From a virus: a stretch of 64,000 bases of DNA. The notes beneath the pieces are model-generated. The model searched no databases. It was not told the origin of the DNA and was given only the letters and a program-made list of their open reading frames with translations. The position numbers and the translations under genes were made by a program. Location: positions 28,711 through 92,710 of IMG/VR virus record IMGVR_UViG_3300026197_000002. One strand, 5' to 3'. Below are positions 1 to 64,000 of the stretch, one piece after another; positions within the stretch are counted from its first letter, which is position 1, and every line of letters begins with the position of its first letter.

Positions 1-19
1 AAACAATTATCCTCACACT

Positions 20-520
20 ATGTCTACATATTTATTATTACCTTTAGCAGGTCTTAGTAAAACCATGTTTAAGGGATTATATAACGTATATGTAGACCCT
101 GTTGAATTACAATTACATGTATTTTGTAAAGTGGAGAATAGTAAATATGATAATTATGTTAGAAAGTATAATCATATTATTGATAATACAACATACATTT
201 GTTATATTTATTCAATAAGGCAAAAGAATCATAAATACGCATTAAAACTTTTATCAGGTGAAGGAAGTAAGATACCATTAGCTATAAGAGATTATATAGC
301 ACAAAATAGTGGACTTACTTATAAGAAATATACAAAGAATGGTTATATATCAGATTATATAGTTTATTGTCTTATAGATAATAAAGAGTATTTAACAATA
401 ATATATGAGAAGTTTTTTCTACCAATGTATGATACAATAGAAGAAGCTGAAAATGAATTTTATAATTCAGAACTAATCCCTTATATTGAGGGTGATGAAT
501 ATATAAGTAATATACTATAA
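20..520 (+). CDS. hypothetical early protein, 166 aa
   Basis: I do not recognise this 166-residue protein. It is rich in Tyr, Ile and Asn, has no signal peptide or clear membrane segment, and its C-terminal third is acidic. It starts at the first ATG after a short AT-rich leader. The next gene begins 2 nt after its stop, so it is translated as part of a nine-gene rightward operon. The upstream part of the operon lies outside the window, so its promoter cannot be judged. Its place among small nucleotide-metabolism and zinc-ribbon genes suggests an early, non-virion role, which is inference only. Confidence 0.75.
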   Translation: MSTYLLLPLAGLSKTMFKGLYNVYVDPVELQLHVFCKVENSKYDNYVRKYNHIIDNTTYICYIYSIRQKNHKYALKLLSGEGSKIPLAIRDYIAQNSGLTYKKYTKNGYISDYIVYCLIDNKEYLTIIYEKFFLPMYDTIEEAENEFYNSELIPYIEGDEYISNIL

Positions 521-521
521 A

Positions 522-800
522 ATGAATAAACAACTTTATGTTTCAGATGTTATTATTAAAAATGATAATGATGAAATAATATTAAAATTAGAAACCTCTA
601 TAATAAAAGGAGGTTTCTTTACTATACTAGATGATGGTAATAGTAAACCTGCACAAGGGTTTACTACCAATATAGATGTAGCTAATAAATACGCTTATGG
701 ATTTATTGATAGAGGTAGAGAATATGGCTATGTAGAATATACACATTTACCATGTTTTAATCATAAAGATATATGGTTTAGATTAAATGATACAAATTAA
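522..800 (+). CDS. hypothetical early protein, 92 aa
   Basis: Unrecognised 92-residue soluble protein with alternating hydrophobic residues that suggest a small beta-rich fold. The ATG is 2 nt behind the previous stop, and its own stop overlaps the next start (TAATG), a typical translational coupling. The coding sequence contains a perfect 9-bp inverted repeat (590-598 with 610-618), one of several in this operon. No function can be assigned. Confidence 0.75.
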   Translation: MNKQLYVSDVIIKNDNDEIILKLETSIIKGGFFTILDDGNSKPAQGFTTNIDVANKYAYGFIDRGREYGYVEYTHLPCFNHKDIWFRLNDTN

Positions 801-1024
801 TGAAAAATAACACACACTATTCTCAAAAAGATAGTAATTATGAGCCTTATAAAGTCATATCTAAATGGAATTTGAATTTTAATTTAGGAAATGTTATTAA
901 ATATGTTGTAAGAGCTGGTAAAAAGAAGAATAATTCTTTGGAAGAAGATTTATTAAAAGCTAAACAGTATATTGATTTTGAATTAGAAATGTATTATAAT
1001 AATAAAGATAATGAAAAACAATAA
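800..1024 (+). CDS. DUF3310-family protein
   Basis: This 74-residue protein matches the DUF3310 pattern found in many phages: an N-terminal HYxxxxxxYEPYKVI segment (residues 6-20), then the helix motif GNVIKYVVRAGKK (residues 30-42), then EEDLLKAKQYIDFEL (49-62). Members have been linked to phage nucleotide kinase-like proteins such as T7 gp1.7, but no biochemical function can be read from this sequence. Its start overlaps the stop of the upstream gene, and its end overlaps the next gene by 14 nt. Proximity to a MazG-like gene fits a nucleotide-pool role, which is inference. Confidence 0.8.
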   Translation: MKNNTHYSQKDSNYEPYKVISKWNLNFNLGNVIKYVVRAGKKKNNSLEEDLLKAKQYIDFELEMYYNNKDNEKQ

Positions 1025-1193
1025 ATGTTTAAATTGTGGTAATGAAATTTATTCATTACTACCTAAAAAGTATTGTAATTCTAAATGTGGTTATAAATAT
1101 AGAAATAGAAATGTAAAAAAGAATAAAAAGTTAAGAGCTTATTCTTGGAAAAAACAATTTAATTATAAAAGTGAAAAGCAATGGAACAATTAA
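1011..1193 (+). CDS. small zinc-ribbon protein, 60 aa
   Basis: A 60-residue basic protein with a treble-clef-like cysteine pattern: C6-x2-C9 and C22-x3-C26. The remaining C-terminal half is strongly positive (KKNKKLRAYSWKKQ), which suggests nucleic-acid contact. It overlaps the DUF3310 gene by 14 nt and the following membrane-protein gene by 13 nt. The coding sequence includes a perfect 8-bp inverted repeat at 1039-1059. Zinc binding is inferred from cysteine spacing; the target is unknown. Confidence 0.75.
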   Translation: MKNNKCLNCGNEIYSLLPKKYCNSKCGYKYRNRNVKKNKKLRAYSWKKQFNYKSEKQWNN

Positions 1194-1687
1194 TTTATTT
1201 GGTACTAGGATTATTGGGATTTTCTATAATATCACTGTATCAAAAAATTAAAAATGCAGTATTTTATTTTAGAAATTATATAAATTCTAATAGTAACTTT
1301 ACTGATGAAGAATATCTAAATATTAGAGAAGATTTAATAGCTAATTATAATAATATACATATAATACAGATAGAACAAGATATTCTTATGAATATCTCGG
1401 TTATTCTAGTATCTCTAGCAGTATATCCTTTTGGTCAGTATAGTTGGTATAGTTTATTAATATTACCTTTTGGATTTTGTGTTATAAGTATATTTAATTA
1501 TATATCTCAAAGATATATTAATGTTGGTAACAACTTAGATATAAATTATGAACCTAAATATACTGAATATTTAGAAGGTAAATGGAGAGTTAAACTATTT
1601 AGAGGTAAATACGGTAGATTATTACTTGGTATATTATCTACTATATATCTTATAGTTATATTATTAATTTTTAATGTAATATTATAA
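1181..1687 (+). CDS. multi-pass membrane protein, 168 aa
   Basis: Unrecognised inner-membrane protein. Hydrophobic stretches appear near residues 3-20, about 67-85, about 88-108 and 147-167, so three or four membrane spans are likely, with a polar segment of about 40 residues after the first. There is no cleavable signal peptide. It overlaps the zinc-ribbon gene by 13 nt and shares an overlapping stop/start (TAATG) with the next gene. Phage membrane proteins in early operons may act in exclusion or envelope remodelling, but nothing here shows which. Confidence 0.75.
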   Translation: MEQLIYLVLGLLGFSIISLYQKIKNAVFYFRNYINSNSNFTDEEYLNIREDLIANYNNIHIIQIEQDILMNISVILVSLAVYPFGQYSWYSLLILPFGFCVISIFNYISQRYINVGNNLDINYEPKYTEYLEGKWRVKLFRGKYGRLLLGILSTIYLIVILLIFNVIL

Positions 1688-1953
1688 TGTGTAATCATAA
1701 ATATATTCCTACATATAAGAAATGGATACCTACAAAAGATGGAAACTATATTAAGAAATATAGAGTACTTATATGTGAGAAATGTGGTAAAGATAAAATA
1801 AGTAAATCTCCTGAATCTAAATATAAAATTTTAGATGAAGGACTTAAAAAGATATACGATAAAGTATCTGAAAAACAAGAAGCCGAGTATGTAAGAAATA
1901 CTCATAAATTATTAGATAAATTCAACAATAAAATAGGAGATTTAAAATTATGA
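1687..1953 (+). CDS. zinc-ribbon-like protein, 88 aa
   Basis: A basic 88-residue protein with an N-terminal half-ribbon (C2-x-H4 and C30-x2-C33, within ICEKCGKDKI) and a C-terminal helical, charged region. The cysteine/histidine spacing suggests a single zinc site. Start and stop both overlap the neighbouring genes by 1-4 nt, typical of coupled translation. Function is unknown; a nucleic-acid-binding regulator is a reasonable guess only. Confidence 0.7.
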   Translation: MCNHKYIPTYKKWIPTKDGNYIKKYRVLICEKCGKDKISKSPESKYKILDEGLKKIYDKVSEKQEAEYVRNTHKLLDKFNNKIGDLKL

Positions 1954-2393
1954 TAGTAAAAAAAGTAGAAGAATGGATGACTAAGTTTAATAGACCTTTC
2001 AATACAGATTCATCTAAAAAATTACAAGCAGCTTTTGAAATGTTTAAAGAAGAATATGAAGAATTATGTGAAGCAATAGCTAGGAATGATGAAATTGAAA
2101 TAATGGATGGTATAGCTGATTTATTATGGACAGTAATACAATATAGTTTTACCAAAGGTTATAACCCCACAGATTTAATAGATGCTGTATATGAAAGTAA
2201 TATGAGTAAACTTATTACTGATAAAGAGCAGGGGGAACTAGAAGTATCTAAGTACAACTTGAATAATCCAGAAGTTGAACAGGTATTTCTTGAATATGAT
2301 AATGATAAAGGTTATGGATACCTTAAACGTATTAGAGATGGTAAAATTAGAAAAACCTCTACATTTAAAGAACCTAAATTTATTACACCTTAA
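1950..2393 (+). CDS. MazG-like NTP pyrophosphohydrolase
   Basis: The N-terminal two thirds match the all-alpha NTP pyrophosphohydrolase (MazG) fold. The metal-binding motif KEEYEELCEAI (residues 33-43, acidic residues E34, E35, E37, E38) is followed by EIEIMDGIADLLW (48-60) with E50, D53 and D57. Enzymes of this family hydrolyse (d)NTPs to the monophosphate and pyrophosphate, and phage members are thought to adjust nucleotide or (p)ppGpp pools. Residues 100-147 form an extra C-terminal tail not typical of the minimal domain. The gene overlaps its upstream neighbour by 4 nt (ATGA). Confidence 0.82.
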   Translation: MIVKKVEEWMTKFNRPFNTDSSKKLQAAFEMFKEEYEELCEAIARNDEIEIMDGIADLLWTVIQYSFTKGYNPTDLIDAVYESNMSKLITDKEQGELEVSKYNLNNPEVEQVFLEYDNDKGYGYLKRIRDGKIRKTSTFKEPKFITP

Positions 2394-2394
2394 T

Positions 2395-2595
2395 ATGAGA
2401 ATTAGTAAAGTAATATTAGATAATCAAGATACTCCTGTTACTTGGGAGTATCTTAGATTTAAAGGTATTCCTGAAATGGACAGTGATTCCTTAGAAGGAA
2501 TCATGTTTAATCAAGGATTGGTGTTTAAGACAGGAATTATAATAGATAGTGAGTATATAGAAACTTGGAGAATCCACATAATAAACAATATATAA
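2395..2595 (+). CDS. hypothetical early protein, 66 aa
   Basis: Small unrecognised protein. A longer open frame extends upstream to 2275, but that part overlaps the MazG-like gene out of frame and looks like a shadow. The ATG at 2395, directly after the MazG-like stop at 2393, fits the coupled layout of the operon. The coding DNA carries two strong inverted repeats: 10 bp at 2426-2435/2445-2454 and 9 bp at 2484-2503. No domain was recognised. Confidence 0.7.
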   Translation: MRISKVILDNQDTPVTWEYLRFKGIPEMDSDSLEGIMFNQGLVFKTGIIIDSEYIETWRIHIINNI

Positions 2596-2596
2596 T

Positions 2597-3112
2597 ATGA
2601 TATTAGTAATATATGATAAGTTAAATGATTCAGCTGTTGGTGATAGAAAGTATATATTAGACGCTTTAAATAAACAGAACTATTATTTTGATGATAGTCG
2701 TGTAATTGATGTTGAAGAATTATTCAGAAGTATGTTAGGAGATATTTCATACTCATATTTTTATTTTAATGAGTTTGCAAGACATATAATAGAACATTAC
2801 CCTGAAGTTATATACAATAGAATACTTGAAAAATATACAGTATTTAAAGATTCTAAATTAATTACTAATGTAAGCAGTAGTTATGATTTTATAAATGATA
2901 AAATTGTAAAGGATAAAGTAGATTCTTCTTATAAAGAACCTCTTGTAATTCACCCTATTGTTGTTATAGATAGATATAATTATTTAAAAGATATATTTAA
3001 GTCTGAATATATATTAACATGTAAAATTGATTGCATAACTAATGGTAAATTAGTTATAGCTGAATTTAATAATAATTTGTTAAAATACTTTAATAAAAAA
3101 TTAGATGTATAA
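2597..3112 (+). CDS. hypothetical early protein, 171 aa
   Basis: Unrecognised 171-residue acidic protein, last gene of the rightward operon. No signal peptide, membrane segment or catalytic motif could be seen. It starts 2 nt after the preceding stop, and a terminator hairpin begins 8 nt after its own stop. The N-terminal MILVIYDKLND could form the first strand of an alpha/beta fold, but this is not enough to name a family. Confidence 0.72.
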   Translation: MILVIYDKLNDSAVGDRKYILDALNKQNYYFDDSRVIDVEELFRSMLGDISYSYFYFNEFARHIIEHYPEVIYNRILEKYTVFKDSKLITNVSSSYDFINDKIVKDKVDSSYKEPLVIHPIVVIDRYNYLKDIFKSEYILTCKIDCITNGKLVIAEFNNNLLKYFNKKLDV

Positions 3113-3119
3113 AATATAA

Positions 3120-3148
3120 AAGGAAGTTTAATAGACTTCCTTTTTTTT
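3120..3148. terminator. bidirectional intrinsic terminator
   Basis: An 8-bp perfect stem (3120-3127 with 3135-3142), 7-nt loop, followed on the plus strand by eight T. Read from the minus strand the same hairpin is followed by TTTTATATTT. It sits between convergent operons (plus-strand gene ending 3112, minus-strand gene ending 3176) and probably ends both. Confidence 0.9.
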
Positions 3149-3175
3149 AGACCATAGCTCTACTGTATATTAATA

Positions 3176-6100
3176 TTATCTTTTAATATATGATAAAGTT
3201 TCATCTACTTTAAATAATCTATCTACCTGATTTAATACAGGAATTAAATCTCCTGTTTCTTTCCATAACTTTAATTGACCAGCATATCTACCTCTTTCAT
3301 AAGTTTCAAAGATGTATCCAGGTGTATGAAAAGGATTTATAGTTCTATCTAGTAAATCCATAGTATCATCTAGTACGGTTATTGCAGCTGATGGAGTCTT
3401 TAATATTTTAAGAGCTTCCATAGGATTAGTAAATGCTGAAAATTCAGAATTTAATCTACGTACTTGATATTCTAAGAATTGTAAGAATTTCTTATCTTCA
3501 TCATCTCCCACACCTTCTGCTAATCCTGCTATTAACATACCTGCTAATATTGCAAATGTTGCATATTTTAATTCTGCTACAGTTTGCATAACTTTACGTT
3601 TTTTCCAAGTAGGTAATTCTTGCCAAGCCTTAGTTTTAGTTCTACCAAAAAACATTTTAAGTATTTCACCATCTTTTTTAACACTTTTTAAGAACTCTAA
3701 GGTTGCTATATACATACCACCTTCTTCTGACCTAAGATTTTGATTATATCTATCTTCACCATTATAGGTTAATTTAGCCCAACGTTTATCCCATCCAGGT
3801 TTTACCCACTTACGGAATAACATACCAAGTCTACCTAGAGAATACTGTTGCATTACAGTAAGGTCTTGGTATGAATAGTTACCATGATTCTGTCTATATA
3901 ATTCTTTTACACGTCTAGTAAATAAAGTCATTTGATAAGGGTCTACTTTTTCACCAGCTTCTACTTTCTCATATACTGATGGTAAACTATTAAATTCTTC
4001 TTTAATTCTAGCTTTACCTTCTTTACTAAATGGGTCAATACCTTGTATATCTGCCCATTCATCTGCTGATACTATTTTACCATTTTCTAATACTTTATGA
4101 GAGTTCATCATAGCCATTGCCATAGTTACTTGTATCTTATTCTCTCCCATAGATGATAAGAAATATAAAGTATCTGTTGATGTAAGAGATTTAGATACTC
4201 TATCTTCTGACATAGCTGTGCCAAATTCATTAAATTGTTGAATAATATCATGTTCCATCATCCATTTAGTAAAATTACTTTTAGGTACTCTTGTAAATTT
4301 ATCTTTAAACAAAGTTTTCATTTTACCAGCATATTGTTTATATGCTTTACGTAAATCTTTTTTATTATAAAATCTACCACCACTAGCTTCCATTCTATTC
4401 ATTAATGTACCCATTAATAGGTTATTAACTCCTGAAAACATATTAAACCCTAACCCTATAATAGATGTAAATTTAGCTACACCATCACCAATTTTAGGTA
4501 ATGATGTGAGTAATGGTTCTTTTTTATATACATATAGCCCAGAAGAACTATATATCATATTACCATCTGAATCATAACTTATAACTTTTTTATCTAAATC
4601 TTTTTTAATAGTATCAGGTAATTCAGATAAATTATCCTCCTTATTCCACACTACTCCTTTTTTTAAAGTAATAGTTTTACCAACTTTTTTACGTTCTCCA
4701 TACATCATCATATCAATAGCTTTAACTAGACGCTTGTAGGCTTTACTCTCAATACCTTGCATCTGTATAGGATTCCCAGATTGGTCAGTTTTACCATTGT
4801 ATTCCCTAGTAGACATTATATCTTTTAGAGTTTCCATTTCAGAATATACATTTAACATTTCTGAATAATTCTCACTCATTTGAGAAAATGATATTAATGA
4901 CTGAAATAAATCTAATGATACATCATTAGGACTTATATTATGCTTTTTATTGCCTATTGTAGATGTATATTTAATAGGTATAAATTTATGTTCTGTACCA
5001 TCAGCATTTACAAATACAAAATCTTTTTCATTATCTTTTCTAAATGTAAAGTTATCTAAGGCTGATTCTTTTATAGCTCCTAATTTCTTAGCACCTGATT
5101 CATCATATATACGGTCTGTTGAGTTTTTATATATAGGTATTAATTGGAAACCTCTTTTATATTGATTGGGTAAATGGTATTCTGCTAAACCTTTATTGAC
5201 TTTATATGCTACATAAAATCTAGCTTGTCCAGAGAATTTACCATCTTCTAATATTTCATCTATTGTTATACCTTTTTTTAAAGATTCCTCATTAGATTCG
5301 TATACCTTAGTTAATTCTTCTACTTCTTTTTTTAAATCATCATCTAATTCATTAGGTTTTTTAATAGCTCCTGTAAGTTTACCATCAGAATCTCTTGCTA
5401 ACATAAAATCATATAACTTTTCATGTTTTCTAACCCTAGTACTTTTACGTAAAGCATTATAAGCATCCCCTAATTCTCCATTAATAAGAGTTGTTACAAC
5501 TTTTTGATTAACTCTTTCTTTCTTAGACTGCATTATATTATTAACTATTTGTAATACTTGGTCAGGTGCAGTACCTAAACTATTACTCATATATGTTGCA
5601 TAGCTAATATCTTCTGTTGTAGATACCAATAATTGTTTAATATCTTTTTTATTAAGATTAGGGTTAAGATTATATGAATTAAGAAATGATGATATATGTT
5701 TAATTGCTAAACTCTTATAAATAGTACTCATCTTATTACTAAATTTAGCAGTATTCATTATAGCTTCTTCAGCAGTATTTTCCATATCACCTTTACCAAA
5801 CCCTTCTTTTTCATCCATTAACTCAAATAATTGCCCTGTATCTTGAAATAATACATTAGATTTATAAATATGAAACATCTTAGTAAATAATTGTCGTCTT
5901 TCATTATCTGTTAAATCTTCTCTCTTATATCTCTCATTAATTTCCATCAATTTCTCCATAGCAGATGCCGTGTATGTTTCAGCTAGTAATATATAGGAAT
6001 ATATAGCTTCATCTATGGATGCTGAATCTAATGCTTCTTCTGATTTTTCTACTAATTCTACTAATTCTTTTGGTGCATCACCTGAACTTTTTTCTACAAT

Positions 6101-6550
6101 TTTAATTTGGTTCTTTATTTTATTAATTCTAGTAAGTAATGAGTTTCGTTTTTCATTAAACCCTTCTAAATTATCTACTAACTTACTCACTGATGATTCA
6201 GTTATATTCTCTAATTCAACACCCGTAGCTAATAATGAAAAGTTTAATACATCTCCATAGTTGTTATATATAAGACCTTTTTCATAAGTAGGTAATTCAA
6301 ATTCTCCTTTATCACCTTTCCATTTTTGAAAAGCATGAGTTTCTACCAATGCAGCAGCTTTAGATATTACAGCATTAGTATCTATTAAATCTTTATAATC
6401 AGGTTTTGGTGTATCAGTAATACCAGCGGTCTTTAAGTCTTGATATTCTTGTTTAACTTCTCTATTATAATCTTCAATTTCTTTATTCTTTTTATCAAAA
6501 TCCTCTTTAATTGCTTTATAAAAAGGATGACTCATATTAGGACATTTCAT
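3176..6550 (-). CDS. large virion-associated protein downstream of the RNA polymerase polyprotein
   Basis: A 1124-residue protein, last in the leftward virion operon, 17 nt after the giant polymerase gene. The first third is charged and helical with coiled-coil character; a hydrophobic segment near residues 1000-1020 (FAILAGMLIAGLAEGV) could insert in a membrane. The C-terminal end, with NPFHTPGYIFETYERGRYAGQ, resembles tails of large phage polyvalent or ejection proteins. In crAss-like phages the genes here encode cargo proteins packaged in the virion with the polymerase. I infer it is a cargo/ejection protein; no enzyme motif was seen. Confidence 0.7.
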   Translation of the reverse strand: MKCPNMSHPFYKAIKEDFDKKNKEIEDYNREVKQEYQDLKTAGITDTPKPDYKDLIDTNAVISKAAALVETHAFQKWKGDKGEFELPTYEKGLIYNNYGDVLNFSLLATGVELENITESSVSKLVDNLEGFNEKRNSLLTRINKIKNQIKIVEKSSGDAPKELVELVEKSEEALDSASIDEAIYSYILLAETYTASAMEKLMEINERYKREDLTDNERRQLFTKMFHIYKSNVLFQDTGQLFELMDEKEGFGKGDMENTAEEAIMNTAKFSNKMSTIYKSLAIKHISSFLNSYNLNPNLNKKDIKQLLVSTTEDISYATYMSNSLGTAPDQVLQIVNNIMQSKKERVNQKVVTTLINGELGDAYNALRKSTRVRKHEKLYDFMLARDSDGKLTGAIKKPNELDDDLKKEVEELTKVYESNEESLKKGITIDEILEDGKFSGQARFYVAYKVNKGLAEYHLPNQYKRGFQLIPIYKNSTDRIYDESGAKKLGAIKESALDNFTFRKDNEKDFVFVNADGTEHKFIPIKYTSTIGNKKHNISPNDVSLDLFQSLISFSQMSENYSEMLNVYSEMETLKDIMSTREYNGKTDQSGNPIQMQGIESKAYKRLVKAIDMMMYGERKKVGKTITLKKGVVWNKEDNLSELPDTIKKDLDKKVISYDSDGNMIYSSSGLYVYKKEPLLTSLPKIGDGVAKFTSIIGLGFNMFSGVNNLLMGTLMNRMEASGGRFYNKKDLRKAYKQYAGKMKTLFKDKFTRVPKSNFTKWMMEHDIIQQFNEFGTAMSEDRVSKSLTSTDTLYFLSSMGENKIQVTMAMAMMNSHKVLENGKIVSADEWADIQGIDPFSKEGKARIKEEFNSLPSVYEKVEAGEKVDPYQMTLFTRRVKELYRQNHGNYSYQDLTVMQQYSLGRLGMLFRKWVKPGWDKRWAKLTYNGEDRYNQNLRSEEGGMYIATLEFLKSVKKDGEILKMFFGRTKTKAWQELPTWKKRKVMQTVAELKYATFAILAGMLIAGLAEGVGDDEDKKFLQFLEYQVRRLNSEFSAFTNPMEALKILKTPSAAITVLDDTMDLLDRTINPFHTPGYIFETYERGRYAGQLKLWKETGDLIPVLNQVDRLFKVDETLSYIKR

Positions 6551-6567
6551 ACATTTAATTTATTAAG

Positions 6568-9500
6568 TTAAAAACAATTCTTTAATATTTCATCAGCTTT
6601 ATTATTCAGGTTATTCCAGCCTTTTTCAGATAAATCTAGGGTACTCCTGCTGTTTATATAATTCTTCAAGTATGTTACAGGAGATAAATTATTAGATTCT
6701 ATATAGGTATCATAACTAGGTAATTCTTTTGGATTTAATCCTTCAAAACTATTAGCTACTTCTTGTACTACTTTATTATATGATTTCTCATCAGCTTGTA
6801 CTTCTGATGATTGTGGAGGTGTATAATTTTCAGGTACAGATGTACTATAATTTTTAACTTGTGATGTACCTAATGGTTGTACTGTGGTATATTTAAGTTT
6901 TAAAGAATCCATAGCTTGCAAAGAATATTCAGGCATACCTGTAAAGTTAGCTACTGTATAATATACTATTGGTAATTCCTTTGGTAAATTATTAAAATCA
7001 TAGAGTTCAACAAATTCTCTATTCTTTTTTTGTCTAAGGAATTGTTCAGGAAAATTACCAATAATTGATTCTATATCATTAATACTATCTGACATAAGTC
7101 CTATAAAATCTTCAGCAGGTATTAATTCAATAAATGACCTAAATGTATTACCTACACCATTTTGTGATAAATTAACTGCTATTAAATCTTTATATAATTC
7201 AGGATTAATTTCAGATAATTCTCTCATAGAATCTATTAATTTGTTGGCTTCAATAGAGTCTAATTTCCTATTAGTAAACTTAATTAAATCCTTACCTTCT
7301 TTATTATAATTAAGTTGAACATCTAATGAGTTAAAGAAGTCATTATTTTTATATGTATCATTTTGTCGTAATGCTATAATACGTTTTCCTAAAGAATCTT
7401 CATTAGCACTATCCAATAAGACTTTCCCCCTAGTCATAAAATCTCTCTTATTATATTCTAATAAGTACTGTTTAAAATCATCATTAATAGTTTTAACTAA
7501 TTTCTCTGCATTATATCCTTTTTGAAATTTAGCATTATCTTCTATAAATTTAATAGTATTACGATATGCTGATTTATTAAACATCTTGTAATACCCTGCC
7601 AATGCTTTTTTACCCTCATAAACTATAGAATTAGCTTTACTAACTGTTGAATAGTTTTGAACGTCTTTTAACCCTGAAAAGTTTTCAAAAGCAGGGTCTA
7701 ACATATCCTCCGTAGCTTTATGTAAAGTATACATATCTTTTCTAAATCCTTTTGTATCAGCATTTATACCACTCATAACTTTTGATAAATTAGAACTTAT
7801 CCTATTCATATTATCATAAATATATATCATAGTTCTAGCATCAGATGAATCAATTTCAGAACCTTTTAACATAGAATCTAAAACAGAATCCATATCATTA
7901 TAATCTTTTATAGGAGTTTTAAGATTAGCATTATATTTACTCAATACTTTATTTCTAACAGCAGATGGTACTAAGCTAGTAAGTTCTGATTCAGCATCTC
8001 TTTTAGCTTTTGCATAATCTCTAATAACAGGATTTCTCATAAACTTAGCAGCTACTAATGGAGATATTCCCATTCTTATCATACTATAAAATACACCAGC
8101 TGTTGTAGGAGATACATTTAGGTAAAAGATATAAGGGTCTTTTGCAACATCTACTGCTGAATTAAGTAATGCCGATAATGTTTCAGATATAAGATTACCA
8201 TCTACATCTATTGCTCCTGAAAATATAGGATTACCTTCTTCATCTTTATTATAATTAAAAGGTATTGTAAATAGTTTTTTAGTCTTTTTATTTCTAAGAC
8301 TTTCAATATCAAACTTAATATCATAATTACTAAACAATGCGTGAGATGTACCGTGTAATGCACCAATACCTATAAGCTCTTTACCCGCTAAGAAATTACT
8401 AAATAATCCATCTTGTGTAGATACACTGAATAATTGATTCATTGAAATTTTATCATAAGCACCGTCTATCTCACTCTTTGGTTTACCTAATTCAAGACTT
8501 CTAATTTCTTTAACTATATCTTTCATATTATCATCTGATATAGGTGACATAAGTTGTCTTACATTTTCAGGTAATTCCATAATTTCTTTTTGCAATTCTA
8601 ACATTCTATTTTGTGCAGATTTCCTATTCATTTTAGGATTAATAGGATTTCTTTTAGATATTTCACTAAGAGAATCTCTTATAGCTTTATTATATTTTTC
8701 TTGATTAAGTTGAGCAGGACTAAGAGGTTTTGATTCATTTTTAGTCCAAACTCCCAATACTTGCCCATCAACTGTTTGCTCTGAATAGTTATATCCTTCA
8801 AATTTTAAATTTTCATATAATCGTTTTTCACCTGAATTGTATAAACCATATTCTTTTTCAAATTCATCAGAAGATAAATCAATAGGTCTTTGTTGTTTAG
8901 TTCTAGGATTGTAATGAATATAATCTTCATTATCAGTTATCAAAGTAGCCCCTGCTTCTAAGGCTTTTAATGCTTCTGTTATAGTTTTATATTGTTGTTC
9001 TTTTCTAATCTGATTGTTACCTCTTTTACCACCAATAGATACAAATATTACATCATTAGAAGAATAATTACCTGTATTAGCATATTTACCTGCTTGTTGC
9101 CTGTATAACTCTGTAGAACTATTTGGGATACCTTCTCCAAAACCTATAAATTGTGTAGCTACACTTGCTTTTATAGCAGCTTTATTATCAGCATATTGTT
9201 TTGGTTTTACAGTAAATAAATTCTTTTTTGTTAAAGGTTTTTGTTGATTTTTAGAAGAGTTATTATTATACTCTTGATTACTCTGGTCAGAACTAGGAGA
9301 TTCTTTTTTAATTTGTAAATCATTCAAATCTTGTCTTGTTAAAAAAGCATCAGTTAGTACCTTAGTTAATTGTTCTTTTTCTAATTTAGATAACTTTTTT
9401 AAATCTCCTAATAACCAATTAACAAACTTTGTCCACCAAGACCATGCTTCACCTTTTTGTTTAACAGCTTGTTCACCTATAGCTTGGACTAAAGATTCTT

Positions 9501-12500
9501 CACTACCCCATTTTTTTATAGCTTCTTGAACAATAGGTGTTTCTCTGTACCATGCAATATAATGATGTGCGTATTCATTAAGCAAAGTATTATTTTTTTG
9601 ATTAATTGCATCAATAAGAACTGTACTAGCTTTAGCAGCATTAACCTCATCAGTAAAACTATTATCAGCTAATAAAGATGTAATAATTTCTTCTCGTATG
9701 TTACTGTTTTTACTAAGCGTATTTGTTACTACGTTGGGTATATAATTTTCATCATAATTAGACATTGCATCATAGACTAAACTTGATGCAGGATTATCTG
9801 TAAAATAATATGCGTCATCAATATCGCCATCATAACCTTCATACTTATCTAAAATTTCTTGCGTACTTTCTATATTTTTTTTAGCAATATAGTGAAGTAA
9901 ACCTTTACCATCAGTGTTTAATTTTTTTAATATTACGTCTAAAATAACTTCTGTAGGAGAATAGTTTATACCTTCTAATGCTGACACCTCTCCTCCAAAA
10001 ACCATTTCATCCATAGAATTTTCTAATCCATCATTATAAATGTAAGTTTTGATTAAATCATCTACATCTTTATTTTCATATTCTGAATAAGATGGGGTTA
10101 TTACATTATATTGTCCTTTAGGTATTTTAATTTGTTGCTTTCCTACAATTCTTTTTTCTCCCTCAACATCTTCCTCATTAATATTAAAATTATTATTATT
10201 TATATAATCTTCGTTAATTTCAATAAAATATGGATTAGTAGAATATCTACTACCATAAGATTCTGCCATAAACCTTTGTGTAGTAAAAGATTTACCATAG
10301 TCTTTTGATAATTGTTCATAAGAAGGGTTTAAAATTAAATTACCGTCATTGTCAATTTTAGGTTTATTAGCTTGCCCTCTCCATAGAGAGTTTTTAAACT
10401 TTTGTTCAGATTCTTGTTCAAAAACTTTATCTTTATACTCATCTAATATAATTTTTTTCTGCTCTTTAGGTATTTGAAGTTCTGTAAGAATTTTGTTTAA
10501 ATCCCAATTATTCTTCTCTCCTTTACTAAATATTTGAATAGCCTTAGGAGATGCTAAAGAATCTGCAGCTTTTAATCTATAATTAATTTGATTATTATCC
10601 TCTTGTTCCAATTTAGGGTCATTGGTAATATCTAAAGATATTTTAGGATATAATTTTGTAAGTTTGTCTTGTAATGTTTCTCTTAAAGTTTTATCATCTA
10701 AAGAATCATTAGAAGTATCAACATCATCTGTTACAGGAGCATAAGTTTCAATAGGTTCATAATATGTTAATGCTAATTCAGTATCAAAATCTTCTTTATT
10801 ATCGTGATATTCTTTTAAATCATTTGTAGCATCTTTAATTTTTTGAACAGCTAATTGCATTTCTTTTGTTTCATTAGCATTTAATATTTCATAGAAGTTA
10901 TTTTTAGCATCATTATATAAACCTTCTGCCATAGATATATCAGACTCAATACCTTCTAACATTTCTACATCATTAATATTATCAGCAATATAATTCTTTA
11001 ATTCTGTTTTATGTTCAGTTAATTCTTGTTCAAATATCCTCATTTCATCATAAGCTACCTTCATAGCATCATAAGATTGCTTATTAATATCAGGCATAGA
11101 TTTAACAGATTCCACAGCATCAGATAACTTATCTTTTAACTTTTTCTGTGTAGCATCAATAGTTAATACATTAGGTAAATATGTAGTAAGTTTATCAACA
11201 TCATAATCTGACCCTGCAATACCTACTATCTCTGATGGCAACTGTATTACATTCCCTGTACTAGATGGTAGAAACTCCACAATTCTCATATTAGCTGCAC
11301 TATTAATACCTTGTGTTGGAATCCTAAATCCTACTATGGTTAATAACCTCTCATCTACTTCACCATTACGTATCATCCTATTAAACTCCTGTAAACCTCC
11401 TTTTAGACTATTAACATAGTTCTTATAACTAGGTGGTAAACTTAATCTAATTTCCATAGCCTTAGTCTTACCATCTTCTAAGGTATATACTGATAAATCA
11501 TTACTTTCTAAAAACTGCCCTTTTACCCTAGCAGCATTTTCATCTTCAAAAGTAGTAGATGCTACCTGAATAGCAGACATACCTGGTCTTTTCTCTTGTA
11601 TAACCTTGTTCATTATAGCAAATAAGATATTCTCTACCTTCTTACTATTCAATAACATATCTATAGTTATACCACCTCTACGTAACTGTCTAATAGAATC
11701 TATTATATTATCATGAGAACCTCTACTATGTGCTTCATCTTCTAGTACTTTAACAAGTTTATCTTTATTATCTACCTTATACCCTAGTACAGTACCATCT
11801 TCATCTTTAATATCTTCTATACCTAACTTCTCTAAAGTTCTATTATAAGCCTCCTCATATAAGTAATCTTGTATAGTATTGTATTCTTTAATAAGTTCTA
11901 TAGCTTTATCATTAATAGGTACACCATCTCTAATAAGATTAGATAATGCCATTTTTCTAAACTGTGTACCAGCAGTAACTTCTTTTTTAACCTTAGGATT
12001 AATATCTACCTGTATTCCAAAGTAATTATAATTAACACCTTGTGTGGCTGATGTATAATCTTTTAATACTACATTACCTAAATCATCATATAATTTAGCA
12101 CCCTCTTTCTTATTATCTAACTTTCTACCTACTTTATTAGCAGATTCAAACTGTAACATACCTACACCAGAATCTGCCATCTGCTTCATCATAGTAAATG
12201 ACTTCTTATATCTTATACTAGGATTACCTTCACTATCCATATCTACACTATACATAGCTGATGGTAATAATGGTGCTACGGAATGCTTATACATAGTGGG
12301 TTTATACAATCTCTGATTCTCATTAGCATCAGTATTATATGTATTATCATTACCAAAATATTGTGTCTTTAATACCTGAACATTAAAGTCTACGCTAGGT
12401 TTCCATTCAACAATCTCTTTAATAGCTTGTTTATGCTCCTTACTATTAGGAGAACTTTCTCTAAGTTCTCTCTCATTTAACATCTTAGTATATAAGTCAT

Positions 12501-15500
12501 ACTCATCCTCATATAACTTCTGATGTGTATCTAACCAATCTCCTGCTCTCCACATAGTAGACCTTACCATATCTAGTGTACCAAAGGCTTGACCATCTGC
12601 TTCTTCCATACCTAAATAAGCACTCATATAAGCAGATACTTTCTTATCTATATCTCCCTTATATCCATCTTTTTCAAACTCATCTCTAAACATACTTTCT
12701 AAGAACTCCCTAGTAGCTTGTTTAGTATCAACTTCTATATCATCTACAATTAGTGTTTTCTCTATATCAGTATTAGCTTCACCATCAAACATTCTAGGGA
12801 AATGTCTATCTAAGAATGTATTAACTTCTTCACCTGTTGCAGAAGTCTTTTTAGTACCATTAGTAGCACTACCACGTTTAGTAAAATCATCAGTACTCTT
12901 ATAATATGCTAAATCCCCGTGTATTAACTTAGACATCTCTAATGAGTATGCTTCCCTATTAATTACATATTTAGCTATTAAAGCAGCTTTTGCTTCACCT
13001 GCTGTAAGGGTTATTCCAATATCTTTTCTAGCTTTAATGTATTCATCTATAAACTGCTTACTTACTACAGTATCTACTATATCCAACTCTCTAATCCTAG
13101 CAACTTCTTGTTTTACCTCCTTTAACATATAATTAGTTAGAGCTTTTCTTAAAATATTAGCAGTATTAGTATCTTGTTCTTCACCTGTAATGAACTCTCT
13201 TATGAAAGCCATATCAGCTTCTGTATTTATTTTACCTGTATCATTTAGCTTAAATACATTATTAGTAACCTTACCATTCTCATTTATTCTAGGTAATATA
13301 TTACCACCAGCATCACTACTCAAATATTCTTGTATAGTCATATTCTTTATATCCTCTACAAGTGATTCATGAGTTTCATCACTAAACAATTGCCCTATCT
13401 TAATATCTTTAAAGAATCTTAACTCTTTACCTTTCTTATTATAATGTTTAACATCATCACCTATTTTATTAAAATGTAATTGTCTGGCTGAATGTATCTC
13501 ATTGATAAGATGGTCTTTATATATATTAAATATTGAATGTTCTAAATTCTTATCATTTTCAGTTTTATTTTTCTCTCTTTTTGCTATAAGACTTACAACA
13601 TTCTCATAACTAATAGGTAATAAATTATCCTTACCAACATATACAGAATACTCTACACCTCTATCAGCAGCTCGTAGGTAGGGAATATAACCGTGTAGAG
13701 TAGCATTTAAGTTTACAGCATATTTATCTATATCTGATAACTTTCTAGTCTTTTTACCCACATTATTAGAATCTTGATAACCATTTAATAATGCAACATC
13801 TACTTTAACACCTTCACCAATAAGTTTTAATATCTTATTATTATTAGTTTGCATATTAAATAATTGTGGTACATCTTCTTTCAACTTATCTAATATCTTA
13901 TTTTTATCAGCCTTATTAGATGTATGTTTTATCTTATTAAATACTAATGATAAATAACTGTTAAGACCAACAGCATATTCTGTTTCACCTTCACTATTGA
14001 ATGCTTGTAATTCTATTTCATCTTCATACTCTTGTTGAATATCTGCTAAACGTAGTAGTAGTTTGGTTACTACAGTGCCTTTTAATTCTTTTTCTAAATC
14101 TTCTTTTGATTTAATATCAGGTAATATATTAACTAATGATTTTGTTACAGAAGAAACTTCTTCTTCTTGTTCAAGATTTTCATAATAAGCACTATTGATA
14201 TTAATACCTATGTTAGATAATTTAGTAAAATCTAATGTTCCATTTTTACTAAAATGTTGTTCTATATTAGCTTTCCAACTATCTACTAATCTCTTAGCTA
14301 CTCTTTGACCAACAGCATCAATCATTTGGAATGAACCATCTTCTGTCCTATTAAGTATTCTAAATTCTAATTTATTCTTACCAAATGATTGCATAAACTG
14401 TATCTGTAATCTAGCGTGTTCAGCATCTACAACATCTTCTGTAACTCTATTACCATTTTCATCTACACCTTTTACTACAGTTTTAACACCTAATTTACTA
14501 CCTAATCTCTCTTTCAATAATTCTAATGAATATCTATCAGAATCATTTTTATCAATAAGTTCATCTATTTTTTCAATGAAGTTACTAAAATTATTACTAG
14601 GTGTATCAGCTAAACTATTTATAATCTTATTAAAGAATGCAGAAGGATTCACTAATTCAGGAGTACCTAAAACGTTATTCCTATCTACTACTATCTTACC
14701 ATCTTGTTTTACCATTTTAGGAATACCGTATACCAACATCTTGATAGGTCTAGGTAATCCATCTTTTGAACTGAAATATATATGTGCTTTACCTAATGGG
14801 TCATTTATCTCATCATAATCATCAGGATTTTTCTCTTTATTATCTGTTACTTCCTCATTCTTTTCATCTATATTATCATCTACTTTAAATTCTATACCAT
14901 ATTGTTTTACTCTATTAGTATGTTCTTTTACTATTTCTCTCCAAGAGTCTTCTTGCATTAATATGTTTGCTATATTTTTTAAACGCTCTTTTGTTTCAGC
15001 ATCATTAGTAGCTTGAAATTTTTGAACAATTTGACTAATAGTAATATTTCTTAAATCTTCTTTTGCTAAATTCAATCTACCATCTTTAATATCTATGGCA
15101 TTATAACCATATAATTCAGATAAATTAAAATCCCTATTACCTGAAAATAAATCTTCTGCTGTACCTTCACTAAATATCTTTTTCATTAAAACAGCACTCA
15201 TACCATTCATAAGAGCTTCTGTTTCAGCAATAGTTAATTTAATATCATCTAATTCAATAGCTCTATAATCTTCTTGTGATGTAGGATTTTGACTATGTGG
15301 GGTGGTATCTTTATATTTACCAGCATCAATATTCTTATATATATCTTCTCTTGTAACAGTCTTTTTAACAAAAATGCTTTTTATCATATTCCATAATTGC
15401 TGAAATATATTTTTACGAGTTTTAGCCGTTGGCTGAATTGAACCATCAGATAACATGTATTCTCTAAACTTTTCAGCAAGATATTCTTTATCAGCTAAGG

Positions 15501-18500
15501 TTTCTCCATAAGATTGTAGAATATCCTTGTATAACCTAGATTGTCTTTCAGTATCTGTTATCTCATCTACTAATGTTTGTTTTTCTTTATTAGTTAAAGC
15601 ATTTCTCCACACAACTTCAAAGGCTTCATGGTATGTAGTACCACCTTCTTCCATATTAGATACTACAACTTCACCTGTTGAAGTAAATAGTCCTAAACCT
15701 TTATTTCTAATTAAAGTATCAACTCTACTATATGGTACATTAGGGAATTTTTCTTTAAACCAAGAGGTTTCTTTTTCTATTTGCTTAGGTGATATTTTTA
15801 CATTAGTCTTTTTAAATATAGGTAATCTAAAAGTCACATTACCTAAATCTATATTATTAATATCAGGTTTTGTTGTGTCAGATGATTTCTCTAATTCTGC
15901 TAATTTTTCATTATAGTCTTTATCAATTGCATCTTTAGCATCTTGTTCAGTTTTAAAACCCATTTTAAAACCAGGTACTTTATACACCTTTTCACCTGAA
16001 ATAGTTTCTTCTTTAATATTATTTAAAGCATTATCTTTTTCTTTATTTAGTTCATCTTTTGTAGTAGCAACATTTTTAGAATCTTCAACAACCTCTTGTT
16101 TAACAGAAGTATCAACTGTTGTAGAAGGTTTTTTCTTACTATCTTCCACAACATCTTTTTTAACCTGTTGTTTCTGGGGTTCACTAGAAGGTTCTTTCCT
16201 AGATTCTTCTATAATCTCCTGTTTTACATTAGGTATTTCAGTAGATTCATATTCATTATATACAGCAGATTTATTTTCTGCTACCTTTTCTATATTATAT
16301 TTCCTCAAAGGTATACCATTATAAACCCTAGTATTAAGTACTTTATCAAATAAGTAATCTTTATATGTTGGAGATTGTTCTAACTTCAATGTTCCATTTT
16401 TTAATACAGGATATAAGAATGGTTTATTTAACATATCTTTATTAACCATATCTACACTAACATTCTTATATTTATTAGCTAAAAAGTTTTTTAATCTGTT
16501 ATATAATTTCCCTTTATTATTTTTTAAATCAGATAATCTAATAACTATTGGACTACCATCTTCAATAAAATCACCTAATTCTCCTGAATCTGTTGTGTTA
16601 TCATAATTAGGGATTGTAATAGTAGGATTCTTAGGGTCAGTAAAATTAAATGATATTTGAGATTTGGGATTTTTATTACCTACTTCATAAGAAATACCAT
16701 CCTTTGTAACTATAGCACCTGTACCATAGTTTAATAAACTATTAATAAGTCCTATATTATTTTTATCACTAAAAAATTTAATAGTTTTATCATTACCATC
16801 AACAGTAGGTAATGTTATAGTAGTATTAGAAACCTCTTTTTTAGGATTTAATACATGTTTTACTAATTCAATTATAGTTTTTAAATCTTGCTCATCATCT
16901 CCCCAACGTTTTTCTGTAACAGGTATCAACCTACCATCTGCTTGTAACAATACATTCCTACCTGTTTTTTTATCTACTTCAAATTCAAAGCTATATTCAT
17001 CTATTGGTATGCTATCTTTATTTTTATCTAATTTTGGGGCTATAATAACAGGTACTAACTTTCTTGACTTAGGAATATTTTTATCATCCAATGCTTTTCT
17101 AACACTAACAGGAGAATCCATTTTAATATACTCTCCACTAGACATTGCCGTAATAGTATATACATCTCCATCATTAACATTTTTATCAGTTATTGCTTCA
17201 AATAATGGAATATATCTATTACCATTAACATCTTTTTTATTTCTAGTAGTATTAATAACAGGATTACCATCTTTATCTAAAAATACAGCTATATGAGTAA
17301 CATTCTTATTATCAATAGCTTTTTTTATTATATTTTCAGCATATACAGATTTGTTATTTTTACCTTTACTTCTTTGTAAATAATCATCTAATAATCCTTC
17401 TTTTCTAAGAGATTCAACACTTCTTATTTTTACTTTTAATTTACCACCACCTTTTGATATATGGTCAGATATATGTTTATCTATTTGTTTTAATCTTACA
17501 GGATTGACACTTTTAGATTGTCTACTTGTATCTGATGTTAATATACTATTATCATGACTTCTAACAGCTTCTTTATATGTATTCCTAGTCCAAGACATAA
17601 ATGATATAGAATCTGCTGTATTCTCTAACTTAGATACTTCTTTTACATTATCTGAACGTTTATCTAGTGAATCTTTTTCATTAGTATATGATTCAGCTGT
17701 TTTTTTATCATTATTAGCTTTTCTCTTTTTCTCATTATCTAATTCTTCTTGTGTTTTCTCCTGTTGCTCATTAGTATCATCTAGGTTATCCTGTTTGGTA
17801 CTAGGTTTTTCTTGTGTAAATTTATTATTTTCTGGCTTATAGTATTTAATTAAATCTTTATTATATTTTCCATCATTAATATCTTCTTTAGCTTCATTTT
17901 TACTAAACCAAGTTAATGGTATACCATCAATTTTTAAAGATTTTAAACCTTCTATATAATAAACTTCTTGAGTTCCTGCTGCATTAGTAGTACTTTTTAA
18001 ATTCTTAATAGCTGCTGTTTTTAAATCTTCATATTCTTTATCACCTTTTTCTTGTGTAGGAGGTTTAACTTTTGGAGGAGTTTGATTCTTAACTTCAGCT
18101 ATTTTAGCATCATATTTAGCATTAATCCTATCATAAGCAATTTGAAAATCTGCTTCTACCCCTAATTCAAATTTTAAATCTAACGCAAGCTGTTTTTTTA
18201 TAGCTTTTACTACTTCCAAAGATTGGGTAGTTTTAGAATTTCCATTTAGTATTGATTTTATTACATCTTCTATTCTATCTGCATTTTGATTTTTTTTCGT
18301 TACAAGTATATTTCCATCTTTATCAAATCTAGCTTCTAATACTATTTTATCTCCTACTTTTCCAATAATTTTAAGATTCTCTATATTTGAAGAATTTATA
18401 TTTATATTATTGACATTTTGATAAACCATATCTGGTTTAGCATCATAGGCATCTAATTCAGCTTCTCTTTCAGATTCTAACTTCTCTATCTCATTTTGTT

Positions 18501-21500
18501 GTTGTTCTTTTAAATTAGAATCTTGATTACTTTCTTTTAAAGTTTTTCTATTCTTAACTTCAGCTATTTTAGCATTGTATTTAGCATTGATTTCATCTTC
18601 AAATAACAGGTCATTCAAATTACTATCTATAAGCTCTTGAACAAAGTTTAATCCTTCAGAAAAAGCTATAACTTTACTACCATCTTTCCTGTTTAAATAT
18701 AAATGTGCAATTATTTTCTTTAATTTTTCATCAGAAGTTCCTTTGTTTTTTTCTCTTTTTATTAAAGTTAAAATTTCTCTAATTTCATTTCTTAACTGTT
18801 TTTCTAAATCTTCTTTTGCTCTACCTTCAAAAACAGACTCGTCTATAGCTTTTAAATGAGCCATTCTTATAAGCCCTTTTGCTTTTACTTTTGAACTATT
18901 TTCTAATTCAGATTCTTTTTCAGCTTCTAATTTTTTTATCTCATCTTGTTGTTCTTGTGTAAGTTCTCCTTCTTGTGTAGTTGTAGTATCTTTTACATTA
19001 GGTTGAGTAGATGTAGATTCTAACGCTTCTAATTCTGCATCATATTTAGCATCAATTTGTTTTATAAGGGCTTCTTTAGTATCAGTATTTTTAAACCTAT
19101 GTTCATCTATAGGTATAGAAATTCCCCAAGAAGTTCCTAATTTCCCTCTACGATACCAACTTATTCCTTTAATATTAGCTTTTGCTTTTTTTCTATTATC
19201 TTCTATTCTAGTTCTTTGTGAATCTATTGATTGATTATTATTAACAACATCATCTCCTTCTATTGTACCATCTTCATTAGTTAATACAGTTTCAGTACCA
19301 TCATTATTTTCAGTAGGTACTTCTCTACTTTTTACAGCAACAGGTGTATGTTCCCATTCATTATTAATAGCTAAGTTATTAACATCAATTATAAATTTAT
19401 TTACAATATTTGGTACAATATCATCTTTGGTAGTAGTAGTTTCTCCCTTTTTATTTGGTTTATTAAGTTCTTCTTTACCTGCAAAAACTTGTGTTAAATT
19501 AGAAGATTTTAATATTTTATCAAATATATTATCTGCTAATTTAGATAAAGATTCAAAAGTTGATACATCTATATCTTTAAAGTTGATGCCATTAGTAGCT
19601 TTTTCTACATAAGTTTTAAAATCTTCATTTTCAATACCTTCTACTTTACCATTTGCTTCTATAAGTTTCTTTAAAAAACTTTCACGTAATACATCTTTTA
19701 ACTCTTTTACCGAAACTATTTTTTCCTTTAACAGACCCATAAAAGCATTTTTCTTTCCTTTAGTTTCTGCATCAGTTAATTTACTTAAAAATTTAGATAA
19801 CTGCTGTATAGCAAATACTTGTTTCTTAGATAATTGGTCATACTGTTCTTTTCCAAAATTACCATCTTTATCTAATATAGAATCTTCTGTTGCATCTGTT
19901 ATATCAAACTCTTTCTGTATACCTACATTTTCAGGTTCAGTTGGTGGATTATTTTGAGCATTATCAATTTTAGCTTTTGTAGTACTTTTAGCAGATTGCA
20001 CAGCAAGAGAATTTGTATTAGCTTCTGTTAAATTAGTTTCAGCTTTTTTAGCTTCTTCTTTTAATTCTTCTGCTGTTTTACTATTTTTTATATTAGTAGT
20101 AGCTTCATTAACTGCTAACTCCTTAATTTCTTTATCTCTTTTTTTATTAGCTTTATCTATCTTTTTAGCAGTCTTTTTACCTTCTTTTCTAAAACCTTCT
20201 ATAATAGATTCTTTATTCTTTTGGAAATCTTTAATCTTATCCAAGGTGTTACTATAACTTTCTAGGATACCCTTGTGATACCTAACTTCTTTACTGTCGT
20301 CTTTATTTAATGCAATATCAACAGCTCTTTTAGTAACATCTTTATCTACTAATCCTTGTAAATATTCAGTTGCTTCTTCTGGTTTAATTTCATCTATTAA
20401 ACTTTGTAACTCATCTTTAATAGAATCTAATTCTTTATCTATTTTATTAATCTCTTCATCTTTTGTTGCATTAGCAAGTTCTGCATTTTTACTTTGAGCT
20501 TTTCCTTTAAGAGTTTCTATTTTATCAGTAATACCTTCTCTTTTCTTATTAATCTTTTCTAATTCTTTAGCAGCATCTTCTCCAAATACATTAGATACTT
20601 CTTTTGGGTCATTTAATATATCATTAACCGTATTATTAAATTCTTCCTTTTGTGTATAATCTTCTAAGAACTTTTGAGATTTTACAACATCTTCTTGCAT
20701 AATATTAGCCCTTGTAATAAATGCAGATAAATGTCCTGTATATAAAGCATTAGCTATATCATCTGATTGTTGCATAGCTTGTAAATCAGATAATACCTTA
20801 ATACCTTCTTTTACATGCTTAGCTTTTTTCTTAGCTATATCTTTATAATTCTCACCACCAAATTTCTCCAATTCAGCATCTGTATAATCAGTTAATCCTT
20901 TTAATTGTGCCTCTGTATAGTCAGGTACATTTTCTAAATTATTATAATCACTAACATATTTATCAAGAGCTTCTCTATCTTTTTCAGGTACTCTCTCTAA
21001 TACTTTTGAAATTCTAGCTTCATCTTTTTGGTCTAAAATAATCTGAAAATCTTTTTCAGACATATTTACCCCAAATTTTAAAGTATCATAATCTTTTGAA
21101 AGTTGTTCAAGATATTTAGCTTTTTCTGTAACACTATTATCAGCTTTTTGAGCTTCTTCAAATGATGCTAGTAAATGCTCCCCCACCCCTGTAGAAAAAG
21201 CTCTTTTCATAGTTAATTCAAATAAGTCATCTTGTAGATTCTTCAAACCTTTCCTAGATTTCTCCATATCTTCCAAGTTACCACTATCATTAACTTTATC
21301 ATACAAGTTAGATATTTTATTAGTAATATTTTCATAAGCCTGCATATCAGAAATCATACTATTACGTAGAGTTCCATATTGCTCTTTAAGGTCTTCTGTG
21401 CTAGTATCAGGTTTTGAAATAGCATTCATAATAACCTTTTGACCACCACCACCTAATGCACCTAATGTAAAAGCTAATGCTCCTTCTTCATCAAAAGTTC

Positions 21501-22746
21501 TATCAGCATAATGTTCCATCTCTGTCAATAAAGCATCTATTGCAAATATACTAGATACTCCTTTTTTACCATCAATACCTGCTTGAACACCTGTTTTTTC
21601 AGCAAACTGATTATTTAATTCCTCTAAACCTTCTTGACCCATTTCAGATAAAACTGCTTTTTTAAAGTTTTCAGGTTTGATAGTTTCTTCTACTTTATCA
21701 AGAGATTTTGTCAAAGTAGCTGTAGGAGCAGCTTTAAAAGCCGCTTTATCTGCAACAGCGTTTTTAGCAGCCCTTCTAGCTTTAGCTATATGTTTAGGAG
21801 ATTTGAATAACATGCCAACAGATGTTAGGTTTAAAGGCATATTCATCATCATATTAATATTAGTAGCTGTACTATAACCATTAATACGTTGCTCTTTAAT
21901 AAATTCTTCTTCTGTTAAACCTCTCTTTTTACTTAATTTCTGTAACTTATCTCTATTTTTAGAATCTTTCCAATACTTCTCTACTTGGTCTGCTGCTGCT
22001 ACACCACCCATTACACCTTCTGTATAAGACAATGCTGCAGATGTTGCTACATGTGGTGCTAATTGATTAGGAGCTTTCATAATAGCATAATTAATACCTT
22101 TGCCAACTTTATTAGCTTGCATTAAATTAGCTATTTTTTTAGAATTAGCGTATGCTTGACCCATAGCTCTAAACCCTGAACCTAATAATTTACCAACTCC
22201 TGCACCTGTTACAGCAAATTCTCCGATACTCTCAAGTAATCCTGAAAATTGTTGCATATACCAAGCACTATCTCCTAAATCCCATGTAGCATTAGGATTA
22301 GCTCTATGTAATTTACCAAAAGGATTATGCACAGCTTCAAAAGTTTCTTGAATATCTTTCTGCATCTCCATTGTAGTACCAGGGTCTACAACACCTAATA
22401 ACTCACCAACACCACCACCTATACCTGCTCCTATATGACCCACATTTTGCACTATACCCATAGGTATATCTGCTATTAAATTAGCACCAACAGTTAATAA
22501 CTCACTAAAAAATCCTTGATTTCTAGCTCTTGCAGCATCTATATCAGCTCTATCATTAAATACACTACGTGTAGGGTCATCATAAGCGTGTTTCCATAAT
22601 CCTGTATCTTCATAATATGTAGATTTACCATGATTATATTCTGTATTTATTGTATAATCTGCTGCACCACCACCCAATGTAGTATTTATAGCTCTATCTA
22701 AAGCATCTGATGATGGATTATATTCCTTTTTTATAGGGTCAGGCAT
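6568..22746 (-). CDS. giant virion polyprotein with crAss-type RNA polymerase (vRNAP), 5392 aa
   Basis: The core at about residues 3650-3900 carries the crAss vRNAP signature: VGFRIPTQGINS, then VIQLPSEIVGIAGSDYDVD, where D3847, D3849 and D3851 form the metal-binding DxDxD motif. The family (studied for phage phi14:2 gp66) is a two-barrel polymerase related to RNAi polymerases that is carried in the virion and transcribes early genes. Other visible parts are a Gly-rich hydrophobic N-terminal segment (about 75-120), tandem coiled-coil cassettes (about 1231, 1386, 1541, 2274), a metallopeptidase-like HEAFE site (2373-2377), an ADP-ribosyltransferase-like segment (R4123, SFTT 4153-4156) and a degenerate NEYAHH site (4390-4395). 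In p-crAssphage the corresponding region is several genes, so this one is unusually long. It is probably ejected and perhaps processed. Confidence 0.9.
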   Translation of the reverse strand: MPDPIKKEYNPSSDALDRAINTTLGGGAADYTINTEYNHGKSTYYEDTGLWKHAYDDPTRSVFNDRADIDAARARNQGFFSELLTVGANLIADIPMGIVQNVGHIGAGIGGGVGELLGVVDPGTTMEMQKDIQETFEAVHNPFGKLHRANPNATWDLGDSAWYMQQFSGLLESIGEFAVTGAGVGKLLGSGFRAMGQAYANSKKIANLMQANKVGKGINYAIMKAPNQLAPHVATSAALSYTEGVMGGVAAADQVEKYWKDSKNRDKLQKLSKKRGLTEEEFIKEQRINGYSTATNINMMMNMPLNLTSVGMLFKSPKHIAKARRAAKNAVADKAAFKAAPTATLTKSLDKVEETIKPENFKKAVLSEMGQEGLEELNNQFAEKTGVQAGIDGKKGVSSIFAIDALLTEMEHYADRTFDEEGALAFTLGALGGGGQKVIMNAISKPDTSTEDLKEQYGTLRNSMISDMQAYENITNKISNLYDKVNDSGNLEDMEKSRKGLKNLQDDLFELTMKRAFSTGVGEHLLASFEEAQKADNSVTEKAKYLEQLSKDYDTLKFGVNMSEKDFQIILDQKDEARISKVLERVPEKDREALDKYVSDYNNLENVPDYTEAQLKGLTDYTDAELEKFGGENYKDIAKKKAKHVKEGIKVLSDLQAMQQSDDIANALYTGHLSAFITRANIMQEDVVKSQKFLEDYTQKEEFNNTVNDILNDPKEVSNVFGEDAAKELEKINKKREGITDKIETLKGKAQSKNAELANATKDEEINKIDKELDSIKDELQSLIDEIKPEEATEYLQGLVDKDVTKRAVDIALNKDDSKEVRYHKGILESYSNTLDKIKDFQKNKESIIEGFRKEGKKTAKKIDKANKKRDKEIKELAVNEATTNIKNSKTAEELKEEAKKAETNLTEANTNSLAVQSAKSTTKAKIDNAQNNPPTEPENVGIQKEFDITDATEDSILDKDGNFGKEQYDQLSKKQVFAIQQLSKFLSKLTDAETKGKKNAFMGLLKEKIVSVKELKDVLRESFLKKLIEANGKVEGIENEDFKTYVEKATNGINFKDIDVSTFESLSKLADNIFDKILKSSNLTQVFAGKEELNKPNKKGETTTTKDDIVPNIVNKFIIDVNNLAINNEWEHTPVAVKSREVPTENNDGTETVLTNEDGTIEGDDVVNNNQSIDSQRTRIEDNRKKAKANIKGISWYRRGKLGTSWGISIPIDEHRFKNTDTKEALIKQIDAKYDAELEALESTSTQPNVKDTTTTQEGELTQEQQDEIKKLEAEKESELENSSKVKAKGLIRMAHLKAIDESVFEGRAKEDLEKQLRNEIREILTLIKREKNKGTSDEKLKKIIAHLYLNRKDGSKVIAFSEGLNFVQELIDSNLNDLLFEDEINAKYNAKIAEVKNRKTLKESNQDSNLKEQQQNEIEKLESEREAELDAYDAKPDMVYQNVNNININSSNIENLKIIGKVGDKIVLEARFDKDGNILVTKKNQNADRIEDVIKSILNGNSKTTQSLEVVKAIKKQLALDLKFELGVEADFQIAYDRINAKYDAKIAEVKNQTPPKVKPPTQEKGDKEYEDLKTAAIKNLKSTTNAAGTQEVYYIEGLKSLKIDGIPLTWFSKNEAKEDINDGKYNKDLIKYYKPENNKFTQEKPSTKQDNLDDTNEQQEKTQEELDNEKKRKANNDKKTAESYTNEKDSLDKRSDNVKEVSKLENTADSISFMSWTRNTYKEAVRSHDNSILTSDTSRQSKSVNPVRLKQIDKHISDHISKGGGKLKVKIRSVESLRKEGLLDDYLQRSKGKNNKSVYAENIIKKAIDNKNVTHIAVFLDKDGNPVINTTRNKKDVNGNRYIPLFEAITDKNVNDGDVYTITAMSSGEYIKMDSPVSVRKALDDKNIPKSRKLVPVIIAPKLDKNKDSIPIDEYSFEFEVDKKTGRNVLLQADGRLIPVTEKRWGDDEQDLKTIIELVKHVLNPKKEVSNTTITLPTVDGNDKTIKFFSDKNNIGLINSLLNYGTGAIVTKDGISYEVGNKNPKSQISFNFTDPKNPTITIPNYDNTTDSGELGDFIEDGSPIVIRLSDLKNNKGKLYNRLKNFLANKYKNVSVDMVNKDMLNKPFLYPVLKNGTLKLEQSPTYKDYLFDKVLNTRVYNGIPLRKYNIEKVAENKSAVYNEYESTEIPNVKQEIIEESRKEPSSEPQKQQVKKDVVEDSKKKPSTTVDTSVKQEVVEDSKNVATTKDELNKEKDNALNNIKEETISGEKVYKVPGFKMGFKTEQDAKDAIDKDYNEKLAELEKSSDTTKPDINNIDLGNVTFRLPIFKKTNVKISPKQIEKETSWFKEKFPNVPYSRVDTLIRNKGLGLFTSTGEVVVSNMEEGGTTYHEAFEVVWRNALTNKEKQTLVDEITDTERQSRLYKDILQSYGETLADKEYLAEKFREYMLSDGSIQPTAKTRKNIFQQLWNMIKSIFVKKTVTREDIYKNIDAGKYKDTTPHSQNPTSQEDYRAIELDDIKLTIAETEALMNGMSAVLMKKIFSEGTAEDLFSGNRDFNLSELYGYNAIDIKDGRLNLAKEDLRNITISQIVQKFQATNDAETKERLKNIANILMQEDSWREIVKEHTNRVKQYGIEFKVDDNIDEKNEEVTDNKEKNPDDYDEINDPLGKAHIYFSSKDGLPRPIKMLVYGIPKMVKQDGKIVVDRNNVLGTPELVNPSAFFNKIINSLADTPSNNFSNFIEKIDELIDKNDSDRYSLELLKERLGSKLGVKTVVKGVDENGNRVTEDVVDAEHARLQIQFMQSFGKNKLEFRILNRTEDGSFQMIDAVGQRVAKRLVDSWKANIEQHFSKNGTLDFTKLSNIGININSAYYENLEQEEEVSSVTKSLVNILPDIKSKEDLEKELKGTVVTKLLLRLADIQQEYEDEIELQAFNSEGETEYAVGLNSYLSLVFNKIKHTSNKADKNKILDKLKEDVPQLFNMQTNNNKILKLIGEGVKVDVALLNGYQDSNNVGKKTRKLSDIDKYAVNLNATLHGYIPYLRAADRGVEYSVYVGKDNLLPISYENVVSLIAKREKNKTENDKNLEHSIFNIYKDHLINEIHSARQLHFNKIGDDVKHYNKKGKELRFFKDIKIGQLFSDETHESLVEDIKNMTIQEYLSSDAGGNILPRINENGKVTNNVFKLNDTGKINTEADMAFIREFITGEEQDTNTANILRKALTNYMLKEVKQEVARIRELDIVDTVVSKQFIDEYIKARKDIGITLTAGEAKAALIAKYVINREAYSLEMSKLIHGDLAYYKSTDDFTKRGSATNGTKKTSATGEEVNTFLDRHFPRMFDGEANTDIEKTLIVDDIEVDTKQATREFLESMFRDEFEKDGYKGDIDKKVSAYMSAYLGMEEADGQAFGTLDMVRSTMWRAGDWLDTHQKLYEDEYDLYTKMLNERELRESSPNSKEHKQAIKEIVEWKPSVDFNVQVLKTQYFGNDNTYNTDANENQRLYKPTMYKHSVAPLLPSAMYSVDMDSEGNPSIRYKKSFTMMKQMADSGVGMLQFESANKVGRKLDNKKEGAKLYDDLGNVVLKDYTSATQGVNYNYFGIQVDINPKVKKEVTAGTQFRKMALSNLIRDGVPINDKAIELIKEYNTIQDYLYEEAYNRTLEKLGIEDIKDEDGTVLGYKVDNKDKLVKVLEDEAHSRGSHDNIIDSIRQLRRGGITIDMLLNSKKVENILFAIMNKVIQEKRPGMSAIQVASTTFEDENAARVKGQFLESNDLSVYTLEDGKTKAMEIRLSLPPSYKNYVNSLKGGLQEFNRMIRNGEVDERLLTIVGFRIPTQGINSAANMRIVEFLPSSTGNVIQLPSEIVGIAGSDYDVDKLTTYLPNVLTIDATQKKLKDKLSDAVESVKSMPDINKQSYDAMKVAYDEMRIFEQELTEHKTELKNYIADNINDVEMLEGIESDISMAEGLYNDAKNNFYEILNANETKEMQLAVQKIKDATNDLKEYHDNKEDFDTELALTYYEPIETYAPVTDDVDTSNDSLDDKTLRETLQDKLTKLYPKISLDITNDPKLEQEDNNQINYRLKAADSLASPKAIQIFSKGEKNNWDLNKILTELQIPKEQKKIILDEYKDKVFEQESEQKFKNSLWRGQANKPKIDNDGNLILNPSYEQLSKDYGKSFTTQRFMAESYGSRYSTNPYFIEINEDYINNNNFNINEEDVEGEKRIVGKQQIKIPKGQYNVITPSYSEYENKDVDDLIKTYIYNDGLENSMDEMVFGGEVSALEGINYSPTEVILDVILKKLNTDGKGLLHYIAKKNIESTQEILDKYEGYDGDIDDAYYFTDNPASSLVYDAMSNYDENYIPNVVTNTLSKNSNIREEIITSLLADNSFTDEVNAAKASTVLIDAINQKNNTLLNEYAHHYIAWYRETPIVQEAIKKWGSEESLVQAIGEQAVKQKGEAWSWWTKFVNWLLGDLKKLSKLEKEQLTKVLTDAFLTRQDLNDLQIKKESPSSDQSNQEYNNNSSKNQQKPLTKKNLFTVKPKQYADNKAAIKASVATQFIGFGEGIPNSSTELYRQQAGKYANTGNYSSNDVIFVSIGGKRGNNQIRKEQQYKTITEALKALEAGATLITDNEDYIHYNPRTKQQRPIDLSSDEFEKEYGLYNSGEKRLYENLKFEGYNYSEQTVDGQVLGVWTKNESKPLSPAQLNQEKYNKAIRDSLSEISKRNPINPKMNRKSAQNRMLELQKEIMELPENVRQLMSPISDDNMKDIVKEIRSLELGKPKSEIDGAYDKISMNQLFSVSTQDGLFSNFLAGKELIGIGALHGTSHALFSNYDIKFDIESLRNKKTKKLFTIPFNYNKDEEGNPIFSGAIDVDGNLISETLSALLNSAVDVAKDPYIFYLNVSPTTAGVFYSMIRMGISPLVAAKFMRNPVIRDYAKAKRDAESELTSLVPSAVRNKVLSKYNANLKTPIKDYNDMDSVLDSMLKGSEIDSSDARTMIYIYDNMNRISSNLSKVMSGINADTKGFRKDMYTLHKATEDMLDPAFENFSGLKDVQNYSTVSKANSIVYEGKKALAGYYKMFNKSAYRNTIKFIEDNAKFQKGYNAEKLVKTINDDFKQYLLEYNKRDFMTRGKVLLDSANEDSLGKRIIALRQNDTYKNNDFFNSLDVQLNYNKEGKDLIKFTNRKLDSIEANKLIDSMRELSEINPELYKDLIAVNLSQNGVGNTFRSFIELIPAEDFIGLMSDSINDIESIIGNFPEQFLRQKKNREFVELYDFNNLPKELPIVYYTVANFTGMPEYSLQAMDSLKLKYTTVQPLGTSQVKNYSTSVPENYTPPQSSEVQADEKSYNKVVQEVANSFEGLNPKELPSYDTYIESNNLSPVTYLKNYINSRSTLDLSEKGWNNLNNKADEILKNCF

Positions 22747-22762
22747 ATTTTATTATGTTTTA

Positions 22763-25207
22763 TTATTTTAATATATTTTCAGAAACTACTTCTTTAGTAG
22801 TATTTAAGTTCAGTTCCATTTGAGTATCACCATGAACATACTTGTTAAGTAATATCGTTCCAACAGTAGCTTCAGGTACAAAACCTGTATCTTGATTAAA
22901 TGCAGCCCGTCTATTTTCATGGTCAGATATAGTATATAATAGTTGTGCATCACCATCTACATATTGTACTTTTCCATGTAGATATTTACCCGTACTACCA
23001 ATAGGTTGTCCTTTTGTTTCTCTAATATCATCATCTACATTATATAATACATCTTGTTGAACCTTAGCTATTGGAGAGAATGTTTGATTAATACCATCTT
23101 CTGCATATAATGCTACTTCATTACCTCCAAGACTGACTGTTATAGTTCCTACATTTTGAGAGAACTTACCATTTGATTCTAAATAGTTTTGAACACCTAA
23201 TCCAAAACCACCTTTTGTAGATATATCTTTTTGCCATGCTGCAATAGGGTCATCTGCTTTACCATAAGTAGTAGGATAATCTTCTTTTAATTTATTTTCA
23301 AATTGTTGAATAGTTAATCTATTTCCATTATAAAATACTTCTCCCATAGCTGCTATTTTAGCAAAGTTACCAAAGTTCTTTCTAAGTTTTTCATCAAATG
23401 CAGAACCTCCACTTAATTGCCAAGTAGCTCTCTCATTATTCTTTTTATCTATTTCTTGAACATAGGCTAATTTTTCAGCAGGTGTAGCATCATATTTAAA
23501 ATCAAGTCCACCCCATTTTTCATACATAGTATTTATTTGCTCATTAGGGTCTTTTTTTGTTGTAGTAGCAACACCAAATATATTAGTCATAAGTTCAGAA
23601 GATTGTTTATGTGCATTATATGAAGATACCATTTCATTAACATCAGTTTTATCAAAACTTTCATCTTGTAATAATATTTTTTTTGCATTTTCTATATCTC
23701 CAGAATCCATAAATTCAAAAAACTTATTAACATTAGGATTTTTTAATAAAGCATTTGTTTCATAAAGATTTTTAGTATGATATTCAGGAGTATTTAATAA
23801 TGGATGTTGTTTTCCTCTAGCTATTTTTAATACATTTCTTTTAAAATTATTACTGTCACTACCTTGTTGAATAATTCTACCATCTTTACCAATTTTAAGA
23901 TTTTGTAATCTATTACCAGCACCTGTTTTTCTACCAACTGTTGCAGTAGATGTAGGATTTCTAGGTCTATTTTTCTCTCTTTCCCTAGCAAGTTTAGCTC
24001 TATAAATCCAAATAGAGTCAGCAGTACGATTTGCATCTCTATCTTGCCAAGTCTTTTTAAATGATGTTTTTTCAGCACCCAAATTAGCACTATCATATAT
24101 TTGTTGTTCAACCACATCCCTAGATATTTCTCTACGTAATTCTTTATCTGACATGTCTAATCTAGCTTTAGCTTTTGCCTTTCTTAAAGATGCTTGTTCG
24201 TCTGTTTCATCTTTATCTATTTTATCAGTATTTGCTAAATTATTTAAGTTTTCTCTATAACTTTTTATGTCTGCATTCCTAGATACTATAAAACCTTCTT
24301 GATTTAAAAAGGCTTTGACCATAGGGTCATTTTCTAACATAGGTTTAATCCTATTATATACTTCTGCAAAAGGTATATATTCTGTTCTATCAGAACCTTT
24401 ATATGTAACAATATATCCATTTCCTGTTGAAGAAGCTGATGCAGAAGCTATTTCTTTTTGGTCAGATGCCCAATTCTTAACAGCATCATTAACTTTTTCT
24501 GTCATATCTACATAAGCAGCAGGAGTATTATGGTCATACATACCATAAGCACCTAAATCATTACCATCAGCACCTACACCTTCCTGTTTAGCATATTGTT
24601 GGTCATAAATCCTTTTTAAATTTTCAGCAGTATAAGAATCTAACCCACCATCTTTACCACCTTTTTTTACCATCTCATCTATCATACCATGATATTCTGC
24701 CCTAGTACGTCTATTATTATACATTGACAATATCTTCTCATCAGATTTAAAATTCTTATGTAACTTATCAATAGCTATATATTTCTGCCTATTAGTAAGT
24801 TCTTCATTTTCAGCAATTTTATCTATTTCTCCATTATAAAAATCTAAACGTTCTTTTTTATGTATTACATCAGGATTTAATACTTTACCAATATTTACAG
24901 CATCTCCTATGGCTTGTTGTGCTGCATCATATTGTTGTTCTAAATTCATAATAGCTTTTTCTACATTAACAGTATCTCCCATATATTGAGATAATGTAGG
25001 AGCATACGATAGACTACTAGAAAACCTAGAACCCATAGGAGAACTCTGTACTCCTGGGGAATCTTGGAAATACTGTTTAGGTGGAGTAACAGATTGGAAT
25101 ATACCTGTCTGTGCAACTTTTACATCATTTTCAGCTTGTAAAGCTTTTTGTTCTGCCAACTGCAACTGTTGGTCAGACATACTTATATTTTTATCTTTCT
25201 TTGCCAT
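22763..25207 (-). CDS. virion cargo/internal protein, 814 aa
   Basis: An 814-residue, helical, Lys/Glu/Gln-rich protein without signal peptide or membrane segments. Residues 80-260 and 320-420 have strong coiled-coil character. The N-terminus (residues 1-75) is low-complexity and rich in Gln and Ser. It lies 17 nt upstream (in transcription order) of the polymerase polyprotein and 11 nt after the YGGK-repeat protein, within the block that encodes packaged cargo in crAss-like phages. I infer a cargo protein ejected with the vRNAP; the exact role is unknown. Confidence 0.7.
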   Translation of the reverse strand: MAKKDKNISMSDQQLQLAEQKALQAENDVKVAQTGIFQSVTPPKQYFQDSPGVQSSPMGSRFSSSLSYAPTLSQYMGDTVNVEKAIMNLEQQYDAAQQAIGDAVNIGKVLNPDVIHKKERLDFYNGEIDKIAENEELTNRQKYIAIDKLHKNFKSDEKILSMYNNRRTRAEYHGMIDEMVKKGGKDGGLDSYTAENLKRIYDQQYAKQEGVGADGNDLGAYGMYDHNTPAAYVDMTEKVNDAVKNWASDQKEIASASASSTGNGYIVTYKGSDRTEYIPFAEVYNRIKPMLENDPMVKAFLNQEGFIVSRNADIKSYRENLNNLANTDKIDKDETDEQASLRKAKAKARLDMSDKELRREISRDVVEQQIYDSANLGAEKTSFKKTWQDRDANRTADSIWIYRAKLAREREKNRPRNPTSTATVGRKTGAGNRLQNLKIGKDGRIIQQGSDSNNFKRNVLKIARGKQHPLLNTPEYHTKNLYETNALLKNPNVNKFFEFMDSGDIENAKKILLQDESFDKTDVNEMVSSYNAHKQSSELMTNIFGVATTTKKDPNEQINTMYEKWGGLDFKYDATPAEKLAYVQEIDKKNNERATWQLSGGSAFDEKLRKNFGNFAKIAAMGEVFYNGNRLTIQQFENKLKEDYPTTYGKADDPIAAWQKDISTKGGFGLGVQNYLESNGKFSQNVGTITVSLGGNEVALYAEDGINQTFSPIAKVQQDVLYNVDDDIRETKGQPIGSTGKYLHGKVQYVDGDAQLLYTISDHENRRAAFNQDTGFVPEATVGTILLNKYVHGDTQMELNLNTTKEVVSENILK

Positions 25208-25217
25208 AATCTAAATT

Positions 25218-27035
25218 TTAAATACTGTTAGTAACAAATGGATAATTATACTTTAATTTATTACCAATAGGAGATTTCATATTAGGTAATACTCCTCCCA
25301 TTTTATAGTTTCTTAACAACTTATTTAATTTCTTTCTTTTATTCTTAGTAATAGTACCACCATATTTATTAGTTTGCACATTAGGGTTATCAATATCTGT
25401 AACATCTACTGTACCATCATTAAAATACTTTTTAATCATGTCTAATTGTTCCCTAGATAAATTAGCAGCATTTTCATCTCTTAAGTTAGTTTGACCTCTT
25501 AAACTTAAATGTTTAAGAAAATCTTGTCTTTGAGTCTTTTTATCTTTATCAAATAAAAATTGTTCAGAAGCATTTTGATACCTAATAGCATTATTCTGTG
25601 TACCTATTTGTTGATTCTGCATAGCAGCATTTAATCTATTTTGTTGTGTTTGACTATCTGCTCTAAATTTCTCCTTAGTTAAATCTTGTAATTTACTAGA
25701 AGTAAGTGTTGCTAAATCAGAAGCATTACTACCTCTACGTCTATTTAACGCTTTCCTAGCAGTATTATAATTTTGTTCAATAGGTTGTGTAAACTCTTTT
25801 GCTTTTTCATAATTCATTAATTGAGAAGTATTAAGTTCTGGTACATCTCCTGTATTTCTATTAAAGAAATACCCCAATGTATCAGCATTTAATGTTAAAT
25901 CTCTTAATACATTATTATCTTCACCAATTGTTTCCTTAGCACCTTTTTTAATTCTACCTAATATATTTCTTAAACCGTTACGCTTTTTTAAAGCAGGAGT
26001 ATCCACCATTTCTAAATCTTCAGGTAATCCTGGTTTTGTTGCAGGTTTTCTAGTTAAATCAGCAATATCTATATTATCTAAATTTCTTTTTTTATCATAA
26101 TTATAAAACTTGGGAAATATTTTTTCTACATCTTCACGGTTTAAATTTTTAATTGTTTCCATAATTTTAGGAGGTAATGGTTTACCACCTAATCTCATTT
26201 TCTGTAATTTACCACCATATCTAGCTACACCTGACTCTACAACATCTGTTGCAGCTTCTTGTGCAGGACTGCCTTCCATAGGATTACCTTCCCTCATAGA
26301 TGGGTCAGTAACATTACCTTCAGGCAATGGTGCAGGAGGTTGTGGTTTAATCATCTCTTGATATTGACTAATAGCATCTTGTGCTTTATTAAATACTTTA
26401 TCAAGATTATGACCATATTTACTAATCATATTAGAAGGCTTCTTTTCATACCTAGCTCTCATCTTTTCTATCCTTTCAGTAGCACTAGCTATTGTATTAC
26501 CTGATGGCATAATTAATGCAGCAGATGATATTTCAGTATCACCCGTTGAAGGATTTTCTCTAACAAATTCATTACCTTCTATTTCTACATCCTCTTGACC
26601 ATCCATATCAGTATCTGCTTTAATACCACCCATCTCATGACTTCTACCAACAGCCATACCTCCTTGTGAGCTAGTAGGGTCTACCATACCACCTTCTGTA
26701 ATATTAGCATTCATAGCATTACCACCCATCATAAACTTTTTAAGTTTACCACCATATTTCATACCTAATGGATTACTATTAAGATTCTGATTCATATATG
26801 CTTGATTATTCATACCTACTAAATTAGCTTCATTAGCTAACTTAGCTTGTTTTTTCATCTCTTCTTTTTCTTTCATAGCCTGTATAAAACTAATAGCAGC
26901 TCCTGTACCACCCATGACTAATGATGAAGGGTCAAAAGAACCTTCTTCTCCACCTTTACTTAATAAACCACTTAATGCACCAGCACCTGCTGTAATTGCT
27001 CCACCTGCTAAATATTTCTTTAATCTATTTTTCAT
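25218..27035 (-). CDS. virion cargo protein with YGGK repeats, 605 aa
   Basis: The N-terminus has a hydrophobic Gly/Ala-rich segment (AGGAITAGAGALSGLL) that may contact membrane. Three short motifs recur: KYGGKLKKFMMGG near residue 95, RYGGKLQKMRLGG near 275 and KYGGTI...NYKMGG near 560. A segment GRSHEMGGI...DMDGQEDVEIEGNEFV (about 130-160) is shared with cargo proteins of many large tailed phages. I use the ATG at 27035; the two upstream codons would require a TTG start. It is inferred to be packaged in the tail or capsid with the polymerase. Confidence 0.7.
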   Translation of the reverse strand: MKNRLKKYLAGGAITAGAGALSGLLSKGGEEGSFDPSSLVMGGTGAAISFIQAMKEKEEMKKQAKLANEANLVGMNNQAYMNQNLNSNPLGMKYGGKLKKFMMGGNAMNANITEGGMVDPTSSQGGMAVGRSHEMGGIKADTDMDGQEDVEIEGNEFVRENPSTGDTEISSAALIMPSGNTIASATERIEKMRARYEKKPSNMISKYGHNLDKVFNKAQDAISQYQEMIKPQPPAPLPEGNVTDPSMREGNPMEGSPAQEAATDVVESGVARYGGKLQKMRLGGKPLPPKIMETIKNLNREDVEKIFPKFYNYDKKRNLDNIDIADLTRKPATKPGLPEDLEMVDTPALKKRNGLRNILGRIKKGAKETIGEDNNVLRDLTLNADTLGYFFNRNTGDVPELNTSQLMNYEKAKEFTQPIEQNYNTARKALNRRRGSNASDLATLTSSKLQDLTKEKFRADSQTQQNRLNAAMQNQQIGTQNNAIRYQNASEQFLFDKDKKTQRQDFLKHLSLRGQTNLRDENAANLSREQLDMIKKYFNDGTVDVTDIDNPNVQTNKYGGTITKNKRKKLNKLLRNYKMGGVLPNMKSPIGNKLKYNYPFVTNSI

Positions 27036-27052
27036 AATCAATATATTTTAAT

Positions 27053-30000
27053 CTATCTTTGTGTAGGTTTAACATTAGGCTTAACATTATGTACTATAAT
27101 TTGCTTATCAGCATCTTTATATGTAAGTCTAACAACTATCCAATCTGTATTAAACCTTTGTCTTTTATAAAACTTTTTATCTCCTAGAACACCCTCGTCT
27201 AATCTAAAATCATCTATTGGAGGTCTATTAAAATCTTTATTCCACAAGGTATTCTTAGTATCTTCTCTAATAATATTACAATGCCATTCATCCATAGTTC
27301 TACGTAATGTAAGAGTATAATCTAACTTAATAGTTAATCTAGGATTTAATTGAACTGTTGGTGTAGTAAATTTCTCACACCACACTCTCATAGTTTTAAA
27401 AGTATCATCATATTGTGGAATACCATTCTCATCTATAACTTGTGTATTCCAAAATATCTCTCTCCATTGTAACTTTTCAGGATTATAAAATACATAATCT
27501 ATAATACTATCATAAGTTATATCTCCAAAAGTATTATATTTTCCTCTATTATGCAAATATATTTTACTATCTTCTATTGCAAATAAGTTAGACTCTATAT
27601 TATAATTATCATAAAAATACTTACCATTGTAGTCATGGAAAGATACTATCATATCTCTATCAGGATAATATGAACATATAAAACCTCCACTGTTATACTC
27701 TGTTAATACTATTGGAGATACAGAAGTAACTTCTTTAATAGCATTATCTGATTCATCTAATACTATATCCCCTACTATAAGACTATTAATAAAACTTGTA
27801 TCTGCCAATCTATATACTCCTCGTATTTTTATATCATCATCTATATATGTATGATTAACACTATCATAGGTTTTAGCTAATATAATTCTATTATTGTACT
27901 CATCATAAGCAACACTATATCCATTAGATGTAAAAGGATTATCTAAATCAATATTATTTACAATACGCTTATTACACCTAGTAACAGATGTAACACTTGT
28001 TGTTCCAGAAGAATCTCCTGATATATAATAATATTCATTGTCATAATCTGATACCCAACCCACAGGAGGTATATAATTAACAACACATCTTATACCATCT
28101 ATATAAGATATACTTCTTTTGGGTATCGTAGTAATTCCTAGTACACTGTTGTATGTAGCAGTAACATTTACAGTTGCAACAGATATATCAGTTTCATAAT
28201 GTGGTAAATATTTCTTCATATAATTACGCAAACCATTACCTGATATTTCTTTTAAATTATTACTACCAGCATACATAAACCATTTACCTTGTTGTGAATC
28301 AGGAAATACATATATCCCTTTGCTCAATAAACAACCTAATTGGTCTTGTGTGCCAGCATATCCATTTTGTGTAGTAATTATTTCTGTTGGTGGTATTGCA
28401 AATATATCTCCTGCTCCTAATTCTACTTTACCAGCACTTGTAGGTAATTCAGTTCTATCTTTAGTTATAAATAATCCCCTCTCTTGGTGTATTAATAAAT
28501 TAGGGAAATATTCTTGTATGTTGATAATCTCTCCCCTATTTCTAGCAGTCTGTTCATAAGAATCAGCGGATAACCACTTTTTCCAATTAATTAAGGGAGA
28601 TTCAGGTATTTGTTCTAAACTTCTTATTACTTTATATGGTAAAGATACTTCATTGAAATCTGATATAGGATTATATATGAAACTCTGTTTTAAATCATTT
28701 AAAAGATTCCAGAATGTATTATAACCTATATTATTAGGTTCTACTGTCCAATCATAATATGTATATATTTGTGAATCATAATCACCAAATAATGTATCTA
28801 GTGATTGTTTGGGAAAATATCTACTACCCAAATCTCCACCTAATTCATAACGCAATTGTAAATTATAATTACTTTCAGCACAATGAGATATTACATTTCT
28901 TAACCCTCCTAATGACCCGCTATCTTGTGTAGTTTGAGAAGGATAATTCTTAGAATATGTTATATAATTATATTGTCCTTGATAACAATCTCCACCTAAT
29001 ATATCTGTACCTGATGAACCTGAATTATAATATCCTGTACTTACAAGTGTTTGAGAATCATAAGTAGAATAACAATCTTCCCTAGCAGATTTTAATACGC
29101 ATAAATGATTTGGAACATTAATACTAGCATTAGTAGCATCATTTGTACCTACGCTAGGATATACCATAGTATCTTGAAATTCAAAATCTTCTGTATATAC
29201 ACCATCATTATATACTTGTAAATATAATGTAGATTCAGAAGATTCATTTCTAAATGTTGCAAAACCTACATCTGAATTACTATTAGTAGACATGTATTGA
29301 TAATTATCAATCCTTCTATTTTTTTGTGAATCTGTTATAGCAGAACTAGAGTTTAATAATGATTGAACAGGACTATATTCAACAGTTTTTCTATCAACAG
29401 TTCCTGTAGAACCTTCTTCAACAGTTGCTGTTGTTTCATACTTACAAACACCTTCTATATAAGGTTCTATTAATCCAGGTAATCCATATCTAGTATCAAA
29501 AGAGTTAAATCTTAAATATTCATGATTATTGGCACCTGATATAGCTTCATCAACTATAAACCTATCTTCATTACCTGATAATGCAGGAGTAGGTGTACCA
29601 TTATAATCAATATTCCAATTACCTCCCGTAGTCCATAATTCAGATACATCATAACCACCAGATGTACCAGGCGTTGCTACCATATTACCTAACCCCATAC
29701 CATATACAGTGCTATTACTACTATCTCTCTTACTATATAATATTTCCCAATACCTAACATCAGAAGGGATGTTAGTTACATTAGTTACATTTATTCCTAA
29801 TATTGGTAATTCAATTTTGTATATATCAGAATTAGTAGGTCTAAGATTATCATATAGGTATCTCTGTGAAGGAAACCTATGATGTCTAACATTATTTCCT
29901 GCTAAACTAGGAAAGCCTGGGGGATATTGTTCATTACTATTTTCCCAATATCCCATATCACCACCTGTAACACCTGTAACAGTATCTTGTACTTGAAATC

Positions 30001-31213
30001 TTTTTTTATTAGACCATCCACCTGATTGAGCTTGTGTTAATACCGTAGTATCTGATGCAGTAGGAGTTCTACCAGGTATATGAAAAGCTCTTGAATATGT
30101 ACCATCATTGTACCAGAATCTAATATAAAATGAATATACCTCTCCTGCCATAAACCCATTAAACTCTTGTAAAGCATTCATTTCTTCAGCAGAAGATGTA
30201 TTTGATGGAAAATTTATTGACCTATAATCTACAATTGTCCAACCTATTGATATATTATTAGCAAATTGTTGATAATCTAATGTGTCTTTTTGTTCTAAAT
30301 TAGCTCCATATAATCTATCATTTAAAAGAGCTAATGATTTAACTTTATTATATCTGATTTCAGGAACTAATAAATCTTCAACTGTGGTATTATTATAGTT
30401 ATTAAGAGATGTAATTAATATAGATTTAGTACTACTATTATAAGATATTAAATCTGATTTATAAGCTAATAATCCTGTACCACCATTAAATAATACTCCT
30501 ACTTTAATAAAATCATAACGAGTATCTAAATTAGTAAATGTAGCAGTTATAGCTTTATCAGTAATTTGATTACCTGCATCACCCTCATATTGTTCACCAC
30601 TTAAACCAGGTGCTGCAAAATCTCCTGATACTATATAAATAGGATTACTAACATTATATTCAGATGTTTCTGTATCAATAGTTGCATAACTATATGTAAT
30701 ATAATATGTACCACTACGTAACAAACCTTCTTTTGATATACCTGTTGTAATATTAGCTATATTACTACTAGGAAACATCTCTATATCATTAGGGTCATCA
30801 GCATTAGTAACTATATTAGACGTAGGAGTACCAATATTTATAACCTTAGGTGTATTAAAATCATCTGTAAATGCTACAATAATTTCATTATCATTATTAA
30901 ATTCAGATTTACCTACCACAGGATAATCAGCATTAAAGTTTAATGAAGCTATTATACCACCTACGTCTGTAATTTGTGTTACAGTTAAATCAGGTTTCTG
31001 CAAGTAGATACTAGGAGTAGTAGTAAAGATTATACTATATTGTCCTAGAGGTACTACTCCTATAATAGTACCTGTTACAGTAGATATAAGATTATTACCT
31101 AATTCATTAGACGCTTCATCTAATGATTCAGATAATACTATATTTTTAGCAAAGTTTACTTCACCTTCTTGCCTTCTATGAGGACTCCTATCTTGTTGAA
31201 TACCTTTTACCAT
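27053..31213 (-). CDS. tail muzzle/nozzle protein (tubular tail protein B-like), 1386 aa
   Basis: A 1386-residue beta-rich protein following the ring-protein gene, whose start region it overlaps by 7 nt. Length and position match the protein that forms the distal tail tube (muzzle in phi-crAss001, nozzle gp12 in T7-like phages). The N-terminus (VKGIQQDRSPHRRQEGEVNFAKNIV) resembles those proteins in placing a short basic arm before a propeller-like region. No signal peptide or enzyme motif is visible. The call rests on gene order and overall character. Confidence 0.72.
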   Translation of the reverse strand: MVKGIQQDRSPHRRQEGEVNFAKNIVLSESLDEASNELGNNLISTVTGTIIGVVPLGQYSIIFTTTPSIYLQKPDLTVTQITDVGGIIASLNFNADYPVVGKSEFNNDNEIIVAFTDDFNTPKVINIGTPTSNIVTNADDPNDIEMFPSSNIANITTGISKEGLLRSGTYYITYSYATIDTETSEYNVSNPIYIVSGDFAAPGLSGEQYEGDAGNQITDKAITATFTNLDTRYDFIKVGVLFNGGTGLLAYKSDLISYNSSTKSILITSLNNYNNTTVEDLLVPEIRYNKVKSLALLNDRLYGANLEQKDTLDYQQFANNISIGWTIVDYRSINFPSNTSSAEEMNALQEFNGFMAGEVYSFYIRFWYNDGTYSRAFHIPGRTPTASDTTVLTQAQSGGWSNKKRFQVQDTVTGVTGGDMGYWENSNEQYPPGFPSLAGNNVRHHRFPSQRYLYDNLRPTNSDIYKIELPILGINVTNVTNIPSDVRYWEILYSKRDSSNSTVYGMGLGNMVATPGTSGGYDVSELWTTGGNWNIDYNGTPTPALSGNEDRFIVDEAISGANNHEYLRFNSFDTRYGLPGLIEPYIEGVCKYETTATVEEGSTGTVDRKTVEYSPVQSLLNSSSAITDSQKNRRIDNYQYMSTNSNSDVGFATFRNESSESTLYLQVYNDGVYTEDFEFQDTMVYPSVGTNDATNASINVPNHLCVLKSAREDCYSTYDSQTLVSTGYYNSGSSGTDILGGDCYQGQYNYITYSKNYPSQTTQDSGSLGGLRNVISHCAESNYNLQLRYELGGDLGSRYFPKQSLDTLFGDYDSQIYTYYDWTVEPNNIGYNTFWNLLNDLKQSFIYNPISDFNEVSLPYKVIRSLEQIPESPLINWKKWLSADSYEQTARNRGEIINIQEYFPNLLIHQERGLFITKDRTELPTSAGKVELGAGDIFAIPPTEIITTQNGYAGTQDQLGCLLSKGIYVFPDSQQGKWFMYAGSNNLKEISGNGLRNYMKKYLPHYETDISVATVNVTATYNSVLGITTIPKRSISYIDGIRCVVNYIPPVGWVSDYDNEYYYISGDSSGTTSVTSVTRCNKRIVNNIDLDNPFTSNGYSVAYDEYNNRIILAKTYDSVNHTYIDDDIKIRGVYRLADTSFINSLIVGDIVLDESDNAIKEVTSVSPIVLTEYNSGGFICSYYPDRDMIVSFHDYNGKYFYDNYNIESNLFAIEDSKIYLHNRGKYNTFGDITYDSIIDYVFYNPEKLQWREIFWNTQVIDENGIPQYDDTFKTMRVWCEKFTTPTVQLNPRLTIKLDYTLTLRRTMDEWHCNIIREDTKNTLWNKDFNRPPIDDFRLDEGVLGDKKFYKRQRFNTDWIVVRLTYKDADKQIIVHNVKPNVKPTQR

Positions 31214-32082
31214 TCTTGTTGTGTTCTAGTAATACTTCTTTCTGTATAAATACTTTCTGCATTATGTCTATAAAAATCTTCAATATTCCAATCAGGTATG
31301 AGTTTAACAAACTCTGATGAGAAACTTCTAATTTGGTCTGATGATGGAAATGATATAGCTACCCTAGCAGCCAATACAGCTTCCTCATATAATTGTTTTA
31401 ATAACATAAATCCTTGACCACCTCTAAATACCGGATGTTCGTAACCCCTACCTACCATCTTTTGTAATACATAATAATACATAGCATCTCTAAGATGTGC
31501 TGAATCAGGTATCATTGGAAAATTATCACAATCTAAATACCAAGTCATAAAATCTATTTCAACAATTCCTTCTTCAAATGAGAACTTATAAGCATCTCCA
31601 TCTATATAATAATATTCTGATATAGTAGTGCTAGGTTGAACACGTTGTAATGTTAATCCTGTATCTCTATTATCTACCAAACTTGTAGATATTTGATTAC
31701 CATCTTCATCAAATTTAATAGTTCTATTTATATAAAGCCTGTCAGTCCAAGTTGTTGCTGTACTTTCCTGTGAATCCCTAGTATCTTCTGAAATACCCCA
31801 GCGTCTATTAGAATTATGATTACGTACATCAGCACCATAACGTAACCTACAACCTTTGTGAGTTACTGCAATAGTTCTATATACAGGACATGGAATATAT
31901 GCTGTATGGTCAGACACATTTAAACTAATATTACCTCTTATTAATGTAGGTTCACAATTAATCTTTTCCATAACTTCAGCTATCCAACCTTTCATAGCAG
32001 AAATGTCATAGTTTGCATCTTTACCTATATCTGTAATAATTTTAAATATTACAGTCTTAACTGATGTATAACGTTCTATCAT
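31207..32082 (-). CDS. tail ring/stabilisation protein (gp11/P22 gp4-like adaptor)
   Basis: A 291-residue protein in the position of the crAss 'tail stabilisation' or ring protein between head-completion genes and the muzzle. The helical N-terminus (MIERYTSVKTVIFKIITDIG) and the segment GIVEIDFMTWYLDCDNFPMIPD followed by SAHLRDAMYYYVLQKMVGRGYEH fit head-tail adaptor proteins that form dodecameric rings under the portal. It overlaps the muzzle gene by 7 nt, suggesting coupled synthesis of interacting parts. Confidence 0.68.
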   Translation of the reverse strand: MIERYTSVKTVIFKIITDIGKDANYDISAMKGWIAEVMEKINCEPTLIRGNISLNVSDHTAYIPCPVYRTIAVTHKGCRLRYGADVRNHNSNRRWGISEDTRDSQESTATTWTDRLYINRTIKFDEDGNQISTSLVDNRDTGLTLQRVQPSTTISEYYYIDGDAYKFSFEEGIVEIDFMTWYLDCDNFPMIPDSAHLRDAMYYYVLQKMVGRGYEHPVFRGGQGFMLLKQLYEEAVLAARVAISFPSSDQIRSFSSEFVKLIPDWNIEDFYRHNAESIYTERSITRTQQEW

Positions 32083-32094
32083 TGTTATCTATAT

Positions 32095-32652
32095 TTAACG
32101 TACAAAATTCTTCCTTCTATTAATCTTTTTATATTTATGTATTAAATTAGAATTAGCATTATTAGCTTTAACTAATAAACCCTTAGCACCAAGTTTATCA
32201 GGAGTATTATTATTAGTAGGTTTAAAGTTATGCCACATTCTACCAAATTCCCCCTTATCCCAATTAAATCTTAAAAACCTATTATTATCATATAATACTA
32301 ACCACTTCTCACCATCAGGTGCTGTTTTTTTATTATAAGGAGTTCCTCCTCTAGCTATAATACTCCTTTTAATCTCATTAGATTTTCCCCAATTAACCTT
32401 AGCATTTTTAACTTTATTTTCATCATTTAAAGAAAATACCTTTTCACAATTAATTACATTAATAGACCCAACAGTTCTACCTAATGAAAATGATTTACCT
32501 TGATAAATGATTTTATCTAATGCTTTTTTCATCATTCTTTCAGCAATTAATCTAAATAGATTATATTGCATAATATCTTTTACCTTATTTTTTTTAGCTT
32601 TATTTTTATACCATTTATAAATATCAGTAAAAGTAACACTTTTATTTCCCAT
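32095..32652 (-). CDS. basic structural-block protein, 185 aa
   Basis: A 185-residue protein with strong positive charge (many Lys, Arg and Asn), especially near the C-terminus (KYKKINRRKNFVR). No domain was recognised. It lies between two adaptor-like genes with gaps of 12-18 nt, so it is almost surely part of head completion or tail assembly. Its charge would allow contact with packaged DNA; that is inference. Confidence 0.6.
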   Translation of the reverse strand: MGNKSVTFTDIYKWYKNKAKKNKVKDIMQYNLFRLIAERMMKKALDKIIYQGKSFSLGRTVGSINVINCEKVFSLNDENKVKNAKVNWGKSNEIKRSIIARGGTPYNKKTAPDGEKWLVLYDNNRFLRFNWDKGEFGRMWHNFKPTNNNTPDKLGAKGLLVKANNANSNLIHKYKKINRRKNFVR

Positions 32653-32670
32653 AATTTTATCTATTATTTA

Positions 32671-33291
32671 TTACCTTAAATCTTCATCAATTTCAGCATG
32701 TTGTGTTTGTGGTTGTAATGGTGTTAGTAATCTATAAATATTACTAATAATTTGTGATGCCATATCATCTGAAACATGTAACTTATCAGGTTTACAATCA
32801 GAACAATCATATTCTTCAAGAGATAATGGGTCATCATATACCGCTACAATATTTATTTTAGTTAATAATTGATTATTCAATATATATACATAATCATTAA
32901 TTAATGTCCACCTTAAATCTTTAGATGTCCATTTACTGTGCTTAAAAAATGGTATCTCTTGTGGATTAATATAACCTATCCAATTAAGTAAATCTACAGT
33001 AGATACTTTATATTGAGGCATTCCCTCTATATTAATAGCTGTTGGTATTTGTAATTTAGTCTTTAATGCAGCACATATAGGTAAATTACATTCATTAGCT
33101 AATGTAGAAGATTCTAATTCAAATGTAATAGATGATTCATACTTAGAAGGGTCATCCCCCTTCTTAATACGCTGCTTCAACATCCTAGCCCTTTCTTGAA
33201 CAACCAATTTACCTATTGTATTAATAATAGATTCATCAGTATCTCTGCCTAAAATGTTTATAATCTCATATTCTATTTCTTTAATTGTCAT
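32671..33291 (-). CDS. head-tail adaptor/ring-like protein, 206 aa
   Basis: A 206-residue protein in the head-completion block. The N-terminal helix (IKEIEYEIINILG) and a long strand-rich middle resemble adaptor proteins of podovirus-like tails. A CSDCKPDKLHVSDDMASQI segment includes two close cysteines and leads into a C-terminal helix. It overlaps the preceding 105-residue gene by 11 nt. Role assigned by position; no sequence motif proves it. Confidence 0.6.
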   Translation of the reverse strand: MTIKEIEYEIINILGRDTDESIINTIGKLVVQERARMLKQRIKKGDDPSKYESSITFELESSTLANECNLPICAALKTKLQIPTAINIEGMPQYKVSTVDLLNWIGYINPQEIPFFKHSKWTSKDLRWTLINDYVYILNNQLLTKINIVAVYDDPLSLEEYDCSDCKPDKLHVSDDMASQIISNIYRLLTPLQPQTQHAEIDEDLR

Positions 33292-33598
33292 CTTTTAAAT
33301 CATATTTATCTGTATAATTAAACCCATATTCCTCTATATACTTACTAAAATCTACTGCAAAGAAATCACTACAAGTAGGAACTTCTGTAATTTTACCACC
33401 TAATTCCATAAAGGCAAAAAATGCCCATTTTAATAATTCTAAATCAAAAGTTCTAACCCATAAAGGGTCTTTTGCAGTAATCTCTTCTAATGACCAAAAT
33501 TTATTAAATAAAACATCCATATCTATAACATCCCAAAATGTTTTATTAAAATGTTCTGTTAATATAGGAGCTTCATTATTTTCTATTAATAATTCCAT
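33281..33598 (-). CDS. small structural-block protein, 105 aa
   Basis: Unrecognised acidic protein. The open frame reaches back to 33646 but that would overlap the Cys-rich gene; the ATG at 33598, 5 nt after that gene's stop, is the better start (protein begins MELLIENNEAPILTEHF). It is rich in aromatic residues and has no membrane segment. Its end overlaps the next gene by 11 nt. A tail-assembly role is inferred from context only. Confidence 0.6.
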   Translation of the reverse strand: MELLIENNEAPILTEHFNKTFWDVIDMDVLFNKFWSLEEITAKDPLWVRTFDLELLKWAFFAFMELGGKITEVPTCSDFFAVDFSKYIEEYGFNYTDKYDLKDDN

Positions 33599-33602
33599 AT
33601 TT

Positions 33603-34163
33603 TTAACATCCACAAGGTTTATAACAATCATCACAATATGTCGCAATACGTGATACTAATTTTACTAAATTAGAAGAATCTTCACTATATGCTGCTATCT
33701 CATCAATAGTAGTAATTACAGCAGATTCTGTCTGAACATCTGTCCAATAATGGTCTAACTTAACCATATAATTAAGAACTGTAAATAATATTACTTTATC
33801 TTTATCATAACATTTATAACAATCATTACATAAATTATTCTCTATTAAATTCTTAGTAATCTTTAACATACAATTTAATAAAGATTGATAAGAACCAACA
33901 AGTATATAATATACATTACTAGCATGATAACCTGTAAATTCTATAAGATATAACCCTTCATCTAGTTCAAACTCATAACTTGTAGAAGTATCTACATTAA
34001 CATAGGTAGTACTAGATGTTACTGTTAAATCTAAATTTACTAATTTAGCTGTTATAGTTGGAGTAGTTGTACCCGTTAAATCAGCAGGAGTAATAATAGT
34101 ATATTTAGAGGCTGTGTCTTTAGTTATTGTATGAACAAATGTATTTATTGTAATATTTGCCAT
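33603..34163 (-). CDS. Cys-rich head-completion protein, 186 aa
   Basis: Residues 1-95 look like a beta-sandwich (short Thr/Val/Ile strands), and the remainder is helical with two cysteine clusters: C112-x2-C115-x2-C118 (LCNDCYKCYD) and a C-terminal CDDCYKPCGC. The two clusters could bind one or two metals or cross-link. It sits between a ring-like protein and small tail genes with gaps of 5-12 nt. Function is not known; a structural knob is plausible. Confidence 0.62.
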   Translation of the reverse strand: MANITINTFVHTITKDTASKYTIITPADLTGTTTPTITAKLVNLDLTVTSSTTYVNVDTSTSYEFELDEGLYLIEFTGYHASNVYYILVGSYQSLLNCMLKITKNLIENNLCNDCYKCYDKDKVILFTVLNYMVKLDHYWTDVQTESAVITTIDEIAAYSEDSSNLVKLVSRIATYCDDCYKPCGC

Positions 34164-34175
34164 TATTGTTTAATT

Positions 34176-35399
34176 TTATGGTTCTAATTGAGTACTAATA
34201 GCCTTAGCTTGCATATCTTGATATTGCATTTCTAATGCTGCAATATCTACTGCTCTATCTACTATATTCTGATGTAAGGCTTCATTGAGTTCCGAGTTCC
34301 ACCCAGACCTTAAATTTATAGGTCTAGGTATTCTTATATAATCTAGGTAAACCTTGTTGATAGATACATTATCTGCAACATATAGTATAATATTATTATT
34401 AGTCCTATTATATAAAGGTCTATCTTTACTAGGCTTATCTATTGGAGAATCTATATATTCATAAGTCTTTTTTATATCAATATTTCTACCTATACCTGTA
34501 CCTTCAAAAGGAATATTTGCTAAATTTACATTTCTAGTAGTATATTGAACAGCATTAAATATACCCCTACTTCTATAATCATTTATAATATAATAATTAG
34601 AATCAGTAGGTGTAACACTATATGAAGCACCTCCTGAATTAATTTCTAATTCCATAAACTTACCACTTGCATAAGTTTCATCATCTGATACAAATATAAA
34701 ACTATTAGGGTAATATAAATCATCAAATCTTTCCCAATATACTTCTAAGTTTAGAAATTCATCTAATAAGAATGTATCAGCAGGATTATTACGTATAGCT
34801 GATGCAGTAGTAATATCTAATCTATTTTCTCTATTTAAGAAATCAAGTATATGATTAACTACATGGTAAGCATCATTCCAACTTTCAATAGTCCAATTAT
34901 AATCTGATGAATCAAATAATGTTATAGGAGTACCTGATTGGTCATAGTTAATCTTAATAGTATAACTATTTAATGTAGCAAACATATCTTTATTCATTGG
35001 TACAATAGATATAAATTTATCTACATTTGAATCTGTTATATTATTACCTGATAAAGGATTACATTTATTTCCAGCATCAATATCAGGTTTAACGTTTACT
35101 GTATATAAATGATTACCAGGTAGTTGAAAATAAAAAGTGTTTACGTGAGGTTCAAATAAATGATGAGGTTCTTTAATAACATAACAATCTAACACTCTAT
35201 TTTTAGTAAGAATATTAGAAAAATCTTCACTATTCTTATCTATCTTATTACCATGTAATTTCCATTGAGATTCTATAACCCCTAATTGACCTCTTGTTAA
35301 ATACATATCTATCTCATCTTCTGTAAAAGTAACATCTTGATAAGAAGCTATTTTATTTAACCCTTGTAGAAATCTAATATGTAATTCTTGTACTAACAT
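34176..35399 (-). CDS. ring/adaptor structural protein, 407 aa
   Basis: A 407-residue virion protein located just after the tRNA and the abundant 414-residue protein. The N-terminus is helical (LVQELHIRFLQGLNKIA) and the C-terminal helix (ALHQNIVDRAVDIAALEMQYQDM) is of a kind common in portal-proximal ring proteins. The middle is strand-rich. In phi-crAss001 the equivalent position holds a collar/ring protein. Identity is inferred from order; no enzyme motif. Confidence 0.62.
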   Translation of the reverse strand: MLVQELHIRFLQGLNKIASYQDVTFTEDEIDMYLTRGQLGVIESQWKLHGNKIDKNSEDFSNILTKNRVLDCYVIKEPHHLFEPHVNTFYFQLPGNHLYTVNVKPDIDAGNKCNPLSGNNITDSNVDKFISIVPMNKDMFATLNSYTIKINYDQSGTPITLFDSSDYNWTIESWNDAYHVVNHILDFLNRENRLDITTASAIRNNPADTFLLDEFLNLEVYWERFDDLYYPNSFIFVSDDETYASGKFMELEINSGGASYSVTPTDSNYYIINDYRSRGIFNAVQYTTRNVNLANIPFEGTGIGRNIDIKKTYEYIDSPIDKPSKDRPLYNRTNNNIILYVADNVSINKVYLDYIRIPRPINLRSGWNSELNEALHQNIVDRAVDIAALEMQYQDMQAKAISTQLEP

Positions 35400-35416
35400 A
35401 AGATGTGAAGTTTAGA

Positions 35417-35488
35417 AGCGAGAGAAGGATTTGAACCTCCGACCTCCAGATTATGAGTCTGACGAGCTACCTGACTGCTCTATCTCGC
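35417..35488 (-). tRNA. tRNA-Met (anticodon CAT)
   Basis: Clear cloverleaf on the minus strand. Acceptor GCGAGAT pairs with CTCTCGC (6 of 7 bp), the D loop contains AGGTAG, the anticodon arm is TCAGA-CTCATAA-TCTGG with anticodon CAT, and the T arm is GGAGG-TTCAAAT-CCTTC. CCA is not encoded. CAT could also be a tRNA-Ile with lysidine at the wobble base; this cannot be decided from sequence alone. It lies inside the late operon between two virion genes. Confidence 0.92.
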
Positions 35489-35500
35489 AATATTAAAATA

Positions 35501-35534
35501 AAATATAGTAAGCATAATTATACTTACTATATTT
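35501..35534 (-). terminator. terminator-like hairpin after the 414-aa gene
   Basis: A perfect 12-bp stem (35501-35512 with 35523-35534) with 10-nt loop, read on the minus strand just after the stop of the 414-residue gene and before the tRNA, followed by TTATTTTAATATT. It may stop or stabilise the 3' end of an abundant mRNA. Confidence 0.65.
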
Positions 35535-35543
35535 ATGAAAAAC

Positions 35544-36788
35544 TTATAGTCCTAAAACTGTATCAATTGCAGCATTTAATGCACTAGGAGTAGTTGCGTT
35601 TGTCTGCTTACAACAAATAACAAATTCTTCAGGAACTTCATCCCAATCTTTTTTATTAATACCTGTTGTTTTTCTAGTTAAAGTATATACACTATAAAAT
35701 GCCCCAATCTCTGATAATTCAGGTGCTTGTGGGTAACTATCTTTGTGCATAGTATTTTTAGAAGTATATCCTAAATTAATAGAATTAAATTCTTCATAAC
35801 CTTTAACTTGCTTATAAGAACCTGCTTCAGTTACTCTACCTACAACAGCATCAGATACAGTTGCAACATCTAAATCATCTCTTGTAGATGTACTAAATAT
35901 TTCTTCAACATTTACATCAGCAGTAGTAATTTTAATACCAACTTCACTAGGTACAGTAGCACCAGCATCAACAGTATCAGCGTTAGCAATAGTAGCAGTT
36001 TCACCTCTGTAAGGTTGGTCTAATACTAGAGTAGTACCTGTAGTTCCTGTTACAGCTTGGTAAACATCTCCACCAAGTGATACATAATCTCCTACACCAA
36101 CTCCGTGAGCAGCAGAAGTAGTCAATGTTGTAGCACCTTTTACAGCAGCAACAGTAGCTGATGCAGAAAATGCAGAACCTGTAGCATTAGATGATACAGT
36201 AGCAATATATCTTCTTACCTGATTATAGCTATGATATGCAGCATTGTCATCATTTGAAATTTTACTTGCTAATTTTTGTGCAATAACAAAATCTTCACTT
36301 GTAGAAGATGCAGCAGTTACATCTGCTGATGTAGCAACATATTGAAATGTAAATCCATCAGCAGGATAAGTCAATTCTGTAAGGTTCTTAATATTAACTA
36401 CAAAAGAATCATTTTTTGTTAAAGTAGTAATACCTAATGAACCTGTTGCATTAACATCATCATAACCAATATAACTTACCTGCTTAACAGGTGCTACATA
36501 TTCTTGCTTATTAACATCATATTCAGCAATATCAATTTCATGACTACGGTACATAAAATGATTACCATCTTCACTATCAACTCTTTGTCCAATAAAAAAT
36601 GGTGTACCTGTTGAAATAGCGGAAGTAGTGCTTTCCCATCTACGGTTAGAGCTATTGTATGTAAAGAATTGTACTTCTTTATCGCTCATAGTTTGGGTAG
36701 TATCACCAGAAGCTAATGCTGTAGCAGCAGTAATAAAAGCTCTGTTAATATTTCTTTTCCAAACTCTATTTTTTGTTTCTTTTAACAT
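35544..36788 (-). CDS. abundant virion protein, candidate auxiliary capsid/decoration protein, 414 aa
   Basis: A 414-residue, Ala/Thr/Ser/Val-rich, beta-type protein lacking Lys-rich patches. Its base composition is less AT-biased than its neighbours (many GCA, GTA and ACA codons), typical of a highly expressed structural gene. It lies downstream of the major capsid gene and is flanked on both sides by strong hairpins, suggesting its own stable transcript. Residues 185-290 contain Ig-like alternation (AVKGATTLTTSAAHGVGVGD). An auxiliary capsid, head-fibre or decoration role is likely but not proven. Confidence 0.6.
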   Translation of the reverse strand: MLKETKNRVWKRNINRAFITAATALASGDTTQTMSDKEVQFFTYNSSNRRWESTTSAISTGTPFFIGQRVDSEDGNHFMYRSHEIDIAEYDVNKQEYVAPVKQVSYIGYDDVNATGSLGITTLTKNDSFVVNIKNLTELTYPADGFTFQYVATSADVTAASSTSEDFVIAQKLASKISNDDNAAYHSYNQVRRYIATVSSNATGSAFSASATVAAVKGATTLTTSAAHGVGVGDYVSLGGDVYQAVTGTTGTTLVLDQPYRGETATIANADTVDAGATVPSEVGIKITTADVNVEEIFSTSTRDDLDVATVSDAVVGRVTEAGSYKQVKGYEEFNSINLGYTSKNTMHKDSYPQAPELSEIGAFYSVYTLTRKTTGINKKDWDEVPEEFVICCKQTNATTPSALNAAIDTVLGL

Positions 36789-36823
36789 AATCTAATATTT
36801 TTTTGTTATAATAGTTAAATAAA

Positions 36824-36851
36824 ATAGTTTATACCCAAAGATATAAACTAT
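36824..36851 (-). terminator. hairpin upstream of the 414-aa gene
   Basis: A perfect 10-bp stem (36824-36833 with 36842-36851) and 8-nt loop between the 197-residue gene and the 414-residue gene, followed on the minus strand by TTTATTTAACT. It could be a weak terminator, an mRNA processing site or a 5' stabiliser for the next gene. Confidence 0.5.
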
Positions 36852-36883
36852 AATAATTGTGACCAAGAAAACTTAGTATAAAG

Positions 36884-37477
36884 TTATTTAATACTATTTC
36901 TTCTATCTTCCAAATCTTCAAGAGTTTTATGATGTAAATGTAATTTATCTGTAATATCTTGACAATCACCTTCTAGGGTAGCTATTACATCAACAGGTCT
37001 TATTAAAAAGAATCTAACTCCATTGTGCATAAATCCTCTATAATTCTGATAATATCTAGCATCTAATATAACTCTCTGACCTATTTCAAATCTATCTCCT
37101 GATGACCCTACAACAGTATGACCAACTTCTTGAACAAATGTTCCCTTACCTTCACTAATAAATGCAGATGCTATAATATCTGTATTAGGAACATATATTT
37201 CAAAATAACCTGATGTAACTAAAATGTTATCATTTTCTAATGTAGCCATTACAGGTAATCCCTCAACTATTGCAACAGTCTTACCATCTACTTTTGCCCA
37301 ACCATCAGGTAAATACTTATACAAGGGTTCACCAGAATCTTCCATAATCTTCTGGACATCCTTATAGGTATCATACATATCAAGATATGTAGTTTCTCCA
37401 TAGTCTTTTATTAATTCTACAAATCTAACCCTATTAGCATTTTCCATTGCTAAATCCTTATTCTTTTTATCTTTCAT
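36884..37477 (-). CDS. virion-block protein with possible GroES-like fold, 197 aa
   Basis: A 197-residue protein. Residues 85-170 follow the pattern of co-chaperonin GroES: a strand (DNILVTSGYFEIYV), a mobile-loop-like middle, GKGTFVQEVGHTVV, then GDRFEIGQRVIL and a final VRFFLIRPVDVIATLEG. In GroES the equivalent parts read VGDxVxF...xxxLIxxxDILAxxE. It lies between capsid genes, where a dedicated chaperonin cap (as T4 gp31) would make sense. The match is by eye and could also be a beta-barrel capsid accessory protein. Confidence 0.55.
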   Translation of the reverse strand: MKDKKNKDLAMENANRVRFVELIKDYGETTYLDMYDTYKDVQKIMEDSGEPLYKYLPDGWAKVDGKTVAIVEGLPVMATLENDNILVTSGYFEIYVPNTDIIASAFISEGKGTFVQEVGHTVVGSSGDRFEIGQRVILDARYYQNYRGFMHNGVRFFLIRPVDVIATLEGDCQDITDKLHLHHKTLEDLEDRRNSIK

Positions 37478-37508
37478 AATTCTATAATTTTATTAAGTTT
37501 AAATACTA

Positions 37509-38627
37509 TTAGTCTAAGTTAATTCTATTACTATTAGGATTATATAAATCTTGTACCTTCTTATGATATTGGTCTTGAATAGATGTTTCATATTGAGATA
37601 CTTGTTTATTAAATGATATTAAAAATTGCTTATTTACAGGATTACTCATCCAACGTAAAGCTGCTAATTCATCACCTATTGTAGTTTCCCCATGATAATA
37701 TTTCTCACCTGTTTTATCTAAGCATCCTGCTAATACATATTTGAATAGTTTTAACTTATTCTTTTTATTATTATCTTCATGAATACTTAAAAATACTTCA
37801 GGGTATGATTTAACTAAATCATCCATTTTCATTAATGTTGCACCTTCATCTAAACATAATTCTGTTACATTATCTGTTTTCAATGCGGCAACACCTTTAT
37901 CTTTAAATAAGTGGATATATAAAGGATAATCTTCTTTTTCTAATGCTAAATATTGTTCATTAGCTTTACGTCTAAGTTTAATTTCTTCAATTCTTTTATC
38001 AGTCATACTATCTTCATTATGAACATAATATTCATGCTTTATATTTATTAAAGTCATATCCTTAGCAACATTCTTTTTTTCTTTAATAAACCTATAAATA
38101 ATATAGTCTTTGAAATTAATAGGTTCTTTTTTATAAGATTTTTCAGTTATTATTTTACCATCTCTATCAACAGTTGTTTCAAATTCTATTTCTTTAAAAC
38201 CAATCTCTAATTCAATACCACCTGTACTAGATACTCTAACATTAACGTTATAATACCATTCATCTATTTGTTCATTAAAATACCCCTTATTATCACCATA
38301 ATCATTAATCCCTAACAGTTTTTGAAACAGGTAAACTTTCTCACCAATCTCCAAGCCTGTTTTAGGTTTACCTGTTCTCTTATCTAATGATACAGTAAAT
38401 GAAGTAACCATGTTTTGATATTGAGGAGCTACTTTATCTTTATTACCTTTTTCATTATTATATTTATTCATATAATACTGATAAGGGGTAGTTACAGGAA
38501 ATATTTGAATCTTATTACTTCCCAAAGGTTCATCTTTAAAAATTCCCGTATATATTTTTAAATGTTGTGTTTCAACATTTTCTTCTTTTTTAGTACTTTT
38601 AGTAGTACTTTTTGTCTGTTTAGCCAT
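37509..38627 (-). CDS. structural-block protein downstream of the capsid gene, 372 aa
   Basis: A 372-residue, Lys-rich protein with a low-complexity Lys/Thr N-terminus (residues 1-20), a strand-rich first half and a helical C-terminal half. No known domain was recognised. It is the first gene behind a host-type promoter (38649-38680) and a terminator, so it starts a separate sub-operon. Position next to the major capsid gene suggests a virion or capsid-assembly role. Confidence 0.6.
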   Translation of the reverse strand: MAKQTKSTTKSTKKEENVETQHLKIYTGIFKDEPLGSNKIQIFPVTTPYQYYMNKYNNEKGNKDKVAPQYQNMVTSFTVSLDKRTGKPKTGLEIGEKVYLFQKLLGINDYGDNKGYFNEQIDEWYYNVNVRVSSTGGIELEIGFKEIEFETTVDRDGKIITEKSYKKEPINFKDYIIYRFIKEKKNVAKDMTLINIKHEYYVHNEDSMTDKRIEEIKLRRKANEQYLALEKEDYPLYIHLFKDKGVAALKTDNVTELCLDEGATLMKMDDLVKSYPEVFLSIHEDNNKKNKLKLFKYVLAGCLDKTGEKYYHGETTIGDELAALRWMSNPVNKQFLISFNKQVSQYETSIQDQYHKKVQDLYNPNSNRINLD

Positions 38628-38648
38628 AATGTATATTAAGTTTTGTTA

Positions 38649-38680
38649 CAAATATATAAAAACTCTATAATTAAGCCAAA
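38649..38680 (-). promoter_or_regulatory. Bacteroidota-type promoter P4
   Basis: On the minus strand TTTG, then 20 nt, then TATATTTG (-7 box at 38649-38656, -33 box at 38677-38680), matching the Bacteroidota primary-sigma consensus TTTG-N19-21-TAnnTTTG. The leader to the ATG at 38627 is about 20 nt. Confidence 0.8.
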
Positions 38681-38684
38681 TAAA

Positions 38685-38703
38685 AACTACCAAAATGGTA
38701 GTT
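38685..38703 (-). terminator. terminator after major capsid gene
   Basis: An 8-bp perfect stem (38685-38692 with 38696-38703) with a 3-nt loop, followed on the minus strand by TTTTTATTTG. Its tail merges with the -33 box of promoter P4, so the end of the capsid transcript and the start of the next unit abut. Confidence 0.7.
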
Positions 38704-38732
38704 CTTATTTAAACTTAATAAAATTATGCGAA

Positions 38733-40241
38733 TTATGATAGTTTTATAATACCATGTAAACTTGTATTTGGTCTACGCATAGTAATACCACAAGTACCAA
38801 TTCTGTGTGCAGCACTAACATCCTTATCAGTAGTAGTAATATTATTATTAGCTACTTGAATATCTGAGGGATAAGATGCCATACCTGGTTGATTTTTATC
38901 AATTACTTCTCTACCTTTTTCATATACATACTGAAGGTTAGTTTCACCATCCATAGATACATCATCTAAGAATACCATTCTGTATGATTCTAAAGGTAAG
39001 TTAGTTCTAGGATGTCTAGGCGATTTAATAGCTCTTAAACCGTGGTCAAATAATCTATTATGAATTACCTCTACACTATAACCCCCAATGAAATATACTT
39101 TAGTAATATATCCACCAACAGCCATTTCCATATTATTAGAATTATCCTTAGCATTAGATAACATTTTATCATTAGTTGTATTCCAACCTGCAACATTAGA
39201 TGTTAAATAATCTTTCATAGCTCTATCAAATTCTTCCATACCACCTTGACCTGTAATTAATTTTACAGTCTTGCCGTTAGTTTCAGGATTAGCAAAGAAT
39301 ACATCCATAATAATTGAATTAAGATAATCATAAGTTAATCTTGTATATTCAAACTTATTAGGAATTTGTTGTAATACCCCTGCACCTTGACGAATAACAC
39401 CAGAACTATTAGCTTCTGTTAAATGGATTCTACCATTTTCATCTTTATTATACTCACCATACCACATGATTGTTTCTTTACTTCTCATCCAATCAAGTTC
39501 AAACATCCATTGGTCTTGATCAATTAAATAATTAGATGTCTTATTATTACCTGCTGGTACAGATACAGTAAGTTGCTTATTAGCTACATTACCTCTCCAA
39601 TTACGTGAAGCTCTTAATACATTAATCTGATTAGTAGCTTTACCAGGTAATACTCTGTGTCCTGAACCTGGTGCTTCTGATTTATCTTCACTATGACTAC
39701 TCCACATCATTGCCCATTTAGTTCCAACTGCCCAATCATCTTCTGGTAAGAAATATGATGATTTATTAGAATCTAATTGACAAGTATATTTATATCCAGC
39801 AGATACAGGAATAGCACTTGTTTGAATACGTACACGTACTTCATTCTCGGATTCAATAGTATAACCTTTTTTAAATGTATCAGTTTCAAAAATTAATTCA
39901 AATGTCTGATAATCTTGTCCTACTTTATCACCTGGTTGATATGTAGTACTACTAATACTATCCATTCTATGAACATGACCCATGATTAACCATTCGTAAT
40001 CCATAGTGTTCATCTTTTTAGCTGACCTAGAAGTTTCTCTACCATTAGTAAGAGCTTCTCCGATAGTCATTTGGTGTAATAGTAATTCACCTTCAAACTG
40101 ATTACCAAATAAATGAGTAGTGGTTTGTGTAAGTAATTCAGGCTTCATCCATTCTGTGCCATAAAAATCACCAACAGATAATTCTGATGAATTATTAACT
40201 TCTGTATCTAGGATTTTTAAATCCTTAATTAAATCTTTCAT
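38733..40241 (-). CDS. major capsid protein (crAss-type), 502 aa
   Basis: A 502-residue protein matching the length and position of the crAss major capsid protein (HK97 fold): it follows an acidic scaffold-like gene and precedes head-completion genes. The helix-rich N-terminal arm (residues 1-30), the long Trp/Tyr-rich central domain (SYFLPEDDWAVGTKWAMMW; DQWMFELDWMRSKETIMWYG) and the C-terminal TCGITMRRPNTSLHGIIKL fit this family. It is preceded by an AT-rich leader and followed by a terminator. The call combines order and general sequence character. Confidence 0.85.
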   Translation of the reverse strand: MKDLIKDLKILDTEVNNSSELSVGDFYGTEWMKPELLTQTTTHLFGNQFEGELLLHQMTIGEALTNGRETSRSAKKMNTMDYEWLIMGHVHRMDSISSTTYQPGDKVGQDYQTFELIFETDTFKKGYTIESENEVRVRIQTSAIPVSAGYKYTCQLDSNKSSYFLPEDDWAVGTKWAMMWSSHSEDKSEAPGSGHRVLPGKATNQINVLRASRNWRGNVANKQLTVSVPAGNNKTSNYLIDQDQWMFELDWMRSKETIMWYGEYNKDENGRIHLTEANSSGVIRQGAGVLQQIPNKFEYTRLTYDYLNSIIMDVFFANPETNGKTVKLITGQGGMEEFDRAMKDYLTSNVAGWNTTNDKMLSNAKDNSNNMEMAVGGYITKVYFIGGYSVEVIHNRLFDHGLRAIKSPRHPRTNLPLESYRMVFLDDVSMDGETNLQYVYEKGREVIDKNQPGMASYPSDIQVANNNITTTDKDVSAAHRIGTCGITMRRPNTSLHGIIKLS

Positions 40242-40282
40242 AAGTTATAATAGTTAAATTTTAGTTGTATAGTTAAATTAAT

Positions 40283-41386
40283 TTATTTTTTTCTTTTATT
40301 ACTATTTGCAATTTGTTGTGCCAATTCTATAATTGTACTAGGGTTATCATAATTACCCTGTTTAGTATTACGCTTTTTACCCTTAGATACTTTATTACGT
40401 TTTAAATAATCTTGAACACTTCTTGTAGCAGCTTTTGCTTCTACAATGTCTGATATATTACCTCCTCTATATTCATAAAATAAAGATTCTAAACCATTTT
40501 CGTCAAGAGGTGTTAATACTACTAAATCTCCATTATCATTAGGTACAATTTTTTGATTTTCTAATCCTGTAGCTATATATTTTAAAAACTTATCTTTATC
40601 AGAATTAGGAATCTTTAATTTGCCAGCAACACCTTTATCAATATGTTCTTGCAATCTATCAATATTTTTATCAAATCTTTCTTGTTTTAACTGCAATTTT
40701 TGTTTCTCTTTTTGAATGGCTAATTGATTTTTTTCAGTAAATTCATTATTTCTTTTTTCAGCAATAGTCTTAGCCTTATCATATAAATCTCCTTCATCTT
40801 TCATTTTACCTATCTTATCGTTGATTTCATCTTCTGTAAACCAACCACCCCTTTGCATTTCCTCTCTTACTAACTTTTCAGATAAAACTTCATCATTTTC
40901 TTTTAAATCTATTTCACCTGTTTCATTATAAGCACTAACTATATTAGACATTGTATTATAAACATCTCCACCTTTATATGCAATATCTAATAAATTATAT
41001 ATATCAGGATGTTCTTTTTGAATACTTGTATAAATAGACTCTTGTAAAGATTTACCATATTTATCAGTAATATATTTAGCAACACCTTCAACAGATTGAT
41101 TATCAGCAATATCCTCTACTTCTAATTCTAAACCTAGTAATTTATTAAGTTCATTAAACAAATTAGGTTTTTCCTCACCATCTTCAATATCATCCTCTAA
41201 ATCATCTTCTGGAACATCCTCTGAATTTTCTAGCTCATCCTCGTCAGTACTAGAATCATCAGGGGTATCTAAATCATCATCTTGTACTTCTGGATTATCT
41301 AAATCATTATCAGTATCTTCTATATTATCATTTTCATTAGATTTCTCTGATAATCCATTCAATAATTCTTTTAAATCGTTTGCCAT
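40283..41386 (-). CDS. acidic scaffold-like protein, 367 aa
   Basis: A 367-residue protein with an extremely acidic N-terminal stretch (residues 20-75, mostly Asp/Glu/Asn), a helical coiled-coil middle (about 195-265, KEKQKLQLKQERFDKNIDRL) and a short basic C-terminus ending in NKRKK. Acidic helical proteins just upstream of the capsid gene are usually scaffolds or head-maturation proteins. It lies in the same unit as the major capsid gene, reading from promoter P3. No protease motif was seen. Confidence 0.72.
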   Translation of the reverse strand: MANDLKELLNGLSEKSNENDNIEDTDNDLDNPEVQDDDLDTPDDSSTDEDELENSEDVPEDDLEDDIEDGEEKPNLFNELNKLLGLELEVEDIADNQSVEGVAKYITDKYGKSLQESIYTSIQKEHPDIYNLLDIAYKGGDVYNTMSNIVSAYNETGEIDLKENDEVLSEKLVREEMQRGGWFTEDEINDKIGKMKDEGDLYDKAKTIAEKRNNEFTEKNQLAIQKEKQKLQLKQERFDKNIDRLQEHIDKGVAGKLKIPNSDKDKFLKYIATGLENQKIVPNDNGDLVVLTPLDENGLESLFYEYRGGNISDIVEAKAATRSVQDYLKRNKVSKGKKRNTKQGNYDNPSTIIELAQQIANSNKRKK

Positions 41387-41412
41387 AATTTTATTTTATT
41401 AAGTTATTATAA

Positions 41413-41907
41413 TTAAAAAGGTAATTTTATTTTACCCAACACATATAGTATTAGAAGTCCTAGAATTATTAATATGATAATTAACCAAGTTAAAGTTCTA
41501 ACATATTTACGTTTTTCAGCTTTAAGTTTACGTTTCTCCTTAGCTAATTTAGTTTCAAGATTCTTTTGTATTCTTGAAAGTTTTATATTGTCATCCTGTA
41601 ATCTAAGAACTTTACGTTTTTCTATTCTAGCTAATTTAACAGCTAAATCCATACTATCTTTAACAGCAGCATATCGTTGTTTAGCCAATTGCCAATTAGC
41701 TTTTAATTGCTGTCTTAAAGAAGTATTATCTAACTTTTTTAAACTAACTAAAGTTCTTTTAATAATTCTAAGTTTTCTAGGAGATACACTTTTAAAACAA
41801 GTACTATAAGCTGTTTGTAAATTGTTTTCAAGAGCTTGTACGTTATCCTGTGCTTTAATAGATGTTCCTAGTACAACTAATAATAATATAAGTAATAATC
41901 TTTTCAT
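41413..41907 (-). CDS. secreted, membrane-anchored coiled-coil protein (spanin-like)
   Basis: I start at the ATG at 41907 (164 residues). The first 20 residues are a signal peptide ending in IKAQ, typical of Bacteroidota. The body is a charged coiled coil (about 70-130), and the C-terminus has one membrane span (LIIILIILGLLILYVL). This fits a periplasm-spanning protein such as a spanin, and two holin-like genes follow upstream in coordinate order. No lipobox is present, so it is not a classical o-spanin. The -7 promoter box ends 4 nt before the ATG, so the mRNA is nearly leaderless. Confidence 0.6.
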   Translation of the reverse strand: MKRLLLILLLVVLGTSIKAQDNVQALENNLQTAYSTCFKSVSPRKLRIIKRTLVSLKKLDNTSLRQQLKANWQLAKQRYAAVKDSMDLAVKLARIEKRKVLRLQDDNIKLSRIQKNLETKLAKEKRKLKAEKRKYVRTLTWLIIILIILGLLILYVLGKIKLPF

Positions 41908-41911
41908 GTCA

Positions 41912-41941
41912 CAAATATACACATTATTATATTACTAACAA
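41912..41941 (-). promoter_or_regulatory. Bacteroidota-type promoter P3
   Basis: On the minus strand TTG, exactly 19 nt, then TATATTTG (-7 box 41912-41919, -33 box 41939-41941). It drives the spanin-like gene, the scaffold-like gene and the major capsid gene. The start codon lies only 4 nt beyond the box. Confidence 0.82.
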
Positions 41942-41965
41942 GCTAAAACCTAATATTCAGTTTTA

Positions 41966-42232
41966 TTAGACTTTTTTACCACATTTATTACAAATAGTAT
42001 CATCTACAATAGGTAATACATTAGATTCTACATTACTATCAGTATTAGATGTAAAGATTCCTGTAACTATAATAGATGTTATAGGTAATAATGTATGTAT
42101 TATATTAGCTACTATTTTAGGATTAACTATAATACCAATCCATATAGTTACAAAAGTGCATACTATAATCATTACACTTATAGTAGACACTAACTTATAT
42201 GACCTAGATGTTAATTTATCTAATATACTCAT
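41966..42232 (-). CDS. small membrane protein with C-terminal zinc knuckle, holin-like
   Basis: An 88-residue protein with two membrane spans (about 15-35 and 40-60) and a cytoplasmic or periplasmic tail ending CNKCGKKV, a half zinc ribbon. Size and topology are holin-like, and it sits with other small membrane genes. It overlaps the next gene by 4 nt. The zinc-ribbon tail is unusual for a holin. Function is inferred from topology only. Confidence 0.6.
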   Translation of the reverse strand: MSILDKLTSRSYKLVSTISVMIIVCTFVTIWIGIIVNPKIVANIIHTLLPITSIIVTGIFTSNTDSNVESNVLPIVDDTICNKCGKKV

Positions 42233-42468
42233 TTCCTACCTATTATACTCCCAATAAATCCTTTTATTACTTGCATCAATATACCTGCTCCTATAAAAAC
42301 AACAGAGAACCAAAAGAATGTACTATAATCTTCTATAATCCACAATCTAGGAGATATAATAAAATCTATAATTAAACATATTATCCCTATTACTATCATA
42401 GGAACATTTAAGTTTTCTAATTTCCCTCCACCTGTCAAATAATATAAAACTTGTTTTATCTTTTTCAT
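42229..42468 (-). CDS. small two-span membrane protein, holin-like
   Basis: A 79-residue protein with two hydrophobic segments (about 23-40 and 50-72) and basic ends (MKKIKQ; IGRK). It overlaps genes on both sides by 4 nt, so it is translated with them. Topology matches many phage holins, but no signature sequence confirms this. Confidence 0.6.
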   Translation of the reverse strand: MKKIKQVLYYLTGGGKLENLNVPMIVIGIICLIIDFIISPRLWIIEDYSTFFWFSVVFIGAGILMQVIKGFIGSIIGRK

Positions 42469-42947
42469 TGTAATTGCTTTTTTAAATTAGATATTTCTTT
42501 TTTCAAACTCTTTATTTCAAATTCAAGAGTAATTACTTTTTTGTTTAATTTACTTTCTTTTCTATCAAATAATCTACCCGCAGCATCTAATTGTCCTGAT
42601 AAAATATTTATATCTTTTGATAAATTATTTGATTTACTTTTTGTGTAATTTTTTATTGTTTCTATATTATCCTCTATATGCGTTTTTAACAGAATTAATT
42701 TATTTTCAAAAAATTTAGATGTGTAATTTTTATCTGACTTTTGTAATTGTGTTAATTCTCCAACTTTTCTGTGTAAAGTATAAATACTATAAAAAAATAC
42801 CCACCCTACAAAATCATATAATGTAAAATCTTTATTTGTATTTAATAAGAATATAAGATATAATATATTCATTATTAGGAATATTAGAAATATCCCTAAT
42901 TTAGATTCTATAAAATATTCAAATTTCTTTTTTACTTTCTCTATCAT
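42465..42947 (-). CDS. membrane-anchored coiled-coil protein, 160 aa
   Basis: An N-terminal membrane region (about residues 17-60, with IFLIFLIMNILYLIFLL followed by a second weaker span) leads into a long Lys/Leu-rich coiled coil (75-160, ending SLKKEISNLKKQLQ). The layout resembles an inner-membrane spanin or a membrane tether. It overlaps the holin-like gene by 4 nt, making a small membrane-gene group between the tail fibre and capsid genes. Role not proven. Confidence 0.6.
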   Translation of the reverse strand: MIEKVKKKFEYFIESKLGIFLIFLIMNILYLIFLLNTNKDFTLYDFVGWVFFYSIYTLHRKVGELTQLQKSDKNYTSKFFENKLILLKTHIEDNIETIKNYTKSKSNNLSKDINILSGQLDAAGRLFDRKESKLNKKVITLEFEIKSLKKEISNLKKQLQ

Positions 42948-42965
42948 CTTATATAATTTTTATAA

Positions 42966-43157
42966 TTAAATCCAAGTATTTTGAATTTGTTTATATTCCT
43001 CTTGTTCTATTAACCAATTAATATTAATTGGTAATTCAGCATTAAAATATTCTATCCTAACATAAGAACCTTCTGAAAATACCATAGCCCCTTTTTTAAT
43101 AGCTATTTTTAAATCTTCTTTTTCTTTTGTAGTTAAGTTCTTTTTTAATTGTGGCAT
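42966..43157 (-). CDS. hypothetical small protein, 63 aa
   Basis: I place the start at the ATG at 43157 (protein MPQLKKNLTTKEKEDL...). The frame extends to 43220, but that part overlaps the end of the fibre gene. The protein is charged and soluble, with a helical N-terminus and an aromatic C-terminus (NWLIEQEEYKQIQNTWI). No family was recognised. Confidence 0.55.
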   Translation of the reverse strand: MPQLKKNLTTKEKEDLKIAIKKGAMVFSEGSYVRIEYFNAELPININWLIEQEEYKQIQNTWI

Positions 43158-43183
43158 AATATTAATCAAATTGATTGTACGTC

Positions 43184-45913
43184 TTATAATAATTTTTTGT
43201 TCGTATACATAAACAACCATTCCCCTGCAACTAAATTGCTTTGTCTAAATTTTATAATTTCATAATTATTACCGATTACCAAAATATTCGTTGCACTTGG
43301 TAATCTTAGATTTGAAGAATGTACGAAATCTACTGTTAGTCCTGCATCAACCTCAATAGTAAGCTCATGATTACTATTTTCATCTTGTAATATGTCTGTT
43401 ATAGTTTCTGTTGCATTTGAGGATGTGAGTATAATTCTACCAATATGGGGTTGATTACTCAAATCAATTACAGATAATCCTGTAATATCGTAAGTTCTCC
43501 AAAAGTTAGAAAATCCAGGCACACAGTTTTGATTTTCAACTAATACAGGTATTGTTTCATTATTTATAGTGAAATTTTTAATGGTACAAGCTACTAATTG
43601 TCCATTAGTTAAATCAGTGTTTTCTATACTACCATTTGATATTTCACAGGATTGTATCGCAGTATTAGAGTTAGATGTTAAGTTTATTATTTTGCTGCGG
43701 GATTCAATATTAGAATCTCTAATAATACCTTTATAATTTAATAATTCTAAGAAAGAATCATGTTTAACTCTAACATCATTTACTTTATCATTACCCCATT
43801 GGAAGTTTTCAATGTTATCAATATAATCTAATGAGTAATAATCATTTGATTCTAATGATTGAGTTTCTGAAAAATATAAAGACTGCACTCTACTTGAGCT
43901 TCCACTAAAAGTATTACCATTCGCATCTATCCAAAAAATCCAAGTTTCTGTTTGACTTCTTACAGATGTAATACCTATCAATGCGGCAAGGGAACTTAAT
44001 GAATAATTTGTAATAGTAGGGGATAAATCTTCTGCATTCTCTAACTCTATTTTGTGCATAACAGAAGGTGTAAAGTTATCTCCAACAAAAAGATATAATT
44101 TTCCATTATCTTGTACTGAAGTAACATTAGCGATTGTAGCACCTGTACCAAAACTTGATAGATTAACAATTGATGGTGTATTTGATAAAGAGTTTCCGAA
44201 ATCTAGCCTATTTAACTCTTCTCCGACAGTATCCGTAGCATAGAAAAAATAATATTTTGCATTTTCTTTTATTAGTGTTGAAAAAGCACGCTCTCTTCCA
44301 TTGAATCCTATTGAAAAACTAACCCTGTTTCTTACTTCTTCAGTATGTATATTTAAAATTGAATCTCCAAAATTATAAACACAAAAATCAAAACTATCTC
44401 CACCTAATGTATGTTTATTAGCAAAAAACACTTTAATTTCACTATTTTCTACAAAAACAGTCATACCATAAGCACCGCCGCCATTTGCAGTTCCATCATC
44501 CAAAGTAACACTTTTTACAAATGTTAAAGAAGACGCTAGAGCTGTATTAAATTCATATATAGATATTGTATTTCTTGAAGAATCATTAAATACGGAATTT
44601 TGGTATAATAAATACCATTTTGAATTTTTTTCATTATAAAAAGTGCTAATAAATAAAACGTTTTCACAATTACTTAAAACTCCTAAAGACACTTTAGAGG
44701 GAATATTATTAAAAGAGTTTCCAAAGTCTAATCTATATAACACATCTGTAGCACTATCAACAACAAAACCATAACAATTGCCATCTAAATCTTTTTGCAT
44801 TGCTATTGCCCTATTATTTACGCTATTAGTTGGTAAAACTCCACTAATTACACTATTGTTTTGTATAGGAGTACCGCTAAGCTCGCCTTGAACTAAATCT
44901 ATAAAACCATCTTCCGTAGTAAATGTAAAACTTTGGTTAGATGTCTTTTGTAAAGCTATCATTCCAGCCCAATCCATCTGATTACCTCTCTTATCCTCTC
45001 TATATCTAATAGTATCAGTATCAAAATCATAAAGAATATTATCAATTTCAGTTATACTATTAGGCACTTCAGTCCAATCTGAGTTTGTTTCGGGTTCTGA
45101 ACTCTTACTACCTATGTTAAAGTTAAATGTTTTACCATTCCATATTACAGTATTTGCATTAGTACTTGCTTCCCATATAGGGAAGGTTTGGTAGTCTGGA
45201 ACTAATGCGAAATATTTTGCTGTTGTATCTAACTCACTAACCGACACAGGTTTAATTAGAATATTCCCATTCGTATTAAGGTGCGTTCTTTTTAATGATG
45301 TATTTATTAAGTAACGTTTAGATACATCTAAGTTGTTTGCATCTTTTAATGCTTTTAATGCGTCATAACTTATTTCTTCGTATACAATACTACTTAATAA
45401 TTGTTCTTCTGTCACATTACTTGCATTACCAACCCATATATAATCTTCTGTTAAAGTATTCTTTTGATATACTTGATTTAATACATCAGGTGTTGCAATT
45501 AAAGATGCCCCTGTGCTACCAATAGCAGTATTTGCTTGTACTTCAGCTAACGTAGCTACTTCTAGTAATCCCTTGACTGTCGTAGTAGCATCTGTATTAT
45601 ATAGATTAGCAATTTCTTGAGCAGTAACTTTAGTGGGTAATCCTGTAGTTATATCTATTATTTCTAAAACATCTGAAGAATCTAATGTACCAATATCTGG
45701 TAAATCTTTAATAGATATAGGTTTTAATTCACCATCAGGATTTATACGTATAGCATCCCAATCTTCTGAATTTTTAAATAACCCATCTATTAATCTTAAA
45801 ATAGCAATTATAGTATCTTTTTGACCAAATTTTTCATTATTATTAGTCTTTATAAAATTCCATAATCTTTCTATATAATCTTTAGTGAATAATAATTTTC
45901 CTAATTTTTTCAT
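43184..45913 (-). CDS. tail fibre / receptor-binding protein with propeller-like repeats, 909 aa
   Basis: The N-terminal part contains a fibre module (TTVKGLLEVATLAEVQ then ATPDVL, about residues 112-150) of the type found in phage tail fibres. The middle repeats RLDFGNSFNNIPS (near 392) and RLDFGNSLSNTPS (near 566) with LYLF/WYLL strands between, suggesting a beta-propeller that binds a host surface. The C-terminus (TIEVDAGLTVDFVHSS...GEWLFMYT) is like fibre tips of Bacteroidota phages. It starts behind promoter P2. A tail fibre or receptor-binding role is well supported by architecture and context. Confidence 0.75.
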   Translation of the reverse strand: MKKLGKLLFTKDYIERLWNFIKTNNNEKFGQKDTIIAILRLIDGLFKNSEDWDAIRINPDGELKPISIKDLPDIGTLDSSDVLEIIDITTGLPTKVTAQEIANLYNTDATTTVKGLLEVATLAEVQANTAIGSTGASLIATPDVLNQVYQKNTLTEDYIWVGNASNVTEEQLLSSIVYEEISYDALKALKDANNLDVSKRYLINTSLKRTHLNTNGNILIKPVSVSELDTTAKYFALVPDYQTFPIWEASTNANTVIWNGKTFNFNIGSKSSEPETNSDWTEVPNSITEIDNILYDFDTDTIRYREDKRGNQMDWAGMIALQKTSNQSFTFTTEDGFIDLVQGELSGTPIQNNSVISGVLPTNSVNNRAIAMQKDLDGNCYGFVVDSATDVLYRLDFGNSFNNIPSKVSLGVLSNCENVLFISTFYNEKNSKWYLLYQNSVFNDSSRNTISIYEFNTALASSLTFVKSVTLDDGTANGGGAYGMTVFVENSEIKVFFANKHTLGGDSFDFCVYNFGDSILNIHTEEVRNRVSFSIGFNGRERAFSTLIKENAKYYFFYATDTVGEELNRLDFGNSLSNTPSIVNLSSFGTGATIANVTSVQDNGKLYLFVGDNFTPSVMHKIELENAEDLSPTITNYSLSSLAALIGITSVRSQTETWIFWIDANGNTFSGSSSRVQSLYFSETQSLESNDYYSLDYIDNIENFQWGNDKVNDVRVKHDSFLELLNYKGIIRDSNIESRSKIINLTSNSNTAIQSCEISNGSIENTDLTNGQLVACTIKNFTINNETIPVLVENQNCVPGFSNFWRTYDITGLSVIDLSNQPHIGRIILTSSNATETITDILQDENSNHELTIEVDAGLTVDFVHSSNLRLPSATNILVIGNNYEIIKFRQSNLVAGEWLFMYTNKKLL

Positions 45914-45938
45914 TGTAATAGTTGTGTAGTTATATTTA

Positions 45939-45968
45939 CAAATATATTAAATATTAAATGTATTCCAA
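45939..45968 (-). promoter_or_regulatory. Bacteroidota-type promoter P2
   Basis: On the minus strand TTG, exactly 19 nt, then TATATTTG (-7 box 45939-45946, -33 box 45966-45968), about 26 nt upstream of the fibre gene start at 45913. The 76-nt gap after the spike gene holds little else. Confidence 0.82.
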
Positions 45969-45989
45969 GTATTAATAATATATAGTTAA

Positions 45990-48863
45990 TTACATATTTT
46001 CTAAGTGTGAACCTTTTTTCCATGAAGCATAAAATATATCAACTGATAATACTATTAAATTACCCGCAAATGTATCTGCCATAGATGTTCCTGTTCTACC
46101 ATAAGTTAATGAGAATATATCTACAACTCCTGTTGAACCAGATATAGATGCTTCAGGTATTTCTAAAGGATAACTAAAACTTTTAACAATATTATTTTCA
46201 GAAACACCAATAGATATAATTTCATTAACAGACCTTTGATTAATTGATAATACAGGAGCAGAAGCAGAAGTCTTATATATGTCATCTCCAATACTATTTG
46301 TTCCCCATTGTAGATTAAACTCAATATTCCCAGCACTAGCATCATCTACCATATAATATATAGTCAAATACAGTGGACAAGAAGTATCTATATTTAAAGG
46401 TAATTTTTTACCACCACCTTTATATCTATCACTAGATGAAGAAAATGAATTTTGATTACCTGCTACAACTAATGTTTTTGAAAAATATAAATCATGATTA
46501 GATATAGAGCTTGTAAGAGTTATTTGAACAAACCTATCTAATCCTAAATTTGTATAATATCTACTTTTACCAAAAGATTCATAAAATCCATCATCATTAA
46601 ACTCTGTTCTATCTGTACCAATTTTGACTTTTGATATTGTAGGAGATGTAGTAATAGTACTTGTAGTTACTAATCTCAACCAATAATATGTAGTACCTAA
46701 TGTCATAGGGTCATTTTTAGCCCAAGTATTTAACATTCTGTAATCAAACCTTACTTGATAATCAGTTGGAGATTGTGTTAAAAAATCATTACCATAAGAT
46801 ACATAAGGAGCAGTGGCTTTACATAAATTAAAGTTTACAGATTCCCAAGATGTTCCATTCCAATATTGAAACTCCATAGTACCCGCTCCTAATGCTGTGG
46901 CTACCGTAGTAGTAACTTTAATACTTGTGAATGCTAAACCTTGAACATTAGAAAAATATAATGCTCCATTTGTAATGTTGTCCATAGTAACTGTACCCGC
47001 AGAAACAGTCTTTAATGTATTACTAACATCCGTAAAAATACCTCCTGATGATTCAGTATATACTAACATTCCCACTGTAAATGAATCACCTTTACCTGTT
47101 ACAAATTCTCTACCTGCTGTAGGAAATCCTACATGTAATTCTTGTGCAACATTTAAGGCTTCTTCTTCAACAGTTTTATCAATCAATGTACCCACAATCT
47201 CCACGGCTCCTGTAAGTACTACTTTTGTTAAATCAACACTTACATTATATACTTCCCATTTAGGATTACCTGATATAATAACATCTGTAGTACAATCTTT
47301 TACTTCGCAATTATGAAATTCTAATGTTCCACCACCAACAGCTTCCCAACCTGTTACACAATATAATGTAACAGTATTATCTATCTTTGATACAACACCA
47401 TCTTCAAAATATATACCTGTACCAAATGCAGTTGTTTGTGTTAAATCTCCTGAAATATTAGCACCATCTATTATAACATTACAATTTGTCCTACAATAAA
47501 TACCTATTGTATTATTAGTTAATTGTAAATCACTTCCTATATAATTACCTTCTCCTAAATCTAATCCTCGTAATAATGACTCTCTTATAGATAATAAACC
47601 TGTATGAATATTTAATAAAAAACTACTAGAATTAATTTTATTTAATCTAAAACCTGTTCTAATGTTATCTATTCTAATATCATTAGTATATATTACTTGT
47701 TGTGTACCAGCACCACCATCTTTTATAGTAATAGCTTCAGTATTAGGAGTAGTATTTAAACTAGAACCTCCTACAATATTAATATTACCTAATGGAGATG
47801 CCGTACCATTAAATCCTGTATATTCTATCTCAAATATTGTAGAACCTGCAACATCCTCTGCAACATCTATGGTAGAATCAAATACTCCCAAACCTCTTAT
47901 ACTATAATAAGGATTATTTAAGGTTACAGTATTTCTCAACCTATAACTCCCTATTACAAATATATTATATTTATTATTAACAGTAGCATTAGCTTCTGCA
48001 TAAGTTACAGCATTTTCCAAAGATTGATATTTATGACCTGCAATGTCAGTAGTAAAATTAGAATTTACCCATATAATATTATCAATAGCTCCCAAAGTAT
48101 TTTGAATATGAGAAGGTCTAACTACAAGAGAAGCTCCTGTAACAGGGTCTACATCTATACTATCTTCAAATTCTAATAATGTAGCTAATCTAACAACACC
48201 TCTTAATGTTTCAGTAGCATCATCTGCTATATTAACTACATAATATTTATCATCTGTACTATTATATATTACTATATAATCATGATTGGCTTTAAATTCT
48301 CCAACTCCAAATATTTTACCATCTTTTCTCTCAACTGTTTTAACACCTGTACCATTAATATCTAATGTAATACCTGTTACAGTATTTGTATTAATACATC
48401 TAACATAAGCCCAAGCACCATCTTCTAATATAAATTCTTCTATTGTAGTAGTATAATTATCTACATTAGCTAATTCCCCATAATATCTACTATTTCCATT
48501 TAATAATATCCAATTATCTTCACTAGATGCAGGATAATCTACTAGCAACCAGACTTCCCTAGTATCTTCTTGAAATACAATAGAACCTTCTTTTACTTCA
48601 TTAGTCTTAGACTTAATACTAGGTTCATCAGATAATAATGCTAACCTAGTAGTTTTATTAGGTACTTCTATATACTCTAATTCTAATAATCTTGCTAACT
48701 CTCTTAAATATAAATAAGTTAATTCAAATCCTTCTTGATTTATATTATTATGATTGTGATTGTATTTTAATACAAATCTATCTCTATAATTTTTATCTAT
48801 ATTTGCAGCATCTACAATATATTTAAAATTGTTTACATAATCTAACTTTACTCCTTTTGGCAT
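45990..48863 (-). CDS. tail spike-like protein with beta-helix region, 957 aa
   Basis: A 957-residue beta-rich protein directly downstream of the portal gene. Residues about 226-262 carry a fibre collar module (TETLRGVVRLATLLEFE then GASLVVRP) that resembles the one in the 909-residue fibre. Residues about 300-560 have the short-strand, Asn/Gly/Ile-rich rhythm of a right-handed beta-helix (pectin-lyase-like), common in spikes that bind or cut polysaccharide. No catalytic residues could be identified by eye. In phi-crAss001 a gene after the portal encodes a head fibre, an alternative identity. Confidence 0.65.
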   Translation of the reverse strand: MPKGVKLDYVNNFKYIVDAANIDKNYRDRFVLKYNHNHNNINQEGFELTYLYLRELARLLELEYIEVPNKTTRLALLSDEPSIKSKTNEVKEGSIVFQEDTREVWLLVDYPASSEDNWILLNGNSRYYGELANVDNYTTTIEEFILEDGAWAYVRCINTNTVTGITLDINGTGVKTVERKDGKIFGVGEFKANHDYIVIYNSTDDKYYVVNIADDATETLRGVVRLATLLEFEDSIDVDPVTGASLVVRPSHIQNTLGAIDNIIWVNSNFTTDIAGHKYQSLENAVTYAEANATVNNKYNIFVIGSYRLRNTVTLNNPYYSIRGLGVFDSTIDVAEDVAGSTIFEIEYTGFNGTASPLGNINIVGGSSLNTTPNTEAITIKDGGAGTQQVIYTNDIRIDNIRTGFRLNKINSSSFLLNIHTGLLSIRESLLRGLDLGEGNYIGSDLQLTNNTIGIYCRTNCNVIIDGANISGDLTQTTAFGTGIYFEDGVVSKIDNTVTLYCVTGWEAVGGGTLEFHNCEVKDCTTDVIISGNPKWEVYNVSVDLTKVVLTGAVEIVGTLIDKTVEEEALNVAQELHVGFPTAGREFVTGKGDSFTVGMLVYTESSGGIFTDVSNTLKTVSAGTVTMDNITNGALYFSNVQGLAFTSIKVTTTVATALGAGTMEFQYWNGTSWESVNFNLCKATAPYVSYGNDFLTQSPTDYQVRFDYRMLNTWAKNDPMTLGTTYYWLRLVTTSTITTSPTISKVKIGTDRTEFNDDGFYESFGKSRYYTNLGLDRFVQITLTSSISNHDLYFSKTLVVAGNQNSFSSSSDRYKGGGKKLPLNIDTSCPLYLTIYYMVDDASAGNIEFNLQWGTNSIGDDIYKTSASAPVLSINQRSVNEIISIGVSENNIVKSFSYPLEIPEASISGSTGVVDIFSLTYGRTGTSMADTFAGNLIVLSVDIFYASWKKGSHLENM

Positions 48864-48873
48864 ATCTAATTAA

Positions 48874-51387
48874 TTAAAGGTTTTTAGTATTTTTAATAGC
48901 TTTATTTGTTTGCTTAGTAGATTCTCCTGATGTAGGATTACTTGCTTTAGCTTTTGCATTCATTTTAGCTATTCTTTCTTCCATAGCTAATTTCTTTTCT
49001 TGTATAAGATTCTTTTGTTGATTAATTCTAATATCAGCAGAATCTTTTGCCATTTTACCCATTAATTCAGTACGTCTTAATGAGTTTTCTTCAACATTTC
49101 TAATATCTTCTATCCCATCACCATCTGCATCAAGTGTATTCTGGAAACTTAACTGATTGTTCTGACCTTGAATATATAACTCTTCTTTTTTATGTTCATG
49201 TCTATTATCATCAATTTCCATTTGTGCCAACTTATCAATTTCAGCTTCTAACTCTTTCATCTCCATATCAAACTGTCTTTGCATCTCAACAGCTTCTTTT
49301 TCTGATTGCTGTTGTTGAGCCATTGCTTGCTCCTCTTTATTCTTTAACTGATATAGTATATCTTTTAACATTGCACTATTGTTAGCATATATGATTTCAG
49401 ATAATTCATAAGGATTATTACCTTGTGTAGCTAACTTTTCAGCAATACCCCTCATCTTCTCTAACTTACGTCTTTCTTCATTAGACTTATTCATAAATAT
49501 ACCATACTCACTATTCATGTGGTCATACCCATCTATATCTACATGAGCCACACTATTATCATCTCTAACAACAGTTAAATGCTTACCCTCTAAATAAGCA
49601 AATTGTGTCATATCTAAAGTTTTTTGTAATAACCTTTTTTCAAAAGATTCAAACTTGTGAAAAAAGTATTCTGTTATTGCCATACTCCTAGAAATAGATT
49701 GTTCAACAGAACCCACTGCTTGTGATGCTTGCTGTTGTGATTTTCTAGGTTCTGATATACCTACATATCTATCCCATAAATTCTGTATCTGTAATAATAA
49801 TTGAGAATAAAAATTAATCTCATTAAAAGATGTAACATTTATCTTACCTAAGAATTGCGATAACCCCAACTTCCTAATATCAGGGTCTGATAAAGTATAG
49901 AACCCTACACCTAATTCCCTAAAAGTTTCTAGGAATTTCTGCCAATTCCAATCTTCCCTACCTTCTCCTCCCATAACAGCTTCAATAGGCATTAAGACCC
50001 CTTCACCCTGACTCTTTTTTACAGCTTTTTCTAACCTATAAAATATAGAACTAAATAATTTTTGATAAGGTCTACCCATTTTTAAAAATGAAGTAAAATC
50101 TGTTTCTGTTCTATAATAGTATATACCATTATATGATAGCTTCCTAGTTTGTGTAAATAATCTATTAATACCTAAGAATATTCTCCATCTATCAAACTTC
50201 CCATTACCTAAATGTTTTTTATTAGGATATTTCCAATTCTTGGCATTATTTCTATTTTTAAAATGAGAACCGTAAGGGTCTACTACCCATCCTTCCCATA
50301 TATCATCTACCCACTCATATTCTATTGACCAACCTAAGGATTCTAAATCATCAGTTAGTTTAAACTCTTCTGATACTTCAACTTGTTCTAACTCTCCTGT
50401 TAGCATATCAGGATATGTAACAATACCTATTTTTCTATACATTCTCCATTGACAATGTATAACTTCTATTAACACATCATTACTAACATTGTTCCATTGG
50501 GTAGATTTAAAATAATGTGGATAAATAGAACCTAATCTATTCATACCTGTCAGAGATGTATCATCTAATAATTCAACCATGTCATCATCCATCTCATCTC
50601 TAAAATAATCTAATATCTGTGACGGCGACCAATTATATCTTACACATACCCAATCAGCATCTTCTATAAATCTATATGTATAATCATTACTATTAGCAGC
50701 ATGGTCTATATCCTTAGGACTAATTGGAATATTAGTTACATCATCATCTCTAACATCAGTTCTACAATATGTTTGACCAGCTATTAAAAAATGTTTCCAC
50801 ATTTCAATACGCTTATCTTCATATTCATCTTCCTGTGTATAATAATCCATTATATTCTGACCTCTCAACGCCTTATTATCTTTATAAGAAGTATTCCACT
50901 TATCTAACTTTTTATCCAAAGATTGTGATTCAGGCTCATTACCTAAGTTTAAATCAGTAAACCTATTAAATAAATCTTTTTTAATAAATGCAGATTCTTC
51001 TTCTTTTTTCTTAGATGCAGCATCAGGACTCTTATTCTCTACTTGATAAGATAAAGGTCTGTCAATCATCTCACCTATAAGTAATGCAAAATTACTATAT
51101 AATAAATTATAATCATCTACTTTACTCTCATTACCTTTATCATTATTCTTTTCATTGGTAGGATTAGTTACGGTGTTTACCCAGGATTTAGGAACTTTTC
51201 CCGCTGCTAAATCATATAAATCTGTTAATTCATCATAATGGTCATACCTGTTTAAATCTCCATAAAATCTACTATTAGAATATATATACTCTATCCAATC
51301 CTTCATCACATCAAAATTATCTTTCATCTTTTCACGTTCTGAAAGTTTTGCAGGAGGTCGTTGTGTATTTAATAAATGATTTGCCAT
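48874..51387 (-). CDS. portal protein, 837 aa
   Basis: The gene follows TerL, the usual place for the portal, and shares 1 nt with it. The 837-residue protein has the crAss portal layout: an N-terminal clip/wing region with many Trp/Tyr/Asp, a central stem, and a long C-terminal coiled coil (about 680-810) rich in Gln, Glu and Lys, with QQQQSEKEAVEMQRQ. A DADGDGIEDI segment near residue 750 looks like a calcium-binding loop. The portal is the dodecameric DNA-entry ring to which terminase docks. Confidence 0.85.
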   Translation of the reverse strand: MANHLLNTQRPPAKLSEREKMKDNFDVMKDWIEYIYSNSRFYGDLNRYDHYDELTDLYDLAAGKVPKSWVNTVTNPTNEKNNDKGNESKVDDYNLLYSNFALLIGEMIDRPLSYQVENKSPDAASKKKEEESAFIKKDLFNRFTDLNLGNEPESQSLDKKLDKWNTSYKDNKALRGQNIMDYYTQEDEYEDKRIEMWKHFLIAGQTYCRTDVRDDDVTNIPISPKDIDHAANSNDYTYRFIEDADWVCVRYNWSPSQILDYFRDEMDDDMVELLDDTSLTGMNRLGSIYPHYFKSTQWNNVSNDVLIEVIHCQWRMYRKIGIVTYPDMLTGELEQVEVSEEFKLTDDLESLGWSIEYEWVDDIWEGWVVDPYGSHFKNRNNAKNWKYPNKKHLGNGKFDRWRIFLGINRLFTQTRKLSYNGIYYYRTETDFTSFLKMGRPYQKLFSSIFYRLEKAVKKSQGEGVLMPIEAVMGGEGREDWNWQKFLETFRELGVGFYTLSDPDIRKLGLSQFLGKINVTSFNEINFYSQLLLQIQNLWDRYVGISEPRKSQQQASQAVGSVEQSISRSMAITEYFFHKFESFEKRLLQKTLDMTQFAYLEGKHLTVVRDDNSVAHVDIDGYDHMNSEYGIFMNKSNEERRKLEKMRGIAEKLATQGNNPYELSEIIYANNSAMLKDILYQLKNKEEQAMAQQQQSEKEAVEMQRQFDMEMKELEAEIDKLAQMEIDDNRHEHKKEELYIQGQNNQLSFQNTLDADGDGIEDIRNVEENSLRRTELMGKMAKDSADIRINQQKNLIQEKKLAMEERIAKMNAKAKASNPTSGESTKQTNKAIKNTKNL

Positions 51388-53669
51388 TATTGATTATTTA
51401 TATATTGTTTCATATTTTCCCATATATCATTGTAAACTCCTTTTTCTACCGTATTATTCAAATTTTGCATAAATTGCTTATGACAAAACATATATAATCT
51501 CATTGAAGATATACGGTCAAAGTTCCCGTCTATGACAAAACTAATACATTCTTTTAAGAAACCAATATCCATTATAGTATTTAACCTATACTGATATACA
51601 GTTTTATTTTTATCAGTATCGTCTACAACAGATACTTCCTCCATTAACCATTCAGCTAAATATTTATATCCCAACTTATTCATCTCATCAGTAAAAGTAT
51701 TTCCAAGAGGAAGGTTCTTATTCCTAGACCTTTCTTTTGGGTCTAGCATATCTAATGAATGTTCTAGTAGATGTGTCTTCTTCCATTCCCTTGCATAATC
51801 TATTGCAGATTGACCACCCCCACGTCTTTCAAAATTAATCTTACAATTATAATATTCTGCTAACTTAAATACATTAGACCACCAAGTTTTTAAATCAGGT
51901 CTACCTATATATTTAGCTACAATAGTACCTGTATATAAATTAATAGGAACATTTCTATCATACTCCTTTATAACATAACATGCACCAATAGATGTAAAAT
52001 TATCTGTTTGGTCAGAAGCAAAAGGGTCTACTACAATAGTGTAGAGATTCTTAGGTATCTTCCGTACTTTATCATAGTGTTCTTGACCGTGAGAATTAAT
52101 TGTCTTATAATCATATACAACTCTTTTAGGTGTTTCTAATATACTAATACAACCTTCTATATTATCCACTCTATCATCTACAGGATAATCATTAAAAGGT
52201 ATTAAATTATTATCAGGTTTAAATGTAACACCACTCTTAGCTCTCTCTAATTTACCATGTGTCCATAACTTATCTAAATCCTCACTCTGTATTCTAATTA
52301 ACTGCTCTTCTAATAACTTAGTAGGAAATATATTACCCTTAATACGCTGTAAAGCCTCCATTGGTGAAAAAGGATATTCTGCTGCATATTGTGTTACATT
52401 AGTTTCATTACCACTAGCTCTAATCTTTTGTCTTTCCTTAATATGATGTAAATAACCACGTAAAGTATCCATGTTACCATCATCATCCATATATAAACCT
52501 ATGCAATATTGAACAGGAAAAAAGAATCCACACTTCTTACCATATCTACCCTTATCCCAATAATTAATAAATTCTACCATATTATTAGCAGTAGGTGTAT
52601 AAAACATCTCTCTTAATCCTATAATTCCTATACCATCTTCACCACCTGTACCCCACGGAATCAATGTACCAATAACATAACCATCTTGTTCTACCAAAGG
52701 TCTACTAGCGGATAATACATTCTTCAATGTTGGAAATGAACCTGCTTCTTCAAACATTACATATAATCCATCTAATCCCCTAACTTTTTTTTCTTGACTT
52801 AATGCTACACCTTGTATTTCAGAACCTTTCCATATCTCATTCTTCCTCTTATCATACTTACTAGCTCTACGGTGCATCTTAGACATTGGACTATTTACTA
52901 CTTGATGTGGCTTTAACATAGCACCATTAGTATTAATATTTAAAAAATCAATAGTATCCCAACATACCTTATCTAATATCCTTTTAGCACCACTAATCAT
53001 ATCCTTAGTATACCCACAATATATAACAGTCTTTTTAAAGTCTGTAACGTAAGTGTGAACCCCTATTGACCCCATAACTTCTGTAAATCCTGTACGTCTA
53101 GGTTTTACAACGCTAAGATGTTTACCCTTATTCTTAGCTTCTTCCTGTAATGCCCAAAAGAAATGATAATGTATTATCCAAAATTTAGGAAACCCATCCA
53201 CCTTCTTACCTATACCAAGTTCCTTATCTACTTCAACAGTAATTTGCATCCTCCTATAATTTAGGAAAAAATAGTGCAACCCTGTAATATCTATTTGGTC
53301 AGGAGTACCTACATTAATACTATAACCTTCTCTACATCTCCTATATTCTTCTTCCCAAAACTCTTTATATTTCCTACTCTTACGCCTATATTCACAATAC
53401 TTACCTGTTTCAATAAATCTATTAGCCGCTTCAGATAACTTATGAGTATCTCTAAATGTAGAAGGAGTCTTATGATTATGATACATATTAGGTAACATTG
53501 GCATATAATCAGATAAGATTTCTTCATTAGCCTCTATATTAAATTCATCAAATATCTCCTTTATATCTTCTGTTAATATCAAATCACCGTTTGAATCATA
53601 ATTCAATGTATACCCAAACGGTGTTTCTATTTCTCTATCAATAAAAGATATTAATTCAAGTTCATCCAT
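51387..53669 (-). CDS. terL: terminase large subunit (TerL)
   Basis: A 760-residue packaging ATPase/nuclease. The ATPase has a Walker A-like loop SVVKPRRTGFTE (about residues 186-197) and a Walker B site GLYVMFEEAG (301-310) with E307/E308. The RNase H-like nuclease begins at LYTIVVDPFASD (542-553, D548), with NFERRGGGQSAIDYA and MDIGFLKECISF further on supplying later acidic residues. Length fits crAss TerL. No intein or intron interrupts it, although these occur in some crAss relatives. It is preceded by a possible small subunit gene and followed by the portal. Confidence 0.93.
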   Translation of the reverse strand: MDELELISFIDREIETPFGYTLNYDSNGDLILTEDIKEIFDEFNIEANEEILSDYMPMLPNMYHNHKTPSTFRDTHKLSEAANRFIETGKYCEYRRKSRKYKEFWEEEYRRCREGYSINVGTPDQIDITGLHYFFLNYRRMQITVEVDKELGIGKKVDGFPKFWIIHYHFFWALQEEAKNKGKHLSVVKPRRTGFTEVMGSIGVHTYVTDFKKTVIYCGYTKDMISGAKRILDKVCWDTIDFLNINTNGAMLKPHQVVNSPMSKMHRRASKYDKRKNEIWKGSEIQGVALSQEKKVRGLDGLYVMFEEAGSFPTLKNVLSASRPLVEQDGYVIGTLIPWGTGGEDGIGIIGLREMFYTPTANNMVEFINYWDKGRYGKKCGFFFPVQYCIGLYMDDDGNMDTLRGYLHHIKERQKIRASGNETNVTQYAAEYPFSPMEALQRIKGNIFPTKLLEEQLIRIQSEDLDKLWTHGKLERAKSGVTFKPDNNLIPFNDYPVDDRVDNIEGCISILETPKRVVYDYKTINSHGQEHYDKVRKIPKNLYTIVVDPFASDQTDNFTSIGACYVIKEYDRNVPINLYTGTIVAKYIGRPDLKTWWSNVFKLAEYYNCKINFERRGGGQSAIDYAREWKKTHLLEHSLDMLDPKERSRNKNLPLGNTFTDEMNKLGYKYLAEWLMEEVSVVDDTDKNKTVYQYRLNTIMDIGFLKECISFVIDGNFDRISSMRLYMFCHKQFMQNLNNTVEKGVYNDIWENMKQYINNQ

Positions 53670-53686
53670 AATTCTATAAGTTTATC

Positions 53687-54316
53687 CTAGAAGTCTTCAC
53701 CTTCATCTATCTCACCATAGTTATCCGTATTATCTTTTTTGTTTTCAACATATTTACTCTTTAAGTCCATTAAAGTTTCTAATAATACTTTAAAAGATTT
53801 AGCATTTGCATTAGCTTTATTAATCATATCTAAACCACTAGCTATCTCATCATTCTCTAATTTATCTAAATTCTCTAAATCATTATCTATCTTTTCAGCT
53901 ATCTTATTATTAAATTTAATATACCTATGTATAGCCTTCCTAGTAGATTCTAGTGCATCATATATAATATCACGAGTTAATTTCTTATACACCTTAATAC
54001 ATTCCAATAATATATCATCCTTCTCCCAACTATATTTATCATCCTTACTCTCTAATTCAGATACATATAATGCTTCCTCAATTCTTTCATCTTCTGTTAA
54101 ATCTATTTCAGAAGTAGGACTAAAAGAATGATATATAAACTTTAAAGCTCTAACATCTTTTGGTGCAGATATTCTCTTATCATTTCTACCATCTTTATTA
54201 CCAGACTCTCTCCTATAATCCCTAGAACATAATTTGTTATAACAATCATAGTGTAACATATACGGAGCTAATAATATCTCCCCTGTATCCATATCTAATC
54301 TAATTGGTCTATCCAT
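53687..54316 (-). CDS. candidate terminase small subunit, 209 aa
   Basis: A 209-residue helical, acidic protein 17 nt upstream of TerL. The region about 105-190 is coiled-coil-like (DIIYDALESTRKAIHRYI; DNDLENLDKLENDE), as in small terminases, and it ends in an acidic tail (GEIDEGEDF). I see no convincing helix-turn-helix motif, so the assignment rests on position, size and helical content. Its start overlaps the stop of the IHF-like gene by 1 nt. Confidence 0.5.
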   Translation of the reverse strand: MDRPIRLDMDTGEILLAPYMLHYDCYNKLCSRDYRRESGNKDGRNDKRISAPKDVRALKFIYHSFSPTSEIDLTEDERIEEALYVSELESKDDKYSWEKDDILLECIKVYKKLTRDIIYDALESTRKAIHRYIKFNNKIAEKIDNDLENLDKLENDEIASGLDMINKANANAKSFKVLLETLMDLKSKYVENKKDNTDNYGEIDEGEDF

Positions 54317-54585
54317 TATTTCTTCTTTTTATAAACTCTCTTTTCTTGTGAATTAAGATGCTTATGCAACCTATTCTTATTAATCTTAAATCTACCTAAC
54401 CCATGTAATAATACATCTTTATCATTATTAGTACGTAAGTGCATCTCTAAATAATCAGATATAATATTAAATACTAATCTAACATCCTTAACCGATACCC
54501 CTAAGTCATCATTCAACTCTTTACCTAATTCAGCAAAAGTTATATCTTCTGCAACTTCTTCTATAATATTCTTATTCACTCTCAT
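54316..54585 (-). CDS. IHF/HU-family DNA-bending protein
   Basis: An 89-residue basic protein with the HU/IHF pattern: helices (VKDVRLVFNIISDYLEMHL, about 32-50), then strands leading to the conserved turn GLGRFKI (62-68, in place of GFGTF), and a Lys-rich end. The DNA-binding arm is short compared with host HU. crAss-like phages commonly carry IHF-like genes near the terminase. It overlaps the antirepressor/nuclease gene by 14 nt. It probably bends DNA during packaging or replication. Confidence 0.78.
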   Translation of the reverse strand: MRVNKNIIEEVAEDITFAELGKELNDDLGVSVKDVRLVFNIISDYLEMHLRTNNDKDVLLHGLGRFKINKNRLHKHLNSQEKRVYKKKK

Positions 54586-56188
54586 AACAATTTATTAATA
54601 TTTTACTGTAATCATCACAATCATATCTAAAATATTCATCCTCTTTAAGATGAATAACTATTAACTCATCTATCTCAAATATTGTAGCATCTTCTAGTAA
54701 TACCTTATATGTTCCTAGTTGTAACTGATATTTATTAAAAGCATTTGCCACCAATGTATCAAAAGGTTTAAGTAAATACTCTGAATAATTTTTAAATAAA
54801 TTAGCATTAGTTTTCCAATCACCTAATGACAATTTACCCGTATGCTTGGATACCATAGGTAAATCTATTGTACCTGCTAAATTATAGTTCTCACTATAAA
54901 CTCTTAACTCTGGTACAATATACCAATAATCCTTACTATAATCTATTAAAAACTTTAAACCATATAATGCTTTATTTTTACAAACTTCTACATTAGATAC
55001 TGATAACTCATCAGCTTTACTAACTACTGCACTATACAACTTATTTCTTAAAGTATCAACTTTATCATTAAAAGCATAATCTATGTCAATTTTATAACAA
55101 CTATACATATACTTAACAACTTCTTCTAAAGCATAATGCACAACAGTACCTTCATTAGCAGCCCTATCTCTATTATTATCCCACTTCTCAATAATCTGCT
55201 CTTTTGTAAAACCTTTATAATTTTTAGTACCAACACATCTACCCGCTATCATATCCCAATCCTTATACTTTTCATAACCTTTATTAAAGGTAGTAACACT
55301 AACTCTTTGGTTATTTTCAACAGTATAAGTATGAGTATCTTCTACAAACTTTAACCTACTAAAAGATTTATCTAATTCCCCTTGAATATCAAATATATTC
55401 CAAGAACTACGTTCAATAGTATTATTACCATACTCCTTTAAAATTAAAGAATATAACCAATTAATACCCTTAGATGTCATCCTTACAACTTTACCAACTT
55501 TATATTCAAAATATCCAGACTCTATATACTTTCTATAAGGTATGTTATTTTTATTTAATATCTTCTTATCCCTTAAAAAAGAATATAAGTTATTCCTACC
55601 CACATTACGCTGCCTCATTATATTAGCAACTTCTGATATATTATATAAATTAGTATCACTATCTATACAAGTATCAAAAAATTCAACCTTAGGTTTAACA
55701 CTTTCTAACATATCCTGCGTATCAGCTAACATCCTTAAAGCCTCTGAAAAACTAGAAGGTAACTTATTAATCATCTCATTACGTACTTTTACAAGAGTTT
55801 TCTCACAATTCAATAGGTAATCCCGGTATCTACTAGCATTATCTGTTTTAGCCATCATAGCTAAATGCTGCCCTGTACGTAAAGTAATAGCATAGTCCAT
55901 CTTTATATTACCCTTCAACTTTCTACCTGTATTACTATCCTCAATAGGTGTGTAATCTATACCATTATTAAATAACGTATCTTTCTTAGCAGTACCTACT
56001 AAATTACGTCTTACCCACTTAGACCAATTACTAGGATGTAATCCTAAACCATTATACAATTCTCTCAATGATACAACCTTAGAAACTTCACCATTAATCT
56101 CTATGTCTTTAACAGTAAGTAATTCTAACTTATTATCCATATAGTCAGGTATTATATCATCATCTGATATTTTAATATTGCTTGACAT
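54572..56188 (-). CDS. AntA/KilAC antirepressor fused to PD-(D/E)XK nuclease
   Basis: A 538-residue fusion. Residues about 38-130 match the AntA/AntB antirepressor domain (VVSLRELYNGLGLHPSNWSKW ... YAITLRTGQHLAMMAKT ... SRYRDYLLNCEK). Residues about 180-250 match KilAC (LYNISEVANIMRQ ... GRNNLYSFLRDKKIL ... VRMTSKGINWL). Residues about 280-530 look like a PD-(D/E)XK nuclease: NEGTVVHYALEE with H351, then PEL (E427), GTID (D442), GDWKT (D457, K459) and YQLQ (Q488). The nuclease could act in recombination or DNA processing. Overlap with the flanking genes is 14-17 nt. Confidence 0.82.
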   Translation of the reverse strand: MSSNIKISDDDIIPDYMDNKLELLTVKDIEINGEVSKVVSLRELYNGLGLHPSNWSKWVRRNLVGTAKKDTLFNNGIDYTPIEDSNTGRKLKGNIKMDYAITLRTGQHLAMMAKTDNASRYRDYLLNCEKTLVKVRNEMINKLPSSFSEALRMLADTQDMLESVKPKVEFFDTCIDSDTNLYNISEVANIMRQRNVGRNNLYSFLRDKKILNKNNIPYRKYIESGYFEYKVGKVVRMTSKGINWLYSLILKEYGNNTIERSSWNIFDIQGELDKSFSRLKFVEDTHTYTVENNQRVSVTTFNKGYEKYKDWDMIAGRCVGTKNYKGFTKEQIIEKWDNNRDRAANEGTVVHYALEEVVKYMYSCYKIDIDYAFNDKVDTLRNKLYSAVVSKADELSVSNVEVCKNKALYGLKFLIDYSKDYWYIVPELRVYSENYNLAGTIDLPMVSKHTGKLSLGDWKTNANLFKNYSEYLLKPFDTLVANAFNKYQLQLGTYKVLLEDATIFEIDELIVIHLKEDEYFRYDCDDYSKILINCYESE

Positions 56189-56390
56189 CTTCTGTATAAT
56201 GTTTAATTGTCCTATTTATCATATTTTGATTAATATGTTTTTTATAAGAATCTAAGTTCTCATAATATATATCCTTTAATTGAGGATACTTATTCAATAT
56301 CTCACCACATTGCTCAATAAAGATGTGTGGGTATTTTAACATCTTATCAATATATTTACGGTGTATCTTTTTAGCTTTTTTACTTTTCAT
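56172..56390 (-). CDS. hypothetical basic protein, 72 aa
   Basis: A 72-residue Lys/Tyr-rich helical protein (MKSKKAKKIHRKYIDKML...). No motif was recognised. It overlaps the antirepressor/nuclease gene by 17 nt and lies 10 nt after the RusA-like gene, so it is in the same transcript. Its charge suggests nucleic-acid contact. Confidence 0.6.
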   Translation of the reverse strand: MKSKKAKKIHRKYIDKMLKYPHIFIEQCGEILNKYPQLKDIYYENLDSYKKHINQNMINRTIKHYTEDVKQY

Positions 56391-56400
56391 AATTTTATAT

Positions 56401-56955
56401 TTAATATTCTATACGATAACCTAATTCAGTACTATTCTCTAATTTAATATCTTCCAATAAAATATTCTTTAATTCTTCAAACTTAGCATCTAATCTACCT
56501 CCTAGATAATCTTGCTCACTCTGGAAACTTATATAAACACCTGGGGATTCCTTGTCTATACTATACCACCCACCATTATAATACATAGGTACAGGAATTA
56601 TATAATCCATGTTGTCATCCTCTATCACATCATGTGCTACCATTAAATCTAATACTATCTGACATACATTATGGAAATCAAACTTCCTCCTACTATCTCT
56701 TACAAAATGAAATTTAACTATAATAGGAGAACTCCTATCTATATCTACATCTTTAAATATCTTTTCAAATTCATTATCCCTAGTCTTATAATTAGTGTAT
56801 TCCTTCTTACTAACACTGAACTTCTGTACCCCTAACTTCTGTAAATACTTTTTAACAGTCTTACTATGAAATACCCCTTTAGAAGTTTTAACTTTACTGT
56901 TCTTAGAACTAGGAACATTGTTGGGAATAAATATACAATCATCTAATAAATTCAT
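56401..56955 (-). CDS. RusA-like Holliday-junction resolvase
   Basis: A 184-residue protein with the RusA pattern: KFHFVRDSRRKFDFHNVCQ (residues 81-99) with D93 and N96, then IVLDLMVAHDVIEDDN (100-115) with D103, D113 and D114. RusA enzymes are dimeric metal-dependent nucleases that cut four-way junctions and tidy branched phage DNA before packaging. It is the first gene of the leftward block, just behind promoter P1. Length is slightly above E. coli RusA because of an N-terminal insertion at residues 20-70. Confidence 0.82.
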   Translation of the reverse strand: MNLLDDCIFIPNNVPSSKNSKVKTSKGVFHSKTVKKYLQKLGVQKFSVSKKEYTNYKTRDNEFEKIFKDVDIDRSSPIIVKFHFVRDSRRKFDFHNVCQIVLDLMVAHDVIEDDNMDYIIPVPMYYNGGWYSIDKESPGVYISFQSEQDYLGGRLDAKFEELKNILLEDIKLENSTELGYRIEY

Positions 56956-56973
56956 AATTTTATACAGTTTTTA

Positions 56974-57005
56974 CAAACATAGTTAAAACTATATATATCT
57001 ACAAA
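56974..57005 (-). promoter_or_regulatory. Bacteroidota-type promoter P1
   Basis: On the minus strand TTTG, 20 nt, then TATGTTTG (-7 box 56974-56981, -33 box 57002-57005). It is 19 nt from the start codon of the first leftward gene (56955) and probably launches the whole terminase-portal segment. Confidence 0.78.
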
Positions 57006-57600
57006 TAATATGGGAAATAAAATGCTATTATATTTAGGTGTGAAAAAGGCAGAGATACAGCTGTAACGTTTTACTGCACGTAGTGTAAGTACTACAAACA
57101 AGTTTTATTAAATGTTTTATAGTTTCTTGTTTTAACGTTTAACAAGTGTTTACCTGTTTGTAAAACTAACGTTTTACAGAGGGAAAAAGTTGCCTATTAA
57201 TAGGTTATTAACAAAACATTAACAACTACCCTATATTTGTTAGGAACTTCTAGGAAATCCTGTATTGTAAAAGCTGTTCCTATAATAATTACTTGTAGTA
57301 TATACACCATCAATATAATACCCTAGACCTAAAAATAATTTTTGAAAAATATTATTTAACAATGAGGAATTTATGAGATTCTTATGTGGGTAATACTATA
57401 TCCCCCCTATTCTTATAATTTGGAGTATTTTTAAATTTAGCGTATTTGTAAATGTGTGGGGTTATTTTACAAAAAATTCCCTATTAAAAAACAAAAATCC
57501 AATTATCCCCCTCAAAAATAAATTAACAACAATTATTTTTACTAGGTTTCCACAGCCTACAATTCTACGTTGCCACTAGGTTTCACCACAGGGTCAAGAG
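57006..57600. promoter_or_regulatory. divergent intergenic control region, possible operator or origin
   Basis: About 600 nt without a gene between the leftward late block and the rightward small-gene block. Between 57063 and 57177 there are three AACGTTT-type motifs: one inside GTAACGTTTTAC (57063-57074), one inside an imperfect palindrome CTTGTT...AACAAG (57126-57146), and one as a perfect 7-bp inverted repeat GTAAAAC-TAAC-GTTTTAC (57160-57177). A lone -7-like TATATTTG occurs at 57232-57239. A 10-nt direct repeat ACTAGGTTTC is at 57541 and 57575. Operator, origin or both are possible. Confidence 0.55.
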
Positions 57601-57617
57601 TCTACAAAGATGGAAGA

Positions 57618-57654
57618 AAAACCTTCCAGGTTTTCTCTTTGAAGAACACCTCAT
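57618..57654 (+). promoter_or_regulatory. hairpin element copy 1
   Basis: Stem AAAACCT-TCC-AGGTTTT (7 bp, 3-nt loop, 57618-57634), then GAAGAACACCTCAT (57641-57654). AAGAACACC starts 16 nt after the loop centre, as in the other copies. The next ATG is at 57701. Confidence 0.75.
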
Positions 57655-57700
57655 ACATAGTTTGATTGAATTTTAAATTAATTATTAAATACATAGAACT

Positions 57701-57889
57701 ATGAAGAATATACAAACACTTGAAGACGCTAAGAAAATATGCAAATCTTATAATACTGTAGACGGCATCAAAGATGAAAAGATTTTGCTAAATTTGGAGA
57801 AGCAATGGAATGCAAACCCTAAAAGATTCGTAAGATTCCCTTACGGGACTTACGACTTAAAGGACAAGTACTTGCTTATATGGAAATAA
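57701..57889 (+). CDS. hypothetical small protein, 62 aa
   Basis: First gene of the rightward block, 62 residues, charged and soluble, with no recognised domain (MKNIQTLEDAKKICKSY...). It starts about 46 nt after hairpin element copy 1, with the AT-rich leader TTTTAAATTAATTATTAAA and no Shine-Dalgarno sequence. The coding DNA contains nested CGTAAG/CTTACG repeats (about 57828-57854). A hairpin (57904-57925) follows the stop, so it is probably monocistronic. Confidence 0.65.
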   Translation: MKNIQTLEDAKKICKSYNTVDGIKDEKILLNLEKQWNANPKRFVRFPYGTYDLKDKYLLIWK

Positions 57890-57903
57890 TTTGTCTTATA
57901 TAT

Positions 57904-57925
57904 CCTACTCTCTAACAAGAGTAGG
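57904..57925 (+). terminator. weak terminator-like hairpin
   Basis: 8-bp stem (57904-57911 with 57918-57925) after the 62-residue gene. The following sequence GTATATTTAAAG has only a short T run, so this may be a leaky terminator or a processing site. Hairpin element copy 2 begins 13 nt later. Confidence 0.5.
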
Positions 57926-57937
57926 GTATATTTAAAG

Positions 57938-57975
57938 AACAACCTTACAGGTTGTTTCTGTTAAGAACACCTCAT
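57938..57975 (+). promoter_or_regulatory. hairpin element copy 2
   Basis: Stem AACAACCT-TAC-AGGTTGTT (8 bp, 3-nt loop with central A, 57938-57956), then TTAAGAACACCTCAT (57961-57975). The stem differs in sequence from copies 1 and 3 but keeps pairing, so it co-varies. It precedes the gene at 58028. Confidence 0.78.
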
Positions 57976-58027
57976 TTATATATTGAGATAAGGTATTCTT
58001 ATCTCTCAACTTTAAAATTATATAGTT

Positions 58028-58246
58028 ATGTATTACATACTTAGCACCTGTCACATTACAGGTAAAATTGAAAGAGTAAGATACTTTGACAGTATTAATG
58101 AAGCTGTAGACGCTCTTACAAAGATGAACGTAATGGAACATCAAAGTTTTTCTATTCACACTGACCAAGCTGCTATTTTGTATAGCAGCTTGGAAAAAAA
58201 ACTCTGTCAATTTCCAGCTGAAAAGCTGGTAAAGCACGGGGATTAA
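58028..58246 (+). CDS. hypothetical small protein, 72 aa
   Basis: Unrecognised 72-residue protein (MYYILSTCHITGKIERVRYF...). The pattern YFDSINEAVDALTKMN suggests a small alpha/beta fold of the kind seen in many phage host-takeover proteins. The leader CTTTAAAATTATATAGTTATG lacks a Shine-Dalgarno sequence. The coding DNA contains a perfect 12-bp hairpin (58165-58176 with 58182-58193), and a terminator follows the stop. The open frame on the opposite strand here is a mirror effect of such repeats and is not called. Confidence 0.65.
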   Translation: MYYILSTCHITGKIERVRYFDSINEAVDALTKMNVMEHQSFSIHTDQAAILYSSLEKKLCQFPAEKLVKHGD

Positions 58247-58253
58247 TTGCAAA

Positions 58254-58289
58254 GCTCTTCTAGCATCTAGTAGAAGGGCTTTTTTTTTT
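58254..58289 (+). terminator. intrinsic terminator
   Basis: 9-bp stem (58254-58262 with 58271-58279, one G-T pair), 8-nt loop, then ten T (58280-58289). Strong terminator between the 72- and 78-residue genes. Because no hairpin element lies between them, the second gene depends on read-through or another start. Confidence 0.85.
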
Positions 58290-58320
58290 GTTTTTTCAAC
58301 TTTTAAAATTAAATATCGTT

Positions 58321-58557
58321 ATGAAGATTATAAGTAGACGTGGTGTAACAGCCACAATAAGTAACGGGTTCGTTAGACCTAAAAAAGATATAAAGACCTC
58401 CAATGGATTGGTATTTAGCGGTAGTAAGTACTTATTACTTACTACCAACCAAGGTAGTTACGTCAAGTTTTGCAGTGCTTTCAACTTCCTTGATGCAGTA
58501 AAGCACTACTGTATTAATGAGCGTGTTAATTTACAGGATTGGTATAAAGTCCTGTAA
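58321..58557 (+). CDS. hypothetical small protein, 78 aa
   Basis: I start at the ATG at 58321, after the same CTTTTAAAATTA leader seen at the other genes here; an upstream in-frame ATG at 58288 lies within the terminator tail. The protein is basic and unrecognised (MKIISRRGVTATISNGFV...). The coding DNA holds an 11-bp perfect hairpin (58420-58430 with 58436-58446) and an 8-bp one at its 3' end (58531-58557) that includes the stop codon. Confidence 0.65.
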   Translation: MKIISRRGVTATISNGFVRPKKDIKTSNGLVFSGSKYLLLTTNQGSYVKFCSAFNFLDAVKHYCINERVNLQDWYKVL

Positions 58558-58568
58558 GTTATAAGATT

Positions 58569-58598
58569 CTCCTAGTAGATACTAGGAGGGTCTTTTTT
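58569..58598 (+). terminator. intrinsic terminator
   Basis: Perfect 8-bp stem CTCCTAGT-AGAT-ACTAGGAG (58569-58588), then GGTCTTTTTT. Hairpin element copy 3 starts 6 nt later. Confidence 0.87.
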
Positions 58599-58603
58599 AC
58601 AAT

Positions 58604-58640
58604 TAACCCTTACAGGGTTATTCTATGAGGAACACCTCAT
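58604..58640 (+). promoter_or_regulatory. hairpin element copy 3
   Basis: Stem TAACCCT-TAC-AGGGTTA (7 bp, 3-nt loop, 58604-58620), then ATGAGGAACACCTCAT (58625-58640). In this copy the conserved box is itself a 6-bp inverted repeat around AACA. Same 16-nt spacing as the others. Confidence 0.78.
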
Positions 58641-58718
58641 TTAGTTGTGGAGTTTAATTATTTAAAAAACAGGGTTGTAAAGGCAATCCTTGTGCATTAT
58701 GCACTAAATGTTAATAAT

Positions 58719-59057
58719 ATGAAAATGTTAGAAGAAGGAGAAAGCAGAATTTTAACAGGACTTTGCATAGAAAAAAGTCTTATGGAAAAAAAAGATTCTA
58801 ACGGCAACAATCGCTACGCCGTTAGTATAGAAAACCACCCACGAACATTGTATGTTGGAGAATGGTGTAAGTTTGAAACAGGGGATACCTTACAAGTTAC
58901 CCTAACAGGAAAAAAGTTTAATGATAAAATCTACGAGAACGTAGGAAAAATCATTAATACAACCGCTGCCTACAACAAAGAATTAGTAAGAAAAGAAACT
59001 GCCATTCTTAACGCTAAAAAGAACTTCCAAGAGGAAACAGGTATTCAATTATTTTAA
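58719..59057 (+). CDS. hypothetical protein, 112 aa, possible small beta-barrel
   Basis: I prefer the ATG at 58719 over the GTG at 58647, because the latter lies 7 nt after the hairpin element and is not an ATG. The 112-residue protein has alternating strands (RTLYVGEWCKFETGD; LQVTLTGKKFNDKIYENVGKI) and a helical tail ending GIQLF; an OB-like barrel is possible but unproven. The coding DNA has an 8-bp hairpin (58798-58825) and a 16-bp hairpin over its stop codon (59034-59070). A terminator follows. Confidence 0.65.
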   Translation: MKMLEEGESRILTGLCIEKSLMEKKDSNGNNRYAVSIENHPRTLYVGEWCKFETGDTLQVTLTGKKFNDKIYENVGKIINTTAAYNKELVRKETAILNAKKNFQEETGIQLF

Positions 59058-59072
59058 TTGTACCTGTTTCAC

Positions 59073-59106
59073 AATACATACCCTAGAAATAGGGTATGTA
59101 TTTTTA
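59073..59106 (+). terminator. intrinsic terminator with GAAA loop
   Basis: Perfect 13-bp stem (59073-59085 with 59090-59102) capped by a GAAA tetraloop and followed by TTTTTA. Hairpin element copy 4 begins 6-10 nt later. Confidence 0.87.
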
Positions 59107-59111
59107 AAACC

Positions 59112-59144
59112 ACCCTTACAGGGTTATACTGTTAAGAACACCTC
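59112..59144 (+). promoter_or_regulatory. hairpin element copy 4
   Basis: Stem ACCCT-TAC-AGGGT (5 bp, 3-nt loop, 59112-59124), then GTTAAGAACACCTC (59131-59144). It lies in front of the long structured leader of the 110-residue gene at 59614. Confidence 0.72.
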
Positions 59145-59149
59145 TTTTA

Positions 59150-59613
59150 TTTATTGATGTGGTGTTATAGTATAGTACTATAACATACAATCAACGTGCA
59201 AATCTTCAAGTATGTATAGGACTTAGGTTTGTTAGAATAATGTTCCCAACATTATGTAGTTGATTTTGGTGGATGTTTTTTGGTTATGTGTAAGTAGTAG
59301 AAACTACCTTATCACACCCCTATAAACACTCCACACATCACTATAATATCCTACGATAACCTCGTAGTATCTAGTTTTACCTGCAAGTATGCGTAGAACT
59401 TAGGTTAGATATTATACATTATTGGTCTATATATATCCAAAATATATACACCATATAAATACCTACTGCCAACCTATAAAGCAGTTTAACGGTATTTAAC
59501 CCAAAGAACGTAAGAGTTCACTACATATAATATAATGTAGAAGTTACTATGAAAGACCATAGGGTAAGTAATTAAACCTGCCCAATATTATTATTAACAT
59601 TAAAACAGATATT
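59150..59613 (+). ncRNA. long structured leader or ncRNA with internal repeats
   Basis: A 470-nt gene-free stretch rich in hairpins: perfect 9-bp stem 59164-59172/59176-59184; perfect 8-bp stem 59237-59244/59248-59255; CTACG/CGTAG near 59351-59366; and a multi-arm structure near 59496-59566 with GAAC-GTAAGA-GTTC, CTACAT...ATGTAG and CTATG...CATAG closed by ACCC/GGGT. A 23-nt direct repeat (59207-59229 and 59384-59406, 20 of 23 identical) lies inside. It could be a 5' leader, a trans-acting RNA or both. Confidence 0.5.
59207..59406 (+). repeat. 23-nt direct repeat pair
   Basis: CAAGTATGTATAGGACTTAG plus GTT at 59207-59229 recurs at 59384-59406 with 3 changes. The two copies are 177 nt apart within the structured leader, suggesting a duplicated RNA or protein-binding module. 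Confidence 0.7.
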
Positions 59614-59946
59614 ATGAAGGATTTAGAAAAATTAGAAAATGCTATTGCAGTGGCTAAATTAAAACTGCAAGAAGAAACTTCCAGATTAAAGAAAGATATA
59701 CAATATGCAGAAAATGCACGTGTATCTTACCTACATGAAAACTTTTTCTTATTTGAAAAAGTTTTCGCTGCTGAAAAAGCAGAATTTTTCGTAAAAAATC
59801 TTCCTGCTTGGGAGAAAGAACTAATATCAGAAAATATTGTTTCTGATATTAGTTCTGATGTAAACATCAGAATTTGGTGTAAAAAAATAAAGCAAGTTTC
59901 AGAACTACAAGAACTTTCGTATAATGTTCTGAAACTAAAAGTTTAA
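59614..59946 (+). CDS. hypothetical coiled-coil protein, 110 aa
   Basis: Unrecognised 110-residue protein. Residues 1-35 form a heptad-like helix (MKDLEKLENAIAVAKLKLQ). It begins behind a 470-nt structured leader. Its coding sequence is the clearest example of hairpin packing in the window: perfect stems of 12 bp (59737-59766), 14 bp (59820-59853), 8 bp (59853-59872) and 11 bp (59895-59936), and an 18-nt palindrome over the stop codon (59936-59953). The amino-acid sequence still looks protein-like. Confidence 0.62.
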   Translation: MKDLEKLENAIAVAKLKLQEETSRLKKDIQYAENARVSYLHENFFLFEKVFAAEKAEFFVKNLPAWEKELISENIVSDISSDVNIRIWCKKIKQVSELQELSYNVLKLKV

Positions 59947-60049
59947 ACTTTTAATAGCTATCCACATATAGCTTTAAGGAAATATAACTCTCTTGTAGAA
60001 GTGAGGTATATAAACCAAATGTGGAGTGTAATTCTCTTATGAATTAAAA

Positions 60050-60139
60050 GACAGTACTGAACCCAAGTAATAAGCCTGGCAGAGGAATTGGTGATAGGTG
60101 TAAAAAACCTTATGGTAGGTTCAAATCCTACTACTGTCG
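60050..60139 (+). ncRNA. tRNA-like element without a normal D arm
   Basis: Seven-bp acceptor stem GACAGTA (60050-60056) / TACTGTC (60132-60138) directly adjoins a T arm GTAGG-TTCAAAT-CCTAC (60115-60131). A 4-6 bp stem with 7-nt loop GTAAAAA (AGGT/ACCT, about 60096-60110) takes the anticodon position, but the region before it is about 38 nt instead of 17, although it contains the tRNA-like D-loop string GGAATTGGT. It is therefore a tRNA-derived or tRNA-mimicking RNA; I do not call it a functional tRNA. It lies in the 250-nt gap before the gene at 60197. Confidence 0.65.
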
Positions 60140-60162
60140 CTAAATTATTATTTAACTTTAAA

Positions 60163-60188
60163 GAGGTACAGTTGAAATACTGTACCTC
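60163..60188 (+). promoter_or_regulatory. hairpin directly before a start codon
   Basis: Perfect 9-bp stem GAGGTACAG (60163-60171) with CTGTACCTC (60180-60188), 8-nt loop, ending 8 nt before the ATG at 60197. It may control initiation by hiding or presenting the start region. Confidence 0.6.
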
Positions 60189-60196
60189 ATATTACT

Positions 60197-60835
60197 ATGA
60201 TAGACAGTAAAAAATATAGTCTAGTTGAGGCAATTTTGATGATTAAAGAATTGCCTATCTTACCTGCAAAAAAAGCAAAAATTGTCCAAAAAGTACTTCT
60301 GGCAGCAGGTGAAGAAGGAAAGCTAATGGATGCCAATTATTTGGCAAACAAGCTCCCAGAATCGGGAGTAAAAGGGTTTTTTAACCCTTCAGCAGTAGAA
60401 GATGTGGGGTGTTTCAACTTCATAAAACACCCTGCTGACAACCGATACCATTTAGCAACAAGTATAAATGGTATCTGGATGATTGAATCACCTGAAGAAG
60501 GAGAGCCATTCAAATATCAGCCTTGTTGGAAAGCTGATAGTGATGAAACTGCACTATATTACCTAATGACGAAGGGCAATCCTTCAAAAAAAGTTGCCCA
60601 AGAAATATGTGATAAGTTCAACTTGCCATTATCTCCTGTATTACAGGATGAAAATGGCTACGATTATTGGACTGTTGCTATCACTACATATAATTTACAG
60701 GTTATTGACCAGTCATCTGGTTATCCTGTAAATGATGCACGTGGTGGTAGCTTCTGCACAAAAGCAGAAGCAGAGGAGTATATGAAAAATACTCCTTTAG
60801 AAATTGGGTTAGATTGGGATTGCCAAATATCTTAA
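60197..60835 (+). CDS. hypothetical protein, 212 aa
   Basis: Unrecognised 212-residue protein. Residues 25-110 contain WxxxP- and GxFNP-type segments (GVKGFFNPSAVEDVGCFNF); the C-terminal part (about 150-205) is strand-rich and has NDARGGSFCTKAEAEEYM, which may be a small repeat-type domain. The coding DNA holds many perfect stems: 7 bp (60372-60389), 8 bp (60407-60432), 10 bp (60444-60475), 9 bp (60693-60733), 8 bp (60750-60771) and 8 bp (60774-60796). It is placed between the tRNA-like element and the long ncRNA candidate. Confidence 0.62.
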   Translation: MIDSKKYSLVEAILMIKELPILPAKKAKIVQKVLLAAGEEGKLMDANYLANKLPESGVKGFFNPSAVEDVGCFNFIKHPADNRYHLATSINGIWMIESPEEGEPFKYQPCWKADSDETALYYLMTKGNPSKKVAQEICDKFNLPLSPVLQDENGYDYWTVAITTYNLQVIDQSSGYPVNDARGGSFCTKAEAEEYMKNTPLEIGLDWDCQIS

Positions 60836-61654
60836 TCTCTAAATCATAGGCATTCGTAAGATGTAAGTCCTATACATTAAAAAAACGTATTAATCTAGTT
60901 TTCTTTTTAAAAGTTTTGTATATTTCAAGCGTTTGTAAGAGTTCGTAAACTTACATACTTTATGGCTTCAAAGCAGGTGTAGTACCCTGTTATTCTTATG
61001 TCAATTAGATTTACCAAGTCTAATTATGGAAAGTAATTCTAAGTACACGAATTACAGACCTTATTGACACGTTTGCTCAATTAAGAGTATAGGAATACCT
61101 AGTAGCACGTGGTGGTGTCTAGGCGTGAGTGCAAATCTCACTGAAGTCTGCTGATATTTCCCAGAAATGGAGAATGTAAGCCCTTAAATGGGATAAGTTT
61201 GAGTTATAAATTCCTTATACTCAAATGAAGGCAGCAAGTTGGATACTTGCGTTTTATATATCTTAATTTTATTCCTGTATAAAAAACAAAGACATAGGGG
61301 TAACAGGTTTAGACCCGTCAAGTAAAAAAAGATATATAATCCTAATTAACATTATAGTTGCAAATATAATTGTTAATATTGTGCGGACACCTTTAATTAG
61401 GTGTAATATCTTACTATGAGGATAGTAAGGGCTCTTACTGTTAGGAGAAATAACAGGAATTAGTATCATCAGGTCAAAATAGACTTACTTCTATAAATAT
61501 ATAATAAGTAGTTTATTGATTACCTGATGATTTCTATTTTACCCTTACCACAAAGGGTTTATCTGCTATGTAGATAGAAAGTATGCCATCAAACAAATGA
61601 TGAAGCGTGGTTAGATAACTTGAATGGACAGTATATACTGTCCATTTTTTTTTT
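60836..61654 (+). ncRNA. large structured candidate ncRNA, about 820 nt
   Basis: No convincing gene for 837 nt. Stems include CCTAG/CTAGG (61098-61123), GTGAG-TGCAAAT-CTCAC with a T-loop-like loop (61125-61141), an 11-bp stem with one bulge (61198-61225), GCAAGT/ACTTGC (61234-61250), ACACCT/AGGTGT (61387-61404), an 8-bp stem with GAGG loop (61410-61429) and a long 10-bp helix (61465-61474 with 61522-61531). The stretch ends at a strong terminator. Size, structure and phage/tRNA neighbourhood recall the large phage RNAs GOLLD and ROOL, but I cannot match either. Boundaries at the 5' end are uncertain. Confidence 0.55.
61625..61654 (+). terminator. strong intrinsic terminator
   Basis: A perfect 20-nt palindrome (61625-61644, stem TGGACAGT/ACTGTCCA) followed by ten T (61645-61654). 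It closes the long structured stretch and precedes the next gene by 18 nt. Confidence 0.92.
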
Positions 61655-61672
61655 AATCAAACTTAAAAAACT

Positions 61673-62128
61673 ATGAATAAAGATATTGAAAAAGCTCTAC
61701 TATGGTGGAGTAATCTTTCTACTAAAGAAAAGTGGAATAAGATTCTAAAAGATTGTGAAAATATTGATGAAACTTTATCTCTTGCTGATATGAGAGAATT
61801 AAACATTCTCTACATGTGGGAAAAAAGTGAAAATATTAAAGCCAATCTTGACTTTAACAAAATAATAGAGTCAGGGGGAAAAATTACATCAATAGTCGGA
61901 ACAGCTGCTGAAGTCTATCCACAACTAATAGGTAAAACAGTAGCTTTTGCTACAACAGTTGGATATTTCAATTTTGATTATGTAATTGAAGTTGAAAGCG
62001 TAGAAGAGAAAGAACATGAGTTTGCATTAAAAGGAACTTTTATCAGTAAAGATAAAAAGTTCAAAACAGAAAATTGTTGTGGGAAAAAAGTAGTATGTTT
62101 ATTCTGGGTAATTGAATACCCTGAATAA
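61673..62128 (+). CDS. hypothetical protein, 151 aa
   Basis: Unrecognised 151-residue protein. The N-terminal third is helical and Trp-rich (KALLWWSNLSTKEKWNKIL); the remainder is strand-rich, ending with CCGKKVVCLFWVIEYPE. It starts 18 nt after a strong terminator, so it relies on read-through or a start site within the short gap. The coding DNA again contains hairpins such as GAGAAT/ATTCTC (61795-61811), TTTTATC/GATAAAA (about 62037-62056) and GGGTA/TACCC near the stop. Confidence 0.62.
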   Translation: MNKDIEKALLWWSNLSTKEKWNKILKDCENIDETLSLADMRELNILYMWEKSENIKANLDFNKIIESGGKITSIVGTAAEVYPQLIGKTVAFATTVGYFNFDYVIEVESVEEKEHEFALKGTFISKDKKFKTENCCGKKVVCLFWVIEYPE

Positions 62129-62280
62129 TTAATTACCTTAAATGATTAATTAAGACCTAGATAAGTCATAAAACTGTCTATTATTTAAACTACCATTCCA
62201 ACTTCACAAGGGTTGGCTACATTAGTAGAGTAGTGAGTGGATAATAAGAATACACATAAATAAAATTAAAATATAAAATT
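62129..62280 (+). other. gene-free leader before the 383-aa gene
   Basis: About 150 nt with AT-rich sequence, a CCAAC/GTTGG hairpin near 62193-62214 and the usual AAATTAAAATATAAAATTATG start context. No hairpin element, host-type promoter or terminator was seen. Confidence 0.4.
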
Positions 62281-63432
62281 ATGAGAAAAATAATCATCAT
62301 CATTATAGCTATCATCTTATCATATATGGTAGCTGCTCCCGTGTTACACGCACAGGTAGAGCAACAAGATTTTGAAACATTTGTATACCAAACTATGAGT
62401 GCTAATGGCACTTATGAAGGTAATACAAAGGTTGTTGTTCAGTATAATGCTGAACATAACACTAGATTTACAACACTGTATGAGATATATGTATCTCAAA
62501 GAAACAACCAGGTAATACTAGGAACACCTAGTGTATCTAAGGTTGTTATAGATAACTGTAATAAAGTTGTGAATAACCAAAAAGCAATTATTGATAGTTT
62601 AACTAAAAACTTCACAAAACTACAAGTAGCTCTTGTAGAATGTGAAGAGTTAAAAACAGTATCTAATGAGGTAGCTCCTCAAATTGATACTGTTGTAACA
62701 ACTATTACATCTAATGAGTGGATAGCTACTACTCATGAAGACGTATTTTTGAGTAAAGATTCTATCCAATGGCTAAGGGTAGAAGATTTATCAACCAATA
62801 TCATTCTTATAAATCTCTCCATTAAGCCAAATGGAGTATATTATGAGAACGGTAACTTCGTACTTACAGCTTCTTTCTGGAAATGGCTATCCAGAAATAA
62901 GAATAAGTATAATAAAGTAAGACCTGCTGATACGTATGTCAGTATGCAAGGTGTAGGGCATTCTACTTACTTGTTTATATTAGGGATAGCTTCCTTAATA
63001 TTGTTGCATTTAAGTAGGTATGAAAGAACTCATCCTAATAATTTTAAGATTTTGCTAACCTTAATATTATTGGGTATGTTTATATCTATACCTGCTGCTA
63101 GCAATGCACAAGATAGTGTGCAAGATGACAAGAGAATCATAGAACACTCTCGGTACACCTATATTCCCCTAGATTACCTAGACGTAGGTGATATAGTAAG
63201 ATTACGAGGTAACAACCTTGATGTTTACGTGAAATATCAAGGTAAAATGCAATGGGTTCACGTACCTACTGCTAAATGGAGTGTTCAATATATGGACTAC
63301 TTAGCTAGTAGTTCATTAGGTGTAAACTGTTACACCATATCTTTGCCACTTCCTATACGTAAGCAAGTATGGGATAGACACTATGCTTCTAATGATGATA
63401 AACCAAAGCTAGGTTTACATCAGATGAAGTAA
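62281..63432 (+). CDS. exported protein with two signal-like segments, 383 aa
   Basis: Residues 1-24 form a signal peptide ending PVLHAQ. A roughly 200-residue exported part follows. Two hydrophobic spans (about 228-245, STYLFILGIASLILLHL, and about 255-272, ILLTLILLGMFISI) come next, and the second ends PAASNAQ, which looks like a second signal-peptidase site, before about 105 more residues. The layout suggests an envelope protein that may be cut in two, or an old fusion of two exported proteins. No enzyme motif was recognised. A terminator follows. Confidence 0.68.
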   Translation: MRKIIIIIIAIILSYMVAAPVLHAQVEQQDFETFVYQTMSANGTYEGNTKVVVQYNAEHNTRFTTLYEIYVSQRNNQVILGTPSVSKVVIDNCNKVVNNQKAIIDSLTKNFTKLQVALVECEELKTVSNEVAPQIDTVVTTITSNEWIATTHEDVFLSKDSIQWLRVEDLSTNIILINLSIKPNGVYYENGNFVLTASFWKWLSRNKNKYNKVRPADTYVSMQGVGHSTYLFILGIASLILLHLSRYERTHPNNFKILLTLILLGMFISIPAASNAQDSVQDDKRIIEHSRYTYIPLDYLDVGDIVRLRGNNLDVYVKYQGKMQWVHVPTAKWSVQYMDYLASSSLGVNCYTISLPLPIRKQVWDRHYASNDDKPKLGLHQMK

Positions 63433-63439
63433 ATTCCAA

Positions 63440-63478
63440 AGAGGTTATGTAAAGCTAGCATAACCTCTATTTTATTTA
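63440..63478 (+). terminator. intrinsic terminator
   Basis: Perfect 10-bp stem AGAGGTTATG (63440-63449) with CATAACCTCT (63459-63468), 9-nt loop, then ATTTTATTT. It ends the unit of the 383-residue gene. Confidence 0.85.
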
Positions 63479-63543
63479 ATTAAATAAGTATTAGTCAAAG
63501 GACAATACAATCTTAAACAATTTTTTAATTAAATCAAAATATT

Positions 63544-63729
63544 ATGAAAAGCAGATTATTGTATAGACTACTAAAAACAATGGAAAATGATAAAGTAGGT
63601 AAATCTACCACTTCTTATACTAAAAACAAAAGTAGCAGAAATGCTTATATAAAAAATAAAATTGCAAAGCGTAGGCTGCGGAATAAAACGGCTTATAAGA
63701 GCCGTAGGATAAATAGTAAAAAGAAATAA
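63544..63729 (+). CDS. very basic small protein, 61 aa
   Basis: A 61-residue protein with about 19 Lys/Arg residues (KNKIAKRRLRNKTAYKSRR...), no hydrophobic core, and no cysteines. It is probably a nucleic-acid-binding tail-like protein, although this cannot be tested here. Leader AATTAAATCAAAATATT matches the other genes in the block. A 6-bp hairpin (ACGGCT/AGCCGT) lies in the 3' part. Confidence 0.55.
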   Translation: MKSRLLYRLLKTMENDKVGKSTTSYTKNKSSRNAYIKNKIAKRRLRNKTAYKSRRINSKKK

Positions 63730-63763
63730 TCAATAACTCTTATTTACGAATTAAAGTAGGATT

Positions 63764-63976
63764 ATGGAAAATTTATTAGGTAAAAGGGTACAAGTGAGAG
63801 TTCCTCTTAGGAGTAATAACTTTCCTTGTAACCCTACAAACAGGTTCACCACCGTAGTAGGTGTGTGTAACTTTATAGGAGTAAATGAATTACACGGCAA
63901 CTTTCAAGTTACCATAGGTAGAACTCCTATATGGTATGAAGGGTTTACATTATCTGATGTAACTCTTGTGGTTTAA
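63764..63976 (+). CDS. hypothetical small beta-rich protein, 70 aa
   Basis: A 70-residue protein beginning MENLLGKRVQVRVPL, with regular short strands and a single cysteine pair in sequence (C22 and C35), resembling small SH3/OB-type barrels of phage accessory proteins. No family was recognised. The window ends 24 nt after its stop. Confidence 0.6.
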   Translation: MENLLGKRVQVRVPLRSNNFPCNPTNRFTTVVGVCNFIGVNELHGNFQVTIGRTPIWYEGFTLSDVTLVV

Positions 63977-64000
63977 ATTTAAAACATTATAAATTATATG

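Follow-up and report, generated by a model that had tools for sequence, protein, structure and literature searches.

Why should the protein-coding genes of a DNA phage be packed with perfect inverted repeats, and does the pairing act in the DNA or in the messenger RNA? The question is raised by IMG/VR record IMGVR_UViG_3300026197_000002 (92,710 bases), of which positions 28,711-92,710 form the 64,000-nucleotide stretch analysed here and referred to as the window. The capsid and terminase proteins match those of Crassvirales in sequence comparisons, and the major capsid protein, the terminase and the opposed early and late gene blocks are homologous to those of crAss-like phages; the window phage is a crAss-like DNA phage. 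Its PolA-type DNA polymerase is closest to that of Suoliviridae, the best terminase identity to anything found is at most 35%, and in a terminase tree the phage forms a long lone branch outside Suoliviridae, a placement that is unsure.

Structural genes lie on the minus strand between 3.2 and about 57 kb and are termed late. Replication and small genes, termed early, occupy the plus strand in two stretches, one from 57.6 kb up to the end of the contig and the other from its start as far as 3.1 kb; the record is classed as linear, and the joining of the early strand from contig end to contig start is an assumption. These putative labels follow from gene layout and from cultured Crassvirales. 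In other Crassvirales transcription of the early and middle genes is the work of a virion polymerase, with the host polymerase probably responsible for late genes (PMC10136315). The genomic position of the window's early strand and the precedent of these phages suggest transcription by a virion polymerase, for whose gene a motif check gave no confirmation.

Inverted repeats and folding at the head of the early strand

The leading early region is taken as the first 6 kb or so of the early strand, 57.9-64 kb. Its features, together with an intergenic element termed D1 that begins slightly upstream, are as follows.

57610-57665, plus strand: D1 copy 1, a 7-bp stem with a 3-nt loop and then GAACACCTCAT, upstream of ORF 57701-57889
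57931-57986, plus strand: D1 copy 2, an 8-bp stem with loop TAC, upstream of ORF 58028-58246
58028-58246, plus strand: early ORF of 72 aa, below the length needed for a significant shuffle test, carrying a 12-bp stem at 58165-58193
58251-58300, plus strand: hairpin like that of an intrinsic terminator, then a T run
58321-58557, plus strand: early ORF of 78 aa whose stems are 11 bp and 8 bp long
58563-58594, plus strand: terminator-like hairpin of 14 pairs, including two G.U
58596-58651, plus strand: D1 copy 3, upstream of the ORF beginning near 58707/58719
58719-59057, plus strand: early ORF of 112 aa from the 58719 start, 23% more stable than constrained shuffles
59058-59613, plus strand: structured non-coding stretch (z -5.9) with a long closing helix and a motif duplicated at 59204 and 59381
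59102-59157, plus strand: D1 copy 4, lying 5' of the structured non-coding sequence at 59158-59613
59614-59946, plus strand: early ORF of 110 aa with 17-bp and 12-bp perfect stems and 38-40% excess stability
60050-60142, plus strand: tRNA-like acceptor plus T-arm, lacking a recognisable cloverleaf
60197-60835, plus strand: early ORF of 212 aa with seven perfect stems of at least 7 bp, 36% excess stability and z about -8
60836-61672, plus strand: structured non-coding stretch of 837 nt (z -6.7 to -7.4), its 3' end a terminator-like hairpin at 61623-61646
61673-62128, plus strand: early ORF of 151 aa with about 20% excess stability
62281-63432, plus strand: early ORF of 383 aa with z -7 to -9.4 and 28-30% excess stability, made of short imperfect helices with no long palindromes
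63440-63468, plus strand: 10-bp intergenic stem 3' of ORF 62281-63432

Early genes 58707, 60197 and 62281 have no detectable homologue in IMG/VR, phage records or prokaryote genomes, and the non-coding RNA motif of the window has no match in IMG/VR. The tRNA-like element at 60050-60142 was rejected as a tRNA or tmRNA, as ARAGORN was negative with or without introns. Some of the intergenic stems resemble intrinsic terminators, namely those at 58251-58282, 58563-58594, 59073-59102 and 61623-61646.

When perfect stems of at least 7 bp with loops of 3-15 nt are counted, the 4-kb bin 59291-63290 holds 29, against 4.0 in dinucleotide shuffles, and late-block bins mostly reach 1-1.5 times the dinucleotide-shuffle expectation, with scattered bins up to about 2-3 times. 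Within coding sequence, the 25 stems of the leading region compare with 6.8 +/- 2.3 in synonymous shuffles, and with 8.1 +/- 2.5 (maximum 13 in 40 shuffles) when protein, codons and dinucleotides are all kept. Synonymous shuffles predict 66.5 +/- 5.5 coding stems for the remaining early strand and 91 +/- 8 for the late block, each of which has 110; the late block, at 2.0 stems per kb of coding sequence, is less dense than the remaining early strand (4.0) and the leading region (6.7). The sequence-only reading that drew attention to the locus had listed a series of such repeats, had found far fewer in samples of the late block, and had proposed codon-preserving shuffles and folding energies as checks. 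Every repeat that it listed is present, although its 14-bp stem at 59820-59853 is in fact a 17-bp stem with a 6-nt loop at 59817-59856, its 10-bp stem at 60444-60475 has 11 bp, and the stem at 59034-59070 spans a stop codon and so lies partly outside coding sequence. The poverty of the late block was borne out by the densities, and the early coding excess survived the codon-preserving shuffles; the excess of inverted repeats in early coding sequence is confirmed as real.

Folding energy agrees with the stem counts, as the mean z is -3.0 at 59-63 kb versus about +0.1 to -0.9 (sense strand) in the late block. Relative to shuffles that preserve protein, codons and dinucleotides, the longer genes of the leading region, five in number, have a mean excess stability of 30%, with 9.8% in the remaining early strand and 4.3% in late genes, and early exceeds late in this phage with p 0.009. 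Folding of the coding stretch 57.9-63.4 kb is strong in the larger genes, non-significant in the shortest, and highest in the genes at 59614-59946, 60197-60835 and 62281-63432; pairing drops around start codons. The last of these three genes has no perfect stem longer than 8 bp, and its fold therefore consists of many short helices. By the same method the genes of the ssRNA phage MS2 reach 23-25%, T7 2.9% and lambda 3.4%. Seven of the 849 phage genes used as controls reach 28%, with a top value of 32.3%, so that the genes at 59614-59946 and 60197-60835 lie above every control gene. DNA phages are not expected to possess mRNAs folded like RNA phage genomes, yet the leading early mRNAs are predicted to be as tightly folded as the genome of an ssRNA phage.

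It might be supposed that ordinary causes suffice, that is, terminators, an AT-rich composition or a selective reading of the sequence, and several of the intergenic stems are indeed terminator-like. The coding stem excess, however, is independent of those stems, and for coding sequence this explanation is refuted by the constrained-shuffle counts and by the comparison with control genes, leaving it most improbable overall.

Sense RNA versus DNA

G.U pairs are tolerated in an RNA stem but would turn into A.C if that stem were read in the opposite DNA strand, which provides a means of telling the two levels apart. In the leading region, helices of at least 9 pairs that include G.U number 22 versus 4.8 +/- 1.6 expected, while mirror helices of at least 9 pairs with A.C number 9 versus 6.2 +/- 2.2. 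Restricted to coding sequence and synonymous shuffles, the counts are 14 versus 4.6 +/- 2.2 for G.U and 6 versus 4.1 +/- 1.9 for A.C. Single internal (1x1) mismatches comprise ten G.U and no A.C. When sense and antisense stability are each scored against their own shuffles, the leading genes give 42% for sense versus 30% for antisense, sense being the better in four of the five genes (n=5); in gene 61673-62128 the antisense folds slightly better. The corresponding values are 32% versus 22% for MS2 and 16.9% versus 12.6% for 193 early genes of Suoliviridae (p 2e-6), and in the remaining early strand of the window phage sense and antisense are equal (13.0 versus 13.0%). The evidence that the coding-stem signal lies in the sense RNA is thus strong, though not final, because C-to-T mutation favouring one strand could contribute to the preference for G.U.

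DNA-level readings of the coding stems, namely cruciforms, genome ordering, or single-stranded hairpins used by a virion polymerase in the manner of phage N4, are disfavoured by the G.U excess without a clear A.C excess and by the advantage of sense over antisense. Cruciforms as the main reading were rejected by the G.U/A.C test, and a role in ordering the genome, which the sequence-only reading had offered, is disfavoured on the same grounds. Its further proposal of a hairpin-using polymerase finds no support in the coding hairpins, which share no common sequence; only the four intergenic D1 elements have promoter-like geometry.

D1 is a 56-nt element whose four copies all lie within 57.6-59.2 kb, three of them directly 3' of terminator-like hairpins. 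Its stems of 7-8 bp with 3-nt loops precede several transcription units, and three of the seven stem pairs have changed on both sides with pairing retained. In its short stem, 3-nt loop, position upstream of early units and compensated pairs, D1 resembles the hairpin promoters of the N4 virion polymerase, and Crassvirales carry a virion polymerase of their own; unlike N4 promoters, D1 is found in only four copies, has a larger conserved tail (GAACACCTCAT) and is putative in its role. The Crassvirales polymerase also belongs to a different family from that of N4 (PMC7886860). A search of IMG/VR with the D1 pattern returned six matches, on unrelated contigs and at chance level. D1 is plausibly a candidate promoter or leader, and it is separate from the coding hairpins. 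In N4 itself the early genes are not specially structured, being no more folded than the middle genes (9.1 versus 9.7%). Taken across the locus, a function at the DNA level is very unlikely.

Folding, ribozymes and stem turnover in related phages

A milder form of the same folding is found in six gut crAss-like phages of the Suoliviridae, with 13-15% excess stability in early genes and 2-8% in late genes, and early exceeds late in folding energy in all six of the genomes tested (p 0.04 to 0.0002). Early-strand coding stems are enriched 1.45-2.0 times in cr55_1, cr50_1, cr1_1, cr4_1, cr6_1, cr52_1 and cr10_1, 2.3 times in ProJPt-Bp1 (few genes) and weakly, 1.3 times, in cr127_1; in cr6_1 the late strand is as stem-enriched as the early strand by this count. 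No stem excess was found on the early strands of phi14:2, p-crAssphage or FpV4, and early did not exceed late in folding energy in these three phages, in ProJPt-Bp1 or in cr127_1. Since phi14:2, p-crAssphage and N4 possess the polymerase without early structure, the virion polymerase alone was rejected as a sufficient cause. Environmental crAss-like contigs (L032-L111) show a weak pooled early excess, 152 stems versus 117 +/- 10, but vary widely and include no close relative. What the computations show is an excess that is oriented towards the sense RNA and biased towards early genes, both in the window phage and in Suoliviridae; as the window phage lies outside Suoliviridae in the terminase tree, with its placement unsure, two separate lineages may share the folding trait.

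The early blocks of the folded gut Suoliviridae also carry, on the early strand, hatchet ribozymes, RAGATH RNAs, permuted tmRNAs and group I introns. Hatchet or RAGATH RNAs are present in the early blocks of all six early-folded genomes, and the five genomes without an early folding bias gave no match to either in the stretches scanned; this link is correlative, drawn from a dozen genomes with no correction for shared descent. Neither the window nor the rest of its contig has a match to the Rfam models of hatchet or RAGATH RNAs, even at relaxed thresholds, and the Rfam matches that did appear in the window at such thresholds were dismissed as chance. An unannotated gap of 2.1-2.5 kb in Suoliviridae was also considered as a giant structured RNA and rejected, as it is on average no more folded than shuffles. 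The window phage and the gut Suoliviridae are alike in early coding structure above late and in RNA-rich intergenic spaces; they differ in that coding structure is weaker in the gut phages, and in that the window has none of their RNA families and falls outside their terminase clade.

How the folding persists over evolutionary time bears on its origin. Among early genes of Suoliviridae, per-gene structure level correlates between close orthologues within subfamilies (rho 0.40-0.57), but individual stems are not kept positionally, as pairs changed on both sides still pair in 42% of cases versus 37% in mock comparisons (p 0.054), and changes on one side show no preference for G.U. An apparent two- to threefold excess of compensation in the gut relatives came from a cruder count that mixed in intergenic DNA, and was superseded by the position-wise test. 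A structure level that is kept while stems turn over fits selection on overall folding, and it fits a mutational origin as well, in which template switching during replication creates inverted repeats that survive only in fast-evolving early genes and folding is a by-product. Perfect arms, short loops, turnover between relatives and the greater constraint on late genes are all consistent with template switching. However, gene 62281-63432 reaches its strong z without a long perfect stem, and neither the preference for G.U over A.C nor that for sense over antisense is expected from a symmetric process, although a C-to-T bias could partly mimic them. Conserved replication genes of Suoliviridae are affected too, including the polymerase gene of cr4_1 (z -4.7) and the exonuclease gene of cr55_1 (z -6.3). 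A mutational origin is therefore unlikely, and it is quite probable that selection acts on the RNA fold itself.

What the folded early mRNAs may be for

The preferred reading, to which a probability of roughly 0.45 is assigned, is selection for globally folded early mRNA of the sense strand, with the shielding of the first transcripts as its guessed purpose. Folding would act in the sense RNA and not in the DNA, and would be selected in coding and non-coding parts alike, most strongly in the opening genes of the early strand, where synonymous and tolerated codon choices would build many local hairpins and leave start codons open. The first transcripts are probably made by an injected virion RNA polymerase and are perhaps not closely trailed by ribosomes; once folded, they would be poor targets for host RNases and for RNA-directed defences. 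Structured RNA is poorly cleaved by a guide-directed nuclease (PMC5796797). Protection is the leading guess because such RNA makes a poor guide-directed target and early RNA is the first target visible to defence, and a guess it is. The sequence-only reading had also named protection of early mRNA, from RNases or RNA-targeting defences such as Cas13, as a possible role; of this proposal, the RNA level accords with the strand asymmetry, and the restriction to early genes with the contrast to late genes in the window phage and six relatives.

As a purpose of the fold, an influence on translation or elongation competes closely with protection. Hairpins may slow ribosomes, attenuate early protein, block the loading of Rho onto RNA that is poorly translated, or prevent backtracking and R-loops, and sense-RNA structure with open start codons, as well as the terminator-like hairpins interspersed among early units, accords with tuning of this kind. 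Such tuning predicts no specific sequence feature, however, and is not separable from protection here; it is rather unlikely as the explanation of the whole. Shielding of the first transcripts may also be extended into a clade-wide, RNA-centred early regime, in which mRNA folding at the level of ssRNA viruses would combine with ribozymes and structured RNAs as a passive shield against RNases and RNA-directed immunity, an extension that is rather unlikely.

The nearest known counterpart is the GORS of RNA viruses, and GORS-like coding structure is known from those viruses. As in GORS, coding RNA here folds beyond constrained shuffles over kilobases, and the structure lies in the sense RNA of the leading genes and of Suoliviridae, though not of the remaining early strand. 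Individual pairings in GORS are not known to be conserved between relatives, and the individual stems of the gut Suoliviridae are not conserved either. The difference is that the folded molecules are mRNAs from a single gene block of a dsDNA phage, which has no RNA genome in need of folding or packaging. MS2 provides a similar comparison, with the same sense-antisense ratio and, by the same method, a similar magnitude (28-40% here), but its RNA is a packaged and replicated genome and the RNAs considered here are transcripts. To our knowledge coding RNA structure this strong has not been reported in a dsDNA phage, and no such report was found among open-licence papers.

Genome-scale coding RNA structure has been regarded as a trait of RNA viruses, and here the early mRNAs of a tailed dsDNA phage show it just as strongly. 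Together with its milder form across a common family of gut phages, this makes its purpose testable without the confounding effects of RNA replication and packaging. In essence, the finding suggests a counter-defence at the level of sequence, one that would be invisible to gene-based surveys.

Ribozymes and an unannotated gap in Suoliviridae early blocks

Gut crAss-like phages of the Suoliviridae carry hatchet ribozymes in their early blocks, at most three per genome, and close to these lie RAGATH-7, -9, -20 and -22 RNAs and permuted tmRNA. Five further phages, crAss-like or related, gave no hatchet or RAGATH match in the parts of their genomes that were scanned.

Hatchet ribozyme regions, all early-block
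L026:18791-18918
L015:29283-29382
L028:30891-33695
L030:32982-33107
L029:16453-16571
L031:28907-29033
L027:17547-17646

The Suoliviridae early block also holds a conserved unannotated gap of 2.1-2.5 kb, which contains no long open frame, even with TAG or TGA readthrough, and whose mean folding is not above that of shuffles.

Unannotated early-block gaps
L015:38374-40850
L026:26405-28918
L031:18887-20962
L028:19882-22028
L030:22203-24311
L029:26796-28875

Further genes and a related contig

Adjoining the late/early divergence of the window phage is a gene (54572-56188, minus strand) for a 538-aa protein with PHROG matches to both anti-repressor Ant and exonuclease families. A second strongly folded early-gene cluster lies in the rest of the early strand (L005:6814-10222); most of its genes have z of -3.6 to -6.5 (negative, more stable than shuffled sequences), and those scanned gave no Pfam match. 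The 28-kb contig IMGVR_UViG_3300007537_000012, which stops short of the early region, encodes a terminase 100% identical to the window's and belongs either to this virus itself or to a very close relative.

Structured non-coding stretches of the window

60050-60142, tRNA-like stretch
59158-59613, non-coding
60836-61672, intergenic, 837 nt

The first combines an acceptor stem resembling that of a tRNA (GACAGTA/TACTGTC) with a T-arm (GTAGG-TTCAAAT-CCTAC); it lacks a normal cloverleaf and is matched by neither ARAGORN nor Rfam. A long helix closes the second, which has z of -5.9 when computed with its flank; the 5' arm of this helix overlaps copy 4 of the intergenic hairpin element D1. The second also contains a duplicated motif, CAAGTATG..TAG.ACTTAGG, for which no IMG/VR contig gave a match. 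The third, with folding z of about -7 and no Rfam match, is a candidate large structured non-coding RNA.
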